Origin: Halorhabdus utahensis DSM 12940
GTDB taxonomy: Archaea > Halobacteriota > Halobacteria > Halobacteriales > Haloarculaceae
NCBI RefSeq assembly: GCF_000023945.1
Contig: NC_013158.1
Span: 2,604,001-2,668,000, forward strand
Length of the DNA: 64,000 nucleotides
Reading direction: 5' to 3'
Below the pieces are notes generated by a model that was not told where the DNA came from, made no database searches, and saw only the letters and a list, made by a program, of their open reading frames with translations. Of the stretch, positions 1 through 64,000 are shown one piece after another; within the stretch, counting starts at the first letter, position 1, and the number at the start of each line of letters is the position of its first letter. The translations under genes were made by a program, and so were the position numbers.

Positions 1-46
1 GGATCGCGTCCCAGAAGCGTCACTGGAGGGTCGGTACGTCTCCAGA

Positions 47-1168
47 CTACCGAACGGCTGCCGTCGCCGCACTCATCACGTCGATCGCTTCTTTGAGCTG
101 TTCCATGTCGGTCGCGTAGGAGATGCGCGCGTATCCCTCGCCGCCATCGCCGAAGGCCGCTCCGGGCACGACGACGACGCCGCGGTCGATCACTTCCTCG
201 ACCCACCCCTCGGGAACTTCCGGCATCGCGTAGAACGCACCCTTTGGCGTCGGTGTCTGGAGTCCCATGTCTTCGAGGCCATCGAGCAGGACGTTTCGCC
301 GTTCTTCGAAGGCGTCGACCATCTCCCCCACGCGGTCCTGTGGTCCTGAGAGGGCCGCTTCGGCGGCGTACTGAGCCGGGGCGCTCGCACACGCCTGGCC
401 GTACTGATGGACCCGGAGCATGCGCTCGATGCGCTCGTCGCTACCCGTAACCCACCCGAGTCGCCAGCCGGTCATCGAGTAAGCCTTCGAGGCGGCGTTG
501 ATCACGACGACGTTGTCGCTCTCGGCGAACTCGGCCGGCGATCGGTGCTCGCCCTCGAAGACGATGTGTTCGTAGACCTCGTCGGAGATACAGAGCACGT
601 CGTGTTCGTCGGCGATCCGGGCGAACTCACGCATGTCTGCAGGCGACTGGACCGCGCCGGTCGGATTGGCGGGGCTGTTGACCACAAAGGCGGCAGTGTC
701 GTCGGTGATTGCTGCCTCGACGTCGGCGGGGTCGAGCGTCAGATCGTCGCGCAGTTCGACTGGTCTGGGCGTTCCCCCGGCGAGGTGGGTCAGTGCCTCG
801 TAGGAGACAAAGCCCGGATCGGGATAGATGACTTCCTCGTCGGCATCTACGTGGGCTTCTAGGGCGATGTGGAGGGCTTCGCTGCCGCCCGAGGTGGCGA
901 TGACGTTGCCGGGATCGACGTCGAGGTCGTTGTCACGGGCGTGTTTTGCGGCGATGGCCTCCCGAAGTTCCAGCGTGCCCTTGTTGGATGTATAACCGTC
1001 AGCGTCACCGGCGCGGATGGCTTCGACGGCTGCCTCGCGGGCGTGTTCCGGCGCGGGGAAATCCGGTTGGCCAAGCCCGAGGTTGATCGCGTCCTCGCTG
1101 GCTGCCTCGAAGACTTCGCGGATACCTGAAATCGAAACCTGCTCGACGCGATGAGAGAAATCGGGCAT
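47..1168 (-). CDS. Pyridoxal-phosphate aminotransferase, class I/II (AspC-like)
   Basis: A 373-residue fold-type I aminotransferase that would move amino groups between an amino acid and a 2-oxoacid in the cytoplasm. Visible family marks are NSPANPTGA in the middle, the ISDEVYEH strand that contacts the PLP ring, and SKAYSMTGWRLGW, whose Lys should form the Schiff base with PLP. The length is normal and the ATG at 1168 begins a typical N-terminus. It is divergent from the citrate synthase homologue at 1293. The substrate (aspartate, alanine or other) cannot be told from sequence alone. Confidence 0.9.
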   Translation of the reverse strand: MPDFSHRVEQVSISGIREVFEAASEDAINLGLGQPDFPAPEHAREAAVEAIRAGDADGYTSNKGTLELREAIAAKHARDNDLDVDPGNVIATSGGSEALHIALEAHVDADEEVIYPDPGFVSYEALTHLAGGTPRPVELRDDLTLDPADVEAAITDDTAAFVVNSPANPTGAVQSPADMREFARIADEHDVLCISDEVYEHIVFEGEHRSPAEFAESDNVVVINAASKAYSMTGWRLGWVTGSDERIERMLRVHQYGQACASAPAQYAAEAALSGPQDRVGEMVDAFEERRNVLLDGLEDMGLQTPTPKGAFYAMPEVPEGWVEEVIDRGVVVVPGAAFGDGGEGYARISYATDMEQLKEAIDVMSAATAAVR

Positions 1169-1292
1169 ACACGGTTTCCGGACCGCGGGGGCGATAATCC
1201 TTGCTATGATTGGTCCGTCTTCGAAGCCAACTCCGCTGGGGGCAACCGCGAGTCGCCCACAGTTTTACCCCCCGGGCCAGTAGAGGCGGGCA

Positions 1293-2417
1293 ATGAGTGA
1301 CGAGGAGATACACCGCGGACTGGCGGACGTGACGGTCACCGAAACGCGGCTGAGCGACATCGACGGCGAGGCCGGCCAGCTGTGGATCGCGGGGTACCCA
1401 GTCGCAGACCTGGCGGCGAACGCGACCTACCCCGAGACAGTCTATCTGCTGTTGCACGATCGCCTGCCGGACGCCGAGGAACTGCAATCCTTCGAGGATC
1501 GGCTGTGTTCGTACCGGACGCTGCCGGAACCCTGCCACGATGCCGTCGTCGCGGCCGCCCAGCGCGGGGCCGGGCCGATGGCCGCCCTCCGGATGGGCGC
1601 GGCGACAGCCACGGCGGTCGAGCCGAACGATCCCGAGGCCGACGCCCTCCGGTTGATCGCCCGGCTGCCGACGATCACGGCGACCTACTGGCGCGTGCTC
1701 CAGGGCCAGGAACCGCTCGAACCACGGCTCGATCTCGGCCACGCCGCCAACTATCTCTACATGCTGACCGGCGAGGAGCCGACCGATGCCCAGGTCGCGG
1801 GCCTGGAGACGTACCTCTCTACCGTCGTCGATCACGGCCTCAACGCTTCGACGTTCACCGCGCGAACGATCGTCTCGACGGAGTCCGAGCTGGTCTCGGC
1901 GATCACCGGGGCGATCGGCGCGCTGCGGGGGGACCTCCACGGCGGTGCGCCGGACCTGGTTCTGGAGATGCTCGAATCGCTAGAGGAGAGCGAGGATGTC
2001 CGCGGCGAACTCGGGGCGCGGCTCGAAGCCGGGGAACGACTGATGGGCTTTGGCCACCGGGTGTACGGCGCGCGCGACCCGCGAGCGGCAGTCTTAGAGG
2101 ACGCCGCCGCGTCATTTTACGAGGGTGAGGACGATTTCTTCGCCGCGGCCAAAGCAATCGAGGACGTCGCGACCGACCTCCTGGCCGAGCACCGCCCCGA
2201 CCTGGACCTGGAGACGAACGTCGAGTTCTACACCGCCGTCCTGCTCCACGGTGTCGGGATTCCGCCGGAACTGTTCACGCCGACGTTCGCGATCTCGCGG
2301 GTCGCCGGCTGGAGCGCGCACTGTCTCGAACAACTCGAGGACAACCGGCTGATCCGCCCGCGGAGCGAATTCGTCGGCGAGCACGACCGCGGGTGGGTGC
2401 CGCTCGACGAGCGATAA
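1293..2417 (+). CDS. Citrate synthase family protein (CitA-like)
   Basis: A 374-residue member of the citrate/2-methylcitrate synthase family, which condenses acetyl-CoA (or propionyl-CoA) with oxaloacetate. The first catalytic His lies near residue 181 (DHGLNAS) and the second near 255 (GFGHRVYGARDP). The C-terminal core reads GIPPELFTPTFAISRVAGW. The usual catalytic Asp of the NVDxxSG motif is Glu here (NVEFYTA, about residue 311). As I recall, this also occurs in Bacillus CitA-like paralogues, so it may be a secondary synthase rather than the main TCA enzyme. The start lies just after a short A/T-poor leader. Confidence 0.88.
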   Translation: MSDEEIHRGLADVTVTETRLSDIDGEAGQLWIAGYPVADLAANATYPETVYLLLHDRLPDAEELQSFEDRLCSYRTLPEPCHDAVVAAAQRGAGPMAALRMGAATATAVEPNDPEADALRLIARLPTITATYWRVLQGQEPLEPRLDLGHAANYLYMLTGEEPTDAQVAGLETYLSTVVDHGLNASTFTARTIVSTESELVSAITGAIGALRGDLHGGAPDLVLEMLESLEESEDVRGELGARLEAGERLMGFGHRVYGARDPRAAVLEDAAASFYEGEDDFFAAAKAIEDVATDLLAEHRPDLDLETNVEFYTAVLLHGVGIPPELFTPTFAISRVAGWSAHCLEQLEDNRLIRPRSEFVGEHDRGWVPLDER

Positions 2418-2471
2418 CCGCGAGCGGCTCGCTCCACAAACGCTTACTCGGGTGGCCCCGGAAATTCAGGT

Positions 2472-3299
2472 ATGGTCTCCTCAGACTGGGGCGAGTGGCT
2501 GCCGGCTGCCATCGAAAGTACGACTCCGGACGGCGTCGCGATCTGGTATCTGGGTTGCAATGGCTTCGTTCTGAAGGGTGCCGGCGGGACGACGATCTTC
2601 ATCGACCCGTACCTCGGGACGGGCGATCCACCCCGGACGGTGCGGATGATTCCGGTCCCGTTTGATCCCCGGGACGTCCGCGCGGCCGATGCGGTTCTGG
2701 CAACCCACGACCACGTCGATCACGTTCACGGCCGGAGTCAAGCCCCGATTCTCGCCGAGACAGGGGCGGAGTTCTTCGCGCCCGATGCGAGTCTCGCTGT
2801 GACGGACGCGGAGGGATGGACCGACGAGTGGGACGTGGCCGACGACCAGCTGTCCTCGGTGTCGATCGGGGACGAAATCGAGGTCGGTGAGTTTACCATC
2901 CACGTCGCGGACGCGAACGATCCGGACGCCGAGGAACCCGTTTCCTATGTCATCCAACACGAGGCGGGGACGTTCTTCCATGGCGGGGACGCTCGCCCGG
3001 GTGCCTTCGAGTCGGTCGGCGGACGGTTCGACATCGACCTGGGCGTGCTGGCGTTTGGCAGCGTCGGGATGGTGCCCGACGCGATCGGCGAGGAGCCCGT
3101 GCGCACGCGATGGTATAACGACGAGAACATGATCGTCGAAGCCGCCAACGAACTCCAGCTTGATGCGCTGTTGCCCAGCCACTGGGACATGTGGAAGGGG
3201 ATGACGGCAGATCCAACGGCGCTGTACGATCACGTCCGGTCGTTTCCCTACCCGAAACGGCTGGATATCGTCGAGATCGGTGATCGGATCGATATGTAA
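2472..3299 (+). CDS. Metallo-beta-lactamase-fold hydrolase (UlaG-like)
   Basis: A 275-residue MBL-fold protein. The metal-binding HxHxDH-type motif appears as THDHVDHVHG near residue 78. Later ligands are probably the HGGDARPG segment near residue 170 and the SHWDMWKG segment near 240. The arrangement resembles UlaG/L-ascorbate-6-phosphate lactonase-type hydrolases, but nothing nearby suggests ascorbate use. It lies about 55 nt after the citrate synthase homologue on the same strand and may be cotranscribed. The real substrate is unknown. Confidence 0.8.
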   Translation: MVSSDWGEWLPAAIESTTPDGVAIWYLGCNGFVLKGAGGTTIFIDPYLGTGDPPRTVRMIPVPFDPRDVRAADAVLATHDHVDHVHGRSQAPILAETGAEFFAPDASLAVTDAEGWTDEWDVADDQLSSVSIGDEIEVGEFTIHVADANDPDAEEPVSYVIQHEAGTFFHGGDARPGAFESVGGRFDIDLGVLAFGSVGMVPDAIGEEPVRTRWYNDENMIVEAANELQLDALLPSHWDMWKGMTADPTALYDHVRSFPYPKRLDIVEIGDRIDM

Positions 3300-3364
3300 T
3301 ATGAAGGATAGGTCTTCCCGAGCCGGAAGTAACTTTAATACGGTTGGTTAACCCACATATGGGT

Positions 3365-4504
3365 ATGAGCAACACGCAGGCGTACGAGGCGGTGACGGTG
3401 TCGGACGAGGGGGTCACCGTGGTCAAACAGTTCGAAGCCGACGAGTTCCCGGTGCCGGCGATCGCGTTTCGGATCCAGTCTCAACGAATCGAGCCCGTCA
3501 CGGTGCGGCTGCGGGACGACGTGCCGGAAGACGTGGCCGTCGAGGACCTCGGGTTCCACCCCGAGTACGGGAGCGAATACTGGACGATCGATGATGACGA
3601 GATCACCTTCGAACGGGAGATCGACACCGACTCGGAGTACACGACCGTGTACGGGATTCGCGCGACAGGGACCGACGACGTCGAGAAGTTCCTCACCGAA
3701 CCGGAGATCGAATCCGTCGATCCGCCCCTCGAGGACGAGGGTGATCTGGTCGACGACGCCAGTACCGACGTGGTTCGTGACGTCATCGCCGGCGACAGCG
3801 AGAGCGTCCCGGGCCTCGAAGAGACCGACGACGAGGAGATCGAGACGCTCAACCTCGCCGATCCGAACGACTCCGGCGAGACGGCCGATGCGGACTCGAC
3901 TGACGGCGAGGGCGGCGACGATGAGGTCGGCCAGGTCCAGCCCGGATCGGTCGCCAAGACGCTCGCCGCGGAAATCCGCCAGGATGCTGTCGATGACGCG
4001 GCGCTCAGGGTTCTCAAACAGGAGCTCGATCTCGGCGGAGGCGGTGGCGATACCGACGGAAGTGCCGTCGATGCCAGAATTCAGCACCTCCAGAGCGAGA
4101 TGAGCGACCTCGCCGCCTATACGACAGCTCTCGAGGAGTTCTTGGAGGAGAACGGCCAGGGCGAGGAACTCATCGAGGAGTTCCAGGGCCGACTCGAGGA
4201 GTTCCAGGGCGAACTCGACGGCGTGCGCAACGAACTCAATTCGATGTCCGGTGACGTCGACTCGGTCGAACAGACGGCTTCCTCGAACGCCGAAACCGTT
4301 TCGGAACTCGACGAGGAGGTCGACTCTATCGACGAGACGGTCGATAGCCTCGACGAGGAGGTCGATGGGTTGCGCGAGGAGGTCGAAGCGATGTCAGACC
4401 AACTCGGTGAGGACGGCGACCTGGCCGATCGACTCGACAGCGTCGAAAGCGAGATCGAGGAACTCAACGAGTGGCGCGAACAGCTGTCCTCGGTCATCGG
4501 GTGA
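3365..4504 (+). CDS. Acidic coiled-coil protein, function unknown
   Basis: A 379-residue, strongly acidic protein. Residues 1-120 look like a globular beta-rich domain; 120-200 is a low-complexity Asp/Glu/Gly/Ser linker; about 230-379 is heptad-like (repeated SLDEEVDxL-type units), predicting a long coiled coil. No catalytic motif or membrane segment is seen. The ATG at 3365 is chosen over an upstream in-frame ATG at 3344, because that one lies within the TTAATACGG/ACCCACATATG promoter-like stretch. A structural or scaffold role is possible, but I do not recognise the family. Confidence 0.75.
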   Translation: MSNTQAYEAVTVSDEGVTVVKQFEADEFPVPAIAFRIQSQRIEPVTVRLRDDVPEDVAVEDLGFHPEYGSEYWTIDDDEITFEREIDTDSEYTTVYGIRATGTDDVEKFLTEPEIESVDPPLEDEGDLVDDASTDVVRDVIAGDSESVPGLEETDDEEIETLNLADPNDSGETADADSTDGEGGDDEVGQVQPGSVAKTLAAEIRQDAVDDAALRVLKQELDLGGGGGDTDGSAVDARIQHLQSEMSDLAAYTTALEEFLEENGQGEELIEEFQGRLEEFQGELDGVRNELNSMSGDVDSVEQTASSNAETVSELDEEVDSIDETVDSLDEEVDGLREEVEAMSDQLGEDGDLADRLDSVESEIEELNEWREQLSSVIG

Positions 4505-4660
4505 TTTCCGAGAAAACAGTCCAACGCCGCGAACCGCTCGATACTTCGTCGAAACCGCCCCGCCTGCGATCATCCCTCCGTCGATCTCCTTTCCGTTCCT
4601 TTCGGCCCCTCGGCCGTTTCCTTCGAGTGTCAACCGTACGTTCCCGACGAACAGCAGCGG

Positions 4661-5968
4661 TTAGACTGGTTCGCCGAGCATCTCGGCGAGGTCCTCTTCG
4701 GGATCGCCGATCGCCTGAAGCCCGAACTCGTCGTTGAGAATCTCGACGACATCCGGTGTCAGCCATTCCGGGATCGTCGGGCCGATGCGCACGTTCTGAA
4801 TGCCCAGGTCGAACAGCCCGAGCAGGACCGCGACGGCTTTCTGCTCGAACCACGAGAGGACGATGCTGACGGGCAGATCGTTGACGCTACAGTCGAAGGC
4901 CTCCGCCAGCGCTGCCGCGATCTTGACCGTCGAGATGGAGTTGTTACACTGCCCCAGATCGATGAAGCGGGGGATCTCCGTGCCGGGCACCGTGCCGTAT
5001 TCCAGATCGTTGAACCGGAACTTGCCACACCCGGTGGTGAGTACGACGCAGTCGTCGGGCACGCTCTTTGCGAGTTCGCGGTAGTACTCCCGGCCGTCGG
5101 TCGGCGCGTCACAGCCCGCGATGACGAAGAAGTGCCGGAGCTTGCCTTCCTCGACGGCCTCGACGATCTGGGGGGCCATGTCGAGGACGGTCTCGTGGTA
5201 GAAGCCCGTCGAGAGGGTTTCGTCGCTGTTCCACTCCCCAGCGTCCGGTTCGGGGAGTTCCTTGGCGTGTTCGATGACCGGCGAGAAGTCGCCGTCTTCG
5301 AGGTGGGTTGCCTCCTCCAGGCCCGCGACTGTCGTCGTGTAGAACCGATCGGCGTAACTGCCGGACGGCGGCATCAGGCAGTTCGAGGTCCCGACGATCG
5401 CCCCGGGGAACTCACGGAAGAGGTCCTGCTGGTCGAACCACGCTTCCCCGACGTTGCCCTTGAGGTGGTCGTACTTCGCAAGTTCGGGGTAGCCGTGGCC
5501 GGGCAGCATCTCCGAGTGGGTGTAGACGTTGACGCCTTCGCCCTCGGACTGTTCGAGCAGCTCCTTCAGGGCGTAGAGGTCGTGACCGGTGACGACGATC
5601 GACTTGCCCGCAACCTGGTTCTCGGGCACTTCGGCGGGTTCGGGGGTGCCGAGCGTTTCGGTGTGGGCGTCGTCGAGCAACTCCATCGCGTCGATGGCGG
5701 CCGACCCCAGGTCCAGGGCCTGGCCGATGGTCTCGTCCATGTCGAAGTTGACGTTTGTCAGTGTGTGGAACAACGTCTCATGGACGGTCGCGTCGACGCT
5801 CTCGTCGACGTATCCCATCTCGCGGGCGTGGTGGGCGTACGCGGAGACGCCTTTCGCCCCCAGGATCATCGTCTCCTGTAAACTGTCCAGATTCGGGTCC
5901 TTGCCGCACACGCCGGCGGTCGTACACCCGCCGTCTAACGTCTGCTCGCACTGCAGGCAGTCCATCAT
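4661..5968 (-). CDS. hcp: Hybrid cluster protein / hydroxylamine reductase, short (class III-like) form
   Basis: About 435 residues. Hcp proteins carry a cubane Fe-S cluster and a hybrid Fe-S-O cluster, and reduce NO or hydroxylamine under nitrosative, anaerobic conditions. The N-terminal motif CLQCEQTLDGGCTTAGVCG gives C-x2-C-x7-C-x5-C. Later cluster ligands are visible in GTSNCLMPP, AGCDAPT, TTGCGKFRFND and LGQCNNS. The chain is about 110 residues shorter than E. coli Hcp, as in class III archaeal Hcps. The start at 5968 (an alternative ATG is the next codon) is favoured because a TTTATA box lies about 25 nt upstream, inside the longer open frame. Confidence 0.93.
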   Translation of the reverse strand: MMDCLQCEQTLDGGCTTAGVCGKDPNLDSLQETMILGAKGVSAYAHHAREMGYVDESVDATVHETLFHTLTNVNFDMDETIGQALDLGSAAIDAMELLDDAHTETLGTPEPAEVPENQVAGKSIVVTGHDLYALKELLEQSEGEGVNVYTHSEMLPGHGYPELAKYDHLKGNVGEAWFDQQDLFREFPGAIVGTSNCLMPPSGSYADRFYTTTVAGLEEATHLEDGDFSPVIEHAKELPEPDAGEWNSDETLSTGFYHETVLDMAPQIVEAVEEGKLRHFFVIAGCDAPTDGREYYRELAKSVPDDCVVLTTGCGKFRFNDLEYGTVPGTEIPRFIDLGQCNNSISTVKIAAALAEAFDCSVNDLPVSIVLSWFEQKAVAVLLGLFDLGIQNVRIGPTIPEWLTPDVVEILNDEFGLQAIGDPEEDLAEMLGEPV

Positions 5969-5992
5969 ACACGAACAACTGGCAGTCCCTCG

Positions 5993-5998
5993 TATAAA
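5993..5998 (-). promoter_or_regulatory. TATA box of hcp
   Basis: TTTATA on the minus strand, 25-30 nt upstream of the first ATG of hcp. That spacing is what an archaeal leaderless transcript would have. It also argues against the longer reading frame that begins at 6001. Confidence 0.6.
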
Positions 5999-6162
5999 CA
6001 CGGTCCAGTAACTCCCCGCTGTCCGGGAACGCGGTCGAAGATGTTCGCACCATTCGTTTATATACGGTGTCCTGTTGTCAACGATTCACGGCAGGAAATC
6101 AGCATCCGTCCAGAACCATGGACGTTCTTGTAAAATAATGCTGTTTCTGGGTCGTGGGTCGT

Positions 6163-7152
6163 TCAGACCAGATCAGCGGGCGGCCCGCCGGGAAGTTCGT
6201 CCCGGTCGTGGGGTGCCTCAAAGTCGGGAGCGGGTCCTTTGGGCACGATCCGCTTGGGGCTGACGTCCGGGTGGGTCGTGTAGTAGTGCTCTTTGATGTG
6301 GTCGATGTCCACTGTCTCGGCGACGCCATCCGTCGTATAAACATCCCGCAGGTACGGCCAGAGGTTGTCGTATTCGGCGATCAGCTTGTGGTTGCACATG
6401 AAGTGCGTGTGATAGACCTCGTCGAAGCGCACCAGCGTGGTGAACATCGCGATATCGGCTTCGGTCAGTCGATCGCCGGCGAGGTAGCGCTGGTCTTCGA
6501 GCACCGAGTCCCAGTGATCGAGGGCGTCGAACAGCTCCTCGACCGCCTCGTCGTAGGCGGCCTGGGAGTCGGCGAATCCGGCCTTGTAGACGCCGTTGTT
6601 GATCGGCTCGTAGATGGCCTCGATGATTTCGTCGATGTCCTCCTGGTAGCCCTCGGGATAGAGATCGACGTCGTGCTCGGCGACATCGTCGAATTCGGTG
6701 TCGAGCATCCGCATGATTTCGGCGGATTCGTTGTTGACGATCGTCTCCTCCTGTTTGTCCCAGAGAACTGGGACAGTCACCCGGCCGGTCATGTCGGGGT
6801 CGGCCTCGACGTAGACCTCCCGGAGGTAGTCGCTCCCGTTGACCGTGTCCGGCGTACAGCCGTCCTTCTCGGGGGTGAACTGCCAGCCGTCCTCGCCGCG
6901 GTAGGGGTCGACGTAGTCGACCGTGATCGCGTCTTCAAGCCCCTTCAGCGCGCGTGTGACCAGCGTCCGGTGGGCCCAGGGACAGGCCCGGCAAACGTAG
7001 AGGTGATACCTGCCGGCCTCGGGCTGGAACCGCGCGTCCGGATCGTCCTCGATACGATCCCGAAAGGAAGTCGTCCCGCGTTCGAACGCGCCATCCTCGT
7101 TGGTTGTCTGGTAGGCGTCGGTGCGCCACTCCCCGTCGACGAGCATATTCAT
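6163..7152 (-). CDS. Glutathionyl-hydroquinone reductase-type glutathione transferase (YqjG/ECM4 family)
   Basis: A 329-residue Xi-class GST homologue. These enzymes reduce S-glutathionylated quinones through an N-terminal Cys. The signature [11 protein letters not shown] lies near residue 60, followed by a C-terminal helical domain with [15 protein letters not shown]. The length matches the family. Haloarchaea use gamma-glutamylcysteine rather than glutathione, so the physiological thiol is probably different. The ATG at 7152 was chosen (another is at 7146); the open frame continues upstream only through the L10e promoter region. It is divergent from rpl10e. Confidence 0.88.
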
Positions 7153-7294
7153 CGTAGCCACCGATACGGGGGCGGTACAGAAAAACGTCGCAGTGACGTC
7201 GATGTTACCGCTTCGTGGTGAGGCTCCGGCGTCTCCCCGCCGGGCTTCGAAGCCCTTATTTGAACGCTTTCCCTCTCTTCGGCCAAGAGAACTC

Positions 7295-7825
7295 ATGTCC
7301 GAGAAACCTGCGTCGATGTACCGTGACATCGACAAGCCGTCGTATACCCGGCGCGAATATATCACCGGCATCCCCGGCTCGAAGATCGCACAGCACCAGA
7401 TGGGCGACACGAACGCCGACCCCGAGGACTATCCTGTCCAGATCTCACTGGTCGTCGAGGAGACTGTCCAGCTTCGGCACGGCTCGATGGAGGCCTCCCG
7501 GCTCTCGGCGAACCGACACCTGATCAAGGAGCTCGGCGAGGGCAACTACACGATGACGCTGCGGAAGTTCCCCCACCAGGTCATCCGGGAGAACAAACAG
7601 GCGACCGGTGCGGGGGCCGACCGTGTGTCCGACGGGATGCGACAGTCCTTCGGCAAGATCGTCGGCACGGCCGCCCGCGTCCAGGCCGGCGAACGACTGT
7701 TCACCGCCTACTGTGACGTCGAGCAGGCCGAGGCCGTCAAGGAAGCCTTCCGACGTGCGTACAACAAGATCACGCCGCCCTGCCGGATCAAGGTCGAGCG
7801 CGGCGAAGAGCTCCTGATCGCCTGA
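7295..7825 (+). CDS. rpl10e: Large ribosomal subunit protein L10e (uL16)
   Basis: A 176-residue ribosomal protein that binds 23S rRNA near the peptidyl-transferase region and matures the 50S subunit. Recognisable segments are [20 protein letters not shown] at the N-terminus, [11 protein letters not shown], and [12 protein letters not shown] in the middle. The first ATG after the divergent promoter is at 7295; the upstream extension reads through the GST leader and is not conserved-looking. An ATP-grasp gene follows after 44 nt. Confidence 0.96.
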
Positions 7826-7869
7826 GGCCGGACCGAACAGTTTTCCGGATTGCACCCCCCAGAGAGCGT

Positions 7870-8739
7870 ATGCTCCGGCTCGCGGTCGCGACCCAGGCCG
7901 AATCCTACGAACGACTCCGGGGATCACTCGACGCACATGGGATCGAAGTCATCGCCCTCCAGACGAGCGAGCGGACGATCCCACTCGGCGAGGATCCGTT
8001 CCCCGATGTCGACGTCGGCTACGTCTTCCCGTCGCGACTCATGGAAGGCGGTGTGGCCGCCGCGGCGCTGTCGGTCCCGTGGCTCAACGGTCGGGAAGCG
8101 GTCCTTCGATCCCGAAACAAGGCCGGGACGCTGCAACGACTGGCCGACGCCGGGATTCCGGTTCCCGAGACGGTGCTGATCTCGGACCCGGTCGACCGGG
8201 CGGAGCTCGTCGCGGCGTTCGAGCGCTTCGATCCACCGGTCGTCGTCAAGCCGAATTCCACGTCTCGCGGTACCGGAGTTACCCTCGCGCATGATCTCGA
8301 CTCGTTTCTGGGGATCGCCGACTACCTCGATCTGGTGCACGACTACCGCGCGACGGGTGACCAGTCGTTTCTCCTCCAGGAGTACGTCCCGGACGCCCGC
8401 GATTATCGCGTGATGGTTCTGGATGGCGAGTACGTCGGCGCGGTCGAACGGCGCATGCCAGAGACGGCGGGGCGGCACCACTGGAAACACAACGTCCATC
8501 ACGGCGCGACGCCCACGCGGGTCGACCTGTCCGACGAACACAAAGCGGTGGCCGAACGTGTCGCTACCGTCCTGGGCATTCCGCTGCTCGGGGTCGATCT
8601 ACTGGTGACGGAGGATCGCACCCTGGTAACCGAAACCAACGCGCGGCCGACGATCGATGCCGAGCACTACGCCGAGGGGTTTTGGGAGCACCTTGCGACG
8701 GTGATACGACGCACCGCTCGAACCGACGGACAGCAGTAA
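7870..8739 (+). CDS. ATP-grasp ligase, RimK-like
   Basis: A 289-residue ATP-grasp protein. The domain order is an N-terminal Rossmann-like preATP-grasp domain (1-95), then the ATP-binding core, with VVVKPNSTSRGTG as the glycine-rich loop, DYRVMVLDGEYVGAVER, and the terminal Mg-binding ETNARPT near residue 260. RimK-family enzymes add amino acids such as glutamate to protein or small-molecule carboxylates. The acceptor here is unknown. The position directly behind L10e invites the thought of ribosomal protein modification, but that is only inference. Confidence 0.82.
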   Translation: MLRLAVATQAESYERLRGSLDAHGIEVIALQTSERTIPLGEDPFPDVDVGYVFPSRLMEGGVAAAALSVPWLNGREAVLRSRNKAGTLQRLADAGIPVPETVLISDPVDRAELVAAFERFDPPVVVKPNSTSRGTGVTLAHDLDSFLGIADYLDLVHDYRATGDQSFLLQEYVPDARDYRVMVLDGEYVGAVERRMPETAGRHHWKHNVHHGATPTRVDLSDEHKAVAERVATVLGIPLLGVDLLVTEDRTLVTETNARPTIDAEHYAEGFWEHLATVIRRTARTDGQQ

Positions 8740-8927
8740 TTCACGAGAGAGACTCCGTCTCAAGTCATGATAGAAATATTATGGTTAGGTCCCGAATGGG
8801 TTGCATGTTATTAACAACCACATCAAGAGGGTAGAGTAATACCTCACGGTACAACTCTATTGTATCCAACAGGTAATGTATCCCTACAAAAATACTATTA
8901 TTAAACAGGTACAATACGTCAGGTACC

Positions 8928-9065
8928 ATGTCAGCCTTACAGCTACATCGGTGCCCGGCGTGTGGGAGCGAAGATCGGACGAAAGTCGATCAGCAGGCGG
9001 TGCCCGGCGGCACGGACTGGCGGTACTACGAGTGCAGTTCCTGTGGCTACGAGTGGCGCGAGTGA
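8928..9065 (+). CDS. 45-residue double-CPxCG zinc-finger microprotein
   Basis: A small ORF of 45 residues with two zinc knuckles: CPACG near residue 9 and CSSCG near residue 36, ending GYEWRE. This is the layout of haloarchaeal one-domain zinc-finger microproteins, several of which are known regulators. The ATG follows an A/T-rich stretch (TATTATTAAA about 27 nt upstream) that can serve as TATA box, in an otherwise empty 190-nt spacer. The Cys spacing, basic-to-acidic layout and promoter together support a real gene. Confidence 0.75.
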   Translation: MSALQLHRCPACGSEDRTKVDQQAVPGGTDWRYYECSSCGYEWRE

Positions 9066-9147
9066 TCGACTCCCCCCTATTTTCGAAGCGAGTAGCGAAC
9101 GCGGACCGCGACTGCCGTCCGAGAACGAGACGGTTTGACCGGAATCC

Positions 9148-9546
9148 CTACGAGAGGTCGATGTCGGCCGAGTGGCCGCTGGTCTCGAAGCTGACCTCGA
9201 GAATGCCGTTGTTGTAGCTGGCGTCGGCGGTGTGTTCGTCGACGCGCGCGGGCAGGTCGACCCGATCGTGGTACTCACGCTGGGTGCCGGCCGCGTCGAT
9301 GGTGAGTTGTTCGCCGTCGCACTTGAGATCGATCGCGTCCTTTTCGACGCCGGGGAGGTCCGCGACGACGCGGAGCTGGTCGTCTTCCTCGTAGACGTCG
9401 AAGTGAATCCCGGTCGACTGGCCGGGTGCCTCAGGGTCACGCCGTTCGACGTGCATGTCGAACTCGCCGCTCATCATGTCGTTCATCATCCGCTCTAGCT
9501 CTGCGAAGAAATCGTCAAACGGGTCGTCACGATCGTCTCGTCGCAT
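9148..9546 (-). CDS. Small heat-shock protein, Hsp20/alpha-crystallin family
   Basis: A 132-residue sHSP, an ATP-independent holdase for unfolding proteins. The N-terminal arm is Asp-rich (RDDPFDDFFAELERMM). The alpha-crystallin domain begins near residue 45, with VVADLPGVEKDAI and the closing NNGILEVSF strand. The ATG at 9546 is preceded by an A/T-containing promoter. The longer frame to 9684 has no extra conserved part. It is one of three sHSPs in the window (others at 25144 and 44193). Confidence 0.88.
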   Translation of the reverse strand: MRRDDRDDPFDDFFAELERMMNDMMSGEFDMHVERRDPEAPGQSTGIHFDVYEEDDQLRVVADLPGVEKDAIDLKCDGEQLTIDAAGTQREYHDRVDLPARVDEHTADASYNNGILEVSFETSGHSADIDLS

Positions 9547-9768
9547 ACCGATAGATAGGAGAGAGCGTGTCAAAAGCCTTCTGACAGCCGAAATATCGGC
9601 CGGGCTCTCTCCCCGTGAGGCCGATTGCACGTTCGTAGATTTGTTCACGAATATAGTGATATATACATCCTTCACGCCACACAATCGTGAGAGTCTCGTC
9701 CTTCACAGCCGTATATCGAAAAACATTTACTCAATACTGACCCATCTTTCGATTGGAGTTAGATAACT

Positions 9769-10779
9769 ATGAGTGCAAGCGATCCGGTCCGCATCGGGAT
9801 CAACGGTTACGGTCGAATCGGCCGTTGTACCCTTCGTGCAGCCCTGGAGAACGACGACGTCCAGATCGTCGGTATCAACGACGTAATGGACTTCGAGAAG
9901 ATGGAGTATCTCACGAAATACGACAGCGCGTTGGGCACCCTCCCCTACGATGTCTCCCTCGAGGGGGACTCGCTGGTCGTCGACGGCAACGATATCGATC
10001 TACTCAACATCCAGAACCCCGAGGAACTCCCCTGGGACGACCTCGATGTTGACGTCGCGATCGAGTCGACGGGTATCTTCCGAACGAAGGACGAGGCCAG
10101 TGCCCACCTCGACGCCGGCGCGGAGAAGGCGCTGATCTCCGCCCCGCCGAAGGGCGACAAGCCCGTCCCGCAGTTCGTCTACGGCGTCAACGACGACGAG
10201 TACGACGGCGAGGACGTCGTCTCCGCCGCCTCCTGTACGACCAACAGCGTCTCGCCGCCGATGCACGTCCTGCTGGAGGAGTTCGGCGTCGACGCTGCCG
10301 AGATGACCACGATCCACGCCTACACGGGCAGCCAGGCCATCGTCGACGGTCCCAAGTCCAAGACCCGGCGTGGTCGCGCAGCCGCCGAGAACATCGTCCC
10401 GACGACGACCGGCGCGTCGACCGCGACGCCCGACATCCTGCCCGAGCTCGAAGGCAAGTTCGAGGCGATGGCGATCCGCGTCCCGGTCCCGAGCGGTTCG
10501 ATCACCGAGATCGTCGTCGACCTGCCCGGCAACCCGGACGTCGATGAGATCAACGCCGCCTTCGAGGAGTACGCGGCCGGCGAACTCGAAGGCTCGATGG
10601 GCGTCACCGACGACCCGATCGTCTCGCGTGACATCGTGGGCCAGCAGTTCGGCTCGGTCGTCGACCTGGGCAAGACCTCGACGGTCCAGGGTGGCAAGCT
10701 CGCGAAGATCTTCGCCTGGTACGACAACGAGATGGGCTACACGTCCCAGATGATGCGGCTGGCCGAAGACATCGTCTGA
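9769..10779 (+). CDS. gap: Glyceraldehyde-3-phosphate dehydrogenase, class I (bacterial type)
   Basis: A 336-residue phosphorylating GAPDH, which converts glyceraldehyde-3-phosphate and phosphate to 1,3-bisphosphoglycerate with NAD(P). It has the N-terminal Rossmann motif INGYGRIGR, the active-site SCTTNS near residue 155 with its Cys nucleophile, HAYTGSQ, and the C-terminal WYDNEMGY. This is the bacterial-like enzyme found in haloarchaea, not the archaeal class II type. It is followed after 61 nt by pgk, the next enzyme of lower glycolysis/gluconeogenesis; the pair is probably coordinately expressed. Confidence 0.96.
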   Translation: MSASDPVRIGINGYGRIGRCTLRAALENDDVQIVGINDVMDFEKMEYLTKYDSALGTLPYDVSLEGDSLVVDGNDIDLLNIQNPEELPWDDLDVDVAIESTGIFRTKDEASAHLDAGAEKALISAPPKGDKPVPQFVYGVNDDEYDGEDVVSAASCTTNSVSPPMHVLLEEFGVDAAEMTTIHAYTGSQAIVDGPKSKTRRGRAAAENIVPTTTGASTATPDILPELEGKFEAMAIRVPVPSGSITEIVVDLPGNPDVDEINAAFEEYAAGELEGSMGVTDDPIVSRDIVGQQFGSVVDLGKTSTVQGGKLAKIFAWYDNEMGYTSQMMRLAEDIV

Positions 10780-10840
10780 TCACCGGATCCCACGTCGTGT
10801 ACAGGGCCGCAATTTCTTCAGCATACAACACGCACCAATC

Positions 10841-12064
10841 ATGGCTGCATTCAACACACTTGATGACCTTGCAGATGGACAGCGCGTCCTGGTCCGCGTC
10901 GACCTCAACTCGCCGGTCGAGGACGGCGTCGTCCAGGACAACCACCGATTCGACCGCTACGCCGAAACGGTTCGCGAACTCGCCGATCGGGACAACAAGG
11001 TTGTCCTGATGGCCCACCAGGGCCGGCCCGGCCGCGACGACTTCGTTTCCCTCGACCAGCACGCCGAAATTCTCGAAGAGTACGTCGGCAAGCCGATCAA
11101 CTTCGTTGAGGACATCTACGGCGACGACGCCATCGCGGCCATCGAGGGCCTCGAAGCGGGCGAGATTCTCCTGCTCGAGAACACCCGGATGGCCGACGAC
11201 GAACTGCCCGAGAAGGCCCCCGAGGAACACGCAAAGAGCGACTTCGTCCAGACGCTGTCGCCGTATTTCGACGCCTTCGTCAACGACGCCTACTCGGCGG
11301 CCCACCGCGCCCACGCCTCGACGGTCGGGTTCGCGCTGGAACTGCCGGCCTACGCGGGCCGCGTGATGGAAGCCGAGTACGAGTACAACACCGGCGTCGC
11401 CGAGCGCGCCCGCGAGACCGAGGGCCAGGTCACGATGGTCCTGGGCGGCAACAAAAGCGAGGACGTCATCAGCGTCGTCAACAATCTGGGCGACGCCATC
11501 GACACGTTCCTCATCGGCGGCCTGCCGGGTGAACTGTTCCTCCGCGCGGAGGGCCACCCGGTCGGCATGGACGTCGGCGACATGGATCTGCTCGACGGCC
11601 AGTGGGAGGAAACCAAGGACACCCTCGAGGACCTCGTCGCGAACCGTCGCGACGAGTTCGAACTGCCCACTGACTTCGCCTACGAGGACGATGACGGCGA
11701 ACGCGCCGAGATCGCCCTTGAGGACATCGACGAGAAAGACACGGGCTACCTCGACATCGGCCACGACACCATCGAGGCGTACGTGCCGATCATCGAGGAG
11801 AGCGAGGCCGTCTTCGTGAAGGGCGCAGTCGGCGTCTTCGAGGACGAGCGCTTCGCCGACGGCACGGTCGAACTCATCGAGGCCATCGGCCGCACCGACT
11901 GCTTCTCGGTGGTCGGCGGCGGCGACACCGCCCGGACGCTCTCGATGTACGGACTCAGCGAGGACGACTACGATCACATCTCGATCGCCGGCGGCGCGTA
12001 CTTGAACGCGCTCACCGGCCAGGAACTCGAAGCCGCCGAAGTGCTGATCGAGCAGGCGACGTAA
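10841..12064 (+). CDS. pgk: Phosphoglycerate kinase
   Basis: A 407-residue PGK that interconverts 1,3-bisphosphoglycerate/ADP and 3-phosphoglycerate/ATP. The N-terminal substrate motif is VRVDLNSP; HQGRPGRD and LENTRM line the phosphoglycerate site; the C-terminal nucleotide domain has VLGGNKSED and the glycine-rich VVGGGDTART, ending with GGAYLNALTG. Full length. Its 3' flank is the left edge of the inserted island described below. Confidence 0.96.
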   Translation: MAAFNTLDDLADGQRVLVRVDLNSPVEDGVVQDNHRFDRYAETVRELADRDNKVVLMAHQGRPGRDDFVSLDQHAEILEEYVGKPINFVEDIYGDDAIAAIEGLEAGEILLLENTRMADDELPEKAPEEHAKSDFVQTLSPYFDAFVNDAYSAAHRAHASTVGFALELPAYAGRVMEAEYEYNTGVAERARETEGQVTMVLGGNKSEDVISVVNNLGDAIDTFLIGGLPGELFLRAEGHPVGMDVGDMDLLDGQWEETKDTLEDLVANRRDEFELPTDFAYEDDDGERAEIALEDIDEKDTGYLDIGHDTIEAYVPIIEESEAVFVKGAVGVFEDERFADGTVELIEAIGRTDCFSVVGGGDTARTLSMYGLSEDDYDHISIAGGAYLNALTGQELEAAEVLIEQAT

Positions 12065-12136
12065 CCCACCTGCTCCTGACGGAGCGAGCGTTCGAACGCG
12101 ATTTCGAGAAGCGGGCTGTCGCCTGCTTTCGTCGTG

Positions 12137-12150
12137 GGTGCCGATCGTAC
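12137..12150 (+). repeat. 14-bp direct repeat, left copy
   Basis: GGTGCCGATCGTAC. An identical copy is at 14293-14306. The repeats bracket the lower-GC island and sit immediately outside inverted repeats, as target-site duplications of a mobile element would. Confidence 0.65.
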
Positions 12151-12385
12151 CGTGTCATAGAAACAGCTACTCCCGATCGACTGCGGTGCCACCAGGCGTG
12201 AAAATACCAGTTTAGAAATACTTACAGAAGGCTGTGAGAGATATAGAGGATGTAGTTAGCAGTCGACTATTGTTGATATCACACCGATCTTGATGAACCA
12301 GCTGCTCTGTGTGCCTGCGCACTTAGCTCGCTCCTATCACCGAAATTCAGCGAGGATCGCGTTATGGACTCGGTTCTTGAAGTGA

Positions 12386-13123
12386 TCAGGCACCGTCTCC
12401 AGATACGTTCGCCGGGGCGCTGCCATCACTGGAATTACTCCTGAGTGCCGATGGCGAATAGTCTCTCGAAACAAACACTAATTGGATACTATCGATGGCT
12501 GTTGCTCCCAAAACTTCCTCTTTGATCTGGTCATCAGCGAACTCTGCTGGATTGGTTGTCGCTAGCTCTGTTTCTCCCGGCATGTTTGCGGCGACATCGT
12601 GAGCGTCGATTACAATCCAGAAATCTTCCTCGTCTTGAGCCCGGAGCTGAGTCAATTCGTCCTGTACCGATTCGTGCGAACTAATCCTCAGCCAGCCTTG
12701 GAACGTTGCGTAGAGCGTCTCCTTTCGCGCCTCGGCTCGCTGTTCCATCTCACGAATCACCTCCCGCAATTCATCAGTGACCTCGTAGACACCTCTTCCG
12801 GCTTTATCGTCGTAGAAATCCTCTAAATACCTCCATGCCGAATTTTCATCCCGGTCAATTTCCGACTGAATCTCCTCGATATCACTCTCACTTAGTTCCC
12901 CCTGGTAATTGACCTTCACCTGTTGGATGTTCCGGAGAACCTGGCTCCGGTGCTCATCGATAATTGAGTCCTTCGCATTTCGGAAGATATTCTCAACCTG
13001 TTCCGTAACGAAATACTCTGTGTCGCCATTAAACAAGTACCTCCTACATTCTCTGTGGTGGGGATCAGTAAAGAAACAGAAACCGAGGATGACTCCCTTG
13101 TCAAGGAAGGCGTTGTCCGCCAT
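12386..13123 (-). CDS. PIN-like domain protein, candidate toxin/nuclease (probably frameshifted at its C-terminus)
   Basis: 245 residues as read. The N-terminus FLDKGVILGFCFF, with an early Asp, and the later WIVIDAHD near residue 170 resemble the acidic metal-binding positions of PIN-like nucleases. VFVSRDY near 220 resembles the last beta-strand and acidic residue of the fold. After that point the frame becomes Ser/Ala/Gly-rich. Another frame continues to a stop at 12337 and reads HSGVIPVMAAPRRTYLE, which fits a PIN C-terminus much better. One surplus base around 12457 (an AA pair) explains this. The partner gene ends one base upstream. Toxin function is inferred from fold and pairing only. 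Confidence 0.6.
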   Translation of the reverse strand: MADNAFLDKGVILGFCFFTDPHHRECRRYLFNGDTEYFVTEQVENIFRNAKDSIIDEHRSQVLRNIQQVKVNYQGELSESDIEEIQSEIDRDENSAWRYLEDFYDDKAGRGVYEVTDELREVIREMEQRAEARKETLYATFQGWLRISSHESVQDELTQLRAQDEEDFWIVIDAHDVAANMPGETELATTNPAEFADDQIKEEVLGATAIDSIQLVFVSRDYSPSALRSNSSDGSAPANVSGDGA

Positions 13124-13124
13124 T

Positions 13125-14057
13125 CTATAGTTCGTCTAGCTCCTCAGAAATAGTCATATTGTACGAATCAGCGACGCTGTCCAAAGCCGAGGTGGACTGT
13201 CTTTCTGAGAGGGCTCTCTTCCGCTTCTGTGTTACCCGGCTTTGGAGATCTCTGCGCACTTTTTCCTTCTCTTCACGCCAGTCTTCGAGCGCCTCTGAAT
13301 CAATATTCGAGTGTTCCTCGAATCGGAGAATGATTCGTGTGGCCCCTTCGATGAAGGCCTCTGTGAAGTCATGGAGTTCTCTCGGGCTTCGCCCGATATC
13401 GACCAACAGGCGTATCGTGTCGTCCCAATCAAGGTAGATTTCGTGGATTTCCGAGTAACGCTCCGCGTCGAAATTCGCCAGCATCTCATCCAGGAGCTCT
13501 TCGATGTGGGTCTTCTCATCGGGGGTGACGAATTGACTCAGCCTGTGCTGATCTTCGTCTTGGGAAACCGTGTTTAAGTACCACCGCAAATCAGCATATG
13601 CGATAACGAAATCGTCGGGCGCAAAGTTCTGATACTGATACTCTTCCAGTTCCTCAGCTGTTTTGTCGCCGTGTTCAGTGACTACAGATTGAACCGCGTT
13701 GTATATGTCGTCTTTGAGGTCTTCCGACAGGTGGTCGAAGTCGGATTCATTGACTTGCTCGGCCGGATAGTACGCCTGTCCACCGAAGTGATTCGCGTTG
13801 GGCCTGTACGTGACCGCTGAATTCAGATGAGCTTCGGAGATGGTCCGGCCGTACTTGTACCAGTACTTCGGCAGACCGACTTCCCGGTCGTATTCCTGCG
13901 CTAACAGCCGATCAGCTAAACAGCAAAGTTTGTGGATGCGGGTCCGCCCCGTCTCACGGCCGTCCTGCTCGTGACGTTCCGCAGCCACCCGATACAGAAG
14001 ATACTCCGGCGGCCCCAAGTCACCGAACTCATCATCCGCCGGTGGCGACTCGGACAT
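13125..14057 (-). CDS. Panacea/DUF4065-like protein, candidate antitoxin
   Basis: A 310-residue protein. Residues 35-90 (TRIHKLCCLADRLLAQEY, then GLPKYWYKYGRTISEAHL) recall the Panacea/SocA-type domain, with its KL..LAD helix and YxYGxxS loop, which serves as antitoxin in many two-gene systems. The C-terminal third is charged and helical (EEKEKVRRDLQSRV). The start at 14057 is taken because an A/T-rich TTATTTTGTA lies about 30 nt upstream; an in-frame ATG at 14090 is less well placed. It precedes the PIN-like gene by one base, so the two should be translationally linked. The family assignment is tentative. Confidence 0.55.
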   Translation of the reverse strand: MSESPPADDEFGDLGPPEYLLYRVAAERHEQDGRETGRTRIHKLCCLADRLLAQEYDREVGLPKYWYKYGRTISEAHLNSAVTYRPNANHFGGQAYYPAEQVNESDFDHLSEDLKDDIYNAVQSVVTEHGDKTAEELEEYQYQNFAPDDFVIAYADLRWYLNTVSQDEDQHRLSQFVTPDEKTHIEELLDEMLANFDAERYSEIHEIYLDWDDTIRLLVDIGRSPRELHDFTEAFIEGATRIILRFEEHSNIDSEALEDWREEKEKVRRDLQSRVTQKRKRALSERQSTSALDSVADSYNMTISEELDEL

Positions 14058-14292
14058 TCGTCTTGTTTGGCTTATAGAATCCGGGTACAAAATAACTGAC
14101 GCTGTGATTACTTCCTGAATTCAGACTGGCCACCCCTAAGAAACCATCATGAATAGGACCAACCGCTCTACTGACCGATTCGGCAGCCCAACGAATGCCA
14201 GAGAGTCACTGCTGAATATGCGCGTTGTATCTTGCACGGAAGTCTTGACAAGGCCTGGATAGGGAGAGCGCGCGAAACTTGCTATGACACGC

Positions 14293-14306
14293 GGTGCCGA
14301 TCGTAC
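14293..14306 (+). repeat. 14-bp direct repeat, right copy
   Basis: GGTGCCGATCGTAC, identical to 12137-12150. One base (C) separates it from the right inverted repeat. It lies 17 nt from the 3' end of the trmB-family gene. Confidence 0.65.
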
Positions 14307-14322
14307 AGCCGTCGCGACGGAG

Positions 14323-15075
14323 CTACTGCCGCTCTCTCCCGGACTCCATCCCCGATCGCATGAACTCGGCGAGGATGCGGCCGATACGTGAGTTGCCGGT
14401 CCACATCGCCTCCTCGCCGAGCGGCCCCTCGTCGGTCTCGACGGCGAGCAGGACGCTCCGGTCGTCGACCATCAGCGCACGACCGGCGAAGTCGGCGGGG
14501 TTGTCCTCGGACATGACGAACACGGAGACGGCGTCCGGGAATCGTGCACGGAGCGCGGGATCGGCCGTGACGACGGTGACCGAGACGCCGCTGGCAGCCT
14601 TCTCCGCGAGTGCGGTCACGATATCGTCGGTCAGCGAGTCGGCCGTGGGGGCGACGAAGACGACCGCCCCCGCCGCGCGCTCGACGAGGGCGGCGACGCG
14701 GTCGTCGATCGACTGCCGGCCCCGAAGCGTCGAGACGTCCCCGCTCGCATCGCGTTCGTCGTCCTGCGTGCGGATCGACTCGAGGTGTTCGAAGGCACGC
14801 GTTCGCTCGCGTTCCAGGCGCTCGGTGAGAACGTCGCGGGCGGTCGCCAGCGTGACCGAGCGATAGGCTTTCGGCGAGGCTTCGACCACTTCGACCAGCC
14901 CCTTCTCGGCCAAGTCCTCGGCGGCCCCGTAGACCTGCGACCGCGGCACGTCCGAGACGTCGCTGACGTCTTGGGCCGTCCCGGTGCCGAGTCGCTGCAA
15001 CGCGAGGAACACCTGGGCCTCGTAGTTCGACAGTCCGAGCGTCTCCAGGGAGTCGAGGACGTCCTGTTCAGTCAT
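14323..15075 (-). CDS. TrmB-family transcriptional regulator
   Basis: A 250-residue regulator. The N-terminal winged helix (1-75) contains LGLSNYEAQVFLALQRLG and DVPRSQVYGAAEDL, the typical TrmB DNA-binding unit. A short coiled linker (85-105) is followed by a C-terminal effector-like domain with VVFVAPTADSL and VMSEDNPADFAG. TrmB proteins usually sense sugars or other small molecules. It is divergent from the MMPL/RND exporter at 15271 with a 195-nt shared spacer, so control of that exporter is a reasonable inference. Confidence 0.87.
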   Translation of the reverse strand: MTEQDVLDSLETLGLSNYEAQVFLALQRLGTGTAQDVSDVSDVPRSQVYGAAEDLAEKGLVEVVEASPKAYRSVTLATARDVLTERLERERTRAFEHLESIRTQDDERDASGDVSTLRGRQSIDDRVAALVERAAGAVVFVAPTADSLTDDIVTALAEKAASGVSVTVVTADPALRARFPDAVSVFVMSEDNPADFAGRALMVDDRSVLLAVETDEGPLGEEAMWTGNSRIGRILAEFMRSGMESGRERQ

Positions 15076-15270
15076 GGTTCGTGGCCGTCGTGTGTGCTCG
15101 CTATAACCGATGGGGTCATATCCCCGTTGCCTTCTCCGTTCGCTCTATCAGTAAATATAGTAGGATTCTACAAACACTTAAGCCATAGTCCCGATACCCC
15201 ATCCTATGGACCCAGCCGGTGTGCTCGACGCGGATCGACCGGCGCGCAGCCGAACACGGAACTACCCACG

Positions 15271-17859
15271 ATGACAGGGAAGCTATCTCGCCGGTACGCG
15301 GATTGGATCGCCACTCACAGCAAACTCGTCGTCCTCGCCGTCCTGGCACTGACGATCCTCGTCGCGGCTGGGACGACGGTCGGCGAAACGGGGAGTGCCG
15401 GCGTCGGCCAGTTCCAGGTCGACACCGCAGAGACCGACGCCGCCGCGTTCGTCCGGGAGAACTACGGGGGCAACGAGGGGATCGCCGCACAGCTCGTCGT
15501 TCGCGACGAGGGCGGGGACGTTCTCACGAGAGACTCGTTGCTCGAGGGACTTCGATTGCAGCAGACCGTCAGAACCGACGACTCGATCAGCGAAACGCTC
15601 GCCGAGCCAGGACTGATCGGCATCGAGAACCTCGTCGGGACGGCTGCCGTCTACGCCGACGCGACCGCCGACGGTGGACCGCCGCCCGCCAAGCCGCCGT
15701 CGCTGTCCGAACAGATCGCGGCTCTCGAAGATCGGACCGACACACAAGTCAAACAGCTGCTCGCCCGGGTGCTCGATCCCGAGGGATCGTCGCTGACGGA
15801 ACGCGATCCCTACGCGTTCCTGCCTCGCGACTACGAACCGGGCGAGACCCGGGCCGAGGCTCGACTGACCTTGATCAGCCAGGTCGACGCGAGTGGCGAG
15901 AATAGCGATCCGCAGGTGGCCTACGACGCCCAGGTGGCGATCGACAGAATGGTCGAGGACCGCTTCGCCGACGCGTTCGTCTTCGGCCAGGGCATCCAGG
16001 ACGACGCCTCCACGCGGGCCACGGGCGACAGCTTCACGATCATCACCCCCTTTGCGCTCGCCCTGATCGTGCTGGTGCTGGGGATCACCTACCGCGATGT
16101 CCTCGACATCCTGCTTGCGTTCGTCGGGATCGGGATCGTCCTGGCGTGGCTCGTGGGGCTGATGGGCTGGCTCGCGATCCCGATGAACGTCATCCTGATC
16201 GCCGTTCCCTTCCTGTTGATCGGGCTGAGTATCGACTACGCCCTCCACGTCGTGATGCGCTACCGGGAGGCCCGCGCGGGGACGCTTGAGGCCGGTTCGT
16301 CGAGCGAGACGACCGAAATCGGGAACCGATCCATCCGGACCGCGATGGCGGTCGGCCTCGGCAGCGTCGTCCTAGCGCTCGCGGCGGCGACTGTCTCGAC
16401 CGGTGTCGGCTTCCTTTCGAACGTCGTCAGTCCACTGCCGGCGATACGAGACTTTGCAGTGCTGAGTGCCGGCGGGATATTCGCCACATTCGTCGCCTTC
16501 GGCGTCTTCCTGCCCGCGCTCAAGATCGAAGTCGATTCGATCGTCGAGAACCGGCTCGGTCGGAGCCGGGCCAAACCAGCCTTCGGCGTCGGTGGCGGGA
16601 GTGCGAACGCGGTCCTCGCGAAACTCGGCTCGGTCACCATGCGCGCCCCCGTGGTGATCGTCGTCGTGGCGCTCCTGCTGGGGACCGTCGGGGCCTACGG
16701 CGCGACGACCATCGACACGGAGTTCAACGAGGCCGACTTCCTGCCGACCGACGCGCCGGAGTGGGCCAAGTCGCTTCCTGGGCCACTCGCTCCCGACACC
16801 TACACTATCGCCGATGACTTCGCGTACCTCAGCGACAACTTCCAGCTCCGCGGGGAGGGCGGCCAGTCACAGGTGTTGATACGTGGGGACGGACTGGCCG
16901 AGGGGACACTCCTGTCGACACTCGACGATGCGGCCGGGTCAGTCCCCGAAGACAGCTCCATCCAGCTCCGGCCGGACGGCCGGGCAGCACTCGACGGTCC
17001 CCACACCGCGATCCGTGCAGTCGCAAGCGACAATGCGACGTTCGCGTCGCTTGTCGAGCGCAACGACGCGAACGACGACGGCCTGCCCGACGAGAACGTC
17101 AATACGGTCTACGCCGCGCTGTTCGACGCCGACGAGGCGGCCGCCTCGCAGGTCCTGAGTCGGTCCGATGACGGCAAGATCACGTCGGCGCGACTCGTGC
17201 TCTCGGTTCGCTCCAGCGAATCGGCCCAGACCATCGCCGACGACACGCGGACGTTCGCCGAGGGGATCGAAGCCGAGACGACCGAGATCACTGCCGTCGC
17301 GACGGGCGCGCCGGTCTCGACCGCCGTGATTCAGGACGCACTGCTGGAGACCCTGGTCGAAGCTTTCGCGGTGACGCTGGTGGTTATCCTGGTGTTCGCC
17401 ACCGGGCTGTTCGGCCTGCGCTATGGGTCGTGGTCGCTCGGCGCGCTGGTGCTCGCGCCCGTCGTGGTCTCGCTGGCGTGGCTGCTCGGCGCGATGGCCG
17501 CGCTGGAAATCTCCTTCAACAGCGAGACGGCCGTCATCACGAGCCTCGCGATCGGGCTGGGCGTGGACTACAGCATCCACGCTGGCGAGCGCTTCATGGC
17601 CGAACGGGCGGAACGCGACACCCTCACTGAGGCGCTCCGGCGGACGATCACCGGCACCGGCGGGACCTTGCTCGCGAGCGCGGCGACGACGGCTGCGGCC
17701 TTCGGCGTCCTGGCATTCGCGCTGTCGCCACCGCTCCGGCGCTTCGGCATCGTGACCGGGCTGGCGATCATTTTCGCGTTCGTTGCCGTCGTCACGATGT
17801 TGCCCGGCCTGCTCGTCCTCCGGGAACGAGTGGTTGCTAGCGGGCTGCGTTCGGACTGA
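15271..17859 (+). CDS. RND/MMPL-family membrane exporter
   Basis: An 862-residue polytopic membrane protein with two homologous halves. Each has one N-terminal transmembrane helix (about 20-40 and 460-480), a large outside loop, and a block of five helices. The first block contains the signature GLSIDYALHVVMRYRE, the second GLGVDYSIHAGERFM. These Asp-containing helices couple proton flow to export in RND proteins. The start ATG at 15271 follows the promoter region; the longer open frame from 14785 runs through the divergent trmB gene and is spurious. The substrate may be a lipid or hydrophobic compound. Confidence 0.85.
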   Translation: MTGKLSRRYADWIATHSKLVVLAVLALTILVAAGTTVGETGSAGVGQFQVDTAETDAAAFVRENYGGNEGIAAQLVVRDEGGDVLTRDSLLEGLRLQQTVRTDDSISETLAEPGLIGIENLVGTAAVYADATADGGPPPAKPPSLSEQIAALEDRTDTQVKQLLARVLDPEGSSLTERDPYAFLPRDYEPGETRAEARLTLISQVDASGENSDPQVAYDAQVAIDRMVEDRFADAFVFGQGIQDDASTRATGDSFTIITPFALALIVLVLGITYRDVLDILLAFVGIGIVLAWLVGLMGWLAIPMNVILIAVPFLLIGLSIDYALHVVMRYREARAGTLEAGSSSETTEIGNRSIRTAMAVGLGSVVLALAAATVSTGVGFLSNVVSPLPAIRDFAVLSAGGIFATFVAFGVFLPALKIEVDSIVENRLGRSRAKPAFGVGGGSANAVLAKLGSVTMRAPVVIVVVALLLGTVGAYGATTIDTEFNEADFLPTDAPEWAKSLPGPLAPDTYTIADDFAYLSDNFQLRGEGGQSQVLIRGDGLAEGTLLSTLDDAAGSVPEDSSIQLRPDGRAALDGPHTAIRAVASDNATFASLVERNDANDDGLPDENVNTVYAALFDADEAAASQVLSRSDDGKITSARLVLSVRSSESAQTIADDTRTFAEGIEAETTEITAVATGAPVSTAVIQDALLETLVEAFAVTLVVILVFATGLFGLRYGSWSLGALVLAPVVVSLAWLLGAMAALEISFNSETAVITSLAIGLGVDYSIHAGERFMAERAERDTLTEALRRTITGTGGTLLASAATTAAAFGVLAFALSPPLRRFGIVTGLAIIFAFVAVVTMLPGLLVLRERVVASGLRSD

Positions 17860-17910
17860 GTTCGTCAGTCGGTTTCGTCGCCCCCTTCGAAACAACTAGT
17901 CGAAAGATTC

Positions 17911-17920
17911 GTATATATTG
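17911..17920 (+). promoter_or_regulatory. TATA box of the UPF0175/PIN toxin-antitoxin operon
   Basis: GTATATATTG, centred about 23 nt before the ATG at 17938. The spacing fits a leaderless transcript and decides against an in-frame ATG at 17920. Confidence 0.6.
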
Positions 17921-17937
17921 TGTGCAAAGTAAACGGC

Positions 17938-18228
17938 ATGGGAACGATTTCGGCGCGCGTCCCCGACGATCTCGAGGACGAACTGGAGATGTACCTCGAG
18001 GAGGAGCGTCTCGACCGGAGTACGGCCGTTCGGAAGCTCCTTGCGGAGGGGCTCGAAGACTGGCGACGCGATCGGGCGATCGAACGATTCGAGGCCGGTG
18101 ATATCTCCTTCTCGCGGGCGGCCGAACTCGCGGACATGTCGGTGTGGGACTTCACCCGTCTGCTCGAGGAACGGGACGTGACCTGGGTCGCCGACGATCA
18201 CCTAGCGGACGATATCGACTCTCTCTGA
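17938..18228 (+). CDS. UPF0175-family antitoxin
   Basis: A 96-residue protein with an N-terminal ribbon-helix-helix-like part (ISARVPDDLEDELEMYLEEE) and the C-terminal UPF0175 helix-turn-helix (FSRAAELADMSVWDFTRLL). Members repress their own operon and neutralise a PIN toxin. It sits one base before the PIN-domain gene, the standard toxin-antitoxin layout. The start is set by the TATA box. Confidence 0.85.
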   Translation: MGTISARVPDDLEDELEMYLEEERLDRSTAVRKLLAEGLEDWRRDRAIERFEAGDISFSRAAELADMSVWDFTRLLEERDVTWVADDHLADDIDSL

Positions 18229-18229
18229 G

Positions 18230-18739
18230 ATGTACGTCTTCGATGCGACGCCGTTGATCTATCTCGCGACTGTCGATCGACTCGGGATGCTCACCGAGTT
18301 CGAAGACGATCGATTGGTTCCAGAACGCGTCTACGACGAGGTCGTCACGGTCGGCCTCGACGCGGGTCACGCCGACGCCAGGCGCGTCGAGCGCGCCGTC
18401 GAGGACGACGTACTGACTGTCGCGACGGTGGAACGAACGGCCTCCTTCGAACGCCTGGCAGCGAACGACAGTCTCAGCGAGGCGGACGCCGCAGTCCTCG
18501 CGCTGGCAGCAGCCCGGGACGGGACCGGTGTCATGGACGAACAGTACGGTCGCGACGTGGCCGCCGCCGAGGGGATCGAGACGCGGGGGACGGCATACCT
18601 CGTGCTTCGATCACTCAAGCGAGACGCGATCACTGCCGAGGAGGCACGCGAGACCATCGACGCGATGGTCGATGCCGGCTGGTACTGCGCGCCGGACTTA
18701 TATGCGAAACTCCTTCGCCGCATCGAGGATCTCGCCTGA
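18230..18739 (+). CDS. PIN-domain toxin (DUF3368-like)
   Basis: A 169-residue PIN-fold ribonuclease candidate. The first acidic residue is in VFDATPLIYLA at the start, the second in LSEADAAVLALAA near residue 85, and the third in GVMDEQYGRDVA near 102. The C-terminal RAITAEEARETIDAM-like stretch is typical of DUF3368 proteins paired with UPF0175. Such toxins cleave RNA when released from the antitoxin. Tight coupling with the upstream gene supports the pair. Confidence 0.85.
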   Translation: MYVFDATPLIYLATVDRLGMLTEFEDDRLVPERVYDEVVTVGLDAGHADARRVERAVEDDVLTVATVERTASFERLAANDSLSEADAAVLALAAARDGTGVMDEQYGRDVAAAEGIETRGTAYLVLRSLKRDAITAEEARETIDAMVDAGWYCAPDLYAKLLRRIEDLA

Positions 18740-18812
18740 GCCCGGTCCGGCGTCGACAGTGAGATCATGGTCGCCAACCGTTTTCACCACCCCATCCGTA
18801 CCGCCATCTACC

Positions 18813-19304
18813 ATGAAAATCGGCGTCATCGCGGACACGCACGACGCAAGCGACGTGATCGAGCGAGCAGTCGAGCGCTTCATCGTCGAGGATGTCGAAG
18901 CCGTGATCCACTGCGGCGACATCGTCGCGCCGTTTTCGGCGACGCCCTTCGACGCGGACTTCGATTTCTACGCCGTCCGCGGCAACAACGACGGCGAGTG
19001 GGCACTCGCCGACACGGTCGAGGCGTTCGGGACCTACCTGGAGGAGATGGGTGAGTTGACGTTTGACGGGGTTGATTTTGCGGTCTATCATGGGACCAGC
19101 GACGCCATCGTCGACGCGCTGGTCGAGTCAGGGAGCTACGACTACGTCCTCCACGGCCACACCCACGAACGAGTCAGCGAGGAACGCGACGGGACGGTCC
19201 GGCTCAATCCCGGCGGGGTTCCGATCCCGCAGGCCCCGAACCCGCCGGCTGCGCTCGTCGTCGACACCGAGACGGGTGGGATCGAGGCGTTCGAACTCGA
19301 TTGA
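18813..19304 (+). CDS. YfcE/MJ0936-type metallophosphoesterase
   Basis: A 163-residue calcineurin-like phosphoesterase. Metal ligands appear in IADTHD (residues 6-11), HCGDIV (35-40), RGNNDGEW (55-62), VYHGT (about 90) and LHGHTHE (about 112). The family hydrolyses phosphodiesters in vitro, including model and cyclic substrates. The start at 18813 is the first ATG giving the conserved MKIGVIADTH end; the longer frame covers the PIN gene. Confidence 0.9.
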   Translation: MKIGVIADTHDASDVIERAVERFIVEDVEAVIHCGDIVAPFSATPFDADFDFYAVRGNNDGEWALADTVEAFGTYLEEMGELTFDGVDFAVYHGTSDAIVDALVESGSYDYVLHGHTHERVSEERDGTVRLNPGGVPIPQAPNPPAALVVDTETGGIEAFELD

Positions 19305-19365
19305 AACCCGATCGTGGAGACCCGCGGACGAAACACACTATTCTCCCCCCGCCGTATCGGGTGCT

Positions 19366-20319
19366 ATGAGCGATACAGGACTACGTGGCCCGGCCGAGAC
19401 CGCAGTGTTGCAGTGTCTGGCCCTCGAAAGCGGGGAGTCGTGTCTGATCGTGACCGACGACGAGCGCCGGCCGATCGGCGAGGCGCTGTATGCGGTCGCC
19501 AGCGAGACGACAGACGACGCGATGATCATCCAGTACCCGCCGGGCGATCAGCACGGCGAGGAACCGCCGGAACCGGTGGCGACGGCGATGGCGAGTGCCG
19601 ATGTCGTGCTCGCGCCGACGACCAAGAGTCTCACCCACACCCGGGCGCGGACCGACGCGACCGACGCCGGCGCACGGGTTGCGACGCTGCCAGGGATCAC
19701 TGAGGAGGTCTTCACGACCGGTCTGGACGTCGATTATACGGAGATCCACGCGGCGAGTGAGCGACTGCTCGACGCCGTCGAAGACGCCGCGGAACTCCGC
19801 GTTACGTCGCCACAGGGTACCGACATCACAGTCACCCCCGGCGACAGGGAGTGGCAACTCGACACCGGGATCGTCCACGAACCCGGCCAGCTGTCGAACC
19901 TTCCCGCGGGCGAGATATTTCTGAGCCCGGAGACTGCCGACGGGACAATCGTGGTCACGGGGACGATGGCACCCCATGGGCTGCTCGATAAGGCACAGTC
20001 GATCCGCCTCGAAGTCGAGGACGGGTACGTTACGTCGATCGACGACGACACGATCCGCGAGCAGGTCGAAACCGCCGCCGAGGAGGTCGGCCGGGATGCG
20101 TACAACCTCGCGGAACTCGGTATCGGAACCAACGTCGGGGTCGTCCAGCTCGTCGGCTCGGTCCTCTTAGACGAGAAAGCCGGCGGCACTGTCCACTTCG
20201 CAGTCGGTGACGACGCCGGCATCGGCGGGGACACCGACGCGCCGATTCACCTCGACGGGATCCTCCGGAATCCGACAGTGTACGCCGACGGCGAGGAGAT
20301 CGACTTGCCGACGCCGTAG
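19366..20319 (+). CDS. M29 (aminopeptidase T)-like metallopeptidase
   Basis: A 317-residue protein resembling thermophilic aminopeptidase T/leucyl aminopeptidase homologues of archaea. Visible marks are PTTKSLTHTRAR in the N-terminal domain and the C-terminal metal-site segment, with NLAELGIGTN and GTVHFAVGDDAGIGG. Some expected His ligands differ from the bacterial enzyme, so activity is not certain. It starts at the first ATG after the 61-nt spacer behind the phosphoesterase. Confidence 0.75.
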   Translation: MSDTGLRGPAETAVLQCLALESGESCLIVTDDERRPIGEALYAVASETTDDAMIIQYPPGDQHGEEPPEPVATAMASADVVLAPTTKSLTHTRARTDATDAGARVATLPGITEEVFTTGLDVDYTEIHAASERLLDAVEDAAELRVTSPQGTDITVTPGDREWQLDTGIVHEPGQLSNLPAGEIFLSPETADGTIVVTGTMAPHGLLDKAQSIRLEVEDGYVTSIDDDTIREQVETAAEEVGRDAYNLAELGIGTNVGVVQLVGSVLLDEKAGGTVHFAVGDDAGIGGDTDAPIHLDGILRNPTVYADGEEIDLPTP

Positions 20320-20408
20320 CTCCGAGGGGTGATCGGGGCTCGCGACGCGGATCGCCGGCCCGGCGCGCTGACGGCGACCTTTTACGTTCCCACCGAGTAC
20401 CAACGACC

Positions 20409-21056
20409 ATGAGCGAATCTTCACAGCGAGTGGGGCTCCCCTGTCCGGCGTGCTCGCCGGATCTGGAGACGGTCCACGAGGTGCTTTCGACTGGCGGGCA
20501 GGCAACGGTCCGATGTACGGAGTGCGATCACGTCCACAAGACGTCCCTCCCCGAGGAGCAGACGGTCCAGCGCGACGTTGTCGTCTCCCAGGACGGCGAA
20601 TCATTCAAATCGACGACGGAGCCGCCGGCCGAGGAGACCCTGGCCGTCGGCGAGGAGTTCCTCTTAGAGACCGAGGAGGCGATCATGACCGTCCGGATCA
20701 CGAGTCTCGAACTCGCGGAGGGTCGCGTCGAGGAGGCTCAGACCGAAGACGTCGAGACGATCTGGACGCGTGCGGTCGGCAACGTCGCCGTCAACGCGAC
20801 CGTCCACCCCAAGTCGGGTGGCCGCGACGAGACCCGCAGCGAGCAGTTGCACGTCCCCGGCGACTACGAGTTCGTCGTCGGCGCGACCGACGACCTCGGC
20901 GACCTTTCCTTCACCGTTGAAGGCATCCACCTCCGGGACGACGCCGTCGGGTACCAACACGAGAAACTCGATCACGACAACGACAAAGCCTTCGCAAAGG
21001 ACATCAACCGGCTGTATCTCCGCGACGAGACCAGCGACGCCTGGTCGGCGTGGTGA
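20409..21056 (+). CDS. HVO_0476-family zinc-finger protein
   Basis: A 215-residue protein with an N-terminal zinc ribbon formed by CPACSPD and CTECDHVH (residues 12-40), followed by a beta-rich acidic domain. It matches the haloarchaeal family named after HVO_0476; its role is not established, and nucleic acid binding is possible. It ends 4 nt before the pcm gene and is probably in one operon with it. Confidence 0.85.
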   Translation: MSESSQRVGLPCPACSPDLETVHEVLSTGGQATVRCTECDHVHKTSLPEEQTVQRDVVVSQDGESFKSTTEPPAEETLAVGEEFLLETEEAIMTVRITSLELAEGRVEEAQTEDVETIWTRAVGNVAVNATVHPKSGGRDETRSEQLHVPGDYEFVVGATDDLGDLSFTVEGIHLRDDAVGYQHEKLDHDNDKAFAKDINRLYLRDETSDAWSAW

Positions 21057-21060
21057 GAGC

Positions 21061-21738
21061 ATGGGCTGGTGGGACTCCGGCGGTGAGGGGTCCGGTGATG
21101 GCGAGAGCGGTTTCGAGCGCCAGCGCGACGAGTTGATCGAGCAACTCCGAAAGCGCGAGCGCGTCAGCGAGCGTGCGCTCGATGCCCTGGCTGCCGTCCC
21201 TCGCCACGAGTTCGTCCCCGAAAGCAAACGTCGACACGCCTACGCCGACCGGCCGCTGCCGATCGGCGAGGGCCAGACCATCAGTGCGCCGCACATGGTG
21301 GCCATCATGGTCGACTGCCTCGAACTCGAACCCGGCCAGGCGGTACTGGAGATCGGTACCGGCTGTGGGTATCATGCGGCCGTCACCGCCGAGGTCGTGG
21401 GCGGGGAGAACGTCTACAGCGTCGAGTACCATTCCTCACTGGCCGAGCGCGCGCGTGATCGACTCGCCAAACTCGGCTATGGGGACATCTCGATCACTGT
21501 CGGTGACGGCCACGACGGCTGGCCCGAACACGCGCCCTACGACCGGGCGTACCTGACCGCGGCGGCCAGTGCAGTGCCGGACGCGCTTCTCGATCAGCTT
21601 CGACCGGGCGGAATCTTCCTCGGGCCGATCGGCGACCGTCGCCAGACGCTCGTCCGGATTCAGAAACGTCCGGATGGCTCGACCGAACGCGAGACCTTCG
21701 GCGGTGTGCGCTTCGTTCAGATGCAAGGCGGGACGTAG
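21061..21738 (+). CDS. pcm: Protein-L-isoaspartate O-methyltransferase
   Basis: A 225-residue SAM-dependent repair enzyme that methylates L-isoaspartyl residues in aged proteins. It has PRHEFVPE, the substrate-binding QTISAPHMVA, and the SAM motif VLEIGTGCGYHAAV. A glycine/acidic N-terminal extension of about 25 residues precedes the core. It follows the HVO_0476-type gene immediately, and a divergent paralogue lies downstream. Confidence 0.93.
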   Translation: MGWWDSGGEGSGDGESGFERQRDELIEQLRKRERVSERALDALAAVPRHEFVPESKRRHAYADRPLPIGEGQTISAPHMVAIMVDCLELEPGQAVLEIGTGCGYHAAVTAEVVGGENVYSVEYHSSLAERARDRLAKLGYGDISITVGDGHDGWPEHAPYDRAYLTAAASAVPDALLDQLRPGGIFLGPIGDRRQTLVRIQKRPDGSTERETFGGVRFVQMQGGT

Positions 21739-21817
21739 CCGGGTCGTCGGAGCGGGATTGCCGTCTCGAACCGCCGGCGAGCGCGACGTTCATTAGGGTG
21801 CAGTCGCAATCTCGCGT

Positions 21818-22552
21818 ATGGACCGGGCGGTGTTGCGCGAGGACATGGTCGACGGGCTCCGCCACCGGCGTGAGAGCCTCCTCAGCGAGGCAGCCGTGGC
21901 AAGTGCGATGGGAACTGTCCCGCGCCACGACTTCTTCGATGACGACCGCACGGCGTACGCCGATCGCGAGACCGAGCGACTCGGAACGCGGGTTCTCGCA
22001 CCGAGTACCGTCGCCCGACTGTTCGACGCGCTCGCACCCGAACCCGACGATTCGGTCCTGATCGTCGGCGCAGGCATTGGATACACGGCCGCGCTCGCGG
22101 CGGAGATCGTGGGCCCCGAGCGCGTCCACGCCGTCGACATCACCCGCCGGGTGGTGTACGAGGCTCGCGAGAATCTCGCCACCGCCGGCTACGACGCCGT
22201 CCTCGTCGACTGTCGGGACGGCAGTGAGGGGCTGGCCGAGTACGCACCGTATGATCGGATTCTGCTCGAAGCGGCGGCAGTGAACCCCCCGCGCGCACTC
22301 CTTGACCAGCTGGCCCCCGACGGCCGACTGGTCATGCCCCTGGGAGCGCGTGACCAGACGCTCGTGACCGTCGAGGGCGGCGAAGTCTGTCAGCGCCACG
22401 GTGGTGTCGCCTTCGCCCCGTTGCTCGTCGAGGGCGAGCAAAGCGGTGCCGTCGAGCGCAACCGGACCCACCGCGAGGACCGCGAGCGCGCCCAGCAAGC
22501 CGCCCAATCGAGGACCGGCTGGGAACAGGACTGGATCGACTGGGACGGCTAG
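21818..22552 (+). CDS. Divergent protein-L-isoaspartate methyltransferase paralogue
   Basis: A 244-residue Rossmann methyltransferase similar to PCMT, with PRHDFFDDD, the SAM-loop VLIVGAGIGYTAALAA and the closing PDGRLVMPLG. The substrate motif QTIS.P of true PCMTs is replaced by LGTRVLAPSTVA, so it may act on another substrate. The C-terminus is long and charged, ending with GWEQDWIDW. The right end of the TnpB element lies directly after its stop codon. Confidence 0.8.
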   Translation: MDRAVLREDMVDGLRHRRESLLSEAAVASAMGTVPRHDFFDDDRTAYADRETERLGTRVLAPSTVARLFDALAPEPDDSVLIVGAGIGYTAALAAEIVGPERVHAVDITRRVVYEARENLATAGYDAVLVDCRDGSEGLAEYAPYDRILLEAAAVNPPRALLDQLAPDGRLVMPLGARDQTLVTVEGGEVCQRHGGVAFAPLLVEGEQSGAVERNRTHREDRERAQQAAQSRTGWEQDWIDWDG

Positions 22553-22555
22553 TAA

Positions 22556-22700
22556 ACTACCCCACCCTACTTCGCTCGGTCTGACGACCTCGCTTCGTTG
22601 AGGGTTCCGTCAGACGAGGTCTGACGACGTGGAGGCTGTGAGCCTCCACTGGAGCTTTCGCGTGGACTCCCGCTCTGGCCGGAATTTCCGGCAGGAGGTT
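22556..22700 (-). ncRNA. Predicted TnpB guide RNA (reRNA/omega RNA) scaffold
   Basis: On the minus strand the tnpB 3' end and element right end contain two perfect hairpins: 22629-22649 (9-bp stem GTGGAGGCT, 3-nt loop) and 22609-22625 (7-bp stem GTCAGAC, 3-nt loop). A conserved-looking tail GGGTGGGGTAGTTTAC follows. By analogy with known TnpB systems, the guide would be the 16-20 nt next to this tail, which here lies in the 3' end of the methyltransferase paralogue. The 5' boundary is arbitrary. Confidence 0.55.
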
Positions 22701-23889
22701 CATATTCTCCGTTCGCGTTCAACGTCCCGCGATTCAAGCGCACGCCTACGGGTGCGCCTCCGCCGTCCCCAGTTTGGTTACGACGGAGATACCGCAGTCC
22801 GATATTCTTGGCGGCGTTGTAGTCGGCGTGGTTCTCGTACCCGCATTTCAGGCACTCGAAGTCCTCGCTGTCGCGGTTGTCCGGGTGCGTGAACCCACAG
22901 TGTGAACAACGCCGTGAGGTGTTCTCCGGGTCCACCTGCTCTACATCGATACCGTGGAGTTCGGCCTTGTATTCGACGTACTCGTACAACCGCTCAAATG
23001 CCCACTTGTGCCCCCACGAGGCACCAGAGAGCCGGCCACGGATGCCGGTCAGCTCCTCAAAGGCGATGACCGTACAACCGTTCTCGGCGGCTTCTTCGAT
23101 GATACCGTTTGCAATCCGGTGGAGCATCATCTTGAACCGCCCCGTCTCTTTGCGCCCGACCGACTGGATGTTCTCGTGAGCGTGACGGCTTCCGCATTGC
23201 TGGAGTGAGGCGCGCCGTTTCTCGTACTCGCGCCGCCAGTGGTCGAACTCGTGACCGCTCCAGAACGTGCCCGTTGAAGTGACGGCGAGTTGGTTTACGC
23301 CGAGGTCAATGCCGAGGACTGTGCTGTGCCCGGTCGTTGCCTGTTTCGGCGTGTCAGACTCCACCTCCGCCTTTGTGCGGAGATGAAGGAACCACTCGCC
23401 GTCCTTGTTGTGAAGTTCCGCACTCGTCACCTCGTGATCGTCGCTGTCGAGATACCGGCTGTGGGGCGTGTCGCGGTCGTCGTCCGGCAGGACGTACTCG
23501 ACTTCGATACGTCCGTCTATCGTGGCGAGGGAAACGTGGTCGTCGTGGAAGGTCGCACACCGTTTGTCGTAGACGACAGTCGGCTTCGAGAAGTGTGGTT
23601 TGCCAGCGTACTCGCCCTGTTTCCAGCGGGCGACGACGCCCTGTACGGCGTCGGCGGCCTTGTTGCGAGCGTTCTGGACGAGATTCGCGTGCAACCGCGT
23701 TTGTTCTCGCACGTCGTCGTAGGTTTCCTCCTGCAACTGTGCCTTACTGGTCGTCTTGTAGTCGCCCTGCCAAGCGTGGTCAACGACGTAGTCGGCGGCC
23801 CACAGAAACTCAGCAATTGTCTCGCGGAGAAGTGCGGTGTCGTCACTGTCCACGTCGAGTTTCACGGGGACAGTGCGCCGCACCTCCAT
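22567..23889 (-). CDS. tnpB: TnpB RNA-guided endonuclease (stand-alone, IS1341-type)
   Basis: A 440-residue TnpB, the transposon-encoded ancestor of Cas12, guided to DNA by a reRNA (omega RNA) from its own 3' end. The RuvC-like catalytic residues appear intact: Asp195 in GIDLGVN, Glu in AFEELTG (about 278) and Asp356 in [10 protein letters not shown]. The zinc ribbon is C328-x2-C331 and C346-x2-C349. The last 60 residues (from GVRLNRG on) are Gly/Ser/Arg-rich because this DNA also encodes the reRNA scaffold. No TnpA gene accompanies it. The ATG at 23889 lies inside a hairpin. Confidence 0.93.
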
Positions 23890-23904
23890 ACGTCAGATGT
23901 ATGG
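23886..23904 (-). repeat. Hairpin overlapping the tnpB start codon
   Basis: Inverted repeat CCATAC / GTATGG with a 7-nt loop; the start codon lies in one arm. It may be the left-end structural hairpin typical of IS200/IS605 elements, may hide the start codon in mRNA, or both. Confidence 0.55.
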
Positions 23905-23979
23905 CTGGTGATTTATTAGCATTTGGGAGAAAAGCCGACGACGGTACGTGGTTTGTGCCGGAGTTTTCGGCTTCTGCGT

Positions 23980-24210
23980 GCGGGCTTCGCCCGCTCGCAC
24001 GGCCCGAGGCGCGTAGCGCCTCGCTGTCGTCGGACTACGTCCGACTGCCTGCGGGACCTTCAGTCCCGCTCTGTCCTCTCCGGCCTACTCGCGTCGTCCT
24101 TCCGACTGGCGTCGGAACTCTTCTCTCTCTTCTCACGGACGCGAAGCGTCCGTTCGAATGGTCAGAGGGGGCTCCGGTCCCTCTCGACTTGAGGCCGGAG
24201 GCTCCGCCTC
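23980..24210. repeat. Array of eight short hairpins between tnpB and crcB
   Basis: Consecutive inverted repeats: 23980-23994 (6-bp stem, loop TTC), 24005-24023 (8 bp, GTA), 24029-24045 (7 bp, TAC), 24051-24069 (7 bp, 5-nt loop), 24100-24117 (7 bp, 4-nt loop), 24135-24153 (8 bp, GAA), 24164-24184 (6 bp, 9-nt loop) and 24191-24210 (5+3 bp). The stem sequences differ from each other, so this is not a simple repeat. No convincing gene lies in 23905-24290; open frames across it look like chance. It could be a structured RNA or the remains of IS ends. Confidence 0.7.
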
Positions 24211-24290
24211 GAAACTGCTGAGCTCCGGGACTCGGCGACCGCAGCGGCTGTATCGTAACCTAAGAGTGCCCACTTGGCGAAACCCAGCCA

Positions 24291-24671
24291 ATGGCAGGTG
24301 AGAGTCACTCGCTCGCGCGAGTCGAACCGCTGGTGTTGATCGCCGTCGGCGGGTTCGCCGGTGCGATCCTTCGATACGCCTTCGCGATGGGGATGCCGTC
24401 GGCGATCCACGGCACGCTCGCTGCCAACGCACTGGGGAGTTTCGGGCTGGGTGTCCTGCTGTACGAGCGTCACCTGGCGAACGCGATCGCGCCCGAAACA
24501 CGGTTGCTCGCCGGCACCGGCTTTCTGTCGTCGTTTACGACCTACAGCACCTTCGCGGTCGAGACGGCTGCACTCTCGCCGACACTCGCCGCCGGGAACG
24601 TTCTGGCGAACTACGGGCTGGGTATCGCGGGTGTCCTGGCCGGCCGCGCGGTCACCCGGGGGCTCGTATGA
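24291..24671 (+). CDS. crcB: Fluoride channel Fluc/CrcB, first copy
   Basis: A 126-residue membrane protein with four predicted helices. Family marks are GGFAGAILRYAF, the helix-2 AANALGSFGLGV and the helix-3 break FLSSFTTYSTFAVE, which binds the central Na+ and lines the fluoride pore. Fluc channels are dual-topology dimers that expel fluoride. Its stop overlaps the ATG of the second copy (ATGA), suggesting a two-gene heterodimer of opposite topologies. No fluoride riboswitch pattern was seen in the 50 nt upstream. Confidence 0.92.
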   Translation: MAGESHSLARVEPLVLIAVGGFAGAILRYAFAMGMPSAIHGTLAANALGSFGLGVLLYERHLANAIAPETRLLAGTGFLSSFTTYSTFAVETAALSPTLAAGNVLANYGLGIAGVLAGRAVTRGLV

Positions 24672-25018
24672 ATCCGGCCATCCTCGTCGGGGTCGGTGGG
24701 ACACTGGGCGCACTCGCCCGGCACCTGGTCGGCCAGCGCGTCGAAACTGACTACGCCGATACGCTCGCCGTCAACGTCATCGGAAGCTTCCTGTTGGGGA
24801 CGATCGTGGCCGCGCCGGTCGGTGACCCGGTCGCGCTGGCGTTCGGGACCGGCTTCTGTGGCGCGTTCACGACCTTCTCGACGTTCGCCTTCGAGACTGT
24901 CCGGCTCTACGAGACCGGGAAACAGCGTCGCGCCCTCGCCAACGCGTCAGTCCACCTCGTCGCCGCACTGGTCGCCGTCGGTTTGGGGTCGCTGCTGGTC
25001 GGTATCGTCCTGGGATGA
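24668..25018 (+). CDS. crcB: Fluoride channel Fluc/CrcB, second copy
   Basis: A 116-residue four-helix protein homologous to its neighbour, with GVGGTLGALARHL, VNVIGSFLLGT and GFCGAFTTFSTFAFE. Start ATG overlaps the stop of the first copy by 4 nt. Split, unequal copies are usual where each has evolved a fixed opposite orientation in the membrane. Confidence 0.92.
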   Translation: MNPAILVGVGGTLGALARHLVGQRVETDYADTLAVNVIGSFLLGTIVAAPVGDPVALAFGTGFCGAFTTFSTFAFETVRLYETGKQRRALANASVHLVAALVAVGLGSLLVGIVLG

Positions 25019-25143
25019 ACACTCCCGTCGGTTCAGTGCGCTGTTGTCTGGTGGTGTTCGGTTGCTATGGCATGAATACACAATCCACGCAAAATTTATT
25101 ATGAACCGCGGACAATCATCAACTGCATTCGAGGTGATCAGCC

Positions 25144-25515
25144 ATGGCACTGCCCACGAGCCCAGCCAGCTCCTGGATGCAGAGCATGGATTTCCCGAGT
25201 CGACTGTTCGAAACAAGTAGTAGCGACTACGAACTGTACGAGGAGGACGATGAGTTCGTCCTCAGCGTCGAGTTGCCGGGATTTGACCCGGAAGAGATCT
25301 CCGTGACGTGGGACGATGGGGTCCTCAACATTGCAGCCGAACATGAGGACGATGGGCGCGACCAGCGTCGGACCTACCACCGTCGGTTCCGCTTCCCGAA
25401 GACCATCGACGACGAGGCGATCGCGGCCGAGTACGACAATGGCATCCTCGAAGTCCGGTTACCGGTGATGGCAGGTGCGACCACCCGCGGCAAGGAGATC
25501 GAGGTGCAGGCCTGA
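25144..25515 (+). CDS. Small heat-shock protein, Hsp20/alpha-crystallin family
   Basis: A 123-residue sHSP. A short N-terminal arm (1-25) is followed by the alpha-crystallin domain, with LSVELPGFDPEEISV, the RTYHRRFRFP strand and NGILEVRLPV near the end. It has a longer basic beta-sheet stretch than the sHSP at 9148 and so is not a simple duplicate. The upstream 120-nt spacer is A/T-rich (AAATTTATTATG), consistent with a strong stress promoter. Confidence 0.9.
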   Translation: MALPTSPASSWMQSMDFPSRLFETSSSDYELYEEDDEFVLSVELPGFDPEEISVTWDDGVLNIAAEHEDDGRDQRRTYHRRFRFPKTIDDEAIAAEYDNGILEVRLPVMAGATTRGKEIEVQA

Positions 25516-25613
25516 TACGGCTGATCCGTCGTCCCCGCTTCGTCTCGGGGCATATTTTCCCGAGGTCGTGGCTCCCACCCATTCGAGTTCCTCGAAACGG
25601 TGGTCACGGCGAG

Positions 25614-26711
25614 TCAGCACGATCCCAGTGGAACGACCGCGCCGTCGTCGGTCCGTTCGAATCTGGTGCCGAACGGCTCCGAACGCTCGGCTATCGTCTC
25701 GTGCACCCACCGAGAAACGTCCGCATCAGCCAGAGAGACAGCTTTGTTCTCGATCTCGACTGGGACGAGCCGGAGCTCGTCGAGACGACCGTCGGTCACG
25801 ACCAGCTCGAACAGCGCGCTGCGCTTGTTGTGCAGTCCGTCTTTGTGAATGTAGTCGTCAACGAAGTCGCCGGCGTCGTAGATAATTGGGCGGCCCTGGT
25901 ACACTTCGACGCCCTGGAGCACGTGAGCGCTATGGCCATGGACCACGTCCACGCCCTGCTCGACGAGCCACCGGGCGAAGGCCTGCTGGGTTGGACTCGG
26001 GGACGTCTCCCAGTTGGACCCCCAGTGCAGTGACGCGACGACGAGGTCGGGATCGGCCGTTTCGACGCGCTCGAGGGTGTTTTGAACGATGGCACGCGTC
26101 GAACCTGCCGAGCGATCGAGTGGCGTGTGGGCTGTGCCGGGACTGTGCTCACCTGCGGCGTAGGCGGCCCACCGGTCGGTGAGCGAGATCACCGCGATGG
26201 TCAGGCTCGGGTCGAAGACGGCGGGTTCGAGCGCAGTACCGCGGTTTGGCCCTGCCCCAGTGTGGGCGATGCCTGCATTATCGAGGTGAGCGAGCGTCCT
26301 CTGGAGGCCCGACTCACCGAAGTCAAGCACGTGGTTGTTGGCGAGTGCGGCGACCGAGACGTTCGCTGCTTCGAGTGCTGGTACCGCGAAGTCGGGCTCG
26401 GCCCGGAAGTAGTAGGTCTTGCCCGGCCATCGCTCGCCCTTCTCGGGGCTGGCGATACAGCACTCCAGGTTCACCACGAGTCCGTCAAGGGCTTGTAGTC
26501 GCTCGATGGTGGATCCCCAGACGCCCGCGGCCTCGTTGTCGGTCCAGCGGTCGTTCACACCCCGTCCAAGCATGGCATCGCCGACGAAGCCGACGGTGGC
26601 AGATGCTCTGGACCTGTCCTCGTCACGTCGACTCTGCGTTTCGGTGTCGCTCGCACAGCCTCCCAGGGCCGTCGCCCCTGCCGCCAACAATCCGCGACGA
26701 GTCCAGCGCAT
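25614..26711 (-). CDS. CapA-like (PGA synthesis) metallophosphoesterase-fold lipoprotein
   Basis: A 365-residue exported protein. The N-terminus RRGLLAAGATALGGC holds a twin-arginine signal and a lipobox Cys at residue 19. The PGA_cap domain covers about 38-300, with GFVGDAMLGRGV, ALANNHVLDFGE, SLHWGSNWE and VHGHSAHVLQG as the presumed metal-binding motifs. CapA homologues take part in poly-gamma-glutamate synthesis or anchoring; with no capBC genes here, another envelope role is possible. Confidence 0.85.
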   Translation of the reverse strand: MRWTRRGLLAAGATALGGCASDTETQSRRDEDRSRASATVGFVGDAMLGRGVNDRWTDNEAAGVWGSTIERLQALDGLVVNLECCIASPEKGERWPGKTYYFRAEPDFAVPALEAANVSVAALANNHVLDFGESGLQRTLAHLDNAGIAHTGAGPNRGTALEPAVFDPSLTIAVISLTDRWAAYAAGEHSPGTAHTPLDRSAGSTRAIVQNTLERVETADPDLVVASLHWGSNWETSPSPTQQAFARWLVEQGVDVVHGHSAHVLQGVEVYQGRPIIYDAGDFVDDYIHKDGLHNKRSALFELVVTDGRLDELRLVPVEIENKAVSLADADVSRWVHETIAERSEPFGTRFERTDDGAVVPLGSC

Positions 26712-27054
26712 AAGTGGGCATTACAGCACGATTGCCTTTATGACTCCGTCACCGGCGCGATCCATCTTGGCCAATAGGGTGGCCGTCCGCGTGATAATCA
26801 TTGTCATTGCCGGAATCCGCATTGTCTGGCCACATTGACTCGCCGAGATCGAGCAGATCCAGATGCCGGCCACTGCCGACAGTCGATCCGTCGCTACCGG
26901 TCCAGCTCATTTCCCTTCTTATCAATAAAGAGAGTGCCGGTACGATTCTTAACATCGTCGCCACCCACAAAAACGTGGTCGACAAGAGCAAACAAAATCA
27001 TCTGTGATAACTGGAAGCCTGTCTATTTATGCGATTCTGTCTTCGGATGAGGTG
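26712..27054. other. Intergenic region without a supported gene
   Basis: This 343-nt spacer has A/T-rich patches and mixed composition. A minus-strand frame from an ATG at 26910 could encode about 53 residues (start MSWTGSDG, Asp/Gly/His-rich) but has no recognisable family and weak promoter support. The right end carries the TATA box of the pseudo-receiver gene. Confidence 0.5.
27024..27030 (+). promoter_or_regulatory. TATA box of the pseudo-receiver/GAF gene
   Basis: TATTTAT, about 28 nt before the ATG at 27055. It supports a leaderless start there rather than the in-frame upstream codon at 27004, which lies before the TATA box. Confidence 0.55.
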
Positions 27055-27948
27055 ATGGATCGTACAGTCTTATGCGTCGATACGGACGCTCGGATTTCGA
27101 CAGTCTCGACAGCAGTTGAGACTGAAGACAATCTCACTGCAATTGAAGCAAGATCTGTCGAGGATGCGTTGGACGTTATCGGCAGCGAACCGGTTGTTGG
27201 TGTCGTCACCGCGTACGACCTCGCTGATGGAACCGGGATGGATGTTATACAGGCAGTTCGTGAACAGACTCCACAGACGCCAGTTGTCCTCTTCACGGAT
27301 GTTTCGCCGGCCGAAATCGATACGAACTCCGTCGAGGAGGTACTCGTCGAGTATCTCAACCGGGATATCCCGGATGCGACTGACCGGCTGGGATTTATCG
27401 TCAACGACGTCATCGATCATAGTGCCCAAGTTGGCTTTCTCACCCCCGACAACGAGGACGAACGACTCGACGCACTCGACCAGTATGACATCGACTCATT
27501 GCCAATCGAAGAGAGTTTTGAGCGCCTAACGGACCTCATCACGGCACACTTCGATGTCGCAGTCGCGTTCGTTGGCCTCATCGAGGAGGACGAAGAGAAC
27601 TTCCTCGCCTGTACCGGTGGGGACTGGGACTCGTTGACGCGTGAAGATACGATCTGTACGCACAGTATGCTCCAGGAAGACGTGATGGTTGTCGAAGACA
27701 TTGCCAACGATAAGCGATTCAACAAAAACGAACAGTTGGAAAACCTCGGCATTGTCTCCTACGCCGGGGCGAACATGACCAGTTCCGATGGCCACGTCAT
27801 CGGGCAGGTGTGTGCTCTCGGGCACGAGCCACGGCGCTACACTGCGAAAGAAAAGCACGACCTCGAACAGTTCGCCGACACGGCGATGGAAATTCTGGAA
27901 CTGCGCCAGTCCGTCCTCGACAATCAGGACGTGGAGGTCCACCAATGA
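27055..27948 (+). CDS. Pseudo-receiver plus GAF domain signalling protein
   Basis: About 297 residues. Residues 1-110 resemble a response-regulator receiver (LCVDTDARIS, then VVTAYDLADGTGMDVIQAV), but the position that normally holds the phosphorylated Asp reads Ala in TAYDLAD, so it is probably not phosphorylated. Residues 155-290 are a GAF domain (AHFDVAVAFVGLIEEDE ... VEDIANDKRFNKNE ... GHVIGQVCALG). The last codons overlap the next gene (ATGA), and the two proteins probably act together. The sensed signal is unknown. Confidence 0.8.
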   Translation: MDRTVLCVDTDARISTVSTAVETEDNLTAIEARSVEDALDVIGSEPVVGVVTAYDLADGTGMDVIQAVREQTPQTPVVLFTDVSPAEIDTNSVEEVLVEYLNRDIPDATDRLGFIVNDVIDHSAQVGFLTPDNEDERLDALDQYDIDSLPIEESFERLTDLITAHFDVAVAFVGLIEEDEENFLACTGGDWDSLTREDTICTHSMLQEDVMVVEDIANDKRFNKNEQLENLGIVSYAGANMTSSDGHVIGQVCALGHEPRRYTAKEKHDLEQFADTAMEILELRQSVLDNQDVEVHQ

Positions 27949-28598
27949 GCCTCCGCAACGACGCCTTCGAGACCGCCCAGCTCCCGATCGACGATATCGA
28001 AAGCGGACAATCCATCCTGCTGGTCGGCGACGACACCACCGCACTGAAGACGGTGTTTGCCCGGCTCGTCGCTGCCGATGCGGACGAACGCAGTGTCGTG
28101 CTTGCGACGAACGCTGGCGGGCGTTCGATCCAGCGACTGCTCGACGACGCACGCGATGGCGCGGGCTCGCGTGCCTCGATACTGACCGCCGAGGGTCCGG
28201 GACGCGGTGCGGATGTTTCAACCATCGACGACCTGAAAGACATTACGCAAGTCGGGATGCAGTTTTCGAACCTCGTTGGGACATCCCAACAGTCCACGGC
28301 CCGGTTCCGGTCCGGTATCTTTCTCTGCTCGACGATCGTGTCCGAACTTGACGATACACGCTCTGTCTACCGGTTTCTCAATTCGAACTTCCTGACGGAG
28401 CTCCGCCGTGGTGACGGAATCGGTGTTGTGGCGATCGATCGAAGCGCCGAGCTCGAAACTGACGTCGACAGCATGGTCACGGGCATGGAGACGTCGTTCA
28501 ATATCCGCATCGACGTCGAGCAAACAGGGCCCCAAACGGCGACACTGCACCTCTCTGGCGTCCCGGGAAGCAAGGGGCCTGTCGACATCACACTGTGA
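27945..28598 (+). CDS. Haloarchaeal RecA/KaiC-like small protein (DUF7504 type), no Walker A
   Basis: A 217-residue protein. The order of strands (QSILLVGDDTTALKTVFARL, then FLCSTIVSELDD and GIGVVAIDRSAELE) resembles a degraded KaiC/RecA-type ATPase. The phosphate loop lacks the GK(S/T) signature. Such proteins often accompany haloarchaeal signal-transduction genes. Start overlaps the stop of the GAF gene by 4 nt, so translation is coupled. The function is unproven. Confidence 0.7.
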   Translation: MSLRNDAFETAQLPIDDIESGQSILLVGDDTTALKTVFARLVAADADERSVVLATNAGGRSIQRLLDDARDGAGSRASILTAEGPGRGADVSTIDDLKDITQVGMQFSNLVGTSQQSTARFRSGIFLCSTIVSELDDTRSVYRFLNSNFLTELRRGDGIGVVAIDRSAELETDVDSMVTGMETSFNIRIDVEQTGPQTATLHLSGVPGSKGPVDITL

Positions 28599-28786
28599 CA
28601 ACGCTTGTCGAACGGCCGACACGTGGCCTGGGGAGGCCGGGAGGCCCGCACCACGGTTGTGGCCTCGACACGTCCGCGAACCGCTTTGCAGTCTCCGCCG
28701 GACTCGCCAGCCCTGCCGACACCCGACTGTCGCCACCGACGCATCGGATACGGTCGTCGCCTGCCGACCCCCGCTGGCGGTACTCG

Positions 28787-29872
28787 TCAGTCGTCCCCAC
28801 TGCCGGCGCTGGCGTCGACGCTGTCGGCTTCGATGCTTCCCATGTGGGGTGTGGCCTGCTCACCCCGGGCCGATTGTACCTTGCCCAGCGCGACGGCACA
28901 GACGTAGATGCCCACGGCGACGAGGACAATGACGCCGCCGGCCGTGACGCCGGCGTAGAAGGAGACAGCGATGCCCAGCGACACCGCGATCTCCGCGAGG
29001 ACGACCGAGACGATGAGCGATTCCGAGAAACTGCGGGAGACCTGGGTCGCGCCCGCGACGGGGACCACGAGCATGGCGGCGACGAGGATGACGCCCATGA
29101 TCTGCATCGCGCCGACGACGACCATCGCCGTCAGCATGACCGTGATCCGGTTGTACCAGTTGACAGGGATGCCGGAGACGGCGGCCGCCGTCTCGTCGAA
29201 GGTCACGTACAGCAGCTGGTTGCGCGTCACCGTCACCGTCGCGACGATGACGACGAACAAGACGAGCAGGATCGCGGCGCTCGTGGGCGACACCGTCGCG
29301 AGATTACCGAAGAGATACTGATTGACGCCGACGGCAAGCCCGCCCGCGTTGAGGCTGATGAGCGTCGTCCCGAGCGCAAAGCCCGTCGAGAGCACGATGG
29401 CCATCGAGACGTCGTTGTACGCATCCGTGACCTCGGATATGAGTTCGATCAACAGCGCGGCGATCATCGCGACGACGACGGCGGTGAGGTACGGCGACAC
29501 GCCCAGGTCGATGACGGCGTTCAGGAACAGGCCGACCGCCACGCCGGCGAAGGCAGTGTGAGCTAGCGCGTCACCGATCAGCGCGAGCTGGCGGTGGACG
29601 AGGAAGGTCCCGATCAGTGGCGCCATCACGCCGATGCAGAGCCCGACGAGTATCGCCCGGTGCATGTACCGGTAGTCCGGATTCAGCATCTCGATCCCCG
29701 TGAAATGATACGCCCACTCCAGCGCCCAGTGCCACTGTTCGAGGACCCACAGGAGGAGACCGAAGACGAACTCGCCGACGGCATCCACTCCGACCTGAAG
29801 CGGGAGGACCATCGACGGCTCCGCGACCACGGGCCAGCCTGCCAGGACCGCGCCCGCGACGGCACCGCTCAT
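28787..29872 (-). CDS. znuB: Metal ABC transporter permease (ZnuB/MntB type)
   Basis: A 361-residue integral membrane protein with about eight to nine helices. Typical family stretches are LIGDALAHTAFAGVAVGLFL, LGTTLISLNAGG and VGAMQIMGVILVAAMLVVP. An unusually long N-terminal part (1-60) and a hydrophilic C-terminal tail frame the core. Its start overlaps the end of the ATPase gene; together with the ATPase and the binding protein it forms a zinc or manganese importer. Confidence 0.9.
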   Translation of the reverse strand: MSGAVAGAVLAGWPVVAEPSMVLPLQVGVDAVGEFVFGLLLWVLEQWHWALEWAYHFTGIEMLNPDYRYMHRAILVGLCIGVMAPLIGTFLVHRQLALIGDALAHTAFAGVAVGLFLNAVIDLGVSPYLTAVVVAMIAALLIELISEVTDAYNDVSMAIVLSTGFALGTTLISLNAGGLAVGVNQYLFGNLATVSPTSAAILLVLFVVIVATVTVTRNQLLYVTFDETAAAVSGIPVNWYNRITVMLTAMVVVGAMQIMGVILVAAMLVVPVAGATQVSRSFSESLIVSVVLAEIAVSLGIAVSFYAGVTAGGVIVLVAVGIYVCAVALGKVQSARGEQATPHMGSIEADSVDASAGSGDD

Positions 29873-30804
29873 CCGTCTACCCCCGTGAGGACCCGCGCTT
29901 CAGTGCCGAACGCGCGGGCGAGCGCGTCACTCTCGACGAACGCCTCCGTCGGCCCGTCGAAGTAGACCTCGCGGTTCAGACAGACGACGCGGTCGGCATG
30001 GTCGACGACCGCCCCGAGGTCGTGTTCGATGAGAACGACGGTGATCCCCTCGTCGTTGAGCGCCCCCAGTAGATCGTAGAAGGCGTCGACCGATTCGGCG
30101 TCGACCCCGACAGTCGGCTCGTCCAGCACGAGCAGGTCCGCCTCACTCGCCAGTGCGCGCGCGATGAACGCCCGCTGGCGCTGGCCGCCCGAGAGCTGTG
30201 TGATACGGCGGTCGGCGAACGCGCTCATGCCGACCGTTTCGAGGGCTTCGTCGACGATGGCCAGATCGGATCGAGACAGTCGGCCGAAGATCGCGTTGAC
30301 GATCGCCGGGACCGTGCCCAGCCCCGCTCGAACCGTTTCCAGTGGTGCCTCCCGGAGCGCCCCGATCGTGTCCCGGTTCAGGTCACCGACCCTGTCCAGC
30401 GTGAGATGTGCGAACCGCCCCATCTTCACGACTTCGCGCACGGTGATGGGCATCTCCTTGGCCGCGCTGGCGTGCTGGGCGACGTACCCGATGCGCTCGC
30501 CGTCGTCGAAGCGGACGGCCGACTCGTCGAACAGCCGGGCCGTCCCCGCGTCCGGCTCCAGCAGACCCAGCATGAGCTGCATCAGCGTCGACTTTCCCGA
30601 GCCGTTGGGGCCCACGATGGCGACGTACTCGCCCTGGTCGACCGCAAGCGACACGTCCGTCACCACTGGCGTCGACGTGTAGCCGAACGTGACTCCCGAG
30701 AGATCGACGACTGGCTCGGCCGTCGGAGTGTCCGCATCGGACCCAGTGGCCGTTCGCGTTGCCGATTCGGCCGTCGACGCGGCATCGCTATCCTGTGTAC
30801 TCAT
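29869..30804 (-). CDS. znuC: Metal ABC transporter ATPase (ZnuC/MntA type)
   Basis: A 311-residue ATPase with Walker A VGPNGSGKST, Q-loop YVAQHASA, signature LSGGQRQR, Walker B LLVLDEPTVGVD and switch VLIEHDLG. A Ser/Thr/Asp-rich tail precedes the domain (1-30). About 30 extra residues (GALREAPLETVRAGLGTV) lie in the helical part between Q-loop and signature. The ATG at 30804 overlaps the znuA stop (ATGA); a longer upstream frame is spurious. Confidence 0.92.
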   Translation of the reverse strand: MSTQDSDAASTAESATRTATGSDADTPTAEPVVDLSGVTFGYTSTPVVTDVSLAVDQGEYVAIVGPNGSGKSTLMQLMLGLLEPDAGTARLFDESAVRFDDGERIGYVAQHASAAKEMPITVREVVKMGRFAHLTLDRVGDLNRDTIGALREAPLETVRAGLGTVPAIVNAIFGRLSRSDLAIVDEALETVGMSAFADRRITQLSGGQRQRAFIARALASEADLLVLDEPTVGVDAESVDAFYDLLGALNDEGITVVLIEHDLGAVVDHADRVVCLNREVYFDGPTEAFVESDALARAFGTEARVLTGVDG

Positions 30805-31883
30805 ATCGGTTTGAAGTTCCGCCACTGATCGAGCCAGTCCGTCGAGGGGGCCGCTTCCTCGGGTGTCTCGTTGCCGAGGACGATCTCGAGGGTGGGCATG
30901 TTGATGTTGTATGCGATCTCCTCGTAGCCCCAGTTCTGCTCGACCCACTCCTCGCGGACGCCGGCGTACGGCGTCACGGGGAAGTACGCCTCCACGCCCG
31001 TCTCGCGGACGAGTTGCTGGGCGGGTTTCTGGGACTCGAAGACGCCGTTTGCGATGTATTCGATGTCGTTCTCGCGGATGACTGTCGACGCCTCGCGGAT
31101 GTCGGTGGGTTTGACCGTGCCGCTCGCCGCGAGACTCGTCACCAGCGGTCGCATCCGTACGCCGTAGCGTACACCGATGTACTGGAAGGCGTTGTGGGCG
31201 GCCAGCTGAACGATGTCGCGATCAGCCCGGTCGAAGATCGCCTCGTAGTCCGCATCGATGCGGTCGAGTACCGTTGCGGTGTAGGTCTCGGCGTTCTCGC
31301 GGAAGGTGTCTGCGTGTTCGGGGACGACCTCGGCGAACCCCTCGGCGATGTTGTCCACGGCGGATTGTGCCCGTCGAGGATCCAGCCAGAAGTGGGGGTC
31401 CTTCCCGCGCTGTGCGCCGACGCCCTCCTCCTCACGATCGAGGGACGCAGCGAGATCCACCAGGTCGATGCCCGACCGGGCGTTGATCAGTGCCGTGTCC
31501 ACGTCGTCGCCCGTGATCGTCTGGATGGCGCGGTCGGCCCATGGCTGGAAGTCCTGTCCCACGTGAACGAACGCGTCCGCCTCGATGATGCGCTGGGTGA
31601 TACTGGTGTTGGGTTCCCAGCCGTGGCCGTGCAGTCCCGTCGGAACGAGGTTCTCCACTGTCAGTGGGGTCCCGTCGGCGATCTCGCGGCCGAAATCGAA
31701 GAAGCTGAAGAACGAGGCCACGGCGACCGGCTCGTCGCTTCTGTCATCGTCGCCCGCCTTTGCCTCTCCCGGTGCACTCGGCAGGGCCGAGCAGCCGGCC
31801 AACCCCACGAGCGCCGCGGCTCCACCGGCACTGAGCGCGTCGCGTCGCGTCATCCCCCGTCTGTCGTGGTCCGTGCGTGTCAT
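30801..31883 (-). CDS. znuA: Metal-binding lipoprotein of ABC importer (ZnuA/MntC type)
   Basis: A 360-residue extracytoplasmic binding protein. The twin-arginine signal MTRRDALSAGGAA ends in a lipobox with Cys near residue 31. Metal ligands probably come from LHGHGWEPN, PHFWLDPR and LAAHNAFQYIG, plus a C-terminal acidic residue. The usual His-rich loop is weak (only HGH), which leaves Zn or Mn open. It is first in the operon with overlapping znuC and znuB, and has a DtxR-like palindrome upstream. Confidence 0.88.
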   Translation of the reverse strand: MTRTDHDRRGMTRRDALSAGGAAALVGLAGCSALPSAPGEAKAGDDDRSDEPVAVASFFSFFDFGREIADGTPLTVENLVPTGLHGHGWEPNTSITQRIIEADAFVHVGQDFQPWADRAIQTITGDDVDTALINARSGIDLVDLAASLDREEEGVGAQRGKDPHFWLDPRRAQSAVDNIAEGFAEVVPEHADTFRENAETYTATVLDRIDADYEAIFDRADRDIVQLAAHNAFQYIGVRYGVRMRPLVTSLAASGTVKPTDIREASTVIRENDIEYIANGVFESQKPAQQLVRETGVEAYFPVTPYAGVREEWVEQNWGYEEIAYNINMPTLEIVLGNETPEEAAPSTDWLDQWRNFKPI

Positions 31884-31905
31884 CGGCCATCACCGACTCC
31901 AGTGT

Positions 31906-31919
31906 TTAGGTACATCTAA
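31906..31919. promoter_or_regulatory. Candidate DtxR/MntR-type operator of znuABC
   Basis: TTAGGTACATCTAA, an inverted repeat TTAG/CTAA with a 6-nt spacer, about 23-36 nt upstream of the znuA start, where it would cover the promoter. DtxR-family metal regulators (SirR, IdeR, MntR) bind such sites. A second palindrome (CTACACTTGTAG) is at 31937-31948. Confidence 0.5.
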
Positions 31920-31925
31920 GTTTTT

Positions 31926-32296
31926 GTTTCCTTCTACTACACTTGTAGGTTGTGGTTATGAAATACGATGACGCCCAACCCTCGGACAGGTGGAAGCCAC
32001 TTCTAGAGTGGCCGGACGCCGTGCCGTCTGCCGTCATTGGACAGGGCGACAGGAACTGTTGTATCTGGGGTTGGCGCCCGTGGTCTGGCTACGCTGTTCG
32101 ACAGCGATGGCATGGAGCCAGCACCAACGGCGGTCCACTACCAGGAAAGTCATCAGCATCCCGACGGCATCTCCTTACACCGGCGATGCGGACCTCGGCA
32201 CTCACGACGCACAATCTATCCATAGAGACAGTTGTGACTTGGAGGCGGCCGGCACGACGGTTCCCCGGCCCGCCGCTGACTCGTCCGGTCGGCCGT
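31926..32296. other. Spacer without a supported gene
   Basis: About 370 nt between znuA and the carotenoid oxygenase pseudogene. An open frame on the plus strand starts at 31952 but continues antisense through the pseudogene and shows no family. The left end is the znuABC control region. Confidence 0.5.
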
Positions 32297-33736
32297 CTAC
32301 TCGGCGCCGAGTGTCAGTTCCGGGAAGAAGCGGCCGTGGAAGTCGTAGGGGAGCGCGTGAGGGAGCGGCGCCCGTGCGCGTTCCTCGAAGGACTCTCCGT
32401 CGAGGACGACGAGCACCGACCGCTCGGCCACCGGATCCAGCGTCACCATCAATACGACGCCGTCGTCCTCGCTGTTCCCGCCTGGGCGCGGGACGAAGAT
32501 GGGTTCGCTACATCCGCCCGGCCCCTCCCAGATCTGCTGGTTGTTCGTCGCAGTGTCGAGTTTCACGATTCTCCGGGGCCACGCGGTCACCGGCTGGTCG
32601 GTCTGCTGTGCGTAGACGAAGCGGTGTTCCTCGAGCCTGACGGCGGGCGAGACGGTCGGCAGTCCGGTCCCCTCGGCGAACCGCTGGACCCGTTCGACTG
32701 TCGGGTTCCCACCCGGATTCGAGACCCGGTAGCGGTCGATTCGCCCCGCGATCGCGTCGAGGTCGCCGCTTCGCAGGGTCGACAGGTCGAGCGTGCTGAC
32801 CGCCGTCGCATCGGGGAGCGTCTCCACGTCGAACACCACGTCGCCGCCGTCCTCGAAGGCGTTGACGTGATGGAAGCCGAACATGGGGTCGGTCCGTGTC
32901 TGTCGGACCGCGCCAGTTTCGCGGTCTATCAGGTGGACCGTCGTGCCCGTATCCGGCCGCCACTCGAAGTGCTCGACGAACGGGCCCTGTCGGCCGGGTT
33001 TGAGAAACGCCAGCGGGTCCACGTCGAACGGGAACTCGGTCAGGACGGCGTAGTTCGGCGTCAAGGCGAAACTGTGCATGTAACTGGGCCGCTCGGTCGG
33101 GACAGAAGCGACCACCTCGCGCTCGCCGGGCGCCGGTAACTCGAAAATGTGATACTGGTGCTGGCGGCCGAATTCGACCTCGAAGGTGACGTGGACGTCC
33201 CGTGCGGGGTCGTACTGGAGATGGGCACAGAACAACTGGCCGTTCGCGGCCGGCCCGTCGTACTCGACGTCCCCGCGGGTCTCCAGGGTGGTCAGGTCGA
33301 CACTGACTCAGCGTGGCGTCTCCGTGAGTGCCAGGTACTCGTCGCCGATCCGTTCGACGATGATGTTCGTGTTGTCGTAGGTGTCGCCACGTAGGAGGCG
33401 CCAGACGCGCTCGCGTAGCGTCGAGTCGCCGGTCGCGAACCCGCCGGAGAACTCGCCCGCCTGGGCGGCCGCGTAGCTGTCCGTCCGCAGGAAGCGATTG
33501 GCATACCGGACGCGACCCTCCTCGAAGGTGTACCGCGTGAGCATCGCCAACCCGTCGAACCAGTGCTCAACGGTGTTCTCACCAGCGTCGAACGACCCCG
33601 GCCCGTTCCGGACGAGACTCCCAGAGAGCCACGCCGGGAGCGACCCCTCGACCGGCAAGTCCGTCTCGCGTTCGTCGGTAACCGGCAGCGAATGAAATCC
33701 CAGCACGCCCGTCCCGGTGGCGTCTGACTCTGCCAT
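32297..33736 (-). pseudogene. Carotenoid oxygenase (RPE65 family) interrupted by an in-frame TGA
   Basis: The complete frame of 480 codons encodes an iron-dependent carotenoid-cleaving dioxygenase, but codon 143 is TGA (33308-33310). Sequence on both sides remains in frame and conserved-looking: LSGSLVRNGPGSFD and YLALTETPR before, VSVDLTTLETRGDV directly after. The presumed iron His ligands lie in CAHLQYDP, YMHSFALT, FGFHHVNAF and the final YDFHGRF. The natural codon may have been CGA. The gene is a pseudogene, is read through at low level, or the base is a sequencing error. Start at 33736 (MAESDATG) fits the family better than 33763. Confidence 0.85.
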
Positions 33737-33989
33737 CGTCGTCGCTTGGGCGGCCAGCCTCAAAGACCCACCATGTCTACCGTGGCCACGACGAGCTACT
33801 CTTCGAATTGTCGTCTATCGGCAAATTAGTGGCCTCGGCACTCATAGGGCTCGTCATCACCGGGGAGTCACCCCGGCTCGGCCCAGTCGCTCGTCATCGG
33901 CCGGTCGATGTTACGTCCGGGGTCGGCAAAACCGTTGCTCACCGCAACAGCGACAATACATTCAGGACCCGACCGGCCGAAGAGTCGGC

Positions 33990-35009
33990 ATGCTCGAACT
34001 CGACGGCAGCGACGGTGGGGGCCAACTCTTCCGCTCGGCGCTCACGCTGTCGGCACTCACGACTACGGCTTTCGAGATGGAGAACGTGCGCGGCTCCCGA
34101 CCGGAACCCGGGCTCAAACCACAACACTTGACGGCCCTCCAGACCGTCGCCGCCATCACTAACGCGAGCGTCGAAGGGGCCGAAGTGGGCGAGTCGATTA
34201 TCACCTTCGAGCCGGCGGAGCCGACGGGCGGCCACTACGAGGCGTCGATCGGAACGGCGGGCAGCGTGACATTGCTTTTCGATGCCGTCATCCCGATCGC
34301 GAGTGCGCTGGATCGACCGCTTTCACTCACAGCAACCGGCGGCACCAGCGTCGCGTGGTCGCCGTCGATGCCCTGGTATCGCCGGGGCAAACTCCCGCTC
34401 CTTCGTGAGGTCGGCCTCCAGGCCGCGATCGATGTCGAGCAACCGGGCTTTTATCCGCCGGGGGGCGGCAAGGCGACGCTATCGCTGGCTCCATCGACGC
34501 CGTCACCCCTCCACCTTCGCGACCGTGGCCAGCCCGAGCGCGCTCGCATCCATTCGACCGCGACGACGGATCTCGAAGACAGCGACGTGGCCGAACGCCA
34601 GGCAAAACAGGCACGGCAGCGATTGGAAGCGTCCTCCACCGATGTGGAGGTGACAGACCGAACCACGCGCTACGTCACCGCCGACTCGACGGGAACGGTC
34701 GCTCTCGTTGGTCTGGAATACGAGAACGGTGTCATCGGCGCTGACGCGCTCGGCGAACCAGGGAAACCGGCCGAGGATGTCGCCGACGAGGCGGTCGATG
34801 CGTTGCTCGCCGACCACGAGACAGGCGCGGCGGTCGACGAACACCTGGCCGACCAGCTCATCCCGTGGCTGGCCATTGCGGGGGGTGAAGTCCGGATTCC
34901 CCGAACCACGGACCACGTCGAGACTCACGCCGCGCTCTTCGATGCGTTCGGATTCGACGTGCGGATCGAACAGACTGAGGATGAACCCGTCCTCGTCGGT
35001 GAAACCTGA
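33990..35009 (+). CDS. rtcA: RNA 3'-terminal phosphate cyclase
   Basis: A 339-residue RtcA, which uses ATP to convert RNA 3'-phosphates to 2',3'-cyclic phosphates. It has the N-terminal DGSDGGGQLFRSAL, LKPQHLTALQ, PGFYPPGGGKA in the centre, and the C-terminal VDEHLADQLIPWLA followed by a TTDHVETHAA segment that should contain the catalytic His. The start ATG at 33990 gives the conserved end; the longer frame from 33717 is spurious. No RtcB gene is nearby. Confidence 0.93.
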   Translation: MLELDGSDGGGQLFRSALTLSALTTTAFEMENVRGSRPEPGLKPQHLTALQTVAAITNASVEGAEVGESIITFEPAEPTGGHYEASIGTAGSVTLLFDAVIPIASALDRPLSLTATGGTSVAWSPSMPWYRRGKLPLLREVGLQAAIDVEQPGFYPPGGGKATLSLAPSTPSPLHLRDRGQPERARIHSTATTDLEDSDVAERQAKQARQRLEASSTDVEVTDRTTRYVTADSTGTVALVGLEYENGVIGADALGEPGKPAEDVADEAVDALLADHETGAAVDEHLADQLIPWLAIAGGEVRIPRTTDHVETHAALFDAFGFDVRIEQTEDEPVLVGET

Positions 35010-35048
35010 GTCCTCAACGATACCAGCCGTCGTTTCGACCTCTTTGCA

Positions 35049-36062
35049 TCACGCGTTCGTCTTGTAGAGATTGCCGTCCTCGTCGTACCGGGCCGCGAAG
35101 ATGCGCTGGAACTGTTCGTTCGAGATTGTCACATCGAGAGCGCCGAGATTCTCTTCAAGCTGCTCGACAGTCCGGGCACCGACGATCGGGACGCACGTGA
35201 AGTCGGGCTGGTCCATCAGCCACCGCAGGGCGACCTGTGCCGGTGTGGCGTCGACCTCCTCGGCCACATGCCGGACTGCATCGAGGACGTGCCAGCCCCG
35301 CTCGGAGACGTACCAGGCCTCGAACATTTCGTCGAGTTGTGCGCGGGTGTCCTCGGGGGCGTCGAGTTCGTAGGTGCCGTCGCCGACGCGCTCGTACTTG
35401 CCCGTCAGGAACCCGCCGGCCAGCGGCGAGTACGGGACGACCGCCAGGTCCTGGTCTGCACAGACATCGAGATATTCAGCCACGTCCTCGTAGTAGGCCG
35501 CGTGAAAGAGCGGCTGGGTGACGGTGAAGGCCTCGTAGTTGTTGACGTCGGCTTTCCAGAGCCCTTTGGTGAGTTTCCAGGCGTCGGCTGTCGAGAGGCC
35601 GACGTGGTGAACTTTCCCCTCGCTAACAAGGTCGTCGACCGTCCGCAGTGTTTTCTCGATTGGTGTCTCGTCGTCGAAGCGGTGGAGATAGAGGATATCG
35701 AGGTAGTCGATGTCGAGCCTGTCGAGCGATCCCTCGACCTCCGCGCGGACGTTCTTCCGTGAGAGGTTCTCCTGGAATCGCGACTCCTGGGACCAGAAGC
35801 ACTTCGAGGCGACGACGTAGTCCTCGCGGTCGCGCTCGGCGAGCCACTCGCCGATCCAGCGCTCGCTGTCACCGCGGCCGTAGCCGTTGGCCGTGTCGAT
35901 GAAGTTGCCGCCGGCCTCGGCGTACGCGTCGAGCAGTTCATGGGCCTCCTTGCGACCGGTCTCGACGACGCCGCTGTCCTCGTGTTCCTTGCCGAAGCGC
36001 CAGGTGCCGAGTGCGATCGGCGATACCTCCAGTCCTGTCTTGCCGAGCCGTCGATAATACAT
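35049..36062 (-). CDS. Aldo/keto reductase
   Basis: A 337-residue NADPH-dependent oxidoreductase with a TIM barrel. The catalytic tetrad is visible as FIDTANGYGRGDSE (Asp, Tyr), VASKCFWS (Lys) and ILYLHRFD (His). The C-terminal cofactor site reads VPIVGARTVEQLEEN. The sequence belongs to the YajO/YhdN-like branch that reduces small aldehydes; the substrate is not predictable. It is convergent with rtcA. Confidence 0.92.
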   Translation of the reverse strand: MYYRRLGKTGLEVSPIALGTWRFGKEHEDSGVVETGRKEAHELLDAYAEAGGNFIDTANGYGRGDSERWIGEWLAERDREDYVVASKCFWSQESRFQENLSRKNVRAEVEGSLDRLDIDYLDILYLHRFDDETPIEKTLRTVDDLVSEGKVHHVGLSTADAWKLTKGLWKADVNNYEAFTVTQPLFHAAYYEDVAEYLDVCADQDLAVVPYSPLAGGFLTGKYERVGDGTYELDAPEDTRAQLDEMFEAWYVSERGWHVLDAVRHVAEEVDATPAQVALRWLMDQPDFTCVPIVGARTVEQLEENLGALDVTISNEQFQRIFAARYDEDGNLYKTNA

Positions 36063-36110
36063 TCCCTCGGCAGTTGGGCCGGCGGCCTTATATAATCGAT
36101 CGAGCGCTGA

Positions 36111-37121
36111 TCACGCGATCCGCTCGCGAGCGGCCGCCACCAGTAGCGGGAACGTGATCGTCGCGTCGGCGTACACCGACGTGTTCCGGGCGGCCTTCTC
36201 CAACTTGCCCCACGATCGCGCTTCGTCCAGCGTGGCTCCGGAGAGCCCGCCAGTCTGCGGTGGGTCCATCGTCAACTGGACGCCGTAGTCGTAGGCGTCC
36301 GGGCTGACCAGCATCGTCTGGAGGACGTAGTTTTTCGGGACGCCGCCGCCGACCACCAGCGCGCCTGCCTGCTCCGCCTCGTAGGCGATGTCGGAAATCC
36401 CGGTCATGTCCGCCAGCGCGTCGAGCGTGAAGTCGGTCGTCTGGCTGTACATCCAGGCCTGTAGTCCCAGCACGGAATCCTGGACGGCGGGGCAGTAGAT
36501 CGGCACGTCGTGCTCGTAGGCCGCGGCGGCGATGCCGGGCCCCTCCTCGACGTCCTCGCGCTCGTTGACCGCGGCGTTCGCCCGGCCGAGTTCCTCGGTC
36601 AGCCGCTGGATCGAGACGGCGCCCTCTTCCTCCAGCGTCGGGAACACTTCCGTACGGAGGTGCTCTTCGAAGGTCGTGAAGAACTCCTGGGGAAGATAGA
36701 CGTTGTAGATGCGATCGACGCCCTCGTCGCGCAACTGCTCGTCGTGTTCACGGGGCGTCCGATCCTCGGCGACGGCCTCGCCGTGGTGGTGCTTGCCGCC
36801 GATGGCCTCGATGGTGTCGTGGGTGAGATTCGCGCCCGTCGTCACCAGCGCGTCGACGTGGCCGTCCCGGATCAGGTCGGCGACGATCCGGCGCATCCCG
36901 GCGGGTACCATCGCGCCAGCCAGTCCGAGGAAGTTCGTCACCTCGTCGTCGAGCATCTCGCTGTAGATGTCGACGGCCTCGTGGAGCGTACTCGCGCCGA
37001 AGCCCCCGTTGCCGTACTCGTCGGCGAGTTCGTCGACGGTCATGCCGGCTCGCACCTCGGCGTGGCCGATCGGATCGTGATGGAACGTCTCCCGGTGATC
37101 GTCCGCGTGGTCGTCAGTCAT
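36111..37121 (-). CDS. dys: Deoxyhypusine synthase
   Basis: A 336-residue enzyme that transfers the aminobutyl group (from spermidine, or agmatine-type substrates in haloarchaea) to one Lys of aIF5A. It has an NAD-binding FLGLAGAMVPAGMRR, VTTGANLTHDT, and the active-site GGGVPKNY with its Lys. The His/Asp-rich N-terminus (DDHADDHRETFHHD) is a halophilic extension. The target aIF5A gene and an agmatinase-family gene are 5 kb away in the window. Confidence 0.95.
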   Translation of the reverse strand: MTDDHADDHRETFHHDPIGHAEVRAGMTVDELADEYGNGGFGASTLHEAVDIYSEMLDDEVTNFLGLAGAMVPAGMRRIVADLIRDGHVDALVTTGANLTHDTIEAIGGKHHHGEAVAEDRTPREHDEQLRDEGVDRIYNVYLPQEFFTTFEEHLRTEVFPTLEEEGAVSIQRLTEELGRANAAVNEREDVEEGPGIAAAAYEHDVPIYCPAVQDSVLGLQAWMYSQTTDFTLDALADMTGISDIAYEAEQAGALVVGGGVPKNYVLQTMLVSPDAYDYGVQLTMDPPQTGGLSGATLDEARSWGKLEKAARNTSVYADATITFPLLVAAARERIA

Positions 37122-37187
37122 GCTCGACTCTCGGCGGGCGAGGCGCTTGAAGCGTACGATCGCGCCCTGAGTCAGAAGCGGCCCCCT

Positions 37188-37772
37188 CTACTCGGGCTGG
37201 CTTCGAACCAGCCCCGCGCCACAACAGTCCGAGCGGTACGCCTCGTACTCGCGAACGAACGCACAATCGCGATATCGCCGGGCGACTTCCGTGCCACAAT
37301 CGCCACACCGGAACAGCCACTCTGGGGTGGCGAACGCTCGACAGCGAACGTCCGTCTCGACTTCCTGAGCCCGGCGCTTGAATGCCGCGCCGTGGCCAGT
37401 GGCCCCATCGCGCTGGAACTGCTCGATGTGGAGGAGTTCGTGCCGGAGCGTCGACCCCCACTCTGCCTGCGAAAATGCTTCGAAAGCGCCCCAGGAAAGC
37501 GAGACCGTACAGGGAAGCGGTCGACCGTCGCTGTCCGGGACGCGCTCCCAGTCGATCGGCTCGCCGACCGTCGTGTCCGGCACTTCTGGTCGTTTGACCG
37601 CTGCCGCCCGCCGGCGCGCTCGCGTCGAAACCTCCCATTCGACGAGGTCGAACCGGACATCGAGCAGCCACTCGCGACGGGCCTCGCGAGCGTACGTTCG
37701 CGACCAGGCGACCAGCTCGTCTTGCTCGGTGATTTCCTCAAACGCCGGCACCGCCGACTCTTCGACGGCCAT
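37188..37772 (-). CDS. SprT/Spartan-like metalloprotease domain protein
   Basis: A 194-residue protein with the zinc-protease motif HELLHIEQ (about residue 110) and a third ligand in GHGAAFKRR. The C-terminal zinc ribbon has CGDCG and a CC pair (CCGAG). SprT-like proteases degrade DNA-protein crosslinks in eukaryotes; the archaeal role is inferred. Its start lies 3 nt after the Nif3-like gene's stop, so they are cotranscribed. Confidence 0.85.
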   Translation of the reverse strand: MAVEESAVPAFEEITEQDELVAWSRTYAREARREWLLDVRFDLVEWEVSTRARRRAAAVKRPEVPDTTVGEPIDWERVPDSDGRPLPCTVSLSWGAFEAFSQAEWGSTLRHELLHIEQFQRDGATGHGAAFKRRAQEVETDVRCRAFATPEWLFRCGDCGTEVARRYRDCAFVREYEAYRSDCCGAGLVRSQPE

Positions 37773-37775
37773 CGA

Positions 37776-38543
37776 TCACAGGCTGGTCGGATGCTCGACG
37801 AACGTCGTCTCCAGATCCCATTCCTCGGCGAGGCCCGCCAGCGCGCGCACGCCGAAGGTTTCGGTCGCGTAGTGACCCGCCAGGAAGACGTGGATGCCGT
37901 GCTCGCGCGCCCGGTGGTAGACCTGCTGTTTGCCCTCGCCGGTCACCAGCGCGTCGACGTCCTTCGCCGCTGCCTCGTCGATCCAGTCCGTCCCGCTGCC
38001 GGTCACGACTGCCACGTCCCGTATTTCGTCGGGGCCGAAATCCAGCACCTGCACGCTTTCACCGCCGGTGTCGAGTTCGCTCGACAGTAGCTCGCGGAGC
38101 TCTCCCACCGTAAACGGCTCCCGTGCCCGGCCGCGCTGGCCGATGTACTCGCCGTCGATCTCGCCGAAGGGGGCTCGATTCCCCAGGTCGAGGACGTCGG
38201 CGAGCCCGGCGGCGTTACCGAGATCCTGGTGGCCGTCTAGCGGGAGGTGGACGGCATACAGGGCCATGTCGGCGTCGAGGAGCCGCTCGATGCGACGGTA
38301 CCGCAGGTCGGTCACCCGGCCGTCGCCACCCCACAGCAGCCCGTGGTGGACGACCAGCAGATCAGCGCCCGCCTCGGCTGCCCCCTCGATCGTCTCGACG
38401 GCCGCGTCGACGGCGAACGCGACCCGCTCGACGTCCCGTTCTTCGGGTCCCACCTGGAGGCCGTTCTCGCTGGCGTCGATCCCGGCGTAGGCGGCGACGT
38501 CGAGTCGGTCGTCGAAGCGCGAACACAGTTCTTGACAGTCCAT
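37776..38543 (-). CDS. Nif3-like dinuclear metal centre protein (DUF34)
   Basis: A 255-residue protein. Two-metal ligands are seen in VVHHGLLWGG (residues 62-71), the VHLPLDGH stretch near 100, and the C-terminal HIHVFLAGHYATE-type segment (HVFLAGHYATETFG). The family may act as a metal-dependent hydrolase (GTP cyclohydrolase I type 2 or chaperone claims exist). Start ATG at 38543 gives the normal N-terminus MDCQELCSRFDD. First gene of a pair with the SprT-like protein. Confidence 0.88.
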   Translation of the reverse strand: MDCQELCSRFDDRLDVAAYAGIDASENGLQVGPEERDVERVAFAVDAAVETIEGAAEAGADLLVVHHGLLWGGDGRVTDLRYRRIERLLDADMALYAVHLPLDGHQDLGNAAGLADVLDLGNRAPFGEIDGEYIGQRGRAREPFTVGELRELLSSELDTGGESVQVLDFGPDEIRDVAVVTGSGTDWIDEAAAKDVDALVTGEGKQQVYHRAREHGIHVFLAGHYATETFGVRALAGLAEEWDLETTFVEHPTSL

Positions 38544-38713
38544 ACGTCGGCTTCGACGGGCCCGGCCGTAGTGATTGTGGTCGACTCGCCGAGGATCGGG
38601 CGACTTGCGACAGTGGCGTTCGGCTCCGCTCCAGCTCGCTTCGCGGCTAGTCGGTGGGACAGCGGGCACTCGCCACCATAAAATCTATCACTGATGGATA
38701 AGATATCGAGACG

Positions 38714-39820
38714 ATGCCCTCCCGCCGTTCGTACCTTGCAGGCCTGGGCGCAGCCGCCATTTCGGTCGCGGGATGTGCCTCGCTTCCGTTCGTCTCGCCG
38801 GTCAGCGGACGCTGGCGAGCCATGCTCGGGTCCGAATCCACGGCGCTGAACGCACCGTTGGCTGTCGGTAACGGGGCGATTTATGCCACCGACGACGACG
38901 GCACCCTATGGGCAATCGACGCCGAGAATGGCGATGTCCGCTGGGCCGAGCGAATCGTTGATCCCGGCAGCCACGTTTCCACTGGCCCGGGTGCCGGTCC
39001 GGGTCTCGTCTGTGCGGGTCGGCCACCTGTCGCGTTCGCACCCGACGGCCAGCGGCTGTGGTCCGCGCCGACGGACGCGCTGGCGGAGTCGTTGCACGCG
39101 GCCCAGCCGGTCGTCGGTCCGGACGCGGTGTTCGTGCGAACGAGCGGCGGAATTACTGCTGCATTCGATCGGTCTGACGGCAACCAACGCTTTCGTGTCG
39201 ACCTTGGTGCAGACGAATTCGGTGTCCTGGCAGCGGCGGATGGTCGCGTGTTCACGGATGTGGACGACTCGCTGGTCGCGCTCGATGCGGGCGACGGCGA
39301 CCGTCTGTGGGAGCAAGCGGTGAATGCCCCCGATGGTCTTGCTGTCACGGACGAGTTGATTCTCGTCGCTGACTCGCAGGACGGTATCCGAGCGTTCGAC
39401 GTCGCGAGTGGCGAGCAGCGGTGGCAGTACGATCTTCCGGAGGCGAACGCGGTGGCTGTGGCGGATGAAAGGGCCGTTGCGGTGGGCGGTTCTCCTGCCG
39501 GTGGTGGATCGTCCGGGCCGACATCCAGCGATGTTTCCGGACCGCTCGTGGCTCTCGACATCGAGTCCGGGGACAAAGAGTGGCAGGTCACGCTCGACCG
39601 CTTCGCCTGGTTCCCGCCGGCCATCGGATCGGATCGGGTGTACGTCTCGCGGGTGGCCGGCGGGGTCGTGGCGTACTCGACGTCGGGAGAACACGTCTGG
39701 ACGCACGAGTTCGGCGAGGACACCAAACCCACTACTGGCCCGGTGATCCACGACGGACGGCTCTACGTCGGAGTGGAGGATAGCAGTGAGGAGTACGTGG
39801 CTGCGCTGGCGGTAGCGTAA
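38714..39820 (+). CDS. PQQ-like beta-propeller lipoprotein
   Basis: A 368-residue exported protein. A Tat signal (RRSYLAGLGAAAISVAGC) ends in a lipobox Cys at about residue 19. Seven-blade propeller repeats follow, each with an ALDxxxGxxxW-like ending: AIDAENGDVRWAE, ALDAGDGDRLWEQ, AFDVASGEQRWQY and ALDIESGDKEWQV. PQQ-like domains often act as protein or ligand-binding scaffolds (BamB-like). No dehydrogenase residues are visible, so a binding role is more probable. Confidence 0.85.
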   Translation: MPSRRSYLAGLGAAAISVAGCASLPFVSPVSGRWRAMLGSESTALNAPLAVGNGAIYATDDDGTLWAIDAENGDVRWAERIVDPGSHVSTGPGAGPGLVCAGRPPVAFAPDGQRLWSAPTDALAESLHAAQPVVGPDAVFVRTSGGITAAFDRSDGNQRFRVDLGADEFGVLAAADGRVFTDVDDSLVALDAGDGDRLWEQAVNAPDGLAVTDELILVADSQDGIRAFDVASGEQRWQYDLPEANAVAVADERAVAVGGSPAGGGSSGPTSSDVSGPLVALDIESGDKEWQVTLDRFAWFPPAIGSDRVYVSRVAGGVVAYSTSGEHVWTHEFGEDTKPTTGPVIHDGRLYVGVEDSSEEYVAALAVA

Positions 39821-39905
39821 CTCGGTGACGACATCGAGTCGCTCGTCGAAGCGGGAACATTTCCAGTGGCAAAAATACTTACAACGCTATAATTTACATT
39901 TTCGC

Positions 39906-40277
39906 ATGAAAAGAAGGTCGCTAATCTGTGGGATTGCAATGGGATTCGGGGGCTGTGTCTCTCTCGGAACGGAGGAGGAAAATCCCACATTAGACTCGGA
40001 AATTGCGGTTTTCAATGAATTAGATGAGACGCTTTCCGTTGCAATCAACGCCTTTTCGAATGATGAGCGGATTCTACATAGAACGATCGAAATACAAACA
40101 GGGAAGGGAAATGAAACGACCTCGATTACTGAAGTTCCGTCCCAGGTCTCGATTGAATCTCAGCAGATCTCGGAACGTACTATCGATATAGACGTGAAGG
40201 ACTCGTGTACACGAGTAGATATTGGCATCTGGGTCCGGGGAGGCTGGATTGAACACGACATAACCTGTCTATCATGA
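39906..40277 (+). CDS. Small lipoprotein, function unknown
   Basis: A 123-residue protein with a KRRSLICGIAMGFGGC N-terminus, which looks like a Tat lipoprotein signal with Cys near residue 17. The mature part is a predicted beta-sandwich, ending with VRGGWIEHDITC. Its DNA is visibly richer in A+T than the neighbouring genes, suggesting recent acquisition. The start at 39906 (not 39825) is chosen because the signal begins there and a TATA-like AATTTAC lies upstream. Confidence 0.65.
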   Translation: MKRRSLICGIAMGFGGCVSLGTEEENPTLDSEIAVFNELDETLSVAINAFSNDERILHRTIEIQTGKGNETTSITEVPSQVSIESQQISERTIDIDVKDSCTRVDIGIWVRGGWIEHDITCLS

Positions 40278-40346
40278 AAGATATCGTCTCTTCTAGCTTG
40301 TATTCTAAGGACTATCGTTCGAGCGGCGCAGAGAGATCCGATTTTG

Positions 40347-41099
40347 TCAGTCTTCCGGGCGACGGAGCTGACTCCCGTCGCGGTCGATCACACCGCGATC
40401 AACCAGCGCGTCGATGATCGCCTCGGTTTCGCGGCGCTCGATCTCGTAGGCACTGCCGGCGATCGTCGTGATCTCCTCAATTTCGAGCGGGAAGTCCCGG
40501 TTCTGGAGCAGTCGGACGACGCGGTTGTACGACGACCGGTCGAAGTCCTGAGCGGGCGTCTCCTCAGTAGCGTCCCCAGTATCTGCAGCGTCTTCGTCAT
40601 CTGTATCGTCGCTCTCTACCGTATCGGCCGTGTCGGCGTCTCCGCCTTTGCTGTCATCAGCGTCCGGCGTCTCCTCTCGCTGATCCTCGTTGCTCAAGAC
40701 GTCACCTGCTGTCGGCTCGTCGTCTTCAGGTGTCCCCTCCACCTCGATGAGCGACGGCTCGTCGTCGTGGCCGAAGCCTTCGATCAGCGAGCTATCCGCT
40801 GGACGGTCATCAGTCGACTCGATTGCTTCCGTTGGTTGCTCAATATCCTCGGCGGCGTCGGCGCTCTCGGACGTGACGGCATCCGGGCTGTTCCCCGCGA
40901 GCGTCGTCTGGTCAGGGTCCGTCGCCGCCGCGGCCACGCTGTCGACGATCGTCGAGAGTTTGCGCCGACACTCCGGGCACAGGACAACTGTCTGCTGGTT
41001 TTCGACAGATGGGCGCAGATCGCGGGGCACGACGGGGTACTCTTCGAGCGGTGCGTCGACCGCGACGCCACAGAAGTAACACGACGCCAGTCGATCCAT
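40347..41099 (-). CDS. Zinc-ribbon protein with acidic linker and C-terminal winged helix
   Basis: About 250 residues. The N-terminal zinc site uses CYFCG and CPECRRK (residues 7-45). The middle (70-180) is Asp/Glu/Thr/Ser-rich and probably disordered. The last 65 residues (FDRSSYNRVVRLLQNRDFP onward) look like a winged-helix domain, so a DNA-binding role is possible. I do not recognise a characterised homologue. Start at 41099 (MDRLASCYFCG) fits; the open frame upstream crosses the promoter region. Confidence 0.72.
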   Translation of the reverse strand: MDRLASCYFCGVAVDAPLEEYPVVPRDLRPSVENQQTVVLCPECRRKLSTIVDSVAAAATDPDQTTLAGNSPDAVTSESADAAEDIEQPTEAIESTDDRPADSSLIEGFGHDDEPSLIEVEGTPEDDEPTAGDVLSNEDQREETPDADDSKGGDADTADTVESDDTDDEDAADTGDATEETPAQDFDRSSYNRVVRLLQNRDFPLEIEEITTIAGSAYEIERRETEAIIDALVDRGVIDRDGSQLRRPED

Positions 41100-41158
41100 G
41101 TGACCTACTCGCGGCCGTGGTGGCAAAAAGCTACGCAGTTTTGACGCTGGTCGAGCAC

Positions 41159-41983
41159 TCACTCACTGTCGCTCGCCGTTGCGTGCTCGTAGACGAACGA
41201 TCGTAGGAGCTTCGCCGCCAGCGTCGCGGTCTGGCCGTCGTCGCGGTCGTTCACCTCGACCACGTCGAAGGCCTCGGCGTGCGGGGCGACCGACCGAACC
41301 ACGTCGTGGATCTCCCGTGGCGTCAGTCCGAAGGGCTCCATCGTCCCGGTGCCGGGTGCGAACCCGGGATCGGCGGCGTCGACGTCGACGCTGAGATAGA
41401 TCGATTCGTCCGCGAAATCGGGTGTCCACGCGCTCACTTCCCCCGGCGGGACGACCGTCACGTCGGCTTCGTCGGCGCGCTCCCACTCGGCTTCGCTGCC
41501 GGCTCGTGCCCCGAGGATCACCGCGCGATCGGCAACCTCCAGGGCGTGACGGGTGACCGTCGAGTGACTCAACGGGTTGCCGGCGTAGCCCTCCCGGAGA
41601 TCCAGATGGGCGTCGAGACAGACGAAGACGTCCGGTTCGACGCTCCGGACGCCCGCGACGGAGACGGTGTGCTCGCCGCCGATCAGCAGGGGCACGATGC
41701 CGTCGGCCCGCAGGTCGTCGAGTTCGCCTTCCAGAAAGGTGAGATACTCGGCAGCGTCGTCGATCGCCCCGGCGGCCCCGACGTCGCCGTGATCGCTGAC
41801 GGCGCAGTCGGTGAAGTGACTGTCAGTGTGGTGGTCGTAGTCCTCGAAGGTGGCCGCGAGTTCCCGGACGCGAGCGGGGCCAAACCGGGTACCGGGCCGG
41901 AACGTCGTCGAGACGTCCAGTGGCGCACCGACGACCGCATAGTCGGCACGCTTCCGGTCGACACTCGCGCCGGGGAAGGCCAT
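41159..41983 (-). CDS. speB: Agmatinase/arginase (ureohydrolase) family protein
   Basis: A 274-residue ureohydrolase with the two-manganese motifs GGEHTVS, DAHLDLRE and SVDVDAADPGFAPGTG. Members convert agmatine to putrescine and urea. It directly follows aIF5A with no spacer. In Haloferax an agmatinase-like protein is, as I recall, needed to make deoxyhypusine from agmatine on aIF5A, which would explain this pairing. Polyamine synthesis as the main role is less likely. Confidence 0.9.
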   Translation of the reverse strand: MAFPGASVDRKRADYAVVGAPLDVSTTFRPGTRFGPARVRELAATFEDYDHHTDSHFTDCAVSDHGDVGAAGAIDDAAEYLTFLEGELDDLRADGIVPLLIGGEHTVSVAGVRSVEPDVFVCLDAHLDLREGYAGNPLSHSTVTRHALEVADRAVILGARAGSEAEWERADEADVTVVPPGEVSAWTPDFADESIYLSVDVDAADPGFAPGTGTMEPFGLTPREIHDVVRSVAPHAEAFDVVEVNDRDDGQTATLAAKLLRSFVYEHATASDSE

Positions 41984-42358
41984 CTATACGATCTTTCGCT
42001 GCTCTTCGAGTTCGAGGTACTCGATCTCGTCGTCGGGCGAGAGACTCTCGTCTTCGGGGACGCGCATCGTGAACGTCTCGTAGGTTTCCAGATCCATGAC
42101 CTGGGCGTCGTTGCCCGAGACCGAGACGACCTGGCCCTGTTTGCGCTCGATGATCGGGACCCATATCTTCGCGTCGACCGGCTGGGAGAGGCTGCGCTTT
42201 TTCCCGTCGAAGACGCCCTTGCCGTCGATGCGGGCCTTCGCACTCCCGTGCTTACCGGGTTTGGCCGTGCTGTAAGCGGTGATCTTACACGGCTCGTCGT
42301 CCATCATCACGTAACTCCCCTCGTCGAGTTCCCGAACCTCGGTCTGCTGTTTTGCCAT
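41984..42358 (-). CDS. eif5A: Translation initiation factor 5A (hypusinated)
   Basis: A 124-residue aIF5A, which helps ribosomes through difficult peptide bonds. The modified Lys should be residue 36, in [10 protein letters not shown]. An SH3-like domain is followed by an OB-fold ([18 protein letters not shown]). Stop codon of this gene is directly followed by the start of the agmatinase-family gene, so they form one operon. Full length for an archaeal protein. Confidence 0.96.
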
Positions 42359-42433
42359 GTGGCGGGATTATCCGGGGACGAGTATAAACGGTTTGGAACG
42401 CGTCGGGGTGCGTTTCGGTCGGTTTCGATCGAG

Positions 42434-44185
42434 TCACGTCCAGCGATCTTCCTCGGCCACTTTCGTGTCTTCCTCCTCGATTGGCCCGTCGGCCCCGATC
42501 GGTGGTGACTCTGTCCCTTCATTCGACTCTCGCTGTCGCATCTTCTGGCGGGTGAACTGCGGCGTCGCCCGGATCGACCGGCGCTTGCGGAACGACCGAT
42601 AGAGCGCAAACAGCGACACCGTCGTCACGAGCGCGGCGAGCAGCGTTGCCCGGACCGTCGAGAGCGAGTACAGCACCGACGTCGAGACGAGCCCGCCGGC
42701 CGCGATCATCCCCAGGATCAGCCGAGTCGCCAGAATATCCAGGAGATCGTCCGAGTCCTCGATATCCGCCCGGACGTAGAAGTCGTCGCGCTCGATCCGA
42801 TCGAGCGTGGTCTCGAGCTTCGGTGGCACCCTGACGGCTGACCGACCGGCGTCCCGAACCTCGGTGACGCGATCGGAGACGAACTGTCGGGCGCTCTCTT
42901 CGAGGTACCCCTCCTCGCGCAGGAAGTCAGTCGCGACCGAGATGAAGTCGAAGTCGGGGTCAAGCGTGACGGCGACCCCCTCGACGACAGTTGCGACTCG
43001 GAGGACGAGCGCCAGGTTCTCCGGCAGTCGGAGCGGGAACTCGTAGATCGTGTCCTCGACGCTTTGGATGATCTGCTGGACGCGGTACTGTTCGATCTGC
43101 TCGCCGCGGGCGTCCGCGATGGCGAGTTCCATCACGTCGGCCATGACCTGGCGGTCGACCTCCGGGGAGAGCGTCCCCATCTCGATGAGGGCATCGAGGA
43201 TGGCATCGATGTCCTGCTCGGCGACGGCCATGTAGAAGTCGATGATCCGGTCCTGGAGGAACGAATCGACTCTGGCGCTCATCCCGAAGTCATAGAACAC
43301 GAGCGTCCCGTCGTCCTGGACCGCAAGGTTCCCCGGGTGGGGGTCGGCGTGGTAGACGCCGTCCTCGACGATCATCTGGAAGTACGCGCGTTCGAGCGTC
43401 TCCGCGAGTCGCGTCCGGTCGATTCCCTTCTCGTCGAGCTCCGCGACGTCGTTGATCTTCGTCCCCTCGACGTACTCCATCGTGAGCACGCGCTCGGTCG
43501 AATGGGACTCGACGACTGGCGGGATTCGGATCGCATCGTCCCCAGCGAAGTTCTCACGGATCTCCGTCAACATCCGTGCTTCGCGTTTGTAGTCCATCTC
43601 CTGGCGGATGGTCTGGTCGAATTCGTCGGCCAGCGTCTCCAAGGAGAACGAGCGGGCGTCATCAACGAAGTACAGCAGGACCGGGAGGATCCACCGCAGC
43701 ACCCGCAGGTCGGCTTGGACCAGGTCCTCGACACCCGGGCGTCGAACTTTCACGGCGACGGGGTCACCGTCGATCTCGGCGTAGTAGACCTGTCCCAGGC
43801 TCGCCCCGCTGATCGCTTCTACGTCGAAGTCGCTGAAGCGTTCATCGACAGGCCCGAGTTCGGCTTCGAGGACCACTCGTGCGTCGTCCCAGTCGGCCGG
43901 CGGGACACGGTCCTGGAGTTTCGAAAACTCGGTGACGTACTCCGGCGGGAGGATATCCGGCCGGGTCGAGAGCATCTGTCCGAGTTTGATGAATGTGGGG
44001 CCGAGCGTCAACAGCGACCCCAGCAGCGTCTCGGCTCGTTCGTGGCGCTGGGCCGACGACACGGACCGGCTCGACCCGAACAGGAGGAACCGGCGGCGGT
44101 CGCGGGCGTACGTCAGCGCCAGCGGGAGGAACTCGACGAGGACGGTGAGAAACCGTCGGTAAGAGCGAAGGGACACCGACTCCAC
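42434..44185 (-). CDS. UbiB/ABC1/AarF-family atypical kinase
   Basis: A 583-residue protein. The family's N-terminal KxGQ motif reads FIKLGQMLSTRPDILPPEY (about residues 66-84), then the alanine-rich loop SGASLGQVYYA replaces the usual P-loop, followed by VAVKVRRPG and the DPHPGN catalytic/metal motif (HADPHPGNLAV). Two C-terminal transmembrane helices (about 510-555) anchor it in the membrane. Such proteins assist quinone or isoprenoid lipid metabolism. A small heat-shock protein gene lies 7 nt upstream. Confidence 0.9.
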   Translation of the reverse strand: MESVSLRSYRRFLTVLVEFLPLALTYARDRRRFLLFGSSRSVSSAQRHERAETLLGSLLTLGPTFIKLGQMLSTRPDILPPEYVTEFSKLQDRVPPADWDDARVVLEAELGPVDERFSDFDVEAISGASLGQVYYAEIDGDPVAVKVRRPGVEDLVQADLRVLRWILPVLLYFVDDARSFSLETLADEFDQTIRQEMDYKREARMLTEIRENFAGDDAIRIPPVVESHSTERVLTMEYVEGTKINDVAELDEKGIDRTRLAETLERAYFQMIVEDGVYHADPHPGNLAVQDDGTLVFYDFGMSARVDSFLQDRIIDFYMAVAEQDIDAILDALIEMGTLSPEVDRQVMADVMELAIADARGEQIEQYRVQQIIQSVEDTIYEFPLRLPENLALVLRVATVVEGVAVTLDPDFDFISVATDFLREEGYLEESARQFVSDRVTEVRDAGRSAVRVPPKLETTLDRIERDDFYVRADIEDSDDLLDILATRLILGMIAAGGLVSTSVLYSLSTVRATLLAALVTTVSLFALYRSFRKRRSIRATPQFTRQKMRQRESNEGTESPPIGADGPIEEEDTKVAEEDRWT

Positions 44186-44192
44186 ACCCGCC

Positions 44193-44549
44193 TCAGGCGT
44201 CCTCGATCGGAATTGACTCGGTTGCGGTCTCGGTCATCTTCGGGAGGGTCAGCTCGAGGACGCCCCGATCGACTGTCCCCGAGATACCGTCGGCCTCGAC
44301 ATCCGGCGGTAGTGGGAGTTCCACGTCGAGGAACAGCGACCGCTCCTCCGAGACGTACTCGAAGTCGGTCGGGACGTCTTTTGCTCGCCGTGCTTCGATG
44401 TCGAGACGGTTGCCCTCGGTGCGTGCGTCGACCGTTTCGCCGGTCGCTCCGGGCACGTCGATCACCAGCAAGTAGGCTGACTCCGACTCAAGCAGGTCGG
44501 CGAAGACGGCGTCAGGGAGGTCGGAAAGTGCGTCGCGGAGTGCTGACAT
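44193..44549 (-). CDS. Small heat-shock protein-like (Hsp20/alpha-crystallin)
   Basis: A 118-residue alpha-crystallin protein, shorter than usual at the N-terminus. Marks are YLLVIDVPGATGETV, the LFLDVELPLPPDV strand and the GTVDRGVLELTLP ending. The start at 44549 (MSALRDAL) is chosen; the open frame upstream overlaps the divergent HEAT-repeat promoter. It is 7 nt before the UbiB-like gene and probably cotranscribed. Confidence 0.83.
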   Translation of the reverse strand: MSALRDALSDLPDAVFADLLESESAYLLVIDVPGATGETVDARTEGNRLDIEARRAKDVPTDFEYVSEERSLFLDVELPLPPDVEADGISGTVDRGVLELTLPKMTETATESIPIEDA

Positions 44550-44662
44550 ACACGTCCCTTTGGTCGGTAGGGCCAAAAACACGGTGGTCCGCCCAGCCTC
44601 GTCCAGCCGGTCAAATGATATCACAAAGGTTAGAAGTCCTCGCTCGCTACGTCGGGGCAGTT

Positions 44663-45574
44663 ATGACAGCCGACGCTACGGCGGACGTCGAGGCCCTCGT
44701 CGAGCGCGCCGAGGAGGACCCGAGGTCCGTGACGGCCGAGGACATCCGTCCGTTCCTGGAAGTCGACGAGGATATCGTCCGCAAGCGGGCCCTGGACGTC
44801 TGCCAGGCGGTCGCCTACGTCGACTCCGACCGGGTCTCGCCGCTGATCCCCGATATCCTCACGTTCGTCGAGGACGACTTCCTCGCGGTCAAACACTCGG
44901 CACTCGGTGCCATTGGCCACCTCGTCCCGGACGAACCGGACGCCGTCGCCGAGGGGGTCGAGACGCTCACTCAGCAACTCACCGGGGAGACGCCGTTGAC
45001 ACGCTTTCTCGCGGCGAAATCCGTGGCGTTGCTCGCCTTCGAGCGCCCCGTAGTCCTGACAGACCACGTCGACGCACTCGTTGCGACCCTGGGTCAGGAG
45101 GGGCCAACACTTCCGGAGTCCGAACGGACGACGTTCGCGGACCCGGACGATCCTGTCCGCGAGGAGGTCGGCAAGAACGTCGCCCAGAACGAGAACGCCC
45201 GGGAACTCGCCGCCAAAGCGCTCGTCGCCGTCGCCGAAACCGATCCCGAGGCGATCGCCCCCCACCTCGAGGCGCTTCGGCCGTACGTTGACGATCAAAA
45301 CACGATCGTTTCCGGTCCCATCCTCGAGGTCGTCTCGAGGCTGGCAGCCGACGACTACGCCATCCCCGATGGGATCGCCGAGCGCGTCGAGGCAACGCTC
45401 CCTGACGGCTCGACTGAACTTCGGGCGCGATCACTTCGAGCCCTCGGGTATCTCAGCGCGACTGACGCAGTCGACACCGTTTGGACGGTCGCCGAAGAGG
45501 CCGAGGACGAGGAACTCGCCGCGTTCGCCGCGGACACCGCCGAGTGGCTCGAGTCGGCCGACGACGCGCCCTGA
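44663..45574 (+). CDS. HEAT-repeat protein
   Basis: About 303 residues made of helical HEAT-like repeats, for example AVKHSALGAIGHLV, RFLAAKSVALLAF, ARELAAKALVAVAE and ELRARSLRALGYLS. HEAT proteins bind other proteins; haloarchaeal forms are often of unknown partner. Start ATG at 44663 is the first after the divergent promoter; a far longer frame beginning at 43064 is antisense to the UbiB-like gene and spurious. Confidence 0.82.
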   Translation: MTADATADVEALVERAEEDPRSVTAEDIRPFLEVDEDIVRKRALDVCQAVAYVDSDRVSPLIPDILTFVEDDFLAVKHSALGAIGHLVPDEPDAVAEGVETLTQQLTGETPLTRFLAAKSVALLAFERPVVLTDHVDALVATLGQEGPTLPESERTTFADPDDPVREEVGKNVAQNENARELAAKALVAVAETDPEAIAPHLEALRPYVDDQNTIVSGPILEVVSRLAADDYAIPDGIAERVEATLPDGSTELRARSLRALGYLSATDAVDTVWTVAEEAEDEELAAFAADTAEWLESADDAP

Positions 45575-45796
45575 CTGTTGTCTGCGCCCGTCCGGTCCGA
45601 AACAGATTCCTCTAGATCGAAAGCCATGATGTATATTTTATATGTATGGCCGGCCAGCGATCGATCGAGCGTTTCGGCGTCTCTGCCGACGTATTTATGG
45701 TAAGGTATACGACAAATAGGTGCATAAAGAAAATCCCCCTTGACATAGTTAGATAACAATATTTATTATGGTGGGCTATCGATTTCTCCCCGGACA

Positions 45797-47608
45797 ATGG
45801 CTAGTGAACAGTCTTCAGGGAGTTTCGAGGACGTAGTGAATCGCCGCAACTTCATGCGGCTGGCAGGCGCGACCGGCGCGACCATGCTTGCCGGGTGTCA
45901 AGGTGAGGAGACAGACACGGAAACGGAGAGCGGTGGAAACGGTGACACCGAGACGGACAGCGGTGGCGACACCGACGTCTACGACGTCACGGTCGAATCC
46001 GCTGCCGCCCGTGGGATGGACCTGCTCGACTGGAACGCCCAGTTCGCCGGGTGGCCGAACATCTGGGGGCGCTGGCTCGCTTACGAGCGCTATGCCCAGT
46101 ACAACATGACGGAAAACGAGTGGATCCCCCGGCTCATCCAGGACTGGTCGGTCGACGGGACGACTGTCACCCTCAACATCCGTGAGGATCACACCTACGC
46201 GAACGGCGACCAGGTGACGGCCGACGACATCAAGGCGAACACCGTGATGAACCTCGCGACGGGGGCCGCGTTCGCGGATGTCTTCGACTCGTTCAACGCA
46301 CCTGACGACAAGACGCTCGAGATCGAGACCACAAAGGAAGTCAATCCGGATATCCTCGAGTTCACGCTCCTCTCCCAGCTCCAGCAGGCGAAGATGGCCG
46401 AGCCCTACGACGAGCTCTATCAGCGCTACTGGGAGGACGAGGAGGAGGGCGTCTCCAGCGACATTCAGGGTCGTGAGCCCAATTCGCCCGACTACGTCTC
46501 CGGGATCTTCGGGCAGCAGAGCAAGGACGACGAGCAGTACATGATGAACCGTAACCCCGAGCACCCTGACGCCGGGAACGTCAACTTCGAGCGTTACCGG
46601 TTCCCGAACTACCCGGGCAACGAGGGTAATTGGGAAGCCATGATCGGTGACGATATTGACACGATCATGAGCGCGTTTACTCCGTCGAACATCCGGGCGG
46701 AGCTTGCCGACCACTGGCAGGAATACAACTTCCCCGGCTACTGGGGTGTCGGCTACGTGTTCAACCACGACGAGGAAGCCGCGCCGCACATCTCGAAGCG
46801 ATCGGTCCGACAGGCGATCACGCACGCCATCAACCGGGAGGACGTCGTCACGGCCGCGGGCGCAGAGATCAAGGAGGCCTTCCCCACTCCGGCCGCCGTC
46901 TCCGCGAACGTCCAGGACGAGTGGCTCGACGTGGGTGGCCAGTTCCCCGCGATGCAGGGTGGCGCAGAGCAGGCCGCCGAGATCATGCAGGACGCCGGCT
47001 ACGAGAAGAACGGCAACGGCAACTGGGCCATGGACGGCGAGACCGTCACGTTCCAGGTCGTCGTCCCGAGTAGCTGGAGTGACTGGGTCACGGCGACCCA
47101 GGCTGTGGTCCCACAGCTCCAGGACGCCGGGTTCGACGCGGAGATGAACCGTGTCGACAACATCAACACGGTCGTCGGAGAAGGGAACTTCAAGATGGCG
47201 GCCCGTCCGTGGTCGCCCGGCAACGCCCGCTCCTCGCACCCGTACTTCCCACTGAACTGGGTCTTCGGGCGCGCGTACAACAACGCCCACAGCTACCCGG
47301 GTGCCGAGGCTGGCACCGAGATCGAGGTTCCGGCGATGGACGGAGACGGTACCATGTCGGTCGACGTCCAGCAGCGCCTCGACGACCTCTCGACCTCGAG
47401 CGGCGAGGAAGCCCAGTCCATCGTTCAGGAGCTCGCGTGGGTCTCCCACCAGGACCTCCCGTACCTGCCGATGATCAACAAGGTAGAGCAGTCGTGGATC
47501 AGTACGCGGCGGCTGTCGGCTCCCGAAACTGACGACCCAGCAGGCAACGTCAAGTGGCCGACGTTCTACGCCCCGCGTGTCGGAAAGATGCAGTGGCAGG
47601 GCGAGTAA
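45797..47608 (+). CDS. ABC transporter solute-binding lipoprotein, family 5 (peptide/oligosaccharide type)
   Basis: A 603-residue exported binding protein. A Tat lipoprotein signal (NRRNFMRLAGATGATMLAGC) gives Cys near residue 35, followed by an acidic Thr/Gly/Glu linker and an SBP_bac_5 domain from about 70, with VNLNIRED-type strand TVTLNIREDHTYANGD and RQAITHAINREDVV. These proteins deliver oligopeptides or, in many haloarchaea, oligosaccharides. A clear TATTTATTA box lies at 45761-45769. First gene of a four-gene importer. Confidence 0.92.
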   Translation: MASEQSSGSFEDVVNRRNFMRLAGATGATMLAGCQGEETDTETESGGNGDTETDSGGDTDVYDVTVESAAARGMDLLDWNAQFAGWPNIWGRWLAYERYAQYNMTENEWIPRLIQDWSVDGTTVTLNIREDHTYANGDQVTADDIKANTVMNLATGAAFADVFDSFNAPDDKTLEIETTKEVNPDILEFTLLSQLQQAKMAEPYDELYQRYWEDEEEGVSSDIQGREPNSPDYVSGIFGQQSKDDEQYMMNRNPEHPDAGNVNFERYRFPNYPGNEGNWEAMIGDDIDTIMSAFTPSNIRAELADHWQEYNFPGYWGVGYVFNHDEEAAPHISKRSVRQAITHAINREDVVTAAGAEIKEAFPTPAAVSANVQDEWLDVGGQFPAMQGGAEQAAEIMQDAGYEKNGNGNWAMDGETVTFQVVVPSSWSDWVTATQAVVPQLQDAGFDAEMNRVDNINTVVGEGNFKMAARPWSPGNARSSHPYFPLNWVFGRAYNNAHSYPGAEAGTEIEVPAMDGDGTMSVDVQQRLDDLSTSSGEEAQSIVQELAWVSHQDLPYLPMINKVEQSWISTRRLSAPETDDPAGNVKWPTFYAPRVGKMQWQGE

Positions 47609-47667
47609 GGCGTAATTCCGGCGCATCGACCTGATCGACCAATTATTTATCAAATTTAGAATACCCG

Positions 47668-48678
47668 ATGGTAAACTACTACGTCAAACGGACGGCGAAG
47701 GCGATTGTGACGATCTATGTCGTCATCACCCTGAGCTTCGGCCTCACCCGAATGCTTCCCGGCAATCCAGCGGACAGAATCAGAGGGCGACTCTCATCGA
47801 TAGGGTATACACAGGAACAGATCGAAATCGTCATATCCAACCTCGGATACAACCCGGATGTACCGCTCCCGCAAAAGTACCTCGACTACCTCGTTGGCTT
47901 ACACCAGGGAAGCCTGGGTTCGTCGATTCAGGTCGCGGGTGGTGGCACCCCCGTCACAGAGATCATGGCGACCCGCCTCCCGTGGACGATCCTGATCACC
48001 TTGGTCTCGATCGTCCTCTTCTTCGCGATCTCGATCACGCTCGGCGCGATCATGGCCTACCGTGAAGGGTCGCGTTTCGACACCGCCAATTCGGCGCTCG
48101 CGATCTTCGCCAGTGGGATCCCCTTCTTCGTCATGGCGATCATCCTGGTGTTCATCTTCGCGCAGACTCTCGGGTGGTTCCCGACCGGACGGCGATACTC
48201 GCTCAACGTGGACCCAGGCTTCAACCTGGCATTTCTCCACAGCGTGATCTTTCACTCGACGCTTCCGATCGCGTCGATCGTCATTTCGCGATATGGCGTT
48301 CGCGCGCTCGCGATGCGTGGAAACAGTATCTCCATTCTCGGGAAGGGCTACGTCGAGGTCGCAAAACTACGAGGTCTCCCCGACCGCATCATCGCGCTCC
48401 GGTATGTCGGCCGCAACGCCGTGTTGCCGATGTACACCGGGATGTTGCTGTCGTTCGGGTGGGTCCTCGGCGGGACGATCGTCCTCGAACAGGTGTTCAA
48501 TTACAAGGGACTCGGCTGGATGTTGTTCCAGGCGTACGACTATCGCGACTACCCCGTTTTGATGGGGGCGTTCCTGGTAATTACCCTGTCGCTAGTGGTC
48601 GGCATATTCCTGGCTGACCTCTCGTATGGGTTCGTGGATCCGCGGATCAAGACGGGTGATGAAAGTGAGTCATTCTGA
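47668..48678 (+). CDS. ABC transporter permease (DppB type)
   Basis: A 336-residue permease with six predicted helices. The N-terminal helix VTIYVVITLSFGLTRMLPG and the signature EAA-like loop (GYVEVAKLRGLPDRIIALRY) that contacts the ATPase are visible. PGNPADRIRG after helix 1 is the usual DppB start of the periplasmic loop. Placed between binding protein and second permease. Confidence 0.93.
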   Translation: MVNYYVKRTAKAIVTIYVVITLSFGLTRMLPGNPADRIRGRLSSIGYTQEQIEIVISNLGYNPDVPLPQKYLDYLVGLHQGSLGSSIQVAGGGTPVTEIMATRLPWTILITLVSIVLFFAISITLGAIMAYREGSRFDTANSALAIFASGIPFFVMAIILVFIFAQTLGWFPTGRRYSLNVDPGFNLAFLHSVIFHSTLPIASIVISRYGVRALAMRGNSISILGKGYVEVAKLRGLPDRIIALRYVGRNAVLPMYTGMLLSFGWVLGGTIVLEQVFNYKGLGWMLFQAYDYRDYPVLMGAFLVITLSLVVGIFLADLSYGFVDPRIKTGDESESF

Positions 48679-49810
48679 TTCGGAGATGTCGACGGACGAA
48701 CTGCAGTGGACCTACGACGCGGAAGACGCCGTCGAGGTAACTCTCCGCGACAAGGCCCAGGAGTTCTATCGGAACCGCATCTACGAACCGGGCATCGTCG
48801 TCCTCGACGACTGGCGGTTCATCGCCGGTGGGCTCATCCTCCTCATGTACGTCCTCGTCGCGACGATCGGCGTCTGGTTGGTTCCCTATCCCGAGATCCA
48901 TCTCACACCGGAGCTGAATCTGGCACCGGCTTTTAACTGGCATAGTCTAGTCAACATCGGCGGGTTCAACCTCGCGTACCCGACGTTCCACGATCTGTCG
49001 TACCCGCTCGGAACGACAAAGACTGGCCGATCCATCTTCGGACTCCTCGTCCACTCGACGCCGAAGATGATGATCATGGTCATCTCGGGCGGTGCCTTCG
49101 CGACCATCGTCGCGACGATCCTCGGGACAGTCGCCGGGTACAAGGGCGGCCGCGTCGACGGAGCGATCTCGATGTTCATCGACATCGCGATGACGATCCC
49201 GGGCCTCCCGCTCGTGATGGTCCTCGCACTCGCGTTCCAGGATCTGGAGGTCCTGGGGATCGGCATCGGATTCGCCCAGCTCGGTCAGCTTCCGGAGCCG
49301 CTGAACGTCCTCAGGCCGGCGACCATCGGGATGATCATCATGATCAACTACTGGGGCGGTCTCGGACGGGCCATCCGCTCGCAGGTGTTGACGCTGCGCC
49401 AGGAGAACTACGTCGAGGCGTCCCGGACGATGGGCGTCAGTACCTGGAAGATCATCCTCAAGGACGTGATCCCGAACCTGATGCCGTACATCCTGATCAA
49501 CTTCGTCAACGCGGCCCGGTTCGTGGTCTTCTCGGCCGTTGGGCTGTACTTCCTCGGCGTCCTGCCGACGGACGTCGCCAACTGGGGCGTCATGATCAGC
49601 GACGCTTACGGCCAGGGCGCGATCGCCGGGCTCAGCATCTGGAACTGGCTGTTCCCGCCAGTTTTCGCCATGTTGTTCCTGGCGCTGGGACTGATCTTGC
49701 TCTCCCAATCGCTGGACCGCGTCTTCAATCCGCGAGTCCGGACGAAACTGTCGTCGTTCGACGCCATTGATTCCGACGAGGACGACGTTGAGGAGGTTAT
49801 GAACGAATGA
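48659..49810 (+). CDS. ABC transporter permease (DppC type)
   Basis: A 383-residue permease. About 60 hydrophilic residues precede helix 1 (LILLMYVLVATIGVWLV). The coupling loop reads YVEASRTMGVSTWKIILKDV. Start at 48659 (MKVSHSDSEM) overlaps the preceding gene's end by 20 nt; an alternative ATG is at 48686 just behind it. It ends with an acidic tail, and the ATPase gene start overlaps its stop (ATGA). Confidence 0.9.
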   Translation: MKVSHSDSEMSTDELQWTYDAEDAVEVTLRDKAQEFYRNRIYEPGIVVLDDWRFIAGGLILLMYVLVATIGVWLVPYPEIHLTPELNLAPAFNWHSLVNIGGFNLAYPTFHDLSYPLGTTKTGRSIFGLLVHSTPKMMIMVISGGAFATIVATILGTVAGYKGGRVDGAISMFIDIAMTIPGLPLVMVLALAFQDLEVLGIGIGFAQLGQLPEPLNVLRPATIGMIIMINYWGGLGRAIRSQVLTLRQENYVEASRTMGVSTWKIILKDVIPNLMPYILINFVNAARFVVFSAVGLYFLGVLPTDVANWGVMISDAYGQGAIAGLSIWNWLFPPVFAMLFLALGLILLSQSLDRVFNPRVRTKLSSFDAIDSDEDDVEEVMNE

Positions 49811-52017
49811 GTATTGATAACGTGACTGCGGAGTCTGATGAACAGCCACCCGAAGTCGAGCAAGTCGAGAAGCCCGACCCGATCATGCGCCTCGACGACG
49901 TTCGGGTCACCTTCGAGATGGATCGGGGTATCTCGCGGGTCCTCGACGACATCAACATGGACATCGGCCGCGGCGAGATCGTCGGCATCGTCGGCGAGAG
50001 CGGCGCGGGCAAGTCGACACTCGTCTCGGCGATGATGGACTCAGTCGAGGAACCCGGCGTCCTCGAAGGGTCGATCGAGTATCGGCCCTCGGAGGGCGAG
50101 GCAGTCGACATCCTCGAGTTCACCGACGAACAGCTCCGGCAGTGGCGCTGGGAGGAAGTCGCGATGGTCTTCCAGGGGGCGATGGCCTCGTTCAACCCCG
50201 TCAAGCGGATCGAGGATCACTTCGTCGAGACGCTGAAGGCTCACGACCACAACGTCAAAGAGGGAATGCAGCGGGCCCGCGACCTCATCGCCGACCTCTA
50301 CATGCAGCCCGACCGCGTGCTATCGGCCTTCCCCCACGAACTTTCCGGTGGGATGCGCCAGCGCACGCTGCTTGCACTGGCGATGGTGCTCGATCCCGAG
50401 ATGTTGATCATGGACGAGCCGACCGCCGCGCTGGACCTGCTGATGCAGCGGTCGATCCTCCAGCTGCTCCGGGACCTGCAGGAAGAACACGACATCTCGA
50501 TGGTGTTCATTACCCACGACCTGGCGCTGGTGGCCAGCCTGGCCGACCGCCTGGCGGTGATGTACGCCTTCCGGATGGTCGAGGTCGGGCCCAAGGAGAA
50601 GATGCTCCGGGACCCCGGCCACCCCTACACACGGATGCTGTTGAACTCGACGCCGGATATCGACGCCCCGATCGATCAGAACCGTTCGATCGACGGGTCG
50701 AGTCCGGACCCGCTGAACGTGCCAGAAGGGTGTTCGTTCCATCCGCGGTGTCCGCTGGCCGAGGAGGCCTGTCTCGAGAGCGAGCCCGATCAGTTCTTGC
50801 TCGATGACGACCACGGGGCCGCGTGTTTCCGCTGGGAGGAGGCCCAGACGTCGATGCCGCTGGTCTACGAACAGGAGGTCGAGGACGTCGACAGTGAGGG
50901 AGCGGAAACCTCGACCAGCGCCAGACGCTCACGGGACGAAGAGCCGTTGCTCTCCGTCAACGACCTCGAGGTCCACTTCGAACAGTCACAGGGGATCATC
51001 GAGTCGCTGTTCGGCGACGACCCGAATGTCGTTCGTGCGGTCGACGGGATCAACCTCGACATCTACGAGAAGGACGTCGTCGCGCTGGTCGGCGAATCCG
51101 GCTGCGGGAAGACGACCCTCGGGAAGACGATCCTCGGACTCCAGGAGCCCACCAGCGGGTCCATCGAGTACCGTGGCGTCGACCTCGTGGAGGCCAAGAA
51201 AGGCAACGCCGAGATGTCCTGGGACGAGATCCGCAAATCGTTGCAGATCATCCATCAGGATCCGGGGAGTTCGCTCAATCCCAACCGCCGGCTGAAGTCC
51301 ATCCTGTCAGTTCCACTCAAGCAGATCCACCCCGAGATGAGTACCGGGGAGCGTCTCGACCGGATCTACACGCTGATGAACTACGTCGGCTTGACGCCGG
51401 CGACGGAGTACGGTGAACGGTACCCCCACCAGCTCAGCGGCGGAGAGAAACAGCGCGTCGCCCTGTGTCGGGCCCTGTTGATGAACCCGGATCTGATTCT
51501 CGCCGACGAGGCGATCAGCGCACTGGACGTCTCCCTGCGCGTCGAGATGATGGATCTGATGCTCGAGCTCCAGGAGGAGTTCGACACCTCGTTCCTGTTC
51601 ATCTCCCATGACCTCTCGAACGCCCGGTATCTCGCCCAGAAGTCCGGCGGCCGCATCGCCGGGATGTATCTGGGCGAGTTTGTCGAGATCGGACCTGCAG
51701 AGCAGATCACCCGCAATCCGTCCCATCCGTACACTGACGTTCTGCGATGGGGGACGCCGAATATCGACCCGGAGAAAGCCCAGATCGGGGAAATGCCGAT
51801 GCGGAAGATCGACATTCCCGACCCGATCAATCCGCCCTCTGGCTGTCGGTTCCACACGCGCTGTCCGGAGGCTCGCGAGGCCTGTATCCAGGAGAAGCCT
51901 GCCGGCCAGCAGATCGACGCTGAGGGATTCCACACCTCGAGTTGCTTCCGGGAGTACGGTGAAGACCACCCCTACTGGGACAGCGAACCGGTCACCGACG
52001 AGATGATCGACGACTGA
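49807..52017 (+). CDS. Fused double ABC ATPase (DppD-DppF in one chain)
   Basis: A 736-residue protein with two complete nucleotide-binding modules. Module 1 (about 20-340): Walker A GESGAGKST, signature LSGGMRQR, Walker B MDEPTAALD. Module 2 (about 380-720): GESGCGKTT, LSGGEKQR, and a Walker B ADEAISALD with Ala instead of the usual Pro after DE. Each ends with the oligopeptide-type Cys motif (FHPRCPLAEEAC and FHTRCPEAREAC). Dipeptide importers normally use two separate proteins, so this fusion fixes a 1:1 ratio. Confidence 0.93.
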   Translation: MSIDNVTAESDEQPPEVEQVEKPDPIMRLDDVRVTFEMDRGISRVLDDINMDIGRGEIVGIVGESGAGKSTLVSAMMDSVEEPGVLEGSIEYRPSEGEAVDILEFTDEQLRQWRWEEVAMVFQGAMASFNPVKRIEDHFVETLKAHDHNVKEGMQRARDLIADLYMQPDRVLSAFPHELSGGMRQRTLLALAMVLDPEMLIMDEPTAALDLLMQRSILQLLRDLQEEHDISMVFITHDLALVASLADRLAVMYAFRMVEVGPKEKMLRDPGHPYTRMLLNSTPDIDAPIDQNRSIDGSSPDPLNVPEGCSFHPRCPLAEEACLESEPDQFLLDDDHGAACFRWEEAQTSMPLVYEQEVEDVDSEGAETSTSARRSRDEEPLLSVNDLEVHFEQSQGIIESLFGDDPNVVRAVDGINLDIYEKDVVALVGESGCGKTTLGKTILGLQEPTSGSIEYRGVDLVEAKKGNAEMSWDEIRKSLQIIHQDPGSSLNPNRRLKSILSVPLKQIHPEMSTGERLDRIYTLMNYVGLTPATEYGERYPHQLSGGEKQRVALCRALLMNPDLILADEAISALDVSLRVEMMDLMLELQEEFDTSFLFISHDLSNARYLAQKSGGRIAGMYLGEFVEIGPAEQITRNPSHPYTDVLRWGTPNIDPEKAQIGEMPMRKIDIPDPINPPSGCRFHTRCPEAREACIQEKPAGQQIDAEGFHTSSCFREYGEDHPYWDSEPVTDEMIDD

Positions 52018-52029
52018 TTATCCGCGTTC

Positions 52030-52287
52030 TTACTCGGACCCGCTCTCCGTGCGCCATTCGCCTCGTTGACGTCTGTTTTTCGCGCAACGCCACTGCATGA
52101 ACACCGTCACGGCCAGCGCGGCGACCACCAGGATCAGATCGATCACTGCGATGATGTGTGAGGGTGAACCGCTCGTGGTGTACACGACGGAAAAGACAGT
52201 CAGGAGCAGCAGGACCAACAGGATGGCGAACAGGATCCGGAGACGTGGTGTCTGCTCGCAGACGACGGTCCAGAATTCTTCTTTCAT
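52030..52287 (-). CDS. Small membrane protein with two transmembrane helices
   Basis: An 85-residue protein. Helix 1 is about residues 16-38 (RILFAILLVLLLLTVFSVVY), helix 2 about 44-63 (HIIAVIDLILVVAALAVTVF), and the tail is basic-then-acidic. I do not recognise the family. Convergent with the ATPase gene, 12 nt apart. Confidence 0.6.
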   Translation of the reverse strand: MKEEFWTVVCEQTPRLRILFAILLVLLLLTVFSVVYTTSGSPSHIIAVIDLILVVAALAVTVFMQWRCAKNRRQRGEWRTESGSE

Positions 52288-52386
52288 ATACGTACCGAGT
52301 GCAGGCTCTCGGTGATAACAATTGGCAATCGGATTTTGGGCGCGGAAGGCTCCCCCTCGCTTTGTGTATGCTCCTCAGTCGGTTCC

Positions 52387-53154
52387 CTACACTACCACCA
52401 ACCCAAGCGCCAGTAGTCCAGCGCCGACCACGACGGGGACGATGCCGATCTTTGCCACGTCCCAGGCGACGCTGCGCTCGCGACCATCCGCGATGAGAAA
52501 CCGCCGAATTCCATCGCCAGTGACACGGACGTTTACTTCGCCACCGCGACGACCCGCTCCGCTGTCATAATGTGCCCGTCCGTAGACGTAACACTCCTCC
52601 CCGGGATCGAGCCGCCGCTCGATGAACCGCTGATCGTTCCCAGTCTTGAGTTCGGTTACGCCCAGATCGATGGTTCCGTCCTGTGCGGCGACGTTTGGAT
52701 TCCCGGAGACAAACTCTGCGAGTCGATCCGGCAAGGCCGTTCCGCCTGGAACCTCGACTGTCTGTTCCTCCAGATGCCGAACCGAGCCGGCCGGTTCGAC
52801 GCGACAGCTCGCGGTGTCGTCGGCGAGTCGGAACGGTCCCCCGAGCAGCCCTTCGTCGAGCGTCTTCCAGTACGTGTTTGTCCCCTTGCCCGCACTGGTC
52901 GTCCGACGTTCCTGTACTTCCCATTCACAGATAAGGCTCCGAGAGCCGGAGATCGGCGATTCAACTGTCCCCTCGTCCGGTTCGGCGACGCCCTGGACTT
53001 CGACGGGCCCGAGTTCGTTCGGGAGTTCATAGACTGCGAGGGGTTCGCCCCGATAGATCTGCCACGCGAACCACAGCTCTCGGGTGCCGAGCGCGAGAAG
53101 GGCCACGCCAGCGACGGCGAGACCGCCGGCGAACAGGAGGGCTCCTGATACCAT
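52387..53154 (-). CDS. GIDE-domain membrane protein
   Basis: A 255-residue protein with helix 1 (about 5-22) and a C-terminal helix (about 236-254) bracketing a soluble beta-rich domain. The region around GPVEVQGVAEPDEGTV, CEWEVQERRT and a closing ALPDRLAEFV resembles the GIDE domain of the human mitochondrial ubiquitin ligase MUL1. No RING domain is present, so ligase activity is not expected. It may bind a membrane partner. Confidence 0.72.
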   Translation of the reverse strand: MVSGALLFAGGLAVAGVALLALGTRELWFAWQIYRGEPLAVYELPNELGPVEVQGVAEPDEGTVESPISGSRSLICEWEVQERRTTSAGKGTNTYWKTLDEGLLGGPFRLADDTASCRVEPAGSVRHLEEQTVEVPGGTALPDRLAEFVSGNPNVAAQDGTIDLGVTELKTGNDQRFIERRLDPGEECYVYGRAHYDSGAGRRGGEVNVRVTGDGIRRFLIADGRERSVAWDVAKIGIVPVVVGAGLLALGLVVV

Positions 53155-53273
53155 GCCCCGGATTTCTCAGGCCTGTCGAATCAACGTTGTGCTGTCCGGC
53201 ACGCAACGGGAGTGACGACAGTCGGATTGCCAGCGGGCTGAACCTTAATATTCGTGCTGTCCTGCGTTACCGT

Positions 53274-53447
53274 ATGGAAGACGAAGCCTGGCGCTCGATC
53301 GACGTGATTCACAACAACAAAGGTGAGCCACACGTCCTCCAACAGAAGGTAAAAGTGTTCACTGCTGGGGTCACCGAGGAGTCAAGCGGCTATACGAAGC
53401 CGACCGTGGACCATCGGCTAGTTCCACTCGCCGAGGTCACGAAGTGA
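53274..53447 (+). CDS. Small conserved-looking haloarchaeal protein
   Basis: A 57-residue protein (start MEDEAWRSID). A TTAATATTC box about 27 nt upstream supports this start over one at 53187. No motif beyond its acidic/basic balance is seen. Confidence 0.55.
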   Translation: MEDEAWRSIDVIHNNKGEPHVLQQKVKVFTAGVTEESSGYTKPTVDHRLVPLAEVTK

Positions 53448-53515
53448 TCCTCACGACGAGCCAGCGGCTACGTGGTGTAATAGTGTATTAGGAAAACGCG
53501 AGTCGCGTCGAAGCC

Positions 53516-53710
53516 TTACTGGCGGACGACGTTGGTCGCGCGGGGGCCCTTCTCGGCCTGTTCGATGTCGAATTCGACTTCCTGTCCTTCCTCGAGGTCC
53601 GGGCCGCCGACGTCTTCCATGTGGAAGAATACGTCTTCGTCCGCATCCTCAGTCTCGATGAAACCGTAACCGCCAGTGTCGTTGAAGAAATCGACCGTAC
53701 CAGTTGCCAT
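53516..53710 (-). CDS. cspA: Cold-shock domain protein (CspA family)
   Basis: A 64-residue single-stranded nucleic acid-binding OB-fold protein. The RNP1-like motif reads GGYGFIETED and RNP2-like VFFHMEDV. The usual start MATGTVDFFND is present. RNA chaperone at low temperature in bacteria; common in haloarchaea. Monocistronic. Confidence 0.95.
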   Translation of the reverse strand: MATGTVDFFNDTGGYGFIETEDADEDVFFHMEDVGGPDLEEGQEVEFDIEQAEKGPRATNVVRQ

Positions 53711-54019
53711 TGCATTTCTACCAATGAGAGTCGGATGTATAAGGCTTCCGAGGGATGGCGTACCACGGGTGTGAAGGCCTCTCGTGACCCGTCTCTATAC
53801 GCTATAGTGGGTCATTTCGGACCACCTTCGATGGCCGGCTGAGTCAAACCGGGCAGCGGGTTCTCGATACGAAACTGTGGGGTCGCCGCCGAAGGGGGCA
53901 CACCCCGGCTATACAGTGCTCCCGAGCCCTATTTCTCGTCAGTTGTGTTGGGTGCGATCTACGCAGCGCAATATCGCTCCTAGATACCTACAAGGCCACT
54001 CGCGCCGCCCTGCTCAGTA

Positions 54020-54262
54020 ATGCCAACGATCGATCACTGTGTGGTGACGGCTGTCGATTCGCGGCTGGTGTATGGGCGTGTGCACGAGGCCGCCCCGGGG
54101 CGCGACGATGGAGCCACTCGCGTGTGCTTTCGGCGTAGCGACAATGTCTTGGTTCGGGAGGGCGAGGCCATCTCGATCGAATACCGGTACGAGCGACCCG
54201 GCGAAGACCGTTTGCCGACGCTGTTGGTTGACGTCACTTCTGTCTGGAGCGCCGTTGCGTGA
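54020..54262 (+). CDS. Small protein of unknown function
   Basis: An 80-residue beta-rich acidic protein (ends DVTSVWSAVA). Its last 29 nt overlap the 3' end of the convergent UbiA fusion gene, which is rare but possible. A coding bias like the neighbours and a clear ATG support it. No family recognised. Confidence 0.55.
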   Translation: MPTIDHCVVTAVDSRLVYGRVHEAAPGRDDGATRVCFRRSDNVLVREGEAISIEYRYERPGEDRLPTLLVDVTSVWSAVA

Positions 54263-55415
54263 GCGTCTCGTGGATGCCGAGTACCAGTGCGGGAACGACG
54301 AGCATGAACAGGTGCTCCTCGATCGGGATGGCGAGCAGGTCGACCCCAGTCCGCAGTTCGATGGCGAAGACACCCACCTCGAGGGTGTACCAGTCCCAGA
54401 CGTACGCCAGTGGGTAGAGGACAACGATCGTCCGTGCTGCCCGCGTGAGTGCCTCGGCCCGGACGAGCAACGTCAGCGCGAGCGCGCCGAACGCGACCTC
54501 CGTCGCGAGGTAGGTGTAGGGACCGAGCACGCCGATGTCGACGGGCAGCGGACCGGTCATCGGTCGATACCAAAGCGCGATCAACAGGAGGGCGAGGAAG
54601 ACGTACGCCCCGCGGACAAGCAACATCGTGGCCAGTCGTGGCTCGGCCCGCCGTCCAACCGCGGCCACCGCGCCGAACGCGAAGACGGCCAGTACCGTCC
54701 CCGTCGGAAACACACCGACGGCGGCCAGGACGGCTACCCCAGCGAGCCCGACAGCGAGCAGCCCCTCCGCCAGTTGGCGCGCTCGACGCGGCCCCAGGAC
54801 GACGGCGACCGTTCGCTTTCCGATCGAGCGGTCGTACGTCAGATCCTGGGCGTCGTCGATGATCTTGATCCCCAGGAGGACGGCGAGCAACACGCCAGCC
54901 AGTCCGAGGACAGTCGGGGTCACCGTGCCGGCCCCGGCGACGTACGCACCCACCAGCGACAGCGCGATCCCGGCCGGATAGCCCCCGGTCGCCGTGACCG
55001 GATTCGTATCCAGTTGCGGCGCGTGGAAGTACCCGAGCGCCCACGTCGGTGCGGTCAGCGCGGCGGCTTCCGGCCCACCAGTCAGGGCGACGCCGGTCAG
55101 CGCCACCGCGAAGAGGGTCCCGGCACCGGCCAGTGCAATCCGACAGCCACCCACCGACAGCGGATGATCCTCGTCCTCGCTCCGGACGAAGAAGTCGACG
55201 TAGCCATCCTTGACGTGGGCGGTGTAGACCGCTGCGAAGATCGCTATTGCGTGGGCCGCGACGACTGTGGGAGTGAACGATCCCGTCGCTCTGGCAGCGA
55301 GTAGTGAGCCCGTCAATGAGACGGCCACCGGCGGCAGCATGAACACCGGATGGACCTGGGACACCAGCGCACGGACTGCCGCCGCTGGACCGGGACGGTG
55401 ACGGGCGATCGACAT
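54234..55415 (-). CDS. UbiA prenyltransferase fused to a lycopene cyclase domain
   Basis: A 393-residue polytopic membrane protein. Residues 1-280 form a UbiA-type prenyltransferase with two Asp motifs, HVKDGYVDFF near residue 70 and IDDAQDLTYDRSIGKR near 190. From about 290 on comes a carotenoid cyclase-type domain, with YLATEVAFG, YVWDWYTLEVGVF and the motif IPIEEHLFMLVVPAL. Haloarchaea use UbiA-type lycopene elongase and CarR-type cyclase to make bacterioruberin and beta-carotene, normally as separate proteins. The exact reaction of the fusion is unknown. Confidence 0.8.
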   Translation of the reverse strand: MSIARHRPGPAAAVRALVSQVHPVFMLPPVAVSLTGSLLAARATGSFTPTVVAAHAIAIFAAVYTAHVKDGYVDFFVRSEDEDHPLSVGGCRIALAGAGTLFAVALTGVALTGGPEAAALTAPTWALGYFHAPQLDTNPVTATGGYPAGIALSLVGAYVAGAGTVTPTVLGLAGVLLAVLLGIKIIDDAQDLTYDRSIGKRTVAVVLGPRRARQLAEGLLAVGLAGVAVLAAVGVFPTGTVLAVFAFGAVAAVGRRAEPRLATMLLVRGAYVFLALLLIALWYRPMTGPLPVDIGVLGPYTYLATEVAFGALALTLLVRAEALTRAARTIVVLYPLAYVWDWYTLEVGVFAIELRTGVDLLAIPIEEHLFMLVVPALVLGIHETLTQRRSRQK

Positions 55416-55552
55416 ACCTGTTCCTCGGTATCGATCCGCATAGTCGTGTCGCCGCGTTCAAGTGTTGCTGCGGAACCGGTGGTTCACCCACCGTCGGCTC
55501 CGACACTGGTCTCGGCCCCGGTGTCCAAGTAGATCCGGCCCGATGGACGGCC

Positions 55553-56989
55553 ATGCCCGAGACCGCCGTCGTCTGGCTGCGTCGCGACCTGCGAACGCGG
55601 GATAACGCGACGCTTGCGGCCGCCTGCGCTGCCGATCGCGTCCTGCCCGTCTACTGTTTCGAGCCGCGCCGGTACGGCCAGCGCGCCTTCGGCGGAGCAG
55701 CGTCGTTCGAATACGATGGCGTCGGGGCCGGTCGGGCACAGTTCGAACGCGAGGCCGTCGGGGACCTCCGTGACCGACTTCGCGAGATCGGTAGCGATCT
55801 ATTCGTCCGCCACGGCCGCCCCGACGCGGTGCTGCCCGACCTGGTCGAGGCAGTTGATGCCGATCACTTGCACTATCAGACGCTCCCAATCCCCGAAGAG
55901 CGCACCAGAGAACACCAGGTCCGGCGGGCGCTACCGGAGGCGGTCACTGTCGAACGCCACTGGACGCACACGCTCCACCACGTCGAGGACCTGCCGACCC
56001 CCTACGACGAGATGCCCGACACCTTCACCCCCTGGCGACAGTCAGTCGAGGCCGAGAGTCGCGTCCGGGAGCCGATCGAGGCACCCGCGGTGCCGCCGGT
56101 TCCAGCGGACGCGCCACAGCCGGGGCCGATCCCGGAACTCGCCGATCTCGGCGTCGTCGGCGACGTCCCCGACGACGACCGAATGCCCCTCGACTTCGAG
56201 GGCGGGGAGACCCCGGGGCAGCGTCGGCTGGAACAGTACGTCTGGGAGACGGACTCCCTCCGGGCGTACAAACAGACGCGCAACGGGCTGGTCGGGCGGG
56301 ACTATTCGTCGAAGTTCTCGCCCTGGCAGAACGTCGGCTGTCTGTCGCCGCGAGACGTCTATCAGACAGTCAAAGAGTACGAGCGCGAGCGCGTCAGCAA
56401 TGACTCGACGTACTGGCTGAACTTCGAGTTGCGCTGGCGGGACTTCTTTCAGTTTCAGTTCGCCAAGTACGGCGGGAAATTCTTCACGCCGGGTGGGATC
56501 CGCGAACGAACGGACCTGGACTGGCGGCGCGACGAGAGCGACTTCCGGCGCTGGCAGGAGGGGCGGACTGGGGTACCGTTCGTCGACGCCGCGATGCGGG
56601 AACTCGTGGCGACGGGCTACGTCAGCAATCGCGCCCGCCAGAACGCCGCCTCCTTCCTGGTCCACGATCTCGGGATCGACTGGCGGTGGGGCGGGGCCCA
56701 CTACGAGCACCACCTGCTCGATTACGACCCGGCATCGAACTACGGCAACTGGGCGTATATCGCGAAGGTCGGCAACGACAGCCGCGAGGGGGGTTTCGAC
56801 GTCCTCTCGCAGGCCGAACGGTACGATCCCGGCGGCGAATACATCTCGCGGTGGTGTCCCGAACTAGACGGGCTGATCGCCGAGTACGCCCGCGAGCCCT
56901 GGCGAATGGACGAGGAAGAGCAGCGAGAGCGGGGTCTGGTGCTCGGCGAGGACTACCCCGAACCGATGGTCGATCCCGAGCGGTTGTGA
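55553..56989 (+). CDS. Cryptochrome/photolyase, DASH type
   Basis: A 478-residue FAD protein. The N-terminal antenna-type domain starts with WLRRDLRTRDNATL; the FAD domain contains YSSKFSPWQNVGC, FVDAAMRELVATGYVSNRARQ and SNYGNWAYIAKVGNDSREGG. The order and the YVSNRARQNAASF segment resemble CRY-DASH enzymes, which repair cyclobutane dimers in single-stranded DNA. Divergent from the UbiA fusion with a 137-nt spacer, so light-linked control of both is possible. Confidence 0.9.
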   Translation: MPETAVVWLRRDLRTRDNATLAAACAADRVLPVYCFEPRRYGQRAFGGAASFEYDGVGAGRAQFEREAVGDLRDRLREIGSDLFVRHGRPDAVLPDLVEAVDADHLHYQTLPIPEERTREHQVRRALPEAVTVERHWTHTLHHVEDLPTPYDEMPDTFTPWRQSVEAESRVREPIEAPAVPPVPADAPQPGPIPELADLGVVGDVPDDDRMPLDFEGGETPGQRRLEQYVWETDSLRAYKQTRNGLVGRDYSSKFSPWQNVGCLSPRDVYQTVKEYERERVSNDSTYWLNFELRWRDFFQFQFAKYGGKFFTPGGIRERTDLDWRRDESDFRRWQEGRTGVPFVDAAMRELVATGYVSNRARQNAASFLVHDLGIDWRWGGAHYEHHLLDYDPASNYGNWAYIAKVGNDSREGGFDVLSQAERYDPGGEYISRWCPELDGLIAEYAREPWRMDEEEQRERGLVLGEDYPEPMVDPERL

Positions 56990-57100
56990 GGAGGGCGACC
57001 TGACTCAGGTCCGTACGGAAAATTGTCATTTACTTGCGGCTGTTCGCCCAGCGCCGGGACCTCACAACGAATTTATTGCTCCGCCTCAAATACTGACAGC

Positions 57101-57316
57101 ATGGAGCAAAATCCGGTTGAGGATAATTTCATCACCCGCATCATCCTCGGTTTCGTCGTGCTCTATGCGATGCTTATTGTGGGTAGTTCGCTTGGAAACA
57201 TGTTTTCGACGGATAATGGATATGTAGCATTGATCGGCTTTGTCATCGGGGCTCTCTTCGTTTTCGTGATTTTTGCGGCTTTGTACAGCAGGTACGATCA
57301 ATCATATACTAGTTGA
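57101..57316 (+). CDS. Small two-helix membrane protein
   Basis: A 71-residue protein with helices near residues 13-31 (ILGFVVLYAMLIVGSSLG) and 42-62 (ALIGFVIGALFVFVIFAAL). Its DNA is A/T-rich compared with the neighbours. Start ATG at 57101 follows an AATTTATTG box. Unknown role. Confidence 0.6.
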   Translation: MEQNPVEDNFITRIILGFVVLYAMLIVGSSLGNMFSTDNGYVALIGFVIGALFVFVIFAALYSRYDQSYTS

Positions 57317-57441
57317 TTATGGGAGTACTGTCCTCTGTTGTGGTCTTTTGCAACTACTGTTCGGCCCGTTTTTGGAAACGGTGACTGACTGGGCGGCCGG
57401 CCGTCGAAAGCGATTACTGACGGCTGCCCGAAGACGAAAAT

Positions 57442-57747
57442 ATGACCGCAAACTTCCCAGGAAACCGCAAGCACAACCTGGCAATCGAGTTCTCCCGGTA
57501 CGCCGAGTTCGGCGTTGGCGACGTCCTCGAAACCGACGAGGGTGAGGAAGTCACCGTCACGGACTTTGCCTTTCGGTTCGAGACCGACGACTTCGTCTAC
57601 TGGTTCGAGCAACTCGATGGCTCCTACACCGAGAGCGAGATCGAGGAATGGGCGCTGGTCGAGGCCGCCGAGCGCGAGGAGTACGTCGATCCCGGGTTCG
57701 AGAGCCAGCAGATCCCAGATCCGGATGACGTCGACGGATCGTCATGA
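57442..57747 (+). CDS. Conserved-looking haloarchaeal protein, 101 residues
   Basis: An acidic, aromatic-rich protein (FRFETDDFVYWFEQL in the middle, then EEWALVEAAEREEY). No motif with known function. Its stop overlaps the start of the next zinc-site gene by 4 nt, indicating an operon. Confidence 0.65.
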   Translation: MTANFPGNRKHNLAIEFSRYAEFGVGDVLETDEGEEVTVTDFAFRFETDDFVYWFEQLDGSYTESEIEEWALVEAAEREEYVDPGFESQQIPDPDDVDGSS

Positions 57748-57962
57748 CGACCGATCCCTGCGACGGCTGTGGCCGCGAGGTGCGGATCGCGGGCGGGATC
57801 GGCGACATGTGGAGTTCGGATCAGTCGGCCACCGGTGGGATGACGCTCGAACTCGCCGACGGGACCGAACACTTCCTGTGTTCGGATTGCATCGACGCGC
57901 TGCCCGACGACCGTGAGGTCCAGGCAGCGGACGTAGCCGGCCTCGAAGGTCGAGACGATTGA
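57744..57962 (+). CDS. Small zinc-binding protein, 72 residues
   Basis: Has CDGCGRE near the N-terminus and CSDCIDAL near residue 46, a four-Cys zinc site of the haloarchaeal microprotein type. Coupled by ATGA overlap to the 101-residue gene. Function unknown. Confidence 0.7.
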   Translation: MTTDPCDGCGREVRIAGGIGDMWSSDQSATGGMTLELADGTEHFLCSDCIDALPDDREVQAADVAGLEGRDD

Positions 57963-58062
57963 GCCCTGGTGCTCGGATCCTGGGTCCGTTGGGACTGCTG
58001 GAAGATTCGCCGAACGGTGTGCAATCGCTTCGCCCAACCACGGGGTTGGACAGCCACGTCGA

Positions 58063-58245
58063 TCATCCGGACTCGTCAGCGTACTCGAAATAGTCGATGG
58101 TTCCCGCATCGATTTCGGTCCACACACCATCGCGTCGCTCCTCTGTAACGCGTCTGATGCGGTCTGTATCCGGCATTTCGAGCACGCGGATTCGCCGCGG
58201 TGGTCTCCCGATCGGATGGTACTCCATTTTGAATATTACGGCCAT
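58063..58245 (-). CDS. Small protein of unknown function
   Basis: About 60 residues, basic then acidic (starts MAVIFKMEYHPIG; an alternative start is the Met at 58227). Composition is more like coding sequence than the shadow frames. The region to its right, up to 58517, shows no gene. Confidence 0.45.
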   Translation of the reverse strand: MAVIFKMEYHPIGRPPRRIRVLEMPDTDRIRRVTEERRDGVWTEIDAGTIDYFEYADESG

Positions 58246-58517
58246 GCCATCACCGGAATCCGGTTTGCAGTTCAGCAGGTGTTTGCCGGCTGTCTTAGCG
58301 ACTGGTATGTGCCGAACGTAGTGCTCCGGAACACACTTATCGGTACATGGGTCGGCTTCACGTGGGTGTCAGGCTTCGTCTGATCTCATCCCCTGTGCTG
58401 GTTTTCCACACGAACGAAGGGGGTTTGAAACAAACAGGGACTCACCGCACTGTCAGGCTGTTGCCGACGGACCCCTTCACACCACGCTTTTGCTATCGCC
58501 GGTTCAACTTAGCTCCA

Positions 58518-59459
58518 ATGCGCGCAGACGAGATGAATTCCCAGGCACAGGCCGTCGTCGATCGACAGCGACGGCTCGGGATCTCGCCGATCTCCGATCA
58601 TGATCACCGAATCATGCGCTTGTTGCAACGGGTGAGTACCTGGTTCGGCAATCGCGATCCGCCCGCGGTCGGCGCGACAACTGACGGCGCTATTCCAGGG
58701 CCCGAGGGGGACCTTCCCGTCAGGCTCTATCGCCCCGATGGACCCGGTCCGTACCCGACGATCGTCTTCTTTCACGGGGGCGGGTTCGTACTCGGAAGCA
58801 TCGGGACCCACGACTGGCTGTGTCGGCAACTCACCCGCGAGACGGGCGCGGTCGTCGTCTCTGTCGACTATCGCCTCGCACCCGAACACCCGTTCCCGGC
58901 GGCTGTCGAGGACGCCTACGCCGCCACGCAGTGGGCGGCGGACAACCCCGACCGCCTCGCCTCCGACGGCACGCTTGCGGTGGCAGGCGACAGCGCCGGC
59001 GGGAATCTCGCGGCTGTGGTCGCGTTGCTGGCCCGGGATCGCGGTGAGCCAGCTGTCGATTACCAGGCGCTCCTCTACCCCGGGATCGGCATCAGCGACG
59101 ACCAGGCCTCAGTCCGGGAGAACGACGGCATCGTCCTCTCGGTCGCGGATCTCGAGTGGTTTCGGGAGTGCTATTACGATGGTGACATCCACCAGCGCAA
59201 TCCGTACGCCGACCCGGCCAACGCCTGCGACATCGGGGATGTCGCTCCCGCGACAGTCGTGACTGCGGGGTTCGATCCGATCCGTGACGGTGGCGTTGCC
59301 TACGCTGAACAACTCGACGCGGACGGTGTCGACGTCACGCATCGCCACTACCCGGACATGATCCACGGGTTCGCGACCGAGTCGTCCATCGATCGTGCCG
59401 AAGTAGCTCTCCGAGCGGTGGCGAGTGATTTCGCTGCTACAGTCGGGGATGAGTCTTGA
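58518..59459 (+). CDS. Alpha/beta hydrolase, hormone-sensitive lipase family
   Basis: A 313-residue esterase/lipase. The oxyanion-hole motif HGGGFVLGS (about residue 80) and the nucleophile motif GDSAGGN (about 155) are clear; the acid should be in TAGFDPIRDGG and the His in HGFATES near the end. Members hydrolyse short-chain esters. The start at 58518 gives the usual 70-residue cap; an open frame to 58347 has no such support. Confidence 0.92.
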   Translation: MRADEMNSQAQAVVDRQRRLGISPISDHDHRIMRLLQRVSTWFGNRDPPAVGATTDGAIPGPEGDLPVRLYRPDGPGPYPTIVFFHGGGFVLGSIGTHDWLCRQLTRETGAVVVSVDYRLAPEHPFPAAVEDAYAATQWAADNPDRLASDGTLAVAGDSAGGNLAAVVALLARDRGEPAVDYQALLYPGIGISDDQASVRENDGIVLSVADLEWFRECYYDGDIHQRNPYADPANACDIGDVAPATVVTAGFDPIRDGGVAYAEQLDADGVDVTHRHYPDMIHGFATESSIDRAEVALRAVASDFAATVGDES

Positions 59460-59489
59460 ACGGCGGCTCGAACGCGGCGAGAAGCGTCC

Positions 59490-59846
59490 TTACTGTGCGG
59501 TGGGAGTGTCGTCGTCGCCCATCGCCTGCTTGACCTGCAGTGCGGCGCTTGCTGCGAGTCCCTGTGCCAGGTCTGTACACTCCTGATCGTCGATCCGGAG
59601 ATCGGTGTCCGGTTCCGGGGTGTACCCGGCGCTGACCGGTGAGCCGACCGGCGGCTGGACGGCGATCATCGCTTGGGGTCCACTGGCCCCGCTCGATAGT
59701 TCCGACCCGACCACGAACTCGCCGGGCAGCAACTCCCGCGTCTTGGCCGCGACGCGAGAGAGGTCGCTCCGGAGCGATCGACGCTCCTCCGGCGTGAGCT
59801 CGACATCGGGTTCGGCCTGCCCCGAGAACGGCGAGTTTCCATACAT
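59490..59846 (-). CDS. DUF5811-like haloarchaeal protein
   Basis: A 118-residue acidic protein starting MYGNSPFSGQAEPDVE, with LTPEERRSLRSDLSRVA and a Gln-rich centre. It resembles a conserved haloarchaeal family without known function. Convergent with the esterase. Confidence 0.65.
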   Translation of the reverse strand: MYGNSPFSGQAEPDVELTPEERRSLRSDLSRVAAKTRELLPGEFVVGSELSSGASGPQAMIAVQPPVGSPVSAGYTPEPDTDLRIDDQECTDLAQGLAASAALQVKQAMGDDDTPTAQ

Positions 59847-59938
59847 GAATCGTCTCCGGGTGTAGGCGAGGGGTCGGTATAAACTCGCCGACTCCTGTCC
59901 TCGAGAATAGGTTTCCTCCGGCGCGTCGCTCTCGGTCG

Positions 59939-60421
59939 TCAGGATTCGATCAGCGAGTGACTCCGTCCGTAGACAGCCAGCACGATCGCTGTGGCGTATG
60001 CCTCGTCCGCGCCGTCCGCACTCGCTGTCTCGAGTGCGACCTGGGTCTCGCCGAAGTCCCAGTCCCGGAGGTCGCGACCGGCCGCCAGCCCTGCCCGGAC
60101 GTCTTCGCGTACAGTCTGCTTGTTCGACCCGGAGACTTCATAGAAAATGCCGGGTCCATCGGGCTCGCGCGTCCAGCCGATCGCCGCCGCTGCTTCGCCC
60201 TCTTCGGCCGTCTCCGCCGCCTGGACGACGTACAGCCCCTGCCCGGCAGGCCCGAGATCCGGGGCCGTCCCGACGCGCTCGATGGTCGCGTCGCCGGGGA
60301 CGACCGACGACAGCGTCACGAGGTTGTAATTGTGGACGCCGGCCGCGGCCAGCGCGGCGTCGTAGGCGGCTGTCGGCGTCGGGCCGTGGCCCGAACCGCT
60401 GACGATCCGAATCGTTCCCAT
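59939..60421 (-). CDS. pdaD: Pyruvoyl-dependent arginine decarboxylase
   Basis: A 160-residue proenzyme that cleaves itself between two Ser residues (LVTLSSVVPGD, residues 38-39) to form the pyruvoyl cofactor. It decarboxylates arginine to agmatine. The start at 60421 (MGTIRIVSGSG) is preceded by an in-frame GTG codon. Agmatine is the supply molecule for the hypusine pathway whose other genes (dys, aIF5A, agmatinase family) are in the window. Confidence 0.92.
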   Translation of the reverse strand: MGTIRIVSGSGHGPTPTAAYDAALAAAGVHNYNLVTLSSVVPGDATIERVGTAPDLGPAGQGLYVVQAAETAEEGEAAAAIGWTREPDGPGIFYEVSGSNKQTVREDVRAGLAAGRDLRDWDFGETQVALETASADGADEAYATAIVLAVYGRSHSLIES

Positions 60422-60624
60422 CACCGGGAATTCGGGCGAGCGACAAGTAAAGTCCGTCGTTCGGGGCCTGGGGTCACGGCCCCGAAACGTCGATCAACAA
60501 CCATTATAATGATAGTTTCTCATTAACTGGGAACGCCCGGTAGGACTTACTCCGACACTGACACTCAACGGACTAAGAGACGAGTGAGGTGCCGATCTCG
60601 CACCGTCTCGGGGTGCACGAACCA

Positions 60625-61662
60625 ATGAAAACTATCGATCGATCGGAGTTCGCGGCGTTGATCGACGAGCTGATCGCGTCAGATCCGCGCGACGTCGTCG
60701 GGGTAGTGACTGACGGGGAACAGTACGTCTTCGATCACCTGGAATCGGCCGACGAACTCGTCCTGGACTATGACCTCACGGCACTGTCGCCGAAGAAGTA
60801 CATCATGCCACAGCGCGAGACGTTGTTGACCTACGATCGTCGGGGAGACGACTACGAGATGCGGGCCGAGGCTGACCCGACCGGTCATATCATCGTCGGC
60901 GTCCATCCCTACGATCTGGCGGCGATCAATCAACTCGATAAGATCTTCATCGACACGCTGCAGGACGAACCGTACCGCCGCAAGCGCGAGAATTCTGTCC
61001 TCATCGGAGTGACGATGCAGGACGTGGCCGAGACCTGTTTCGCCGGGAGTATGGACACGGCGACGGCCGAGTCGGGGTACGATCTCATGGTGACTGACCT
61101 TGGCGATCGGTTCGCCGTCGACATCGGCACCTTCGAGGGCGACCGATTACTCGAGTCGGTCCCGACCCGGAACGCGAGCGCCGAGGAGATCGATCGCGTC
61201 GCGGAGATCGAGGCTGCTCTCGAAGACGAGTTCGACCGCGAACTCACGTTTCCACCGGCGGCACTGCCGACGCTGCTCGAAGCCAGCTATGACGACATGG
61301 ACTTCTGGGAGGACTATGCCGAGCAGTGTCTCTCCTGTGGCACCTGCAACGTCGTGTGTCCGACCTGCTTCTGTTTCAGTGTGGATATGATCCGCGACCT
61401 CGAGGGCGACAGCGGTCGCCAGGAGCGCCGCTGGGACGGCTGTCTGCTGGAGGACTTTGCGACGGTCGCCCAGGGCGAGAACTTCCGTGAGGAGGTCGCT
61501 CAGCGACACCGCCATCGGTTCATGCGCAAGGGCTGGTACATCTACGAGCGCTACGGCGACATCGCCTGCGTCGGGTGTGGTCGATGTACTCGCCACTGTG
61601 TCGCCGACGTTGCCGATCCCTGTGAAGTCTACAACGAACTCCGGGAGGCCCAATATGCGTAG
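60625..61662 (+). CDS. hydB: Hydrogenase iron-sulfur subunit (sulfhydrogenase beta/HydB type)
   Basis: A 345-residue electron-transfer subunit of a NAD(P)-linked NiFe hydrogenase. Two 4Fe-4S ferredoxin-like motifs appear near the C-terminus: CLSCGTCNVVCPTC (about residues 229-242) and CVGCGRCTRHCVAD (about 316-329). The N-terminal part is the DUF-type domain typical of HydB/anaerobic sulfite reductase A proteins. Start ATG at 60625 fits the normal start MKTIDRSEF. First gene of the operon. Confidence 0.88.
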   Translation: MKTIDRSEFAALIDELIASDPRDVVGVVTDGEQYVFDHLESADELVLDYDLTALSPKKYIMPQRETLLTYDRRGDDYEMRAEADPTGHIIVGVHPYDLAAINQLDKIFIDTLQDEPYRRKRENSVLIGVTMQDVAETCFAGSMDTATAESGYDLMVTDLGDRFAVDIGTFEGDRLLESVPTRNASAEEIDRVAEIEAALEDEFDRELTFPPAALPTLLEASYDDMDFWEDYAEQCLSCGTCNVVCPTCFCFSVDMIRDLEGDSGRQERRWDGCLLEDFATVAQGENFREEVAQRHRHRFMRKGWYIYERYGDIACVGCGRCTRHCVADVADPCEVYNELREAQYA

Positions 61663-62515
61663 TCCGACACGAAAGCGCTTCGAACACGGCACCAGCGAGT
61701 ACCAGCCGATCGAGGGCCAGATCGTCTGGATCGACAACCACACCGACGAGGACAAGCTGTTCGTGATCGACCTGCCCGACGGCGTCAGTCTGGATCACGA
61801 CCCTGGCCAGTTCGTCCAACTGTTCGTCCCCGGCGTCGGGGAAGCCCCGTTCTCGATCGCCTCGTCACCGACCAACGAGGGCCCCTTCGAGTTGTGCATT
61901 CGCGCGGTCGGCAACGTGACCAACGCCATCCACGACATGGAAGCGGGCGACGTGGTCGGCATCCGCGGCCCCTACGGTCAGGGGTTCGACGTCGACGCCA
62001 TCGCCGGCGAGAACCTCCTCTGTATCGCCGGCGGGATCGGCCTCGCACCGCTGCGCTCGGTGATCAACTACGCCCTGGATCGCCCCGGAGAGTTCGGCGA
62101 CCTGACGACGCTGTACGGCTGTACGGAGCCCGCCGAACAGCTGTTCCCGGACGAACTCGAATCGTGGGCCGCCTCCGACGTGATGGCGTACCGTGAGACC
62201 GTCGACGAGGTACCCGACGGCCAGGCGTGGGACGGACCGACGGGCGTGATCACGTCGCTGATCCCGCCGCTCGATTTCGATCCTGAATCCACGGTTGCCC
62301 TTGTCTGTGGCCCGCCCGTAATGTATCGGTTCGTCATCAAGGCCCTCCGGGAGAAGGGGCTTGCCGACGACCGAATCTACCTCTCGCTGGAGCGAAACAT
62401 GCACTGTGGCCGCGGACTCTGTGGACACTGCCAACTCAACGAACTGTACGTCTGTCTCGACGGGCCGGTGTTTCACTATCCGACCGTCCGCGACAAGGAG
62501 GAGGCCGAAGTATGA
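61655..62515 (+). CDS. hydG: Hydrogenase FAD/NAD(P)-binding subunit (gamma/HydG type)
   Basis: A 286-residue flavoprotein reductase. FAD-binding stretch APFSIASSP, NAD-binding IAGGIGLAPLRSVI and VALVCGPPVMYRF, and the 2Fe-2S site near the end (CGRGLCGHCQLNELYVC) match this family. It passes electrons between NAD(P)H and the Fe-S subunit. It overlaps hydB by 8 nt and hydD by 4 nt. Confidence 0.9.
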   Translation: MRSPTRKRFEHGTSEYQPIEGQIVWIDNHTDEDKLFVIDLPDGVSLDHDPGQFVQLFVPGVGEAPFSIASSPTNEGPFELCIRAVGNVTNAIHDMEAGDVVGIRGPYGQGFDVDAIAGENLLCIAGGIGLAPLRSVINYALDRPGEFGDLTTLYGCTEPAEQLFPDELESWAASDVMAYRETVDEVPDGQAWDGPTGVITSLIPPLDFDPESTVALVCGPPVMYRFVIKALREKGLADDRIYLSLERNMHCGRGLCGHCQLNELYVCLDGPVFHYPTVRDKEEAEV

Positions 62516-63312
62516 CGGGCGAGGACAAACCGCGTGTCGCCTTCTTCGATTTCACGGGCTGTGAGGGCGATCAGTTGCAGGTCATCAACCTCGAGGACCG
62601 ACTGCTGGATCTCGTCGAGGTCGTCGAGGTCGTCAGTTTCCGCGAGGCGATGACCGAACACAGCGACGAGTACGAGATCGCCTTCGTCGAGGGTGGCGTC
62701 GCGACGGCTCACGACGAGCGCCGGCTGACCGACATCCGTGACAACGCCGATGTCGTCGTCGCGCTGGGTTCCTGTGCTGCCTTCGGGGGCATCAACGCGC
62801 TCCGGAATCACCAGGACTTCGAGACCGTCAAGGAGCGAGTGTACGGCGAGGATGCTGATTCGATCACGTCCTACCCGATCGCCCGGCCCATCGAGGATGT
62901 CATCGAGGTCGAGTACGAGATCCCGGGCTGTCCGATCGATCGCGAGGAGTTCCTCGGTGCCGTCACCGCGCTGGTCAACGGTGCTGAACCGTCTATCCCC
63001 AACTATCCCGTCTGCCTGGAGTGCAAGTTCGCGGAGAACACCTGCGCGTTCGAGCGCGGCGAGACCTGCCTCGGACCGATCACGCGTGGTGGCTGTTCGG
63101 CGACCTGCGTCTCGGCGGGCACCCACTGCTGGGGCTGTCGGGGCATGGTCGACCATCCGAACGAGGACGCCTACACGGACGTTCTCGAAGCCAACGGGCT
63201 GACGACCGAGGAAGTGATCGAGGAGTATCAACTCTACTGGGGCTGGCAACGTGATCAGGTGGCAGTCGCTGACGGCGACTCCCAGCCCGTCGCCGACGGG
63301 GGTGAGCGATGA
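62512..63312 (+). CDS. hydD: NiFe hydrogenase small subunit (delta/HydD type)
   Basis: A 266-residue subunit that carries Fe-S clusters to the active site. The proximal cluster is built from FFDFTGCEGDQ, ALGSCAAFGG and EIPGCPID. The C-terminal half has two more cluster motifs, CLECKFAENTCAFERGETC and GGCSATCVSAGTHCWGC (read with gaps). Lacking a Tat signal, the enzyme is cytoplasmic. The coupled next gene is the large subunit. Confidence 0.92.
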   Translation: MTGEDKPRVAFFDFTGCEGDQLQVINLEDRLLDLVEVVEVVSFREAMTEHSDEYEIAFVEGGVATAHDERRLTDIRDNADVVVALGSCAAFGGINALRNHQDFETVKERVYGEDADSITSYPIARPIEDVIEVEYEIPGCPIDREEFLGAVTALVNGAEPSIPNYPVCLECKFAENTCAFERGETCLGPITRGGCSATCVSAGTHCWGCRGMVDHPNEDAYTDVLEANGLTTEEVIEEYQLYWGWQRDQVAVADGDSQPVADGGER

Positions 63313-64000
63313 GTCACACGATCGACGTCGAGGGCGACCTCGTCACCCGCGTCGAGGGCCACGGCTCGATCGTGGTCAACGCCGAGGACGGCGAACTCGA
63401 CACCTGCGAGTGGCAGGTCGTCGAATCCCCGCGGTATTTCGAGTCGATGCTGGTCGGTCGCTCTTTCGAGGAGTCCCACCACGTCACCTCGCGGATCTGT
63501 GCCATCTGCTCGGTCAGCCACACCATCGCCTCGCTGCAGGCAACTGAGGCGGCCCTCGGGGTCTCCGTCTCCGAGCAGGACCGCCGGCTGCGAAAGCTCG
63601 CGCTCTACGGCGAGACGCTCCAGAGCCACGTCCTGCACCTGGGCTATCTCGCGTTGCCGGATCTGGTCGGCGAGAAATCCGTCCTGCCGCTTGCGGACAC
63701 GCACGAGGACGAACTGGAGACCGTCATTGATCTCCACCGGCTGGGCAACGAGTTGACCGAAGTCGTCACCGGCCGATCGGTCCACGCCCAGCGACTGGTT
63801 CCCGGCGGCATCTCGCAGCTTCCCGAGGAGAGCGAACTCCAAGCGCTGCTCGATCGGCTCGTCAACAGCTGGGACGCCGTCGCGGAACTCGCCGATCTGT
63901 TGGCCGTTCTGGCCGATGAATTCCCCGCCTTCGAACGGGAGACCGAGTATATCTCCCTGACTCATCCCGAGGAGTACGCTTTCGCCGAGGGCACGATCTA
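63309..64000 (+). CDS. hydA: NiFe hydrogenase large subunit (alpha/HydA type), partial
   Basis: The first 230 residues of the catalytic subunit; the gene continues past the window. The L1 motif RICAICSVSH (about residues 62-71) has two Cys that bind the Ni-Fe centre. Start ATG overlaps the stop of hydD (ATGA). The C-terminal L2 motif (DPCxxC) is not in view. Together the order B-G-D-A is that of archaeal group 3 sulfhydrogenases, described in Pyrococcus. Confidence 0.92.
   Translation, partial: MSHTIDVEGDLVTRVEGHGSIVVNAEDGELDTCEWQVVESPRYFESMLVGRSFEESHHVTSRICAICSVSHTIASLQATEAALGVSVSEQDRRLRKLALYGETLQSHVLHLGYLALPDLVGEKSVLPLADTHEDELETVIDLHRLGNELTEVVTGRSVHAQRLVPGGISQLPEESELQALLDRLVNSWDAVAELADLLAVLADEFPAFERETEYISLTHPEEYAFAEGTI

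Follow-up and report, generated by a model that had tools for sequence, protein, structure and literature searches.

The window, meaning here the whole 64,000-nucleotide stretch analyzed from Halorhabdus utahensis DSM 12940, a salt-loving archaeon, contains an island of ~2.1 kb with two genes. The island is located between pgk on the plus strand and a TrmB-type regulator gene on the minus strand. These two genes are convergent, as the first-pass annotation had described. The features of the island are listed in Table 1.

Table 1. Features of the two-gene island, in positions of the window.
Feature	Position	Strand	Basis
Left 14-bp direct repeat GGTGCCGATCGTAC (target duplication)	12137..12150	.	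sequence comparison
Conserved left end, terminus CGTGTCATAGAAA	12151..12262	+	repeat comparison, end searches and models
Left core site GTGAGAGATAT-AGAGGAT-GTAGTTAGCAG; spacer 12245-12251	12234..12262	+	
Cargo gene 2 (245 aa) of no known family; acidic positions resembling PIN, judged by eye	12386..13123	-	
Cargo gene 1 (310 aa) of no known family; relatives: Halobacterium, Halorussus, Halococcus plasmids	13125..14057	-	
Right core site, reverse complement GTGCAAGATAC-AACGCGC-ATATTCAGCAG; spacer 14220-14226	14209..14237	-	
Conserved right end, terminus (reverse complement) GCGTGTCATAG	14209..14292	-	repeat comparison, end searches and models
Imperfect palindrome adjoining right core, family form AGTCTTGTCAAGACT	14241..14255	.	
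Right 14-bp direct repeat GGTGCCGATCGTAC, identical to left copy	14293..14306	.	sequence comparison

Direct comparison showed that the two 14-mers are identical, as had been claimed. Just inside them is an inverted repeat, CGTGTCATAG(AAA), whose arms (12151-12163 and 14279-14291) are 92% complementary over 13 bp. Both arms had been placed directly inside the 14-mers; the inverted repeat is present, but the right arm is separated from its 14-mer by a single additional C (14292). The chance of an exact 14-bp repeat at two given positions is ~4^-14. Thus, the occurrence of an exact 14-bp repeat next to both arms is no coincidence, in agreement with the earlier reading, and both ends of the island are conserved sequences found again in other genomes. 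The lower G+C content reported for the interior was also reproduced in 300-base windows: 0.47-0.57 within the island versus 0.60-0.72 in the flanking genes.

Neither cargo protein has any match in Pfam, NCBIfam, PADLOC, or PDB, and the structures predicted from each sequence alone (mean pLDDT 51 and 42) are too low in confidence for use. The proposed naming of the pair as PIN/Panacea is therefore not supported. Of the proposed two-gene module, the pairing itself holds, but the likeness to PIN is restricted to the acidic positions of the smaller protein, with no profile match. The two genes are adjacent also in Halobacterium hubeiense (44% identity for cargo gene 1 and 36% for cargo gene 2), and Halococcus dombrowskii has neighbouring relatives of both (27% and 25% identity, in the same order). 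No family end or core was found around these two gene-pair loci, and no relative of cargo gene 1 was found in viral contigs. The two genes may have a toxin-antitoxin role. An exact 16-bp inverted repeat (12646-12661 and 13527-13542) has one arm in each cargo gene; it could be a chance occurrence or a transcript stem.

In a nucleotide search of 39 relatives, two stretches of the island were found again in other genomes without the cargo of the window: the 77 bp leading up to the right repeat and as much as ~115 bp following the left one. The approximate lengths of the ends are ~110 bp for the left and ~85 bp for the right. Among 146 genomes of the same family, the right-end model matches 86 and the left-end model 57 (E<=0.001); in an order-level sample of 392 genomes, the right end was found in 64 and the left end in 44 (E<=1e-6). 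Copies of the ends with other flanks, which the first-pass annotation had suggested searching for, are thus present in other haloarchaea. No right-end match was found among phage records. The left end is present on the Haloquadratum plasmid PL47; in Haloquadratum walsbyi PL47 (L273), the left end at 5001-5118 is followed by a serine-recombinase (resolvase) gene at 6067-6723, and no right end was found. The window genome has more right ends with no left partner detected, at L026 2445-2530, L148 8150-8235, and L149 7878-7962, the last two being weak.

Among the matches listed, 105 right ends and 95 left ends were used, with some weak matches omitted. They form 59 correctly facing pairs of 0.24-5.4 kb, all retrieved as sequence, and no same-strand pair within 6 kb. 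The G+C content of the element is below that of its flanks in 57 of 60 rows, three rows being duplicates. Beside the termini of the 44 clean elements, position -2 is A in 39, and position -1 is G and position +1 is T in 35 each. This pattern implies that the terminus at either end is probably AGCGTGTCATAGAAA in this family. Among the family members, the window copy is unusual: its 14-bp repeat directly abuts CGTG...CACGC, and the family AG/T beside the termini is missing. In L057 and L058, a second terminus-like sequence, TCATAGAAACAA, directly follows the right end, as if elements were in tandem. Natronomonas pharaonis has one 525-bp element both in a chromosome contig (L049) and in plasmid PL23 (L126), and the 400 bp on either side of the two copies are identical as well, indicating that part of PL23 is present a second time in the chromosome contig.

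Direct repeats of at least 6 bp flank 16 of the 44 elements, including the window copy, versus 4.7% of mismatched flank pairs; a direct repeat of 6 bp is absent in the other 28. This count excludes 16 of 60 paired loci with incomplete ends or duplicates. Insertion is seen at a sister site, that of L080, which is empty in all 11 loci from other genomes of that genus, with the flanks 5-13 bp apart. In its filled alleles, the target duplication is 7 bp long with one change, AAGGGTT to the left of the element and AAGAGTT to the right. A corresponding search for L096 within its genus was dominated by matches to a multicopy stretch within the element, and no empty allele could be read. An empty pgk-trmB allele, proposed as a check, was not found: neither strand of the eight pgk loci retrieved from relatives (L002-L009) contains the 14-mer, and the trmB-like matches of the relatives are located away from pgk. 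With end copies in other flanks and empty alleles at the sister site, the earlier description as a non-autonomous cargo element is borne out. The window island is mobile DNA.

Each end contains a 29-bp core, which consists of an 11-bp arm (GTGCAAGATAY), a 7-bp spacer, and an 11-bp inner arm. Neither these two internal 11-7-11 sites nor any swapping of cassettes was part of the first-pass annotation. The left and right cores differ in their spacers. Left spacers begin with AGAG in 49 of 62 elements and end with GCGC in one (left form AGAGNNT), while right spacers end with GCGC in 45 of 62 and begin with AGAG in six (right form NNNGCGC); 13 of 75 paired elements with more than three mismatches in a core arm were excluded. 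The outer arm of the window left core has three mismatches to the family consensus. With at most one mismatch, the core pattern gave 100 matches in 27 of the 39 relatives versus one for the reversed pattern. Across 84,980 species genomes, the strict left-site pattern was found in 19 stretches, each titled as haloarchaeal, and viral contigs gave no exact core match.

Many cores adjoin outer sequences unlike those of the window family, in about four groups judged by eye. In L168-L183, cores stand beside at least four other outer-end types, each with its own shared termini, again as grouped by eye. Neighbouring core pairs in L168-L206 are facing left-right pairs in 18 of 33 cases. The segment L177 288-4638 has a recombinase gene, a left core, and two right-type cores (2043-2071 and 4610-4638), and is possibly a two-cassette array.

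Five genomic sites combine conserved flanks and outer ends (outer identity 79-100%) with unrelated interiors (54-61%), and the change falls at the cores. For comparison, random pairs average 70 and 72% in the outer ends and 58% in the interior. At the plasmid site L054/L130/L131/L123, the flanks are 90-100% identical and the outer ends 93-100% up to the spacer, followed by 54-61% in the inner part. The outer ends are 99 and 96% identical at L021/L127, 90 and 93% at L080/L102, 81 and 86% at L087/L089, and 84 and 79% at L091/L093. The left junction of L021/L127 is uninformative because L021 has a nested IS in the inner arm of its left core. A sixth candidate, L055/L076, is ambiguous, with outer ends (64 and 70%) at the random level.

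The reverse situation is seen at two places in Halovenus salina (L082 and L083), where the inner segments are 100% identical, but the outer ends are 66 and 77% and the flanks 58 and 61%. The identity begins at the left spacer and ceases after GCGC in the right spacer; the switch is thus inside both spacers. This pair alone clearly shows a single cassette in two frames. In the more diverged pair L089/L134, no contrast between inner and outer parts was seen. Plasmid searches with four elements found the L089 allele once more, in Haloarcula hispanica, and no additional case of one cassette in two frames.

The cargo differs in most copies, and the interiors are mostly unrelated to each other. Pfam matches include HIT, HalOD1, globin, pilin, DNA methylase, and Mrr-, AspBHI-, and DpnII-type endonucleases, as well as a PemK toxin (PemK/MazF-type), a BAT/HTH_10 regulator, TrkA, an Eco57I-type methylase, and a glycosyltransferase. 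A good share of the scanned proteins has no Pfam match, and the survey includes some elements with one weak end. Accessory functions such as restriction enzymes, a toxin, methyltransferases, a globin, a pilin, regulators, and a TrkA-type protein would spread via the cassette system.

A related transposase, which the first-pass annotation had suggested looking for, did not emerge: no transposase common to the family copies was found. The transposases seen inside copies belong to nested insertions, and those insertions with readable ends have other termini. An IS1182-like transposase, suspected from L021, was rejected as the family enzyme; its gene belongs to a nested IS, and the relatives of this IS have ends of their own, TGACGGCACCGTAGAAAGG. 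IS5-type DDE genes in L097, L101, and L127 were also rejected. Three of the five copies tested (L097, one in L101, and one in L127) have their own flanking inverted repeats; the other two gave no convincing inverted-repeat pair.

A gene for a PF00589 tyrosine recombinase is observed just outside a left-type core in three relatives. In L171 (genome G020) and L177 (genome G001), a PF00589 gene of ~200 codons ends ~100 bp before the left-type core, on the same strand and outside the cassette. The motifs GLR, K, HDLRR, and PY are conserved between these two short recombinases. In L182 (genome G008), the gene that ends 124 bp before the left-type core is a different one of PF00589. The short type has matches in 117 of the 146 family genomes (E<=1e-12). 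At the same threshold it was not found in the window genome, which has five other PF00589 matches. A general link between the short recombinase and the core was rejected, as a core lies within 1.5 kb in two of the 30 loci retrieved, both being the query loci. It is likely that a tyrosine recombinase is the exchange enzyme; given this negative result and the two core-associated loci out of 30, it is a reasoned guess. In five loci (L210, L212, L215, L221, and L225), different 11+7+11 inverted repeats were seen by eye ~84 bp after the recombinase match, as if related short recombinases each had their own site.

We propose, with a probability of roughly two in three, that the island is a mobile element of two levels, a frame that inserts with target duplication and a swappable cassette between the core sites. 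At the outer level, the frame with its terminal inverted repeats would be moved in trans by a putative enzyme. At the inner level, the cargo would be the cassette between the two facing, non-identical 29-bp cores. Strand exchange of left with left and right with right between two elements would swap the cassette, while the frame would stay. The route could be, for example, a plasmid cointegrate and its subsequent resolution, with a tyrosine recombinase supplied in trans as the likely enzyme. The ends, the cores, the insertion at the sister site, a frame with different cassettes, a cassette in different frames, and the switch point are all visible in the compared sequences. We infer from them the enzyme, the cointegrate, and a present ability of the window copy to exchange. 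The overall pattern fits natural recombinase-mediated cassette exchange.

An ordinary transposase-free IS derivative (mobile insertion cassette) is the strongest competing explanation, and is considered unlikely. Here, a transposase acting in trans would move the whole unit, and the differences at the same site would come from homologous recombination in the ends, with no dedicated recombinase. The terminal inverted repeats and target duplications agree with it, and haloarchaeal ends are long enough to serve as short homologies. However, the outer ends of L082/L083 are at random similarity, yet the switch is inside the 7-bp spacer at both ends. The identity up to the spacer at L054/L130/L131/L123, the adjoining of cores to other outer sequences, and the failure to find any insertion sequence with the family termini also argue against it. 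Independent insertions of different elements into a hot spot, with no exchange, would explain the occupation of the same site by several elements. Such insertions are improbable: copies at the same site share outer ends far above the random level (e.g., 97 and 99%) and so descend from one insertion, and L082/L083 would stay unexplained. A casposon or its remnant, suggested by the 14-bp direct repeat of the window since casposon target duplications are 14-15 bp, can be practically dismissed, as neither cargo protein matches Cas1 (Pfam, over the cut-off), no Cas1 was found among 50 other proteins scanned with a few of unknown family set aside, and the sister-site duplication is 7 bp.

What is new here is the 29-bp site in each end and the switch of the cassette at it. 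No description of the system was found in titles and the beginnings of abstracts from searches of the open-access full-text literature. There are even odds, in our estimate, that haloarchaea have a native, class-wide cassette exchange, with two non-interchangeable 11-7-11 sites, several unrelated mobile frames, and trans-acting tyrosine recombinases, operating between replicons. If so, the system would be an equivalent in archaea of integrons and dif modules.

The window family may work most like the dif modules of Acinetobacter plasmids. Those modules (PMC13141974) have single genes or gene pairs between inversely oriented sites, each with two recombinase arms separated by a short spacer, and a single module is replaced via cointegrate formation and resolution, which needs matching spacers on each side. 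Unlike them, the window family has a spacer of 7 rather than 6 bp, and its GTGCAAGATAY arms are unrelated to the pdif sites printed in that paper. It also differs in having two spacer types, left and right, transposon-like frames, and an archaeal host. Archaeal dif sites are given as 11-nt repeats with a 6-nt spacer in PMC8371274. PMC7776575 mentions 12 xerC/D-like genes in Haloferax volcanii and leaves their role in termination open.

Integron cassettes, including archaeal ones (PMC9668308), are likewise mobile and carry diverse genes, and here a tyrosine recombinase adjoins the cassette boundary in three loci. In contrast to integrons, the window-family cassette has a site at both ends, and no attC-like site was seen by eye. 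That paper names integrons from other archaeal phyla, and haloarchaea are not named in its text. Mobile insertion cassettes and MITEs share with the window family the terminal inverted repeats, target duplication, passenger genes, and lack of a transposase. The window family differs in that no parent IS was found and that the cargo switches at internal sites.

The PATEs and SMRs of Haloquadratum, as portrayed in PMC3119063, are also transposase-free haloarchaeal repeats with palindromes near their ends. PATEs have neither terminal inverted repeats nor duplication, whereas the window family has both, plus genes. SMRs are ~80-110 bp long with no duplication, unlike the window family, which duplicates its target and carries genes. 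The same paper describes deletion-coupled insertions in Haloquadratum (64 cases), in which unrelated sequences occupy identical positions by a mechanism not yet described there. No sequence conservation is reported there at these positions, in contrast to the cores of the window family. If the class-wide exchange is real, it would be a candidate mechanism for part of these insertions, and the core sites would offer a concrete mechanism and a search pattern for same-position replacement.

Follow-up and report, generated by a model that had tools for sequence, protein, structure and literature searches.

What produces a dense cluster of small hairpins in a short intergenic stretch beside a tnpB gene, when the hairpins have different stem sequences? 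The cluster lies in Halorhabdus utahensis, whose genome is a single contig of 3,116,795 bases, and was examined within a 64-kb stretch referred to here as the window. The first-pass annotation offered three possibilities: a structured RNA, accumulated IS ends, or a recombination site. The second comes closest, since the array appears to combine the left end of a TnpB element with small inserted hairpin elements. Our preferred explanation, to which we assign a probability of about three in four, is that successive, nested insertions of tiny non-autonomous mobile double hairpins have enlarged a TnpB element of the IS1341 type at its left end.

The array and the element that carries it

A hairpin scan of positions 23960-24230 finds six perfect hairpins (23980-23994, 24005-24023, 24029-24045, 24051-24069, 24100-24117 and 24135-24153), with stems of 6-8 bp and loops of 3-5 nt. 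Two further hairpins, at approximately 24164-24186 (AGAGGGggC/GgtCCCTCT) and 24191-24212, are imperfect. The eight hairpins reported earlier are thus obtained only if the imperfect ones are counted, and the statement that all stems are perfect holds for six. Dinucleotide shuffles (n = 2000) give 0.44 hairpins on average and a maximum of 4, compared with 6 observed, and the array folds far better than shuffled sequence on both strands (z = -4.8 and -5.5). The scan finds no second cluster comparable to the array elsewhere in the window, and hairpin pairs number 3 in 240 kb, or approximately 1 per 80 kb, when a 240-kb genome sample is taken together with the window. No Rfam family matches the array region at gathering score, none of the phage records matches the array, and the plasmid records contain one weak match, to a related three-hairpin unit.

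The array is positioned 5' of tnpB (22567-23889, minus strand) and before crcB (24291, plus strand). The tnpB gene belongs to the IS1341 group of the IS200/IS605 family and encodes a protein of 440 aa with the Pfam domains Cas12f1-like_TNB and OrfB_IS605 (PF07282, PF01385); relatives that are 57-92% identical occur in many haloarchaea. As in other IS200/IS605 members, there are palindromes near both ends of the element, and these are conserved in relatives. The right-end terminal palindrome (CCCTCAACG...AGTAGGGTGGGGTAGTTTAC; 22552-22607, minus strand) is common to the loci L012, L018, L129, L139 and L146. At the left end, the inner arm (CTCCGGCCT) occupies 24078-24086 and pairs with 24192-24200; the outer arm and element end (24192-24221; GAGGCGGAGCCTC, or CAGCAGTTTC on the minus strand) are kept in L139 and L192-L199. 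A TATA-like box (CTAATAAA; 23912-23919, minus strand), read from the sequence, precedes the tnpB ATG by approximately 23-30 nt, so that it separates the array, which is upstream of it, from the tnpB start. A similar A+T box is also present in homologues of the element.

No Y1 TnpA gene is found within the element, the two Y1 genes of the genome being located elsewhere (2256139 and 811474), which is consistent with a TnpB-only element. In the congeners G004 and G006, the PCMT gene runs straight to crcB, and both tnpB and the array are missing; thus, the two together form one insertion of approximately 1.7 kb. Judged from sequence, the array belongs to a TnpB-only element of the IS1341 type (IS200/IS605 family), of which it forms the left end, and is not a dedicated RNA gene.

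Double-hairpin units and their insertion sites

When the genome is searched with the array as a query, additional arrays are retrieved beside tnpB copies, beside tRNAs and elsewhere; these too consist of perfect triloop hairpins, but their stems are different. The double-hairpin units generally measure approximately 45-60 bp and consist of two perfect stems of 6-10 bp, a conserved spacer of 4-11 nt and short tails; there are 129 distinct triloop pairs, in several spacer families. The covariance model of the R1 unit comprises HP1, a 10-nt spacer (consensus gaccrtgcga), HP2 and then gagcaga. This model finds R1 in 33 of 40 haloarchaeal relatives, with up to 24 units per genome, and under stricter filters in 16 of 21 genomes of the same order; 99 genomes from the rest of the phylum contain none. 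Most R1 units (92 of 111, judged with ten tnpB queries) lie more than 600 bp from tnpB or in a locus with no tnpB.

At tRNA loci (L002:1470-1620, L005:1360-1570, L102 and L110), a three-hairpin version of the unit is located 3' of tRNA genes or stop codons. With T-runs on either side of it in both strands (gtttttggtcc...ctttttcgag / cgacgatgaaaaaggtggt), it may be a two-way transcription terminator. At L134:2700-4300, pieces resembling the 3' part of tRNA-Leu are repeated with identical double hairpins between them, possibly as traces of integration at the tRNA.

Eighty tnpB relatives were compared, and 72 were scored for hairpins at the left end (350 bp 5' of tnpB). At least two hairpins of at least 7 bp occur there in 9 of the 72, compared with none of 72 control stretches from the tnpB body. 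The first-pass annotation had proposed looking for the array beside other IS1341 elements; 63 relatives have at most one such hairpin, and IS1341 elements do not carry the array as a standard feature. The shortest clear left end in the family of the window is 58 bp, in L194 (Halopenitus persicus; ggtttcgaggcggagcctccggcctcaaggagcgagcaggccggagaggaagccgaca), where the same palindrome is short and uninterrupted. The left end in the window measures approximately 260 bp, and intermediates exist among relatives. L192 and L139 have the minimal form with two additions: the apex of the palindrome holds a TTCCGAC hairpin, and the GA^AGCCG site an R1 unit. L116 and L119 carry an R1 unit after CTCAAG. Both the window and L119 also have a further double hairpin, module A, in the 5' tail of R1.

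Each of these additions can be located in the window. One R1 unit (CAG-HP-ggccgtgcga-HP-cgca) occupies 23973-24029 at the left-end GA^AGCCG, where 2 bp (GA) are duplicated, and scores 31.7 bits with the covariance model. Module A (GCGGGAC..GTCCCGC aggca GTCGGAC gta GTCCGAC; 24029-24070, minus strand) sits within the 5' tail of that unit, between two copies of a 5-bp repeat at 24024-24028 and 24071-24075 that reads CTGTC, or GACAG on the opposite strand. L139 provides the empty site, which matches the window at 49 of 50 bases flanking the insertion; the filled homologues L119 and L047 carry different stems. The single apex hairpin TTCCGAC/GTCGGAA (24100-24117) is present in L139, L192, L116 and L196 and not in L193, L194 and L195. 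A second R1 unit, module B, follows CTCAAG as an insertion in the left-end palindrome, again at its apex (24128-24191, 77.9 bits), and is present in L116, L119 and L079 and absent in L139, L129 and L192-L199. Both R1 units are on the strand of tnpB (minus). The triloop hairpin pair noticed earlier in the 3' end of tnpB is real: it is a double-hairpin insertion in the right-end palindrome (22608-22649, minus strand), present in L139, L146 and L018 and absent in L012, L129, L205 and L251.

Module A is also found inside an outer stem, resembling a small cloverleaf, at L004:1499-1563, L140:1749-1815 and L019:2896-2960. This outer stem varies with both arms matched (CCCCGGCGT/ACGCCGGGG, CCCCGTCGT/ACGACGGGG and CCCGCCGT/ACGGCGGG).

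Filled and empty sites beyond the window were paired by a flank-joining search, filtered against self-matches, followed by explicit comparison of each site. R1 insertions at GA^AGCCG that duplicate the two bases GA occur at the left ends of L010, L192, L139 and L147, which represent three kinds of left end, and at the right end of L129. Other double hairpins are bordered by repeats of CG (L219) and CGT (L238, with 50 of 50 flanking bases identical). Four lie within tnpB reading frames. That at L139:2261-2309 interrupts and frameshifts tnpB, with CGTT repeated on both sides; the downstream part of this tnpB is 95% identical to the TnpB of the window. The other three (L013:2584-2629, L253:2581-2626 and L251:2578-2619) are at one tnpB codon, after DYNA, with stems that differ and covary; the border repeat is CCG in L013 and L253 and CGG in L251, and the reading frame of L013 is ended early. 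In addition, the solo arrays G000:2529858 and G000:2412833 lie in inserts of approximately 480-585 bp that several congeners lack.

Comparison of the genomes shows that the double-hairpin units are inserted, with GA^AGCCG as a recurrent target of one family, that they have spread among haloarchaea with strict covariation of their stems, and that they often enter other hairpin elements and transposon ends. Border repeats differ in length from module to module (0-5 bp), so that more than one mechanism may be at work, and the short ones could be chance products in G+C-rich DNA. Outer stems around hairpin pairs are weakly enriched (10 compared with 4.4 at >=8 bp, against a control that shares homologous flanks), so that targeting of apices rests on the individual cases. 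Some units are kept at orthologous sites near gene ends (L055 and L056), and part of them may therefore have host roles.

Stem covariation and the nature of the hairpins

A covariation search had been suggested by the first-pass annotation, and the R1 unit gave a strong two-sided signal among haloarchaea. In the seed alignment, two-sided changes affect 10 of 23 pairs and amount to 26 cells, and G.U occurs in a single cell. Among 106 distinct matches, two-sided changes are seen in 22 of 23 pairs, with 367 cells compared with 86 after shuffling; cells here are sequences counted and not independent events, and fitting of the alignment to the model biases the counts in its favour. In the same matches, 94.5% of stem cells are paired, compared with 34-42% in slid controls.

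How such complementarity is maintained bears on the first rival explanation, in which unselected hairpins are born and kept perfect by template switching during replication (quasi-palindrome correction and inversion of loops) where the DNA tolerates such changes. Perfect arms, two-sided changes and few intermediates would all follow, as would loops that are mutual reverse complements (GAA/TTC, GGA/TCC and GTA/TAC). However, discrete insertions of 45-60 bp with conserved spacers and tails, the recurrent GA^AGCCG target and the insertions into tnpB reading frames are left unexplained, and we regard this account of the array as unlikely. Template switching may nevertheless be the mechanism that keeps the arms matched. 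Since perfect arms could also arise by arm-to-arm templated repair, selection on structure is unproven. The earlier statement that structure is the selected feature has thus gained the stem covariation, and the pattern fits DNA hairpins better than RNA.

The second rival explanation, somewhat less likely still, is a structured non-coding RNA or a 5' regulatory leader of tnpB with hairpins conserved as RNA. The strong two-sided covariation is what an RNA would predict, both strands fold stably, and 11 of the 12 R1 copies located 5' of tnpB have its orientation. However, the composition of the hairpins and the absence of an Rfam match argue against it. Among 1658 stem cells there are 1596 Watson-Crick pairs, 19 G.U pairs and 43 mismatches; G.U pairs are rarer than mismatches within the same stems, and no special tolerance of G.U is visible. 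Triloops make up 159 of 172 loops, and are closed by a C-G pair in 157 of the 159. GNA (59 of 159) and TNC (64 of 159) together account for 77% of the triloops, compared with 14 and 12, respectively, of 162 background triloop hairpins (26 of 162 for both). On a given strand the two classes are about equally frequent, which means that the GNA loop favours neither strand. In DNA, minihairpins with GNA loops are unusually stable (Yoshizawa 1997, as summarised in PMC6479982).

The position of the array is a further argument against an RNA leader. Leaderless transcripts are usual in haloarchaea, and a leaderless tnpB transcript starting from the TATA-like box would exclude the array. Few G.U pairs, GNA loops on both strands, an array upstream of the box and the many units with no tnpB nearby all point to DNA hairpins, although the array may still be transcribed. 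The structured RNA first suggested is thus disfavoured, and the 63 of 72 relatives with at most one strong hairpin 5' of tnpB also speak against it.

Least probable is the proposed recombination or integration site for a site-specific recombinase, similar to the attC sites of integrons, which are single-stranded hairpins: hairpin arrays do adjoin tRNA genes, as integration sites often do, but the units themselves occur as insertions at numerous unrelated sites and no cassette-like content lies between arrays at the loci inspected.

If the array is indeed a transposon end filled with mobile double hairpins, strong covariation, usually taken as proof of a functional RNA, would here come from mobile DNA, which would call for caution when archaeal RNAs are sought by covariation. 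Such insertions may also explain many of the odd hairpin clusters around haloarchaeal tRNAs and TnpB genes.

Possible mobilisation and related elements

In the mechanism that we propose, the form recognised would be a hairpin in DNA that is single-stranded or extruded, with C-GNA-G loops on either strand and few G.U pairs. A putative single-strand-specific enzyme, acting in trans, would recognise the hairpin shape and move the units. The Y1 transposase TnpA recognises hairpins at the ends of IS200/IS605 elements. However, the number of units and the number of Y1 transposase genes are uncorrelated (Spearman 0.06, 40 genomes), and one genome (G027) has 24 units without any Y1_Tnp gene, which argues against a resident Y1 enzyme as the mobiliser. 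Selection for the hairpin, arm-to-arm templated repair or the two together might keep the stem arms complementary, and repair by template switching would flip the loops too. If a single-strand mechanism recognises or regenerates the fold, the stem sequence would be free to vary. More tentatively, and at somewhat less than even odds, the units could represent a minimal mobile DNA found across haloarchaea and recognised by shape alone: C(GNA)G double hairpins with free stems that are target-specific (GA^AGCCG in one family) and self-nesting. If the preferred explanation holds, these very small mobile DNAs, whose targets are defined and many of whose insertions are mapped, would allow a direct test of hairpin recognition by shape, independent of sequence.

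Judged by their descriptions, the nearest described relatives of the inserted units are the PATE and SMR elements. PATEs of Haloquadratum walsbyi lack a transposase and have palindromes like those of IS605-type elements (Dyall-Smith 2011, PMC3119063), and a terminal-only PATE of 52 bp was seen in this species (PMC3119063). SMR-A repeats are found inserted in palindromes near the ends of IS605-type elements and of PATEs; they measure approximately 110 bp, carry terminal inverted repeats, are near-identical from copy to copy and do not duplicate their target (PMC3119063). The units resemble both in being haloarchaeal, palindromic, without a transposase gene and inserted in IS605-type terminal palindromes. 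They differ from SMR-A, as described, in being double hairpins of 45-60 bp with stems that vary freely yet remain complementary, and from both PATE and SMR elements in having border repeats of 2-5 bp (GA, CG, CCG, CGTT and GACAG) in most clean cases and none in some. PATE-like inserts of several hundred bp, with the ends GCCAGAAAGCCCC / GGGGCTTTC.GGC and hairpins as cargo, are seen at L133:2590-3010 and L132:2760-3200.

Like REP and BIME sequences, the units are short, palindromic and intergenic, with short unpaired tails, and are often paired. Their 5' tails are mostly TAG, CAG, TCG or CCG, and are partly similar to the REP tags GTAG or CGTC (PMC3733652). Unlike REP sequences with a RAYT (TnpA-REP), the units do not follow Y1 genes in number; the IS200 type (1.1) is the one subclass of Y1 proteins reported from Archaea (PMC6006769). 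The double-hairpin elements of Allomyces mitochondria and the GC clusters of yeast mitochondria are also tiny hairpin units, probably mobile and present at many sites. These reside in fungal organelle DNA, unlike the haloarchaeal units, and no target duplication is reported for the Allomyces elements (PMC2800124). The resemblance is likely one of form only and convergent, and common descent is not claimed. No description of archaeal double hairpins of this kind was found in the literature, with subscription journals mostly outside the search.

IS1341-type TnpB elements with sotRNA/omegaRNA are the hosts of the array, and in L016 a hairpin pair also falls in the 3' sotRNA region. In contrast, the array itself is at the opposite (5') end, outside that region. 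At L016:1223-1472, a match to Rfam sot2652 (RF02657, tnpB sense-overlapping RNA) contains a double hairpin, which suggests that units may enter omegaRNA-type transcripts too.
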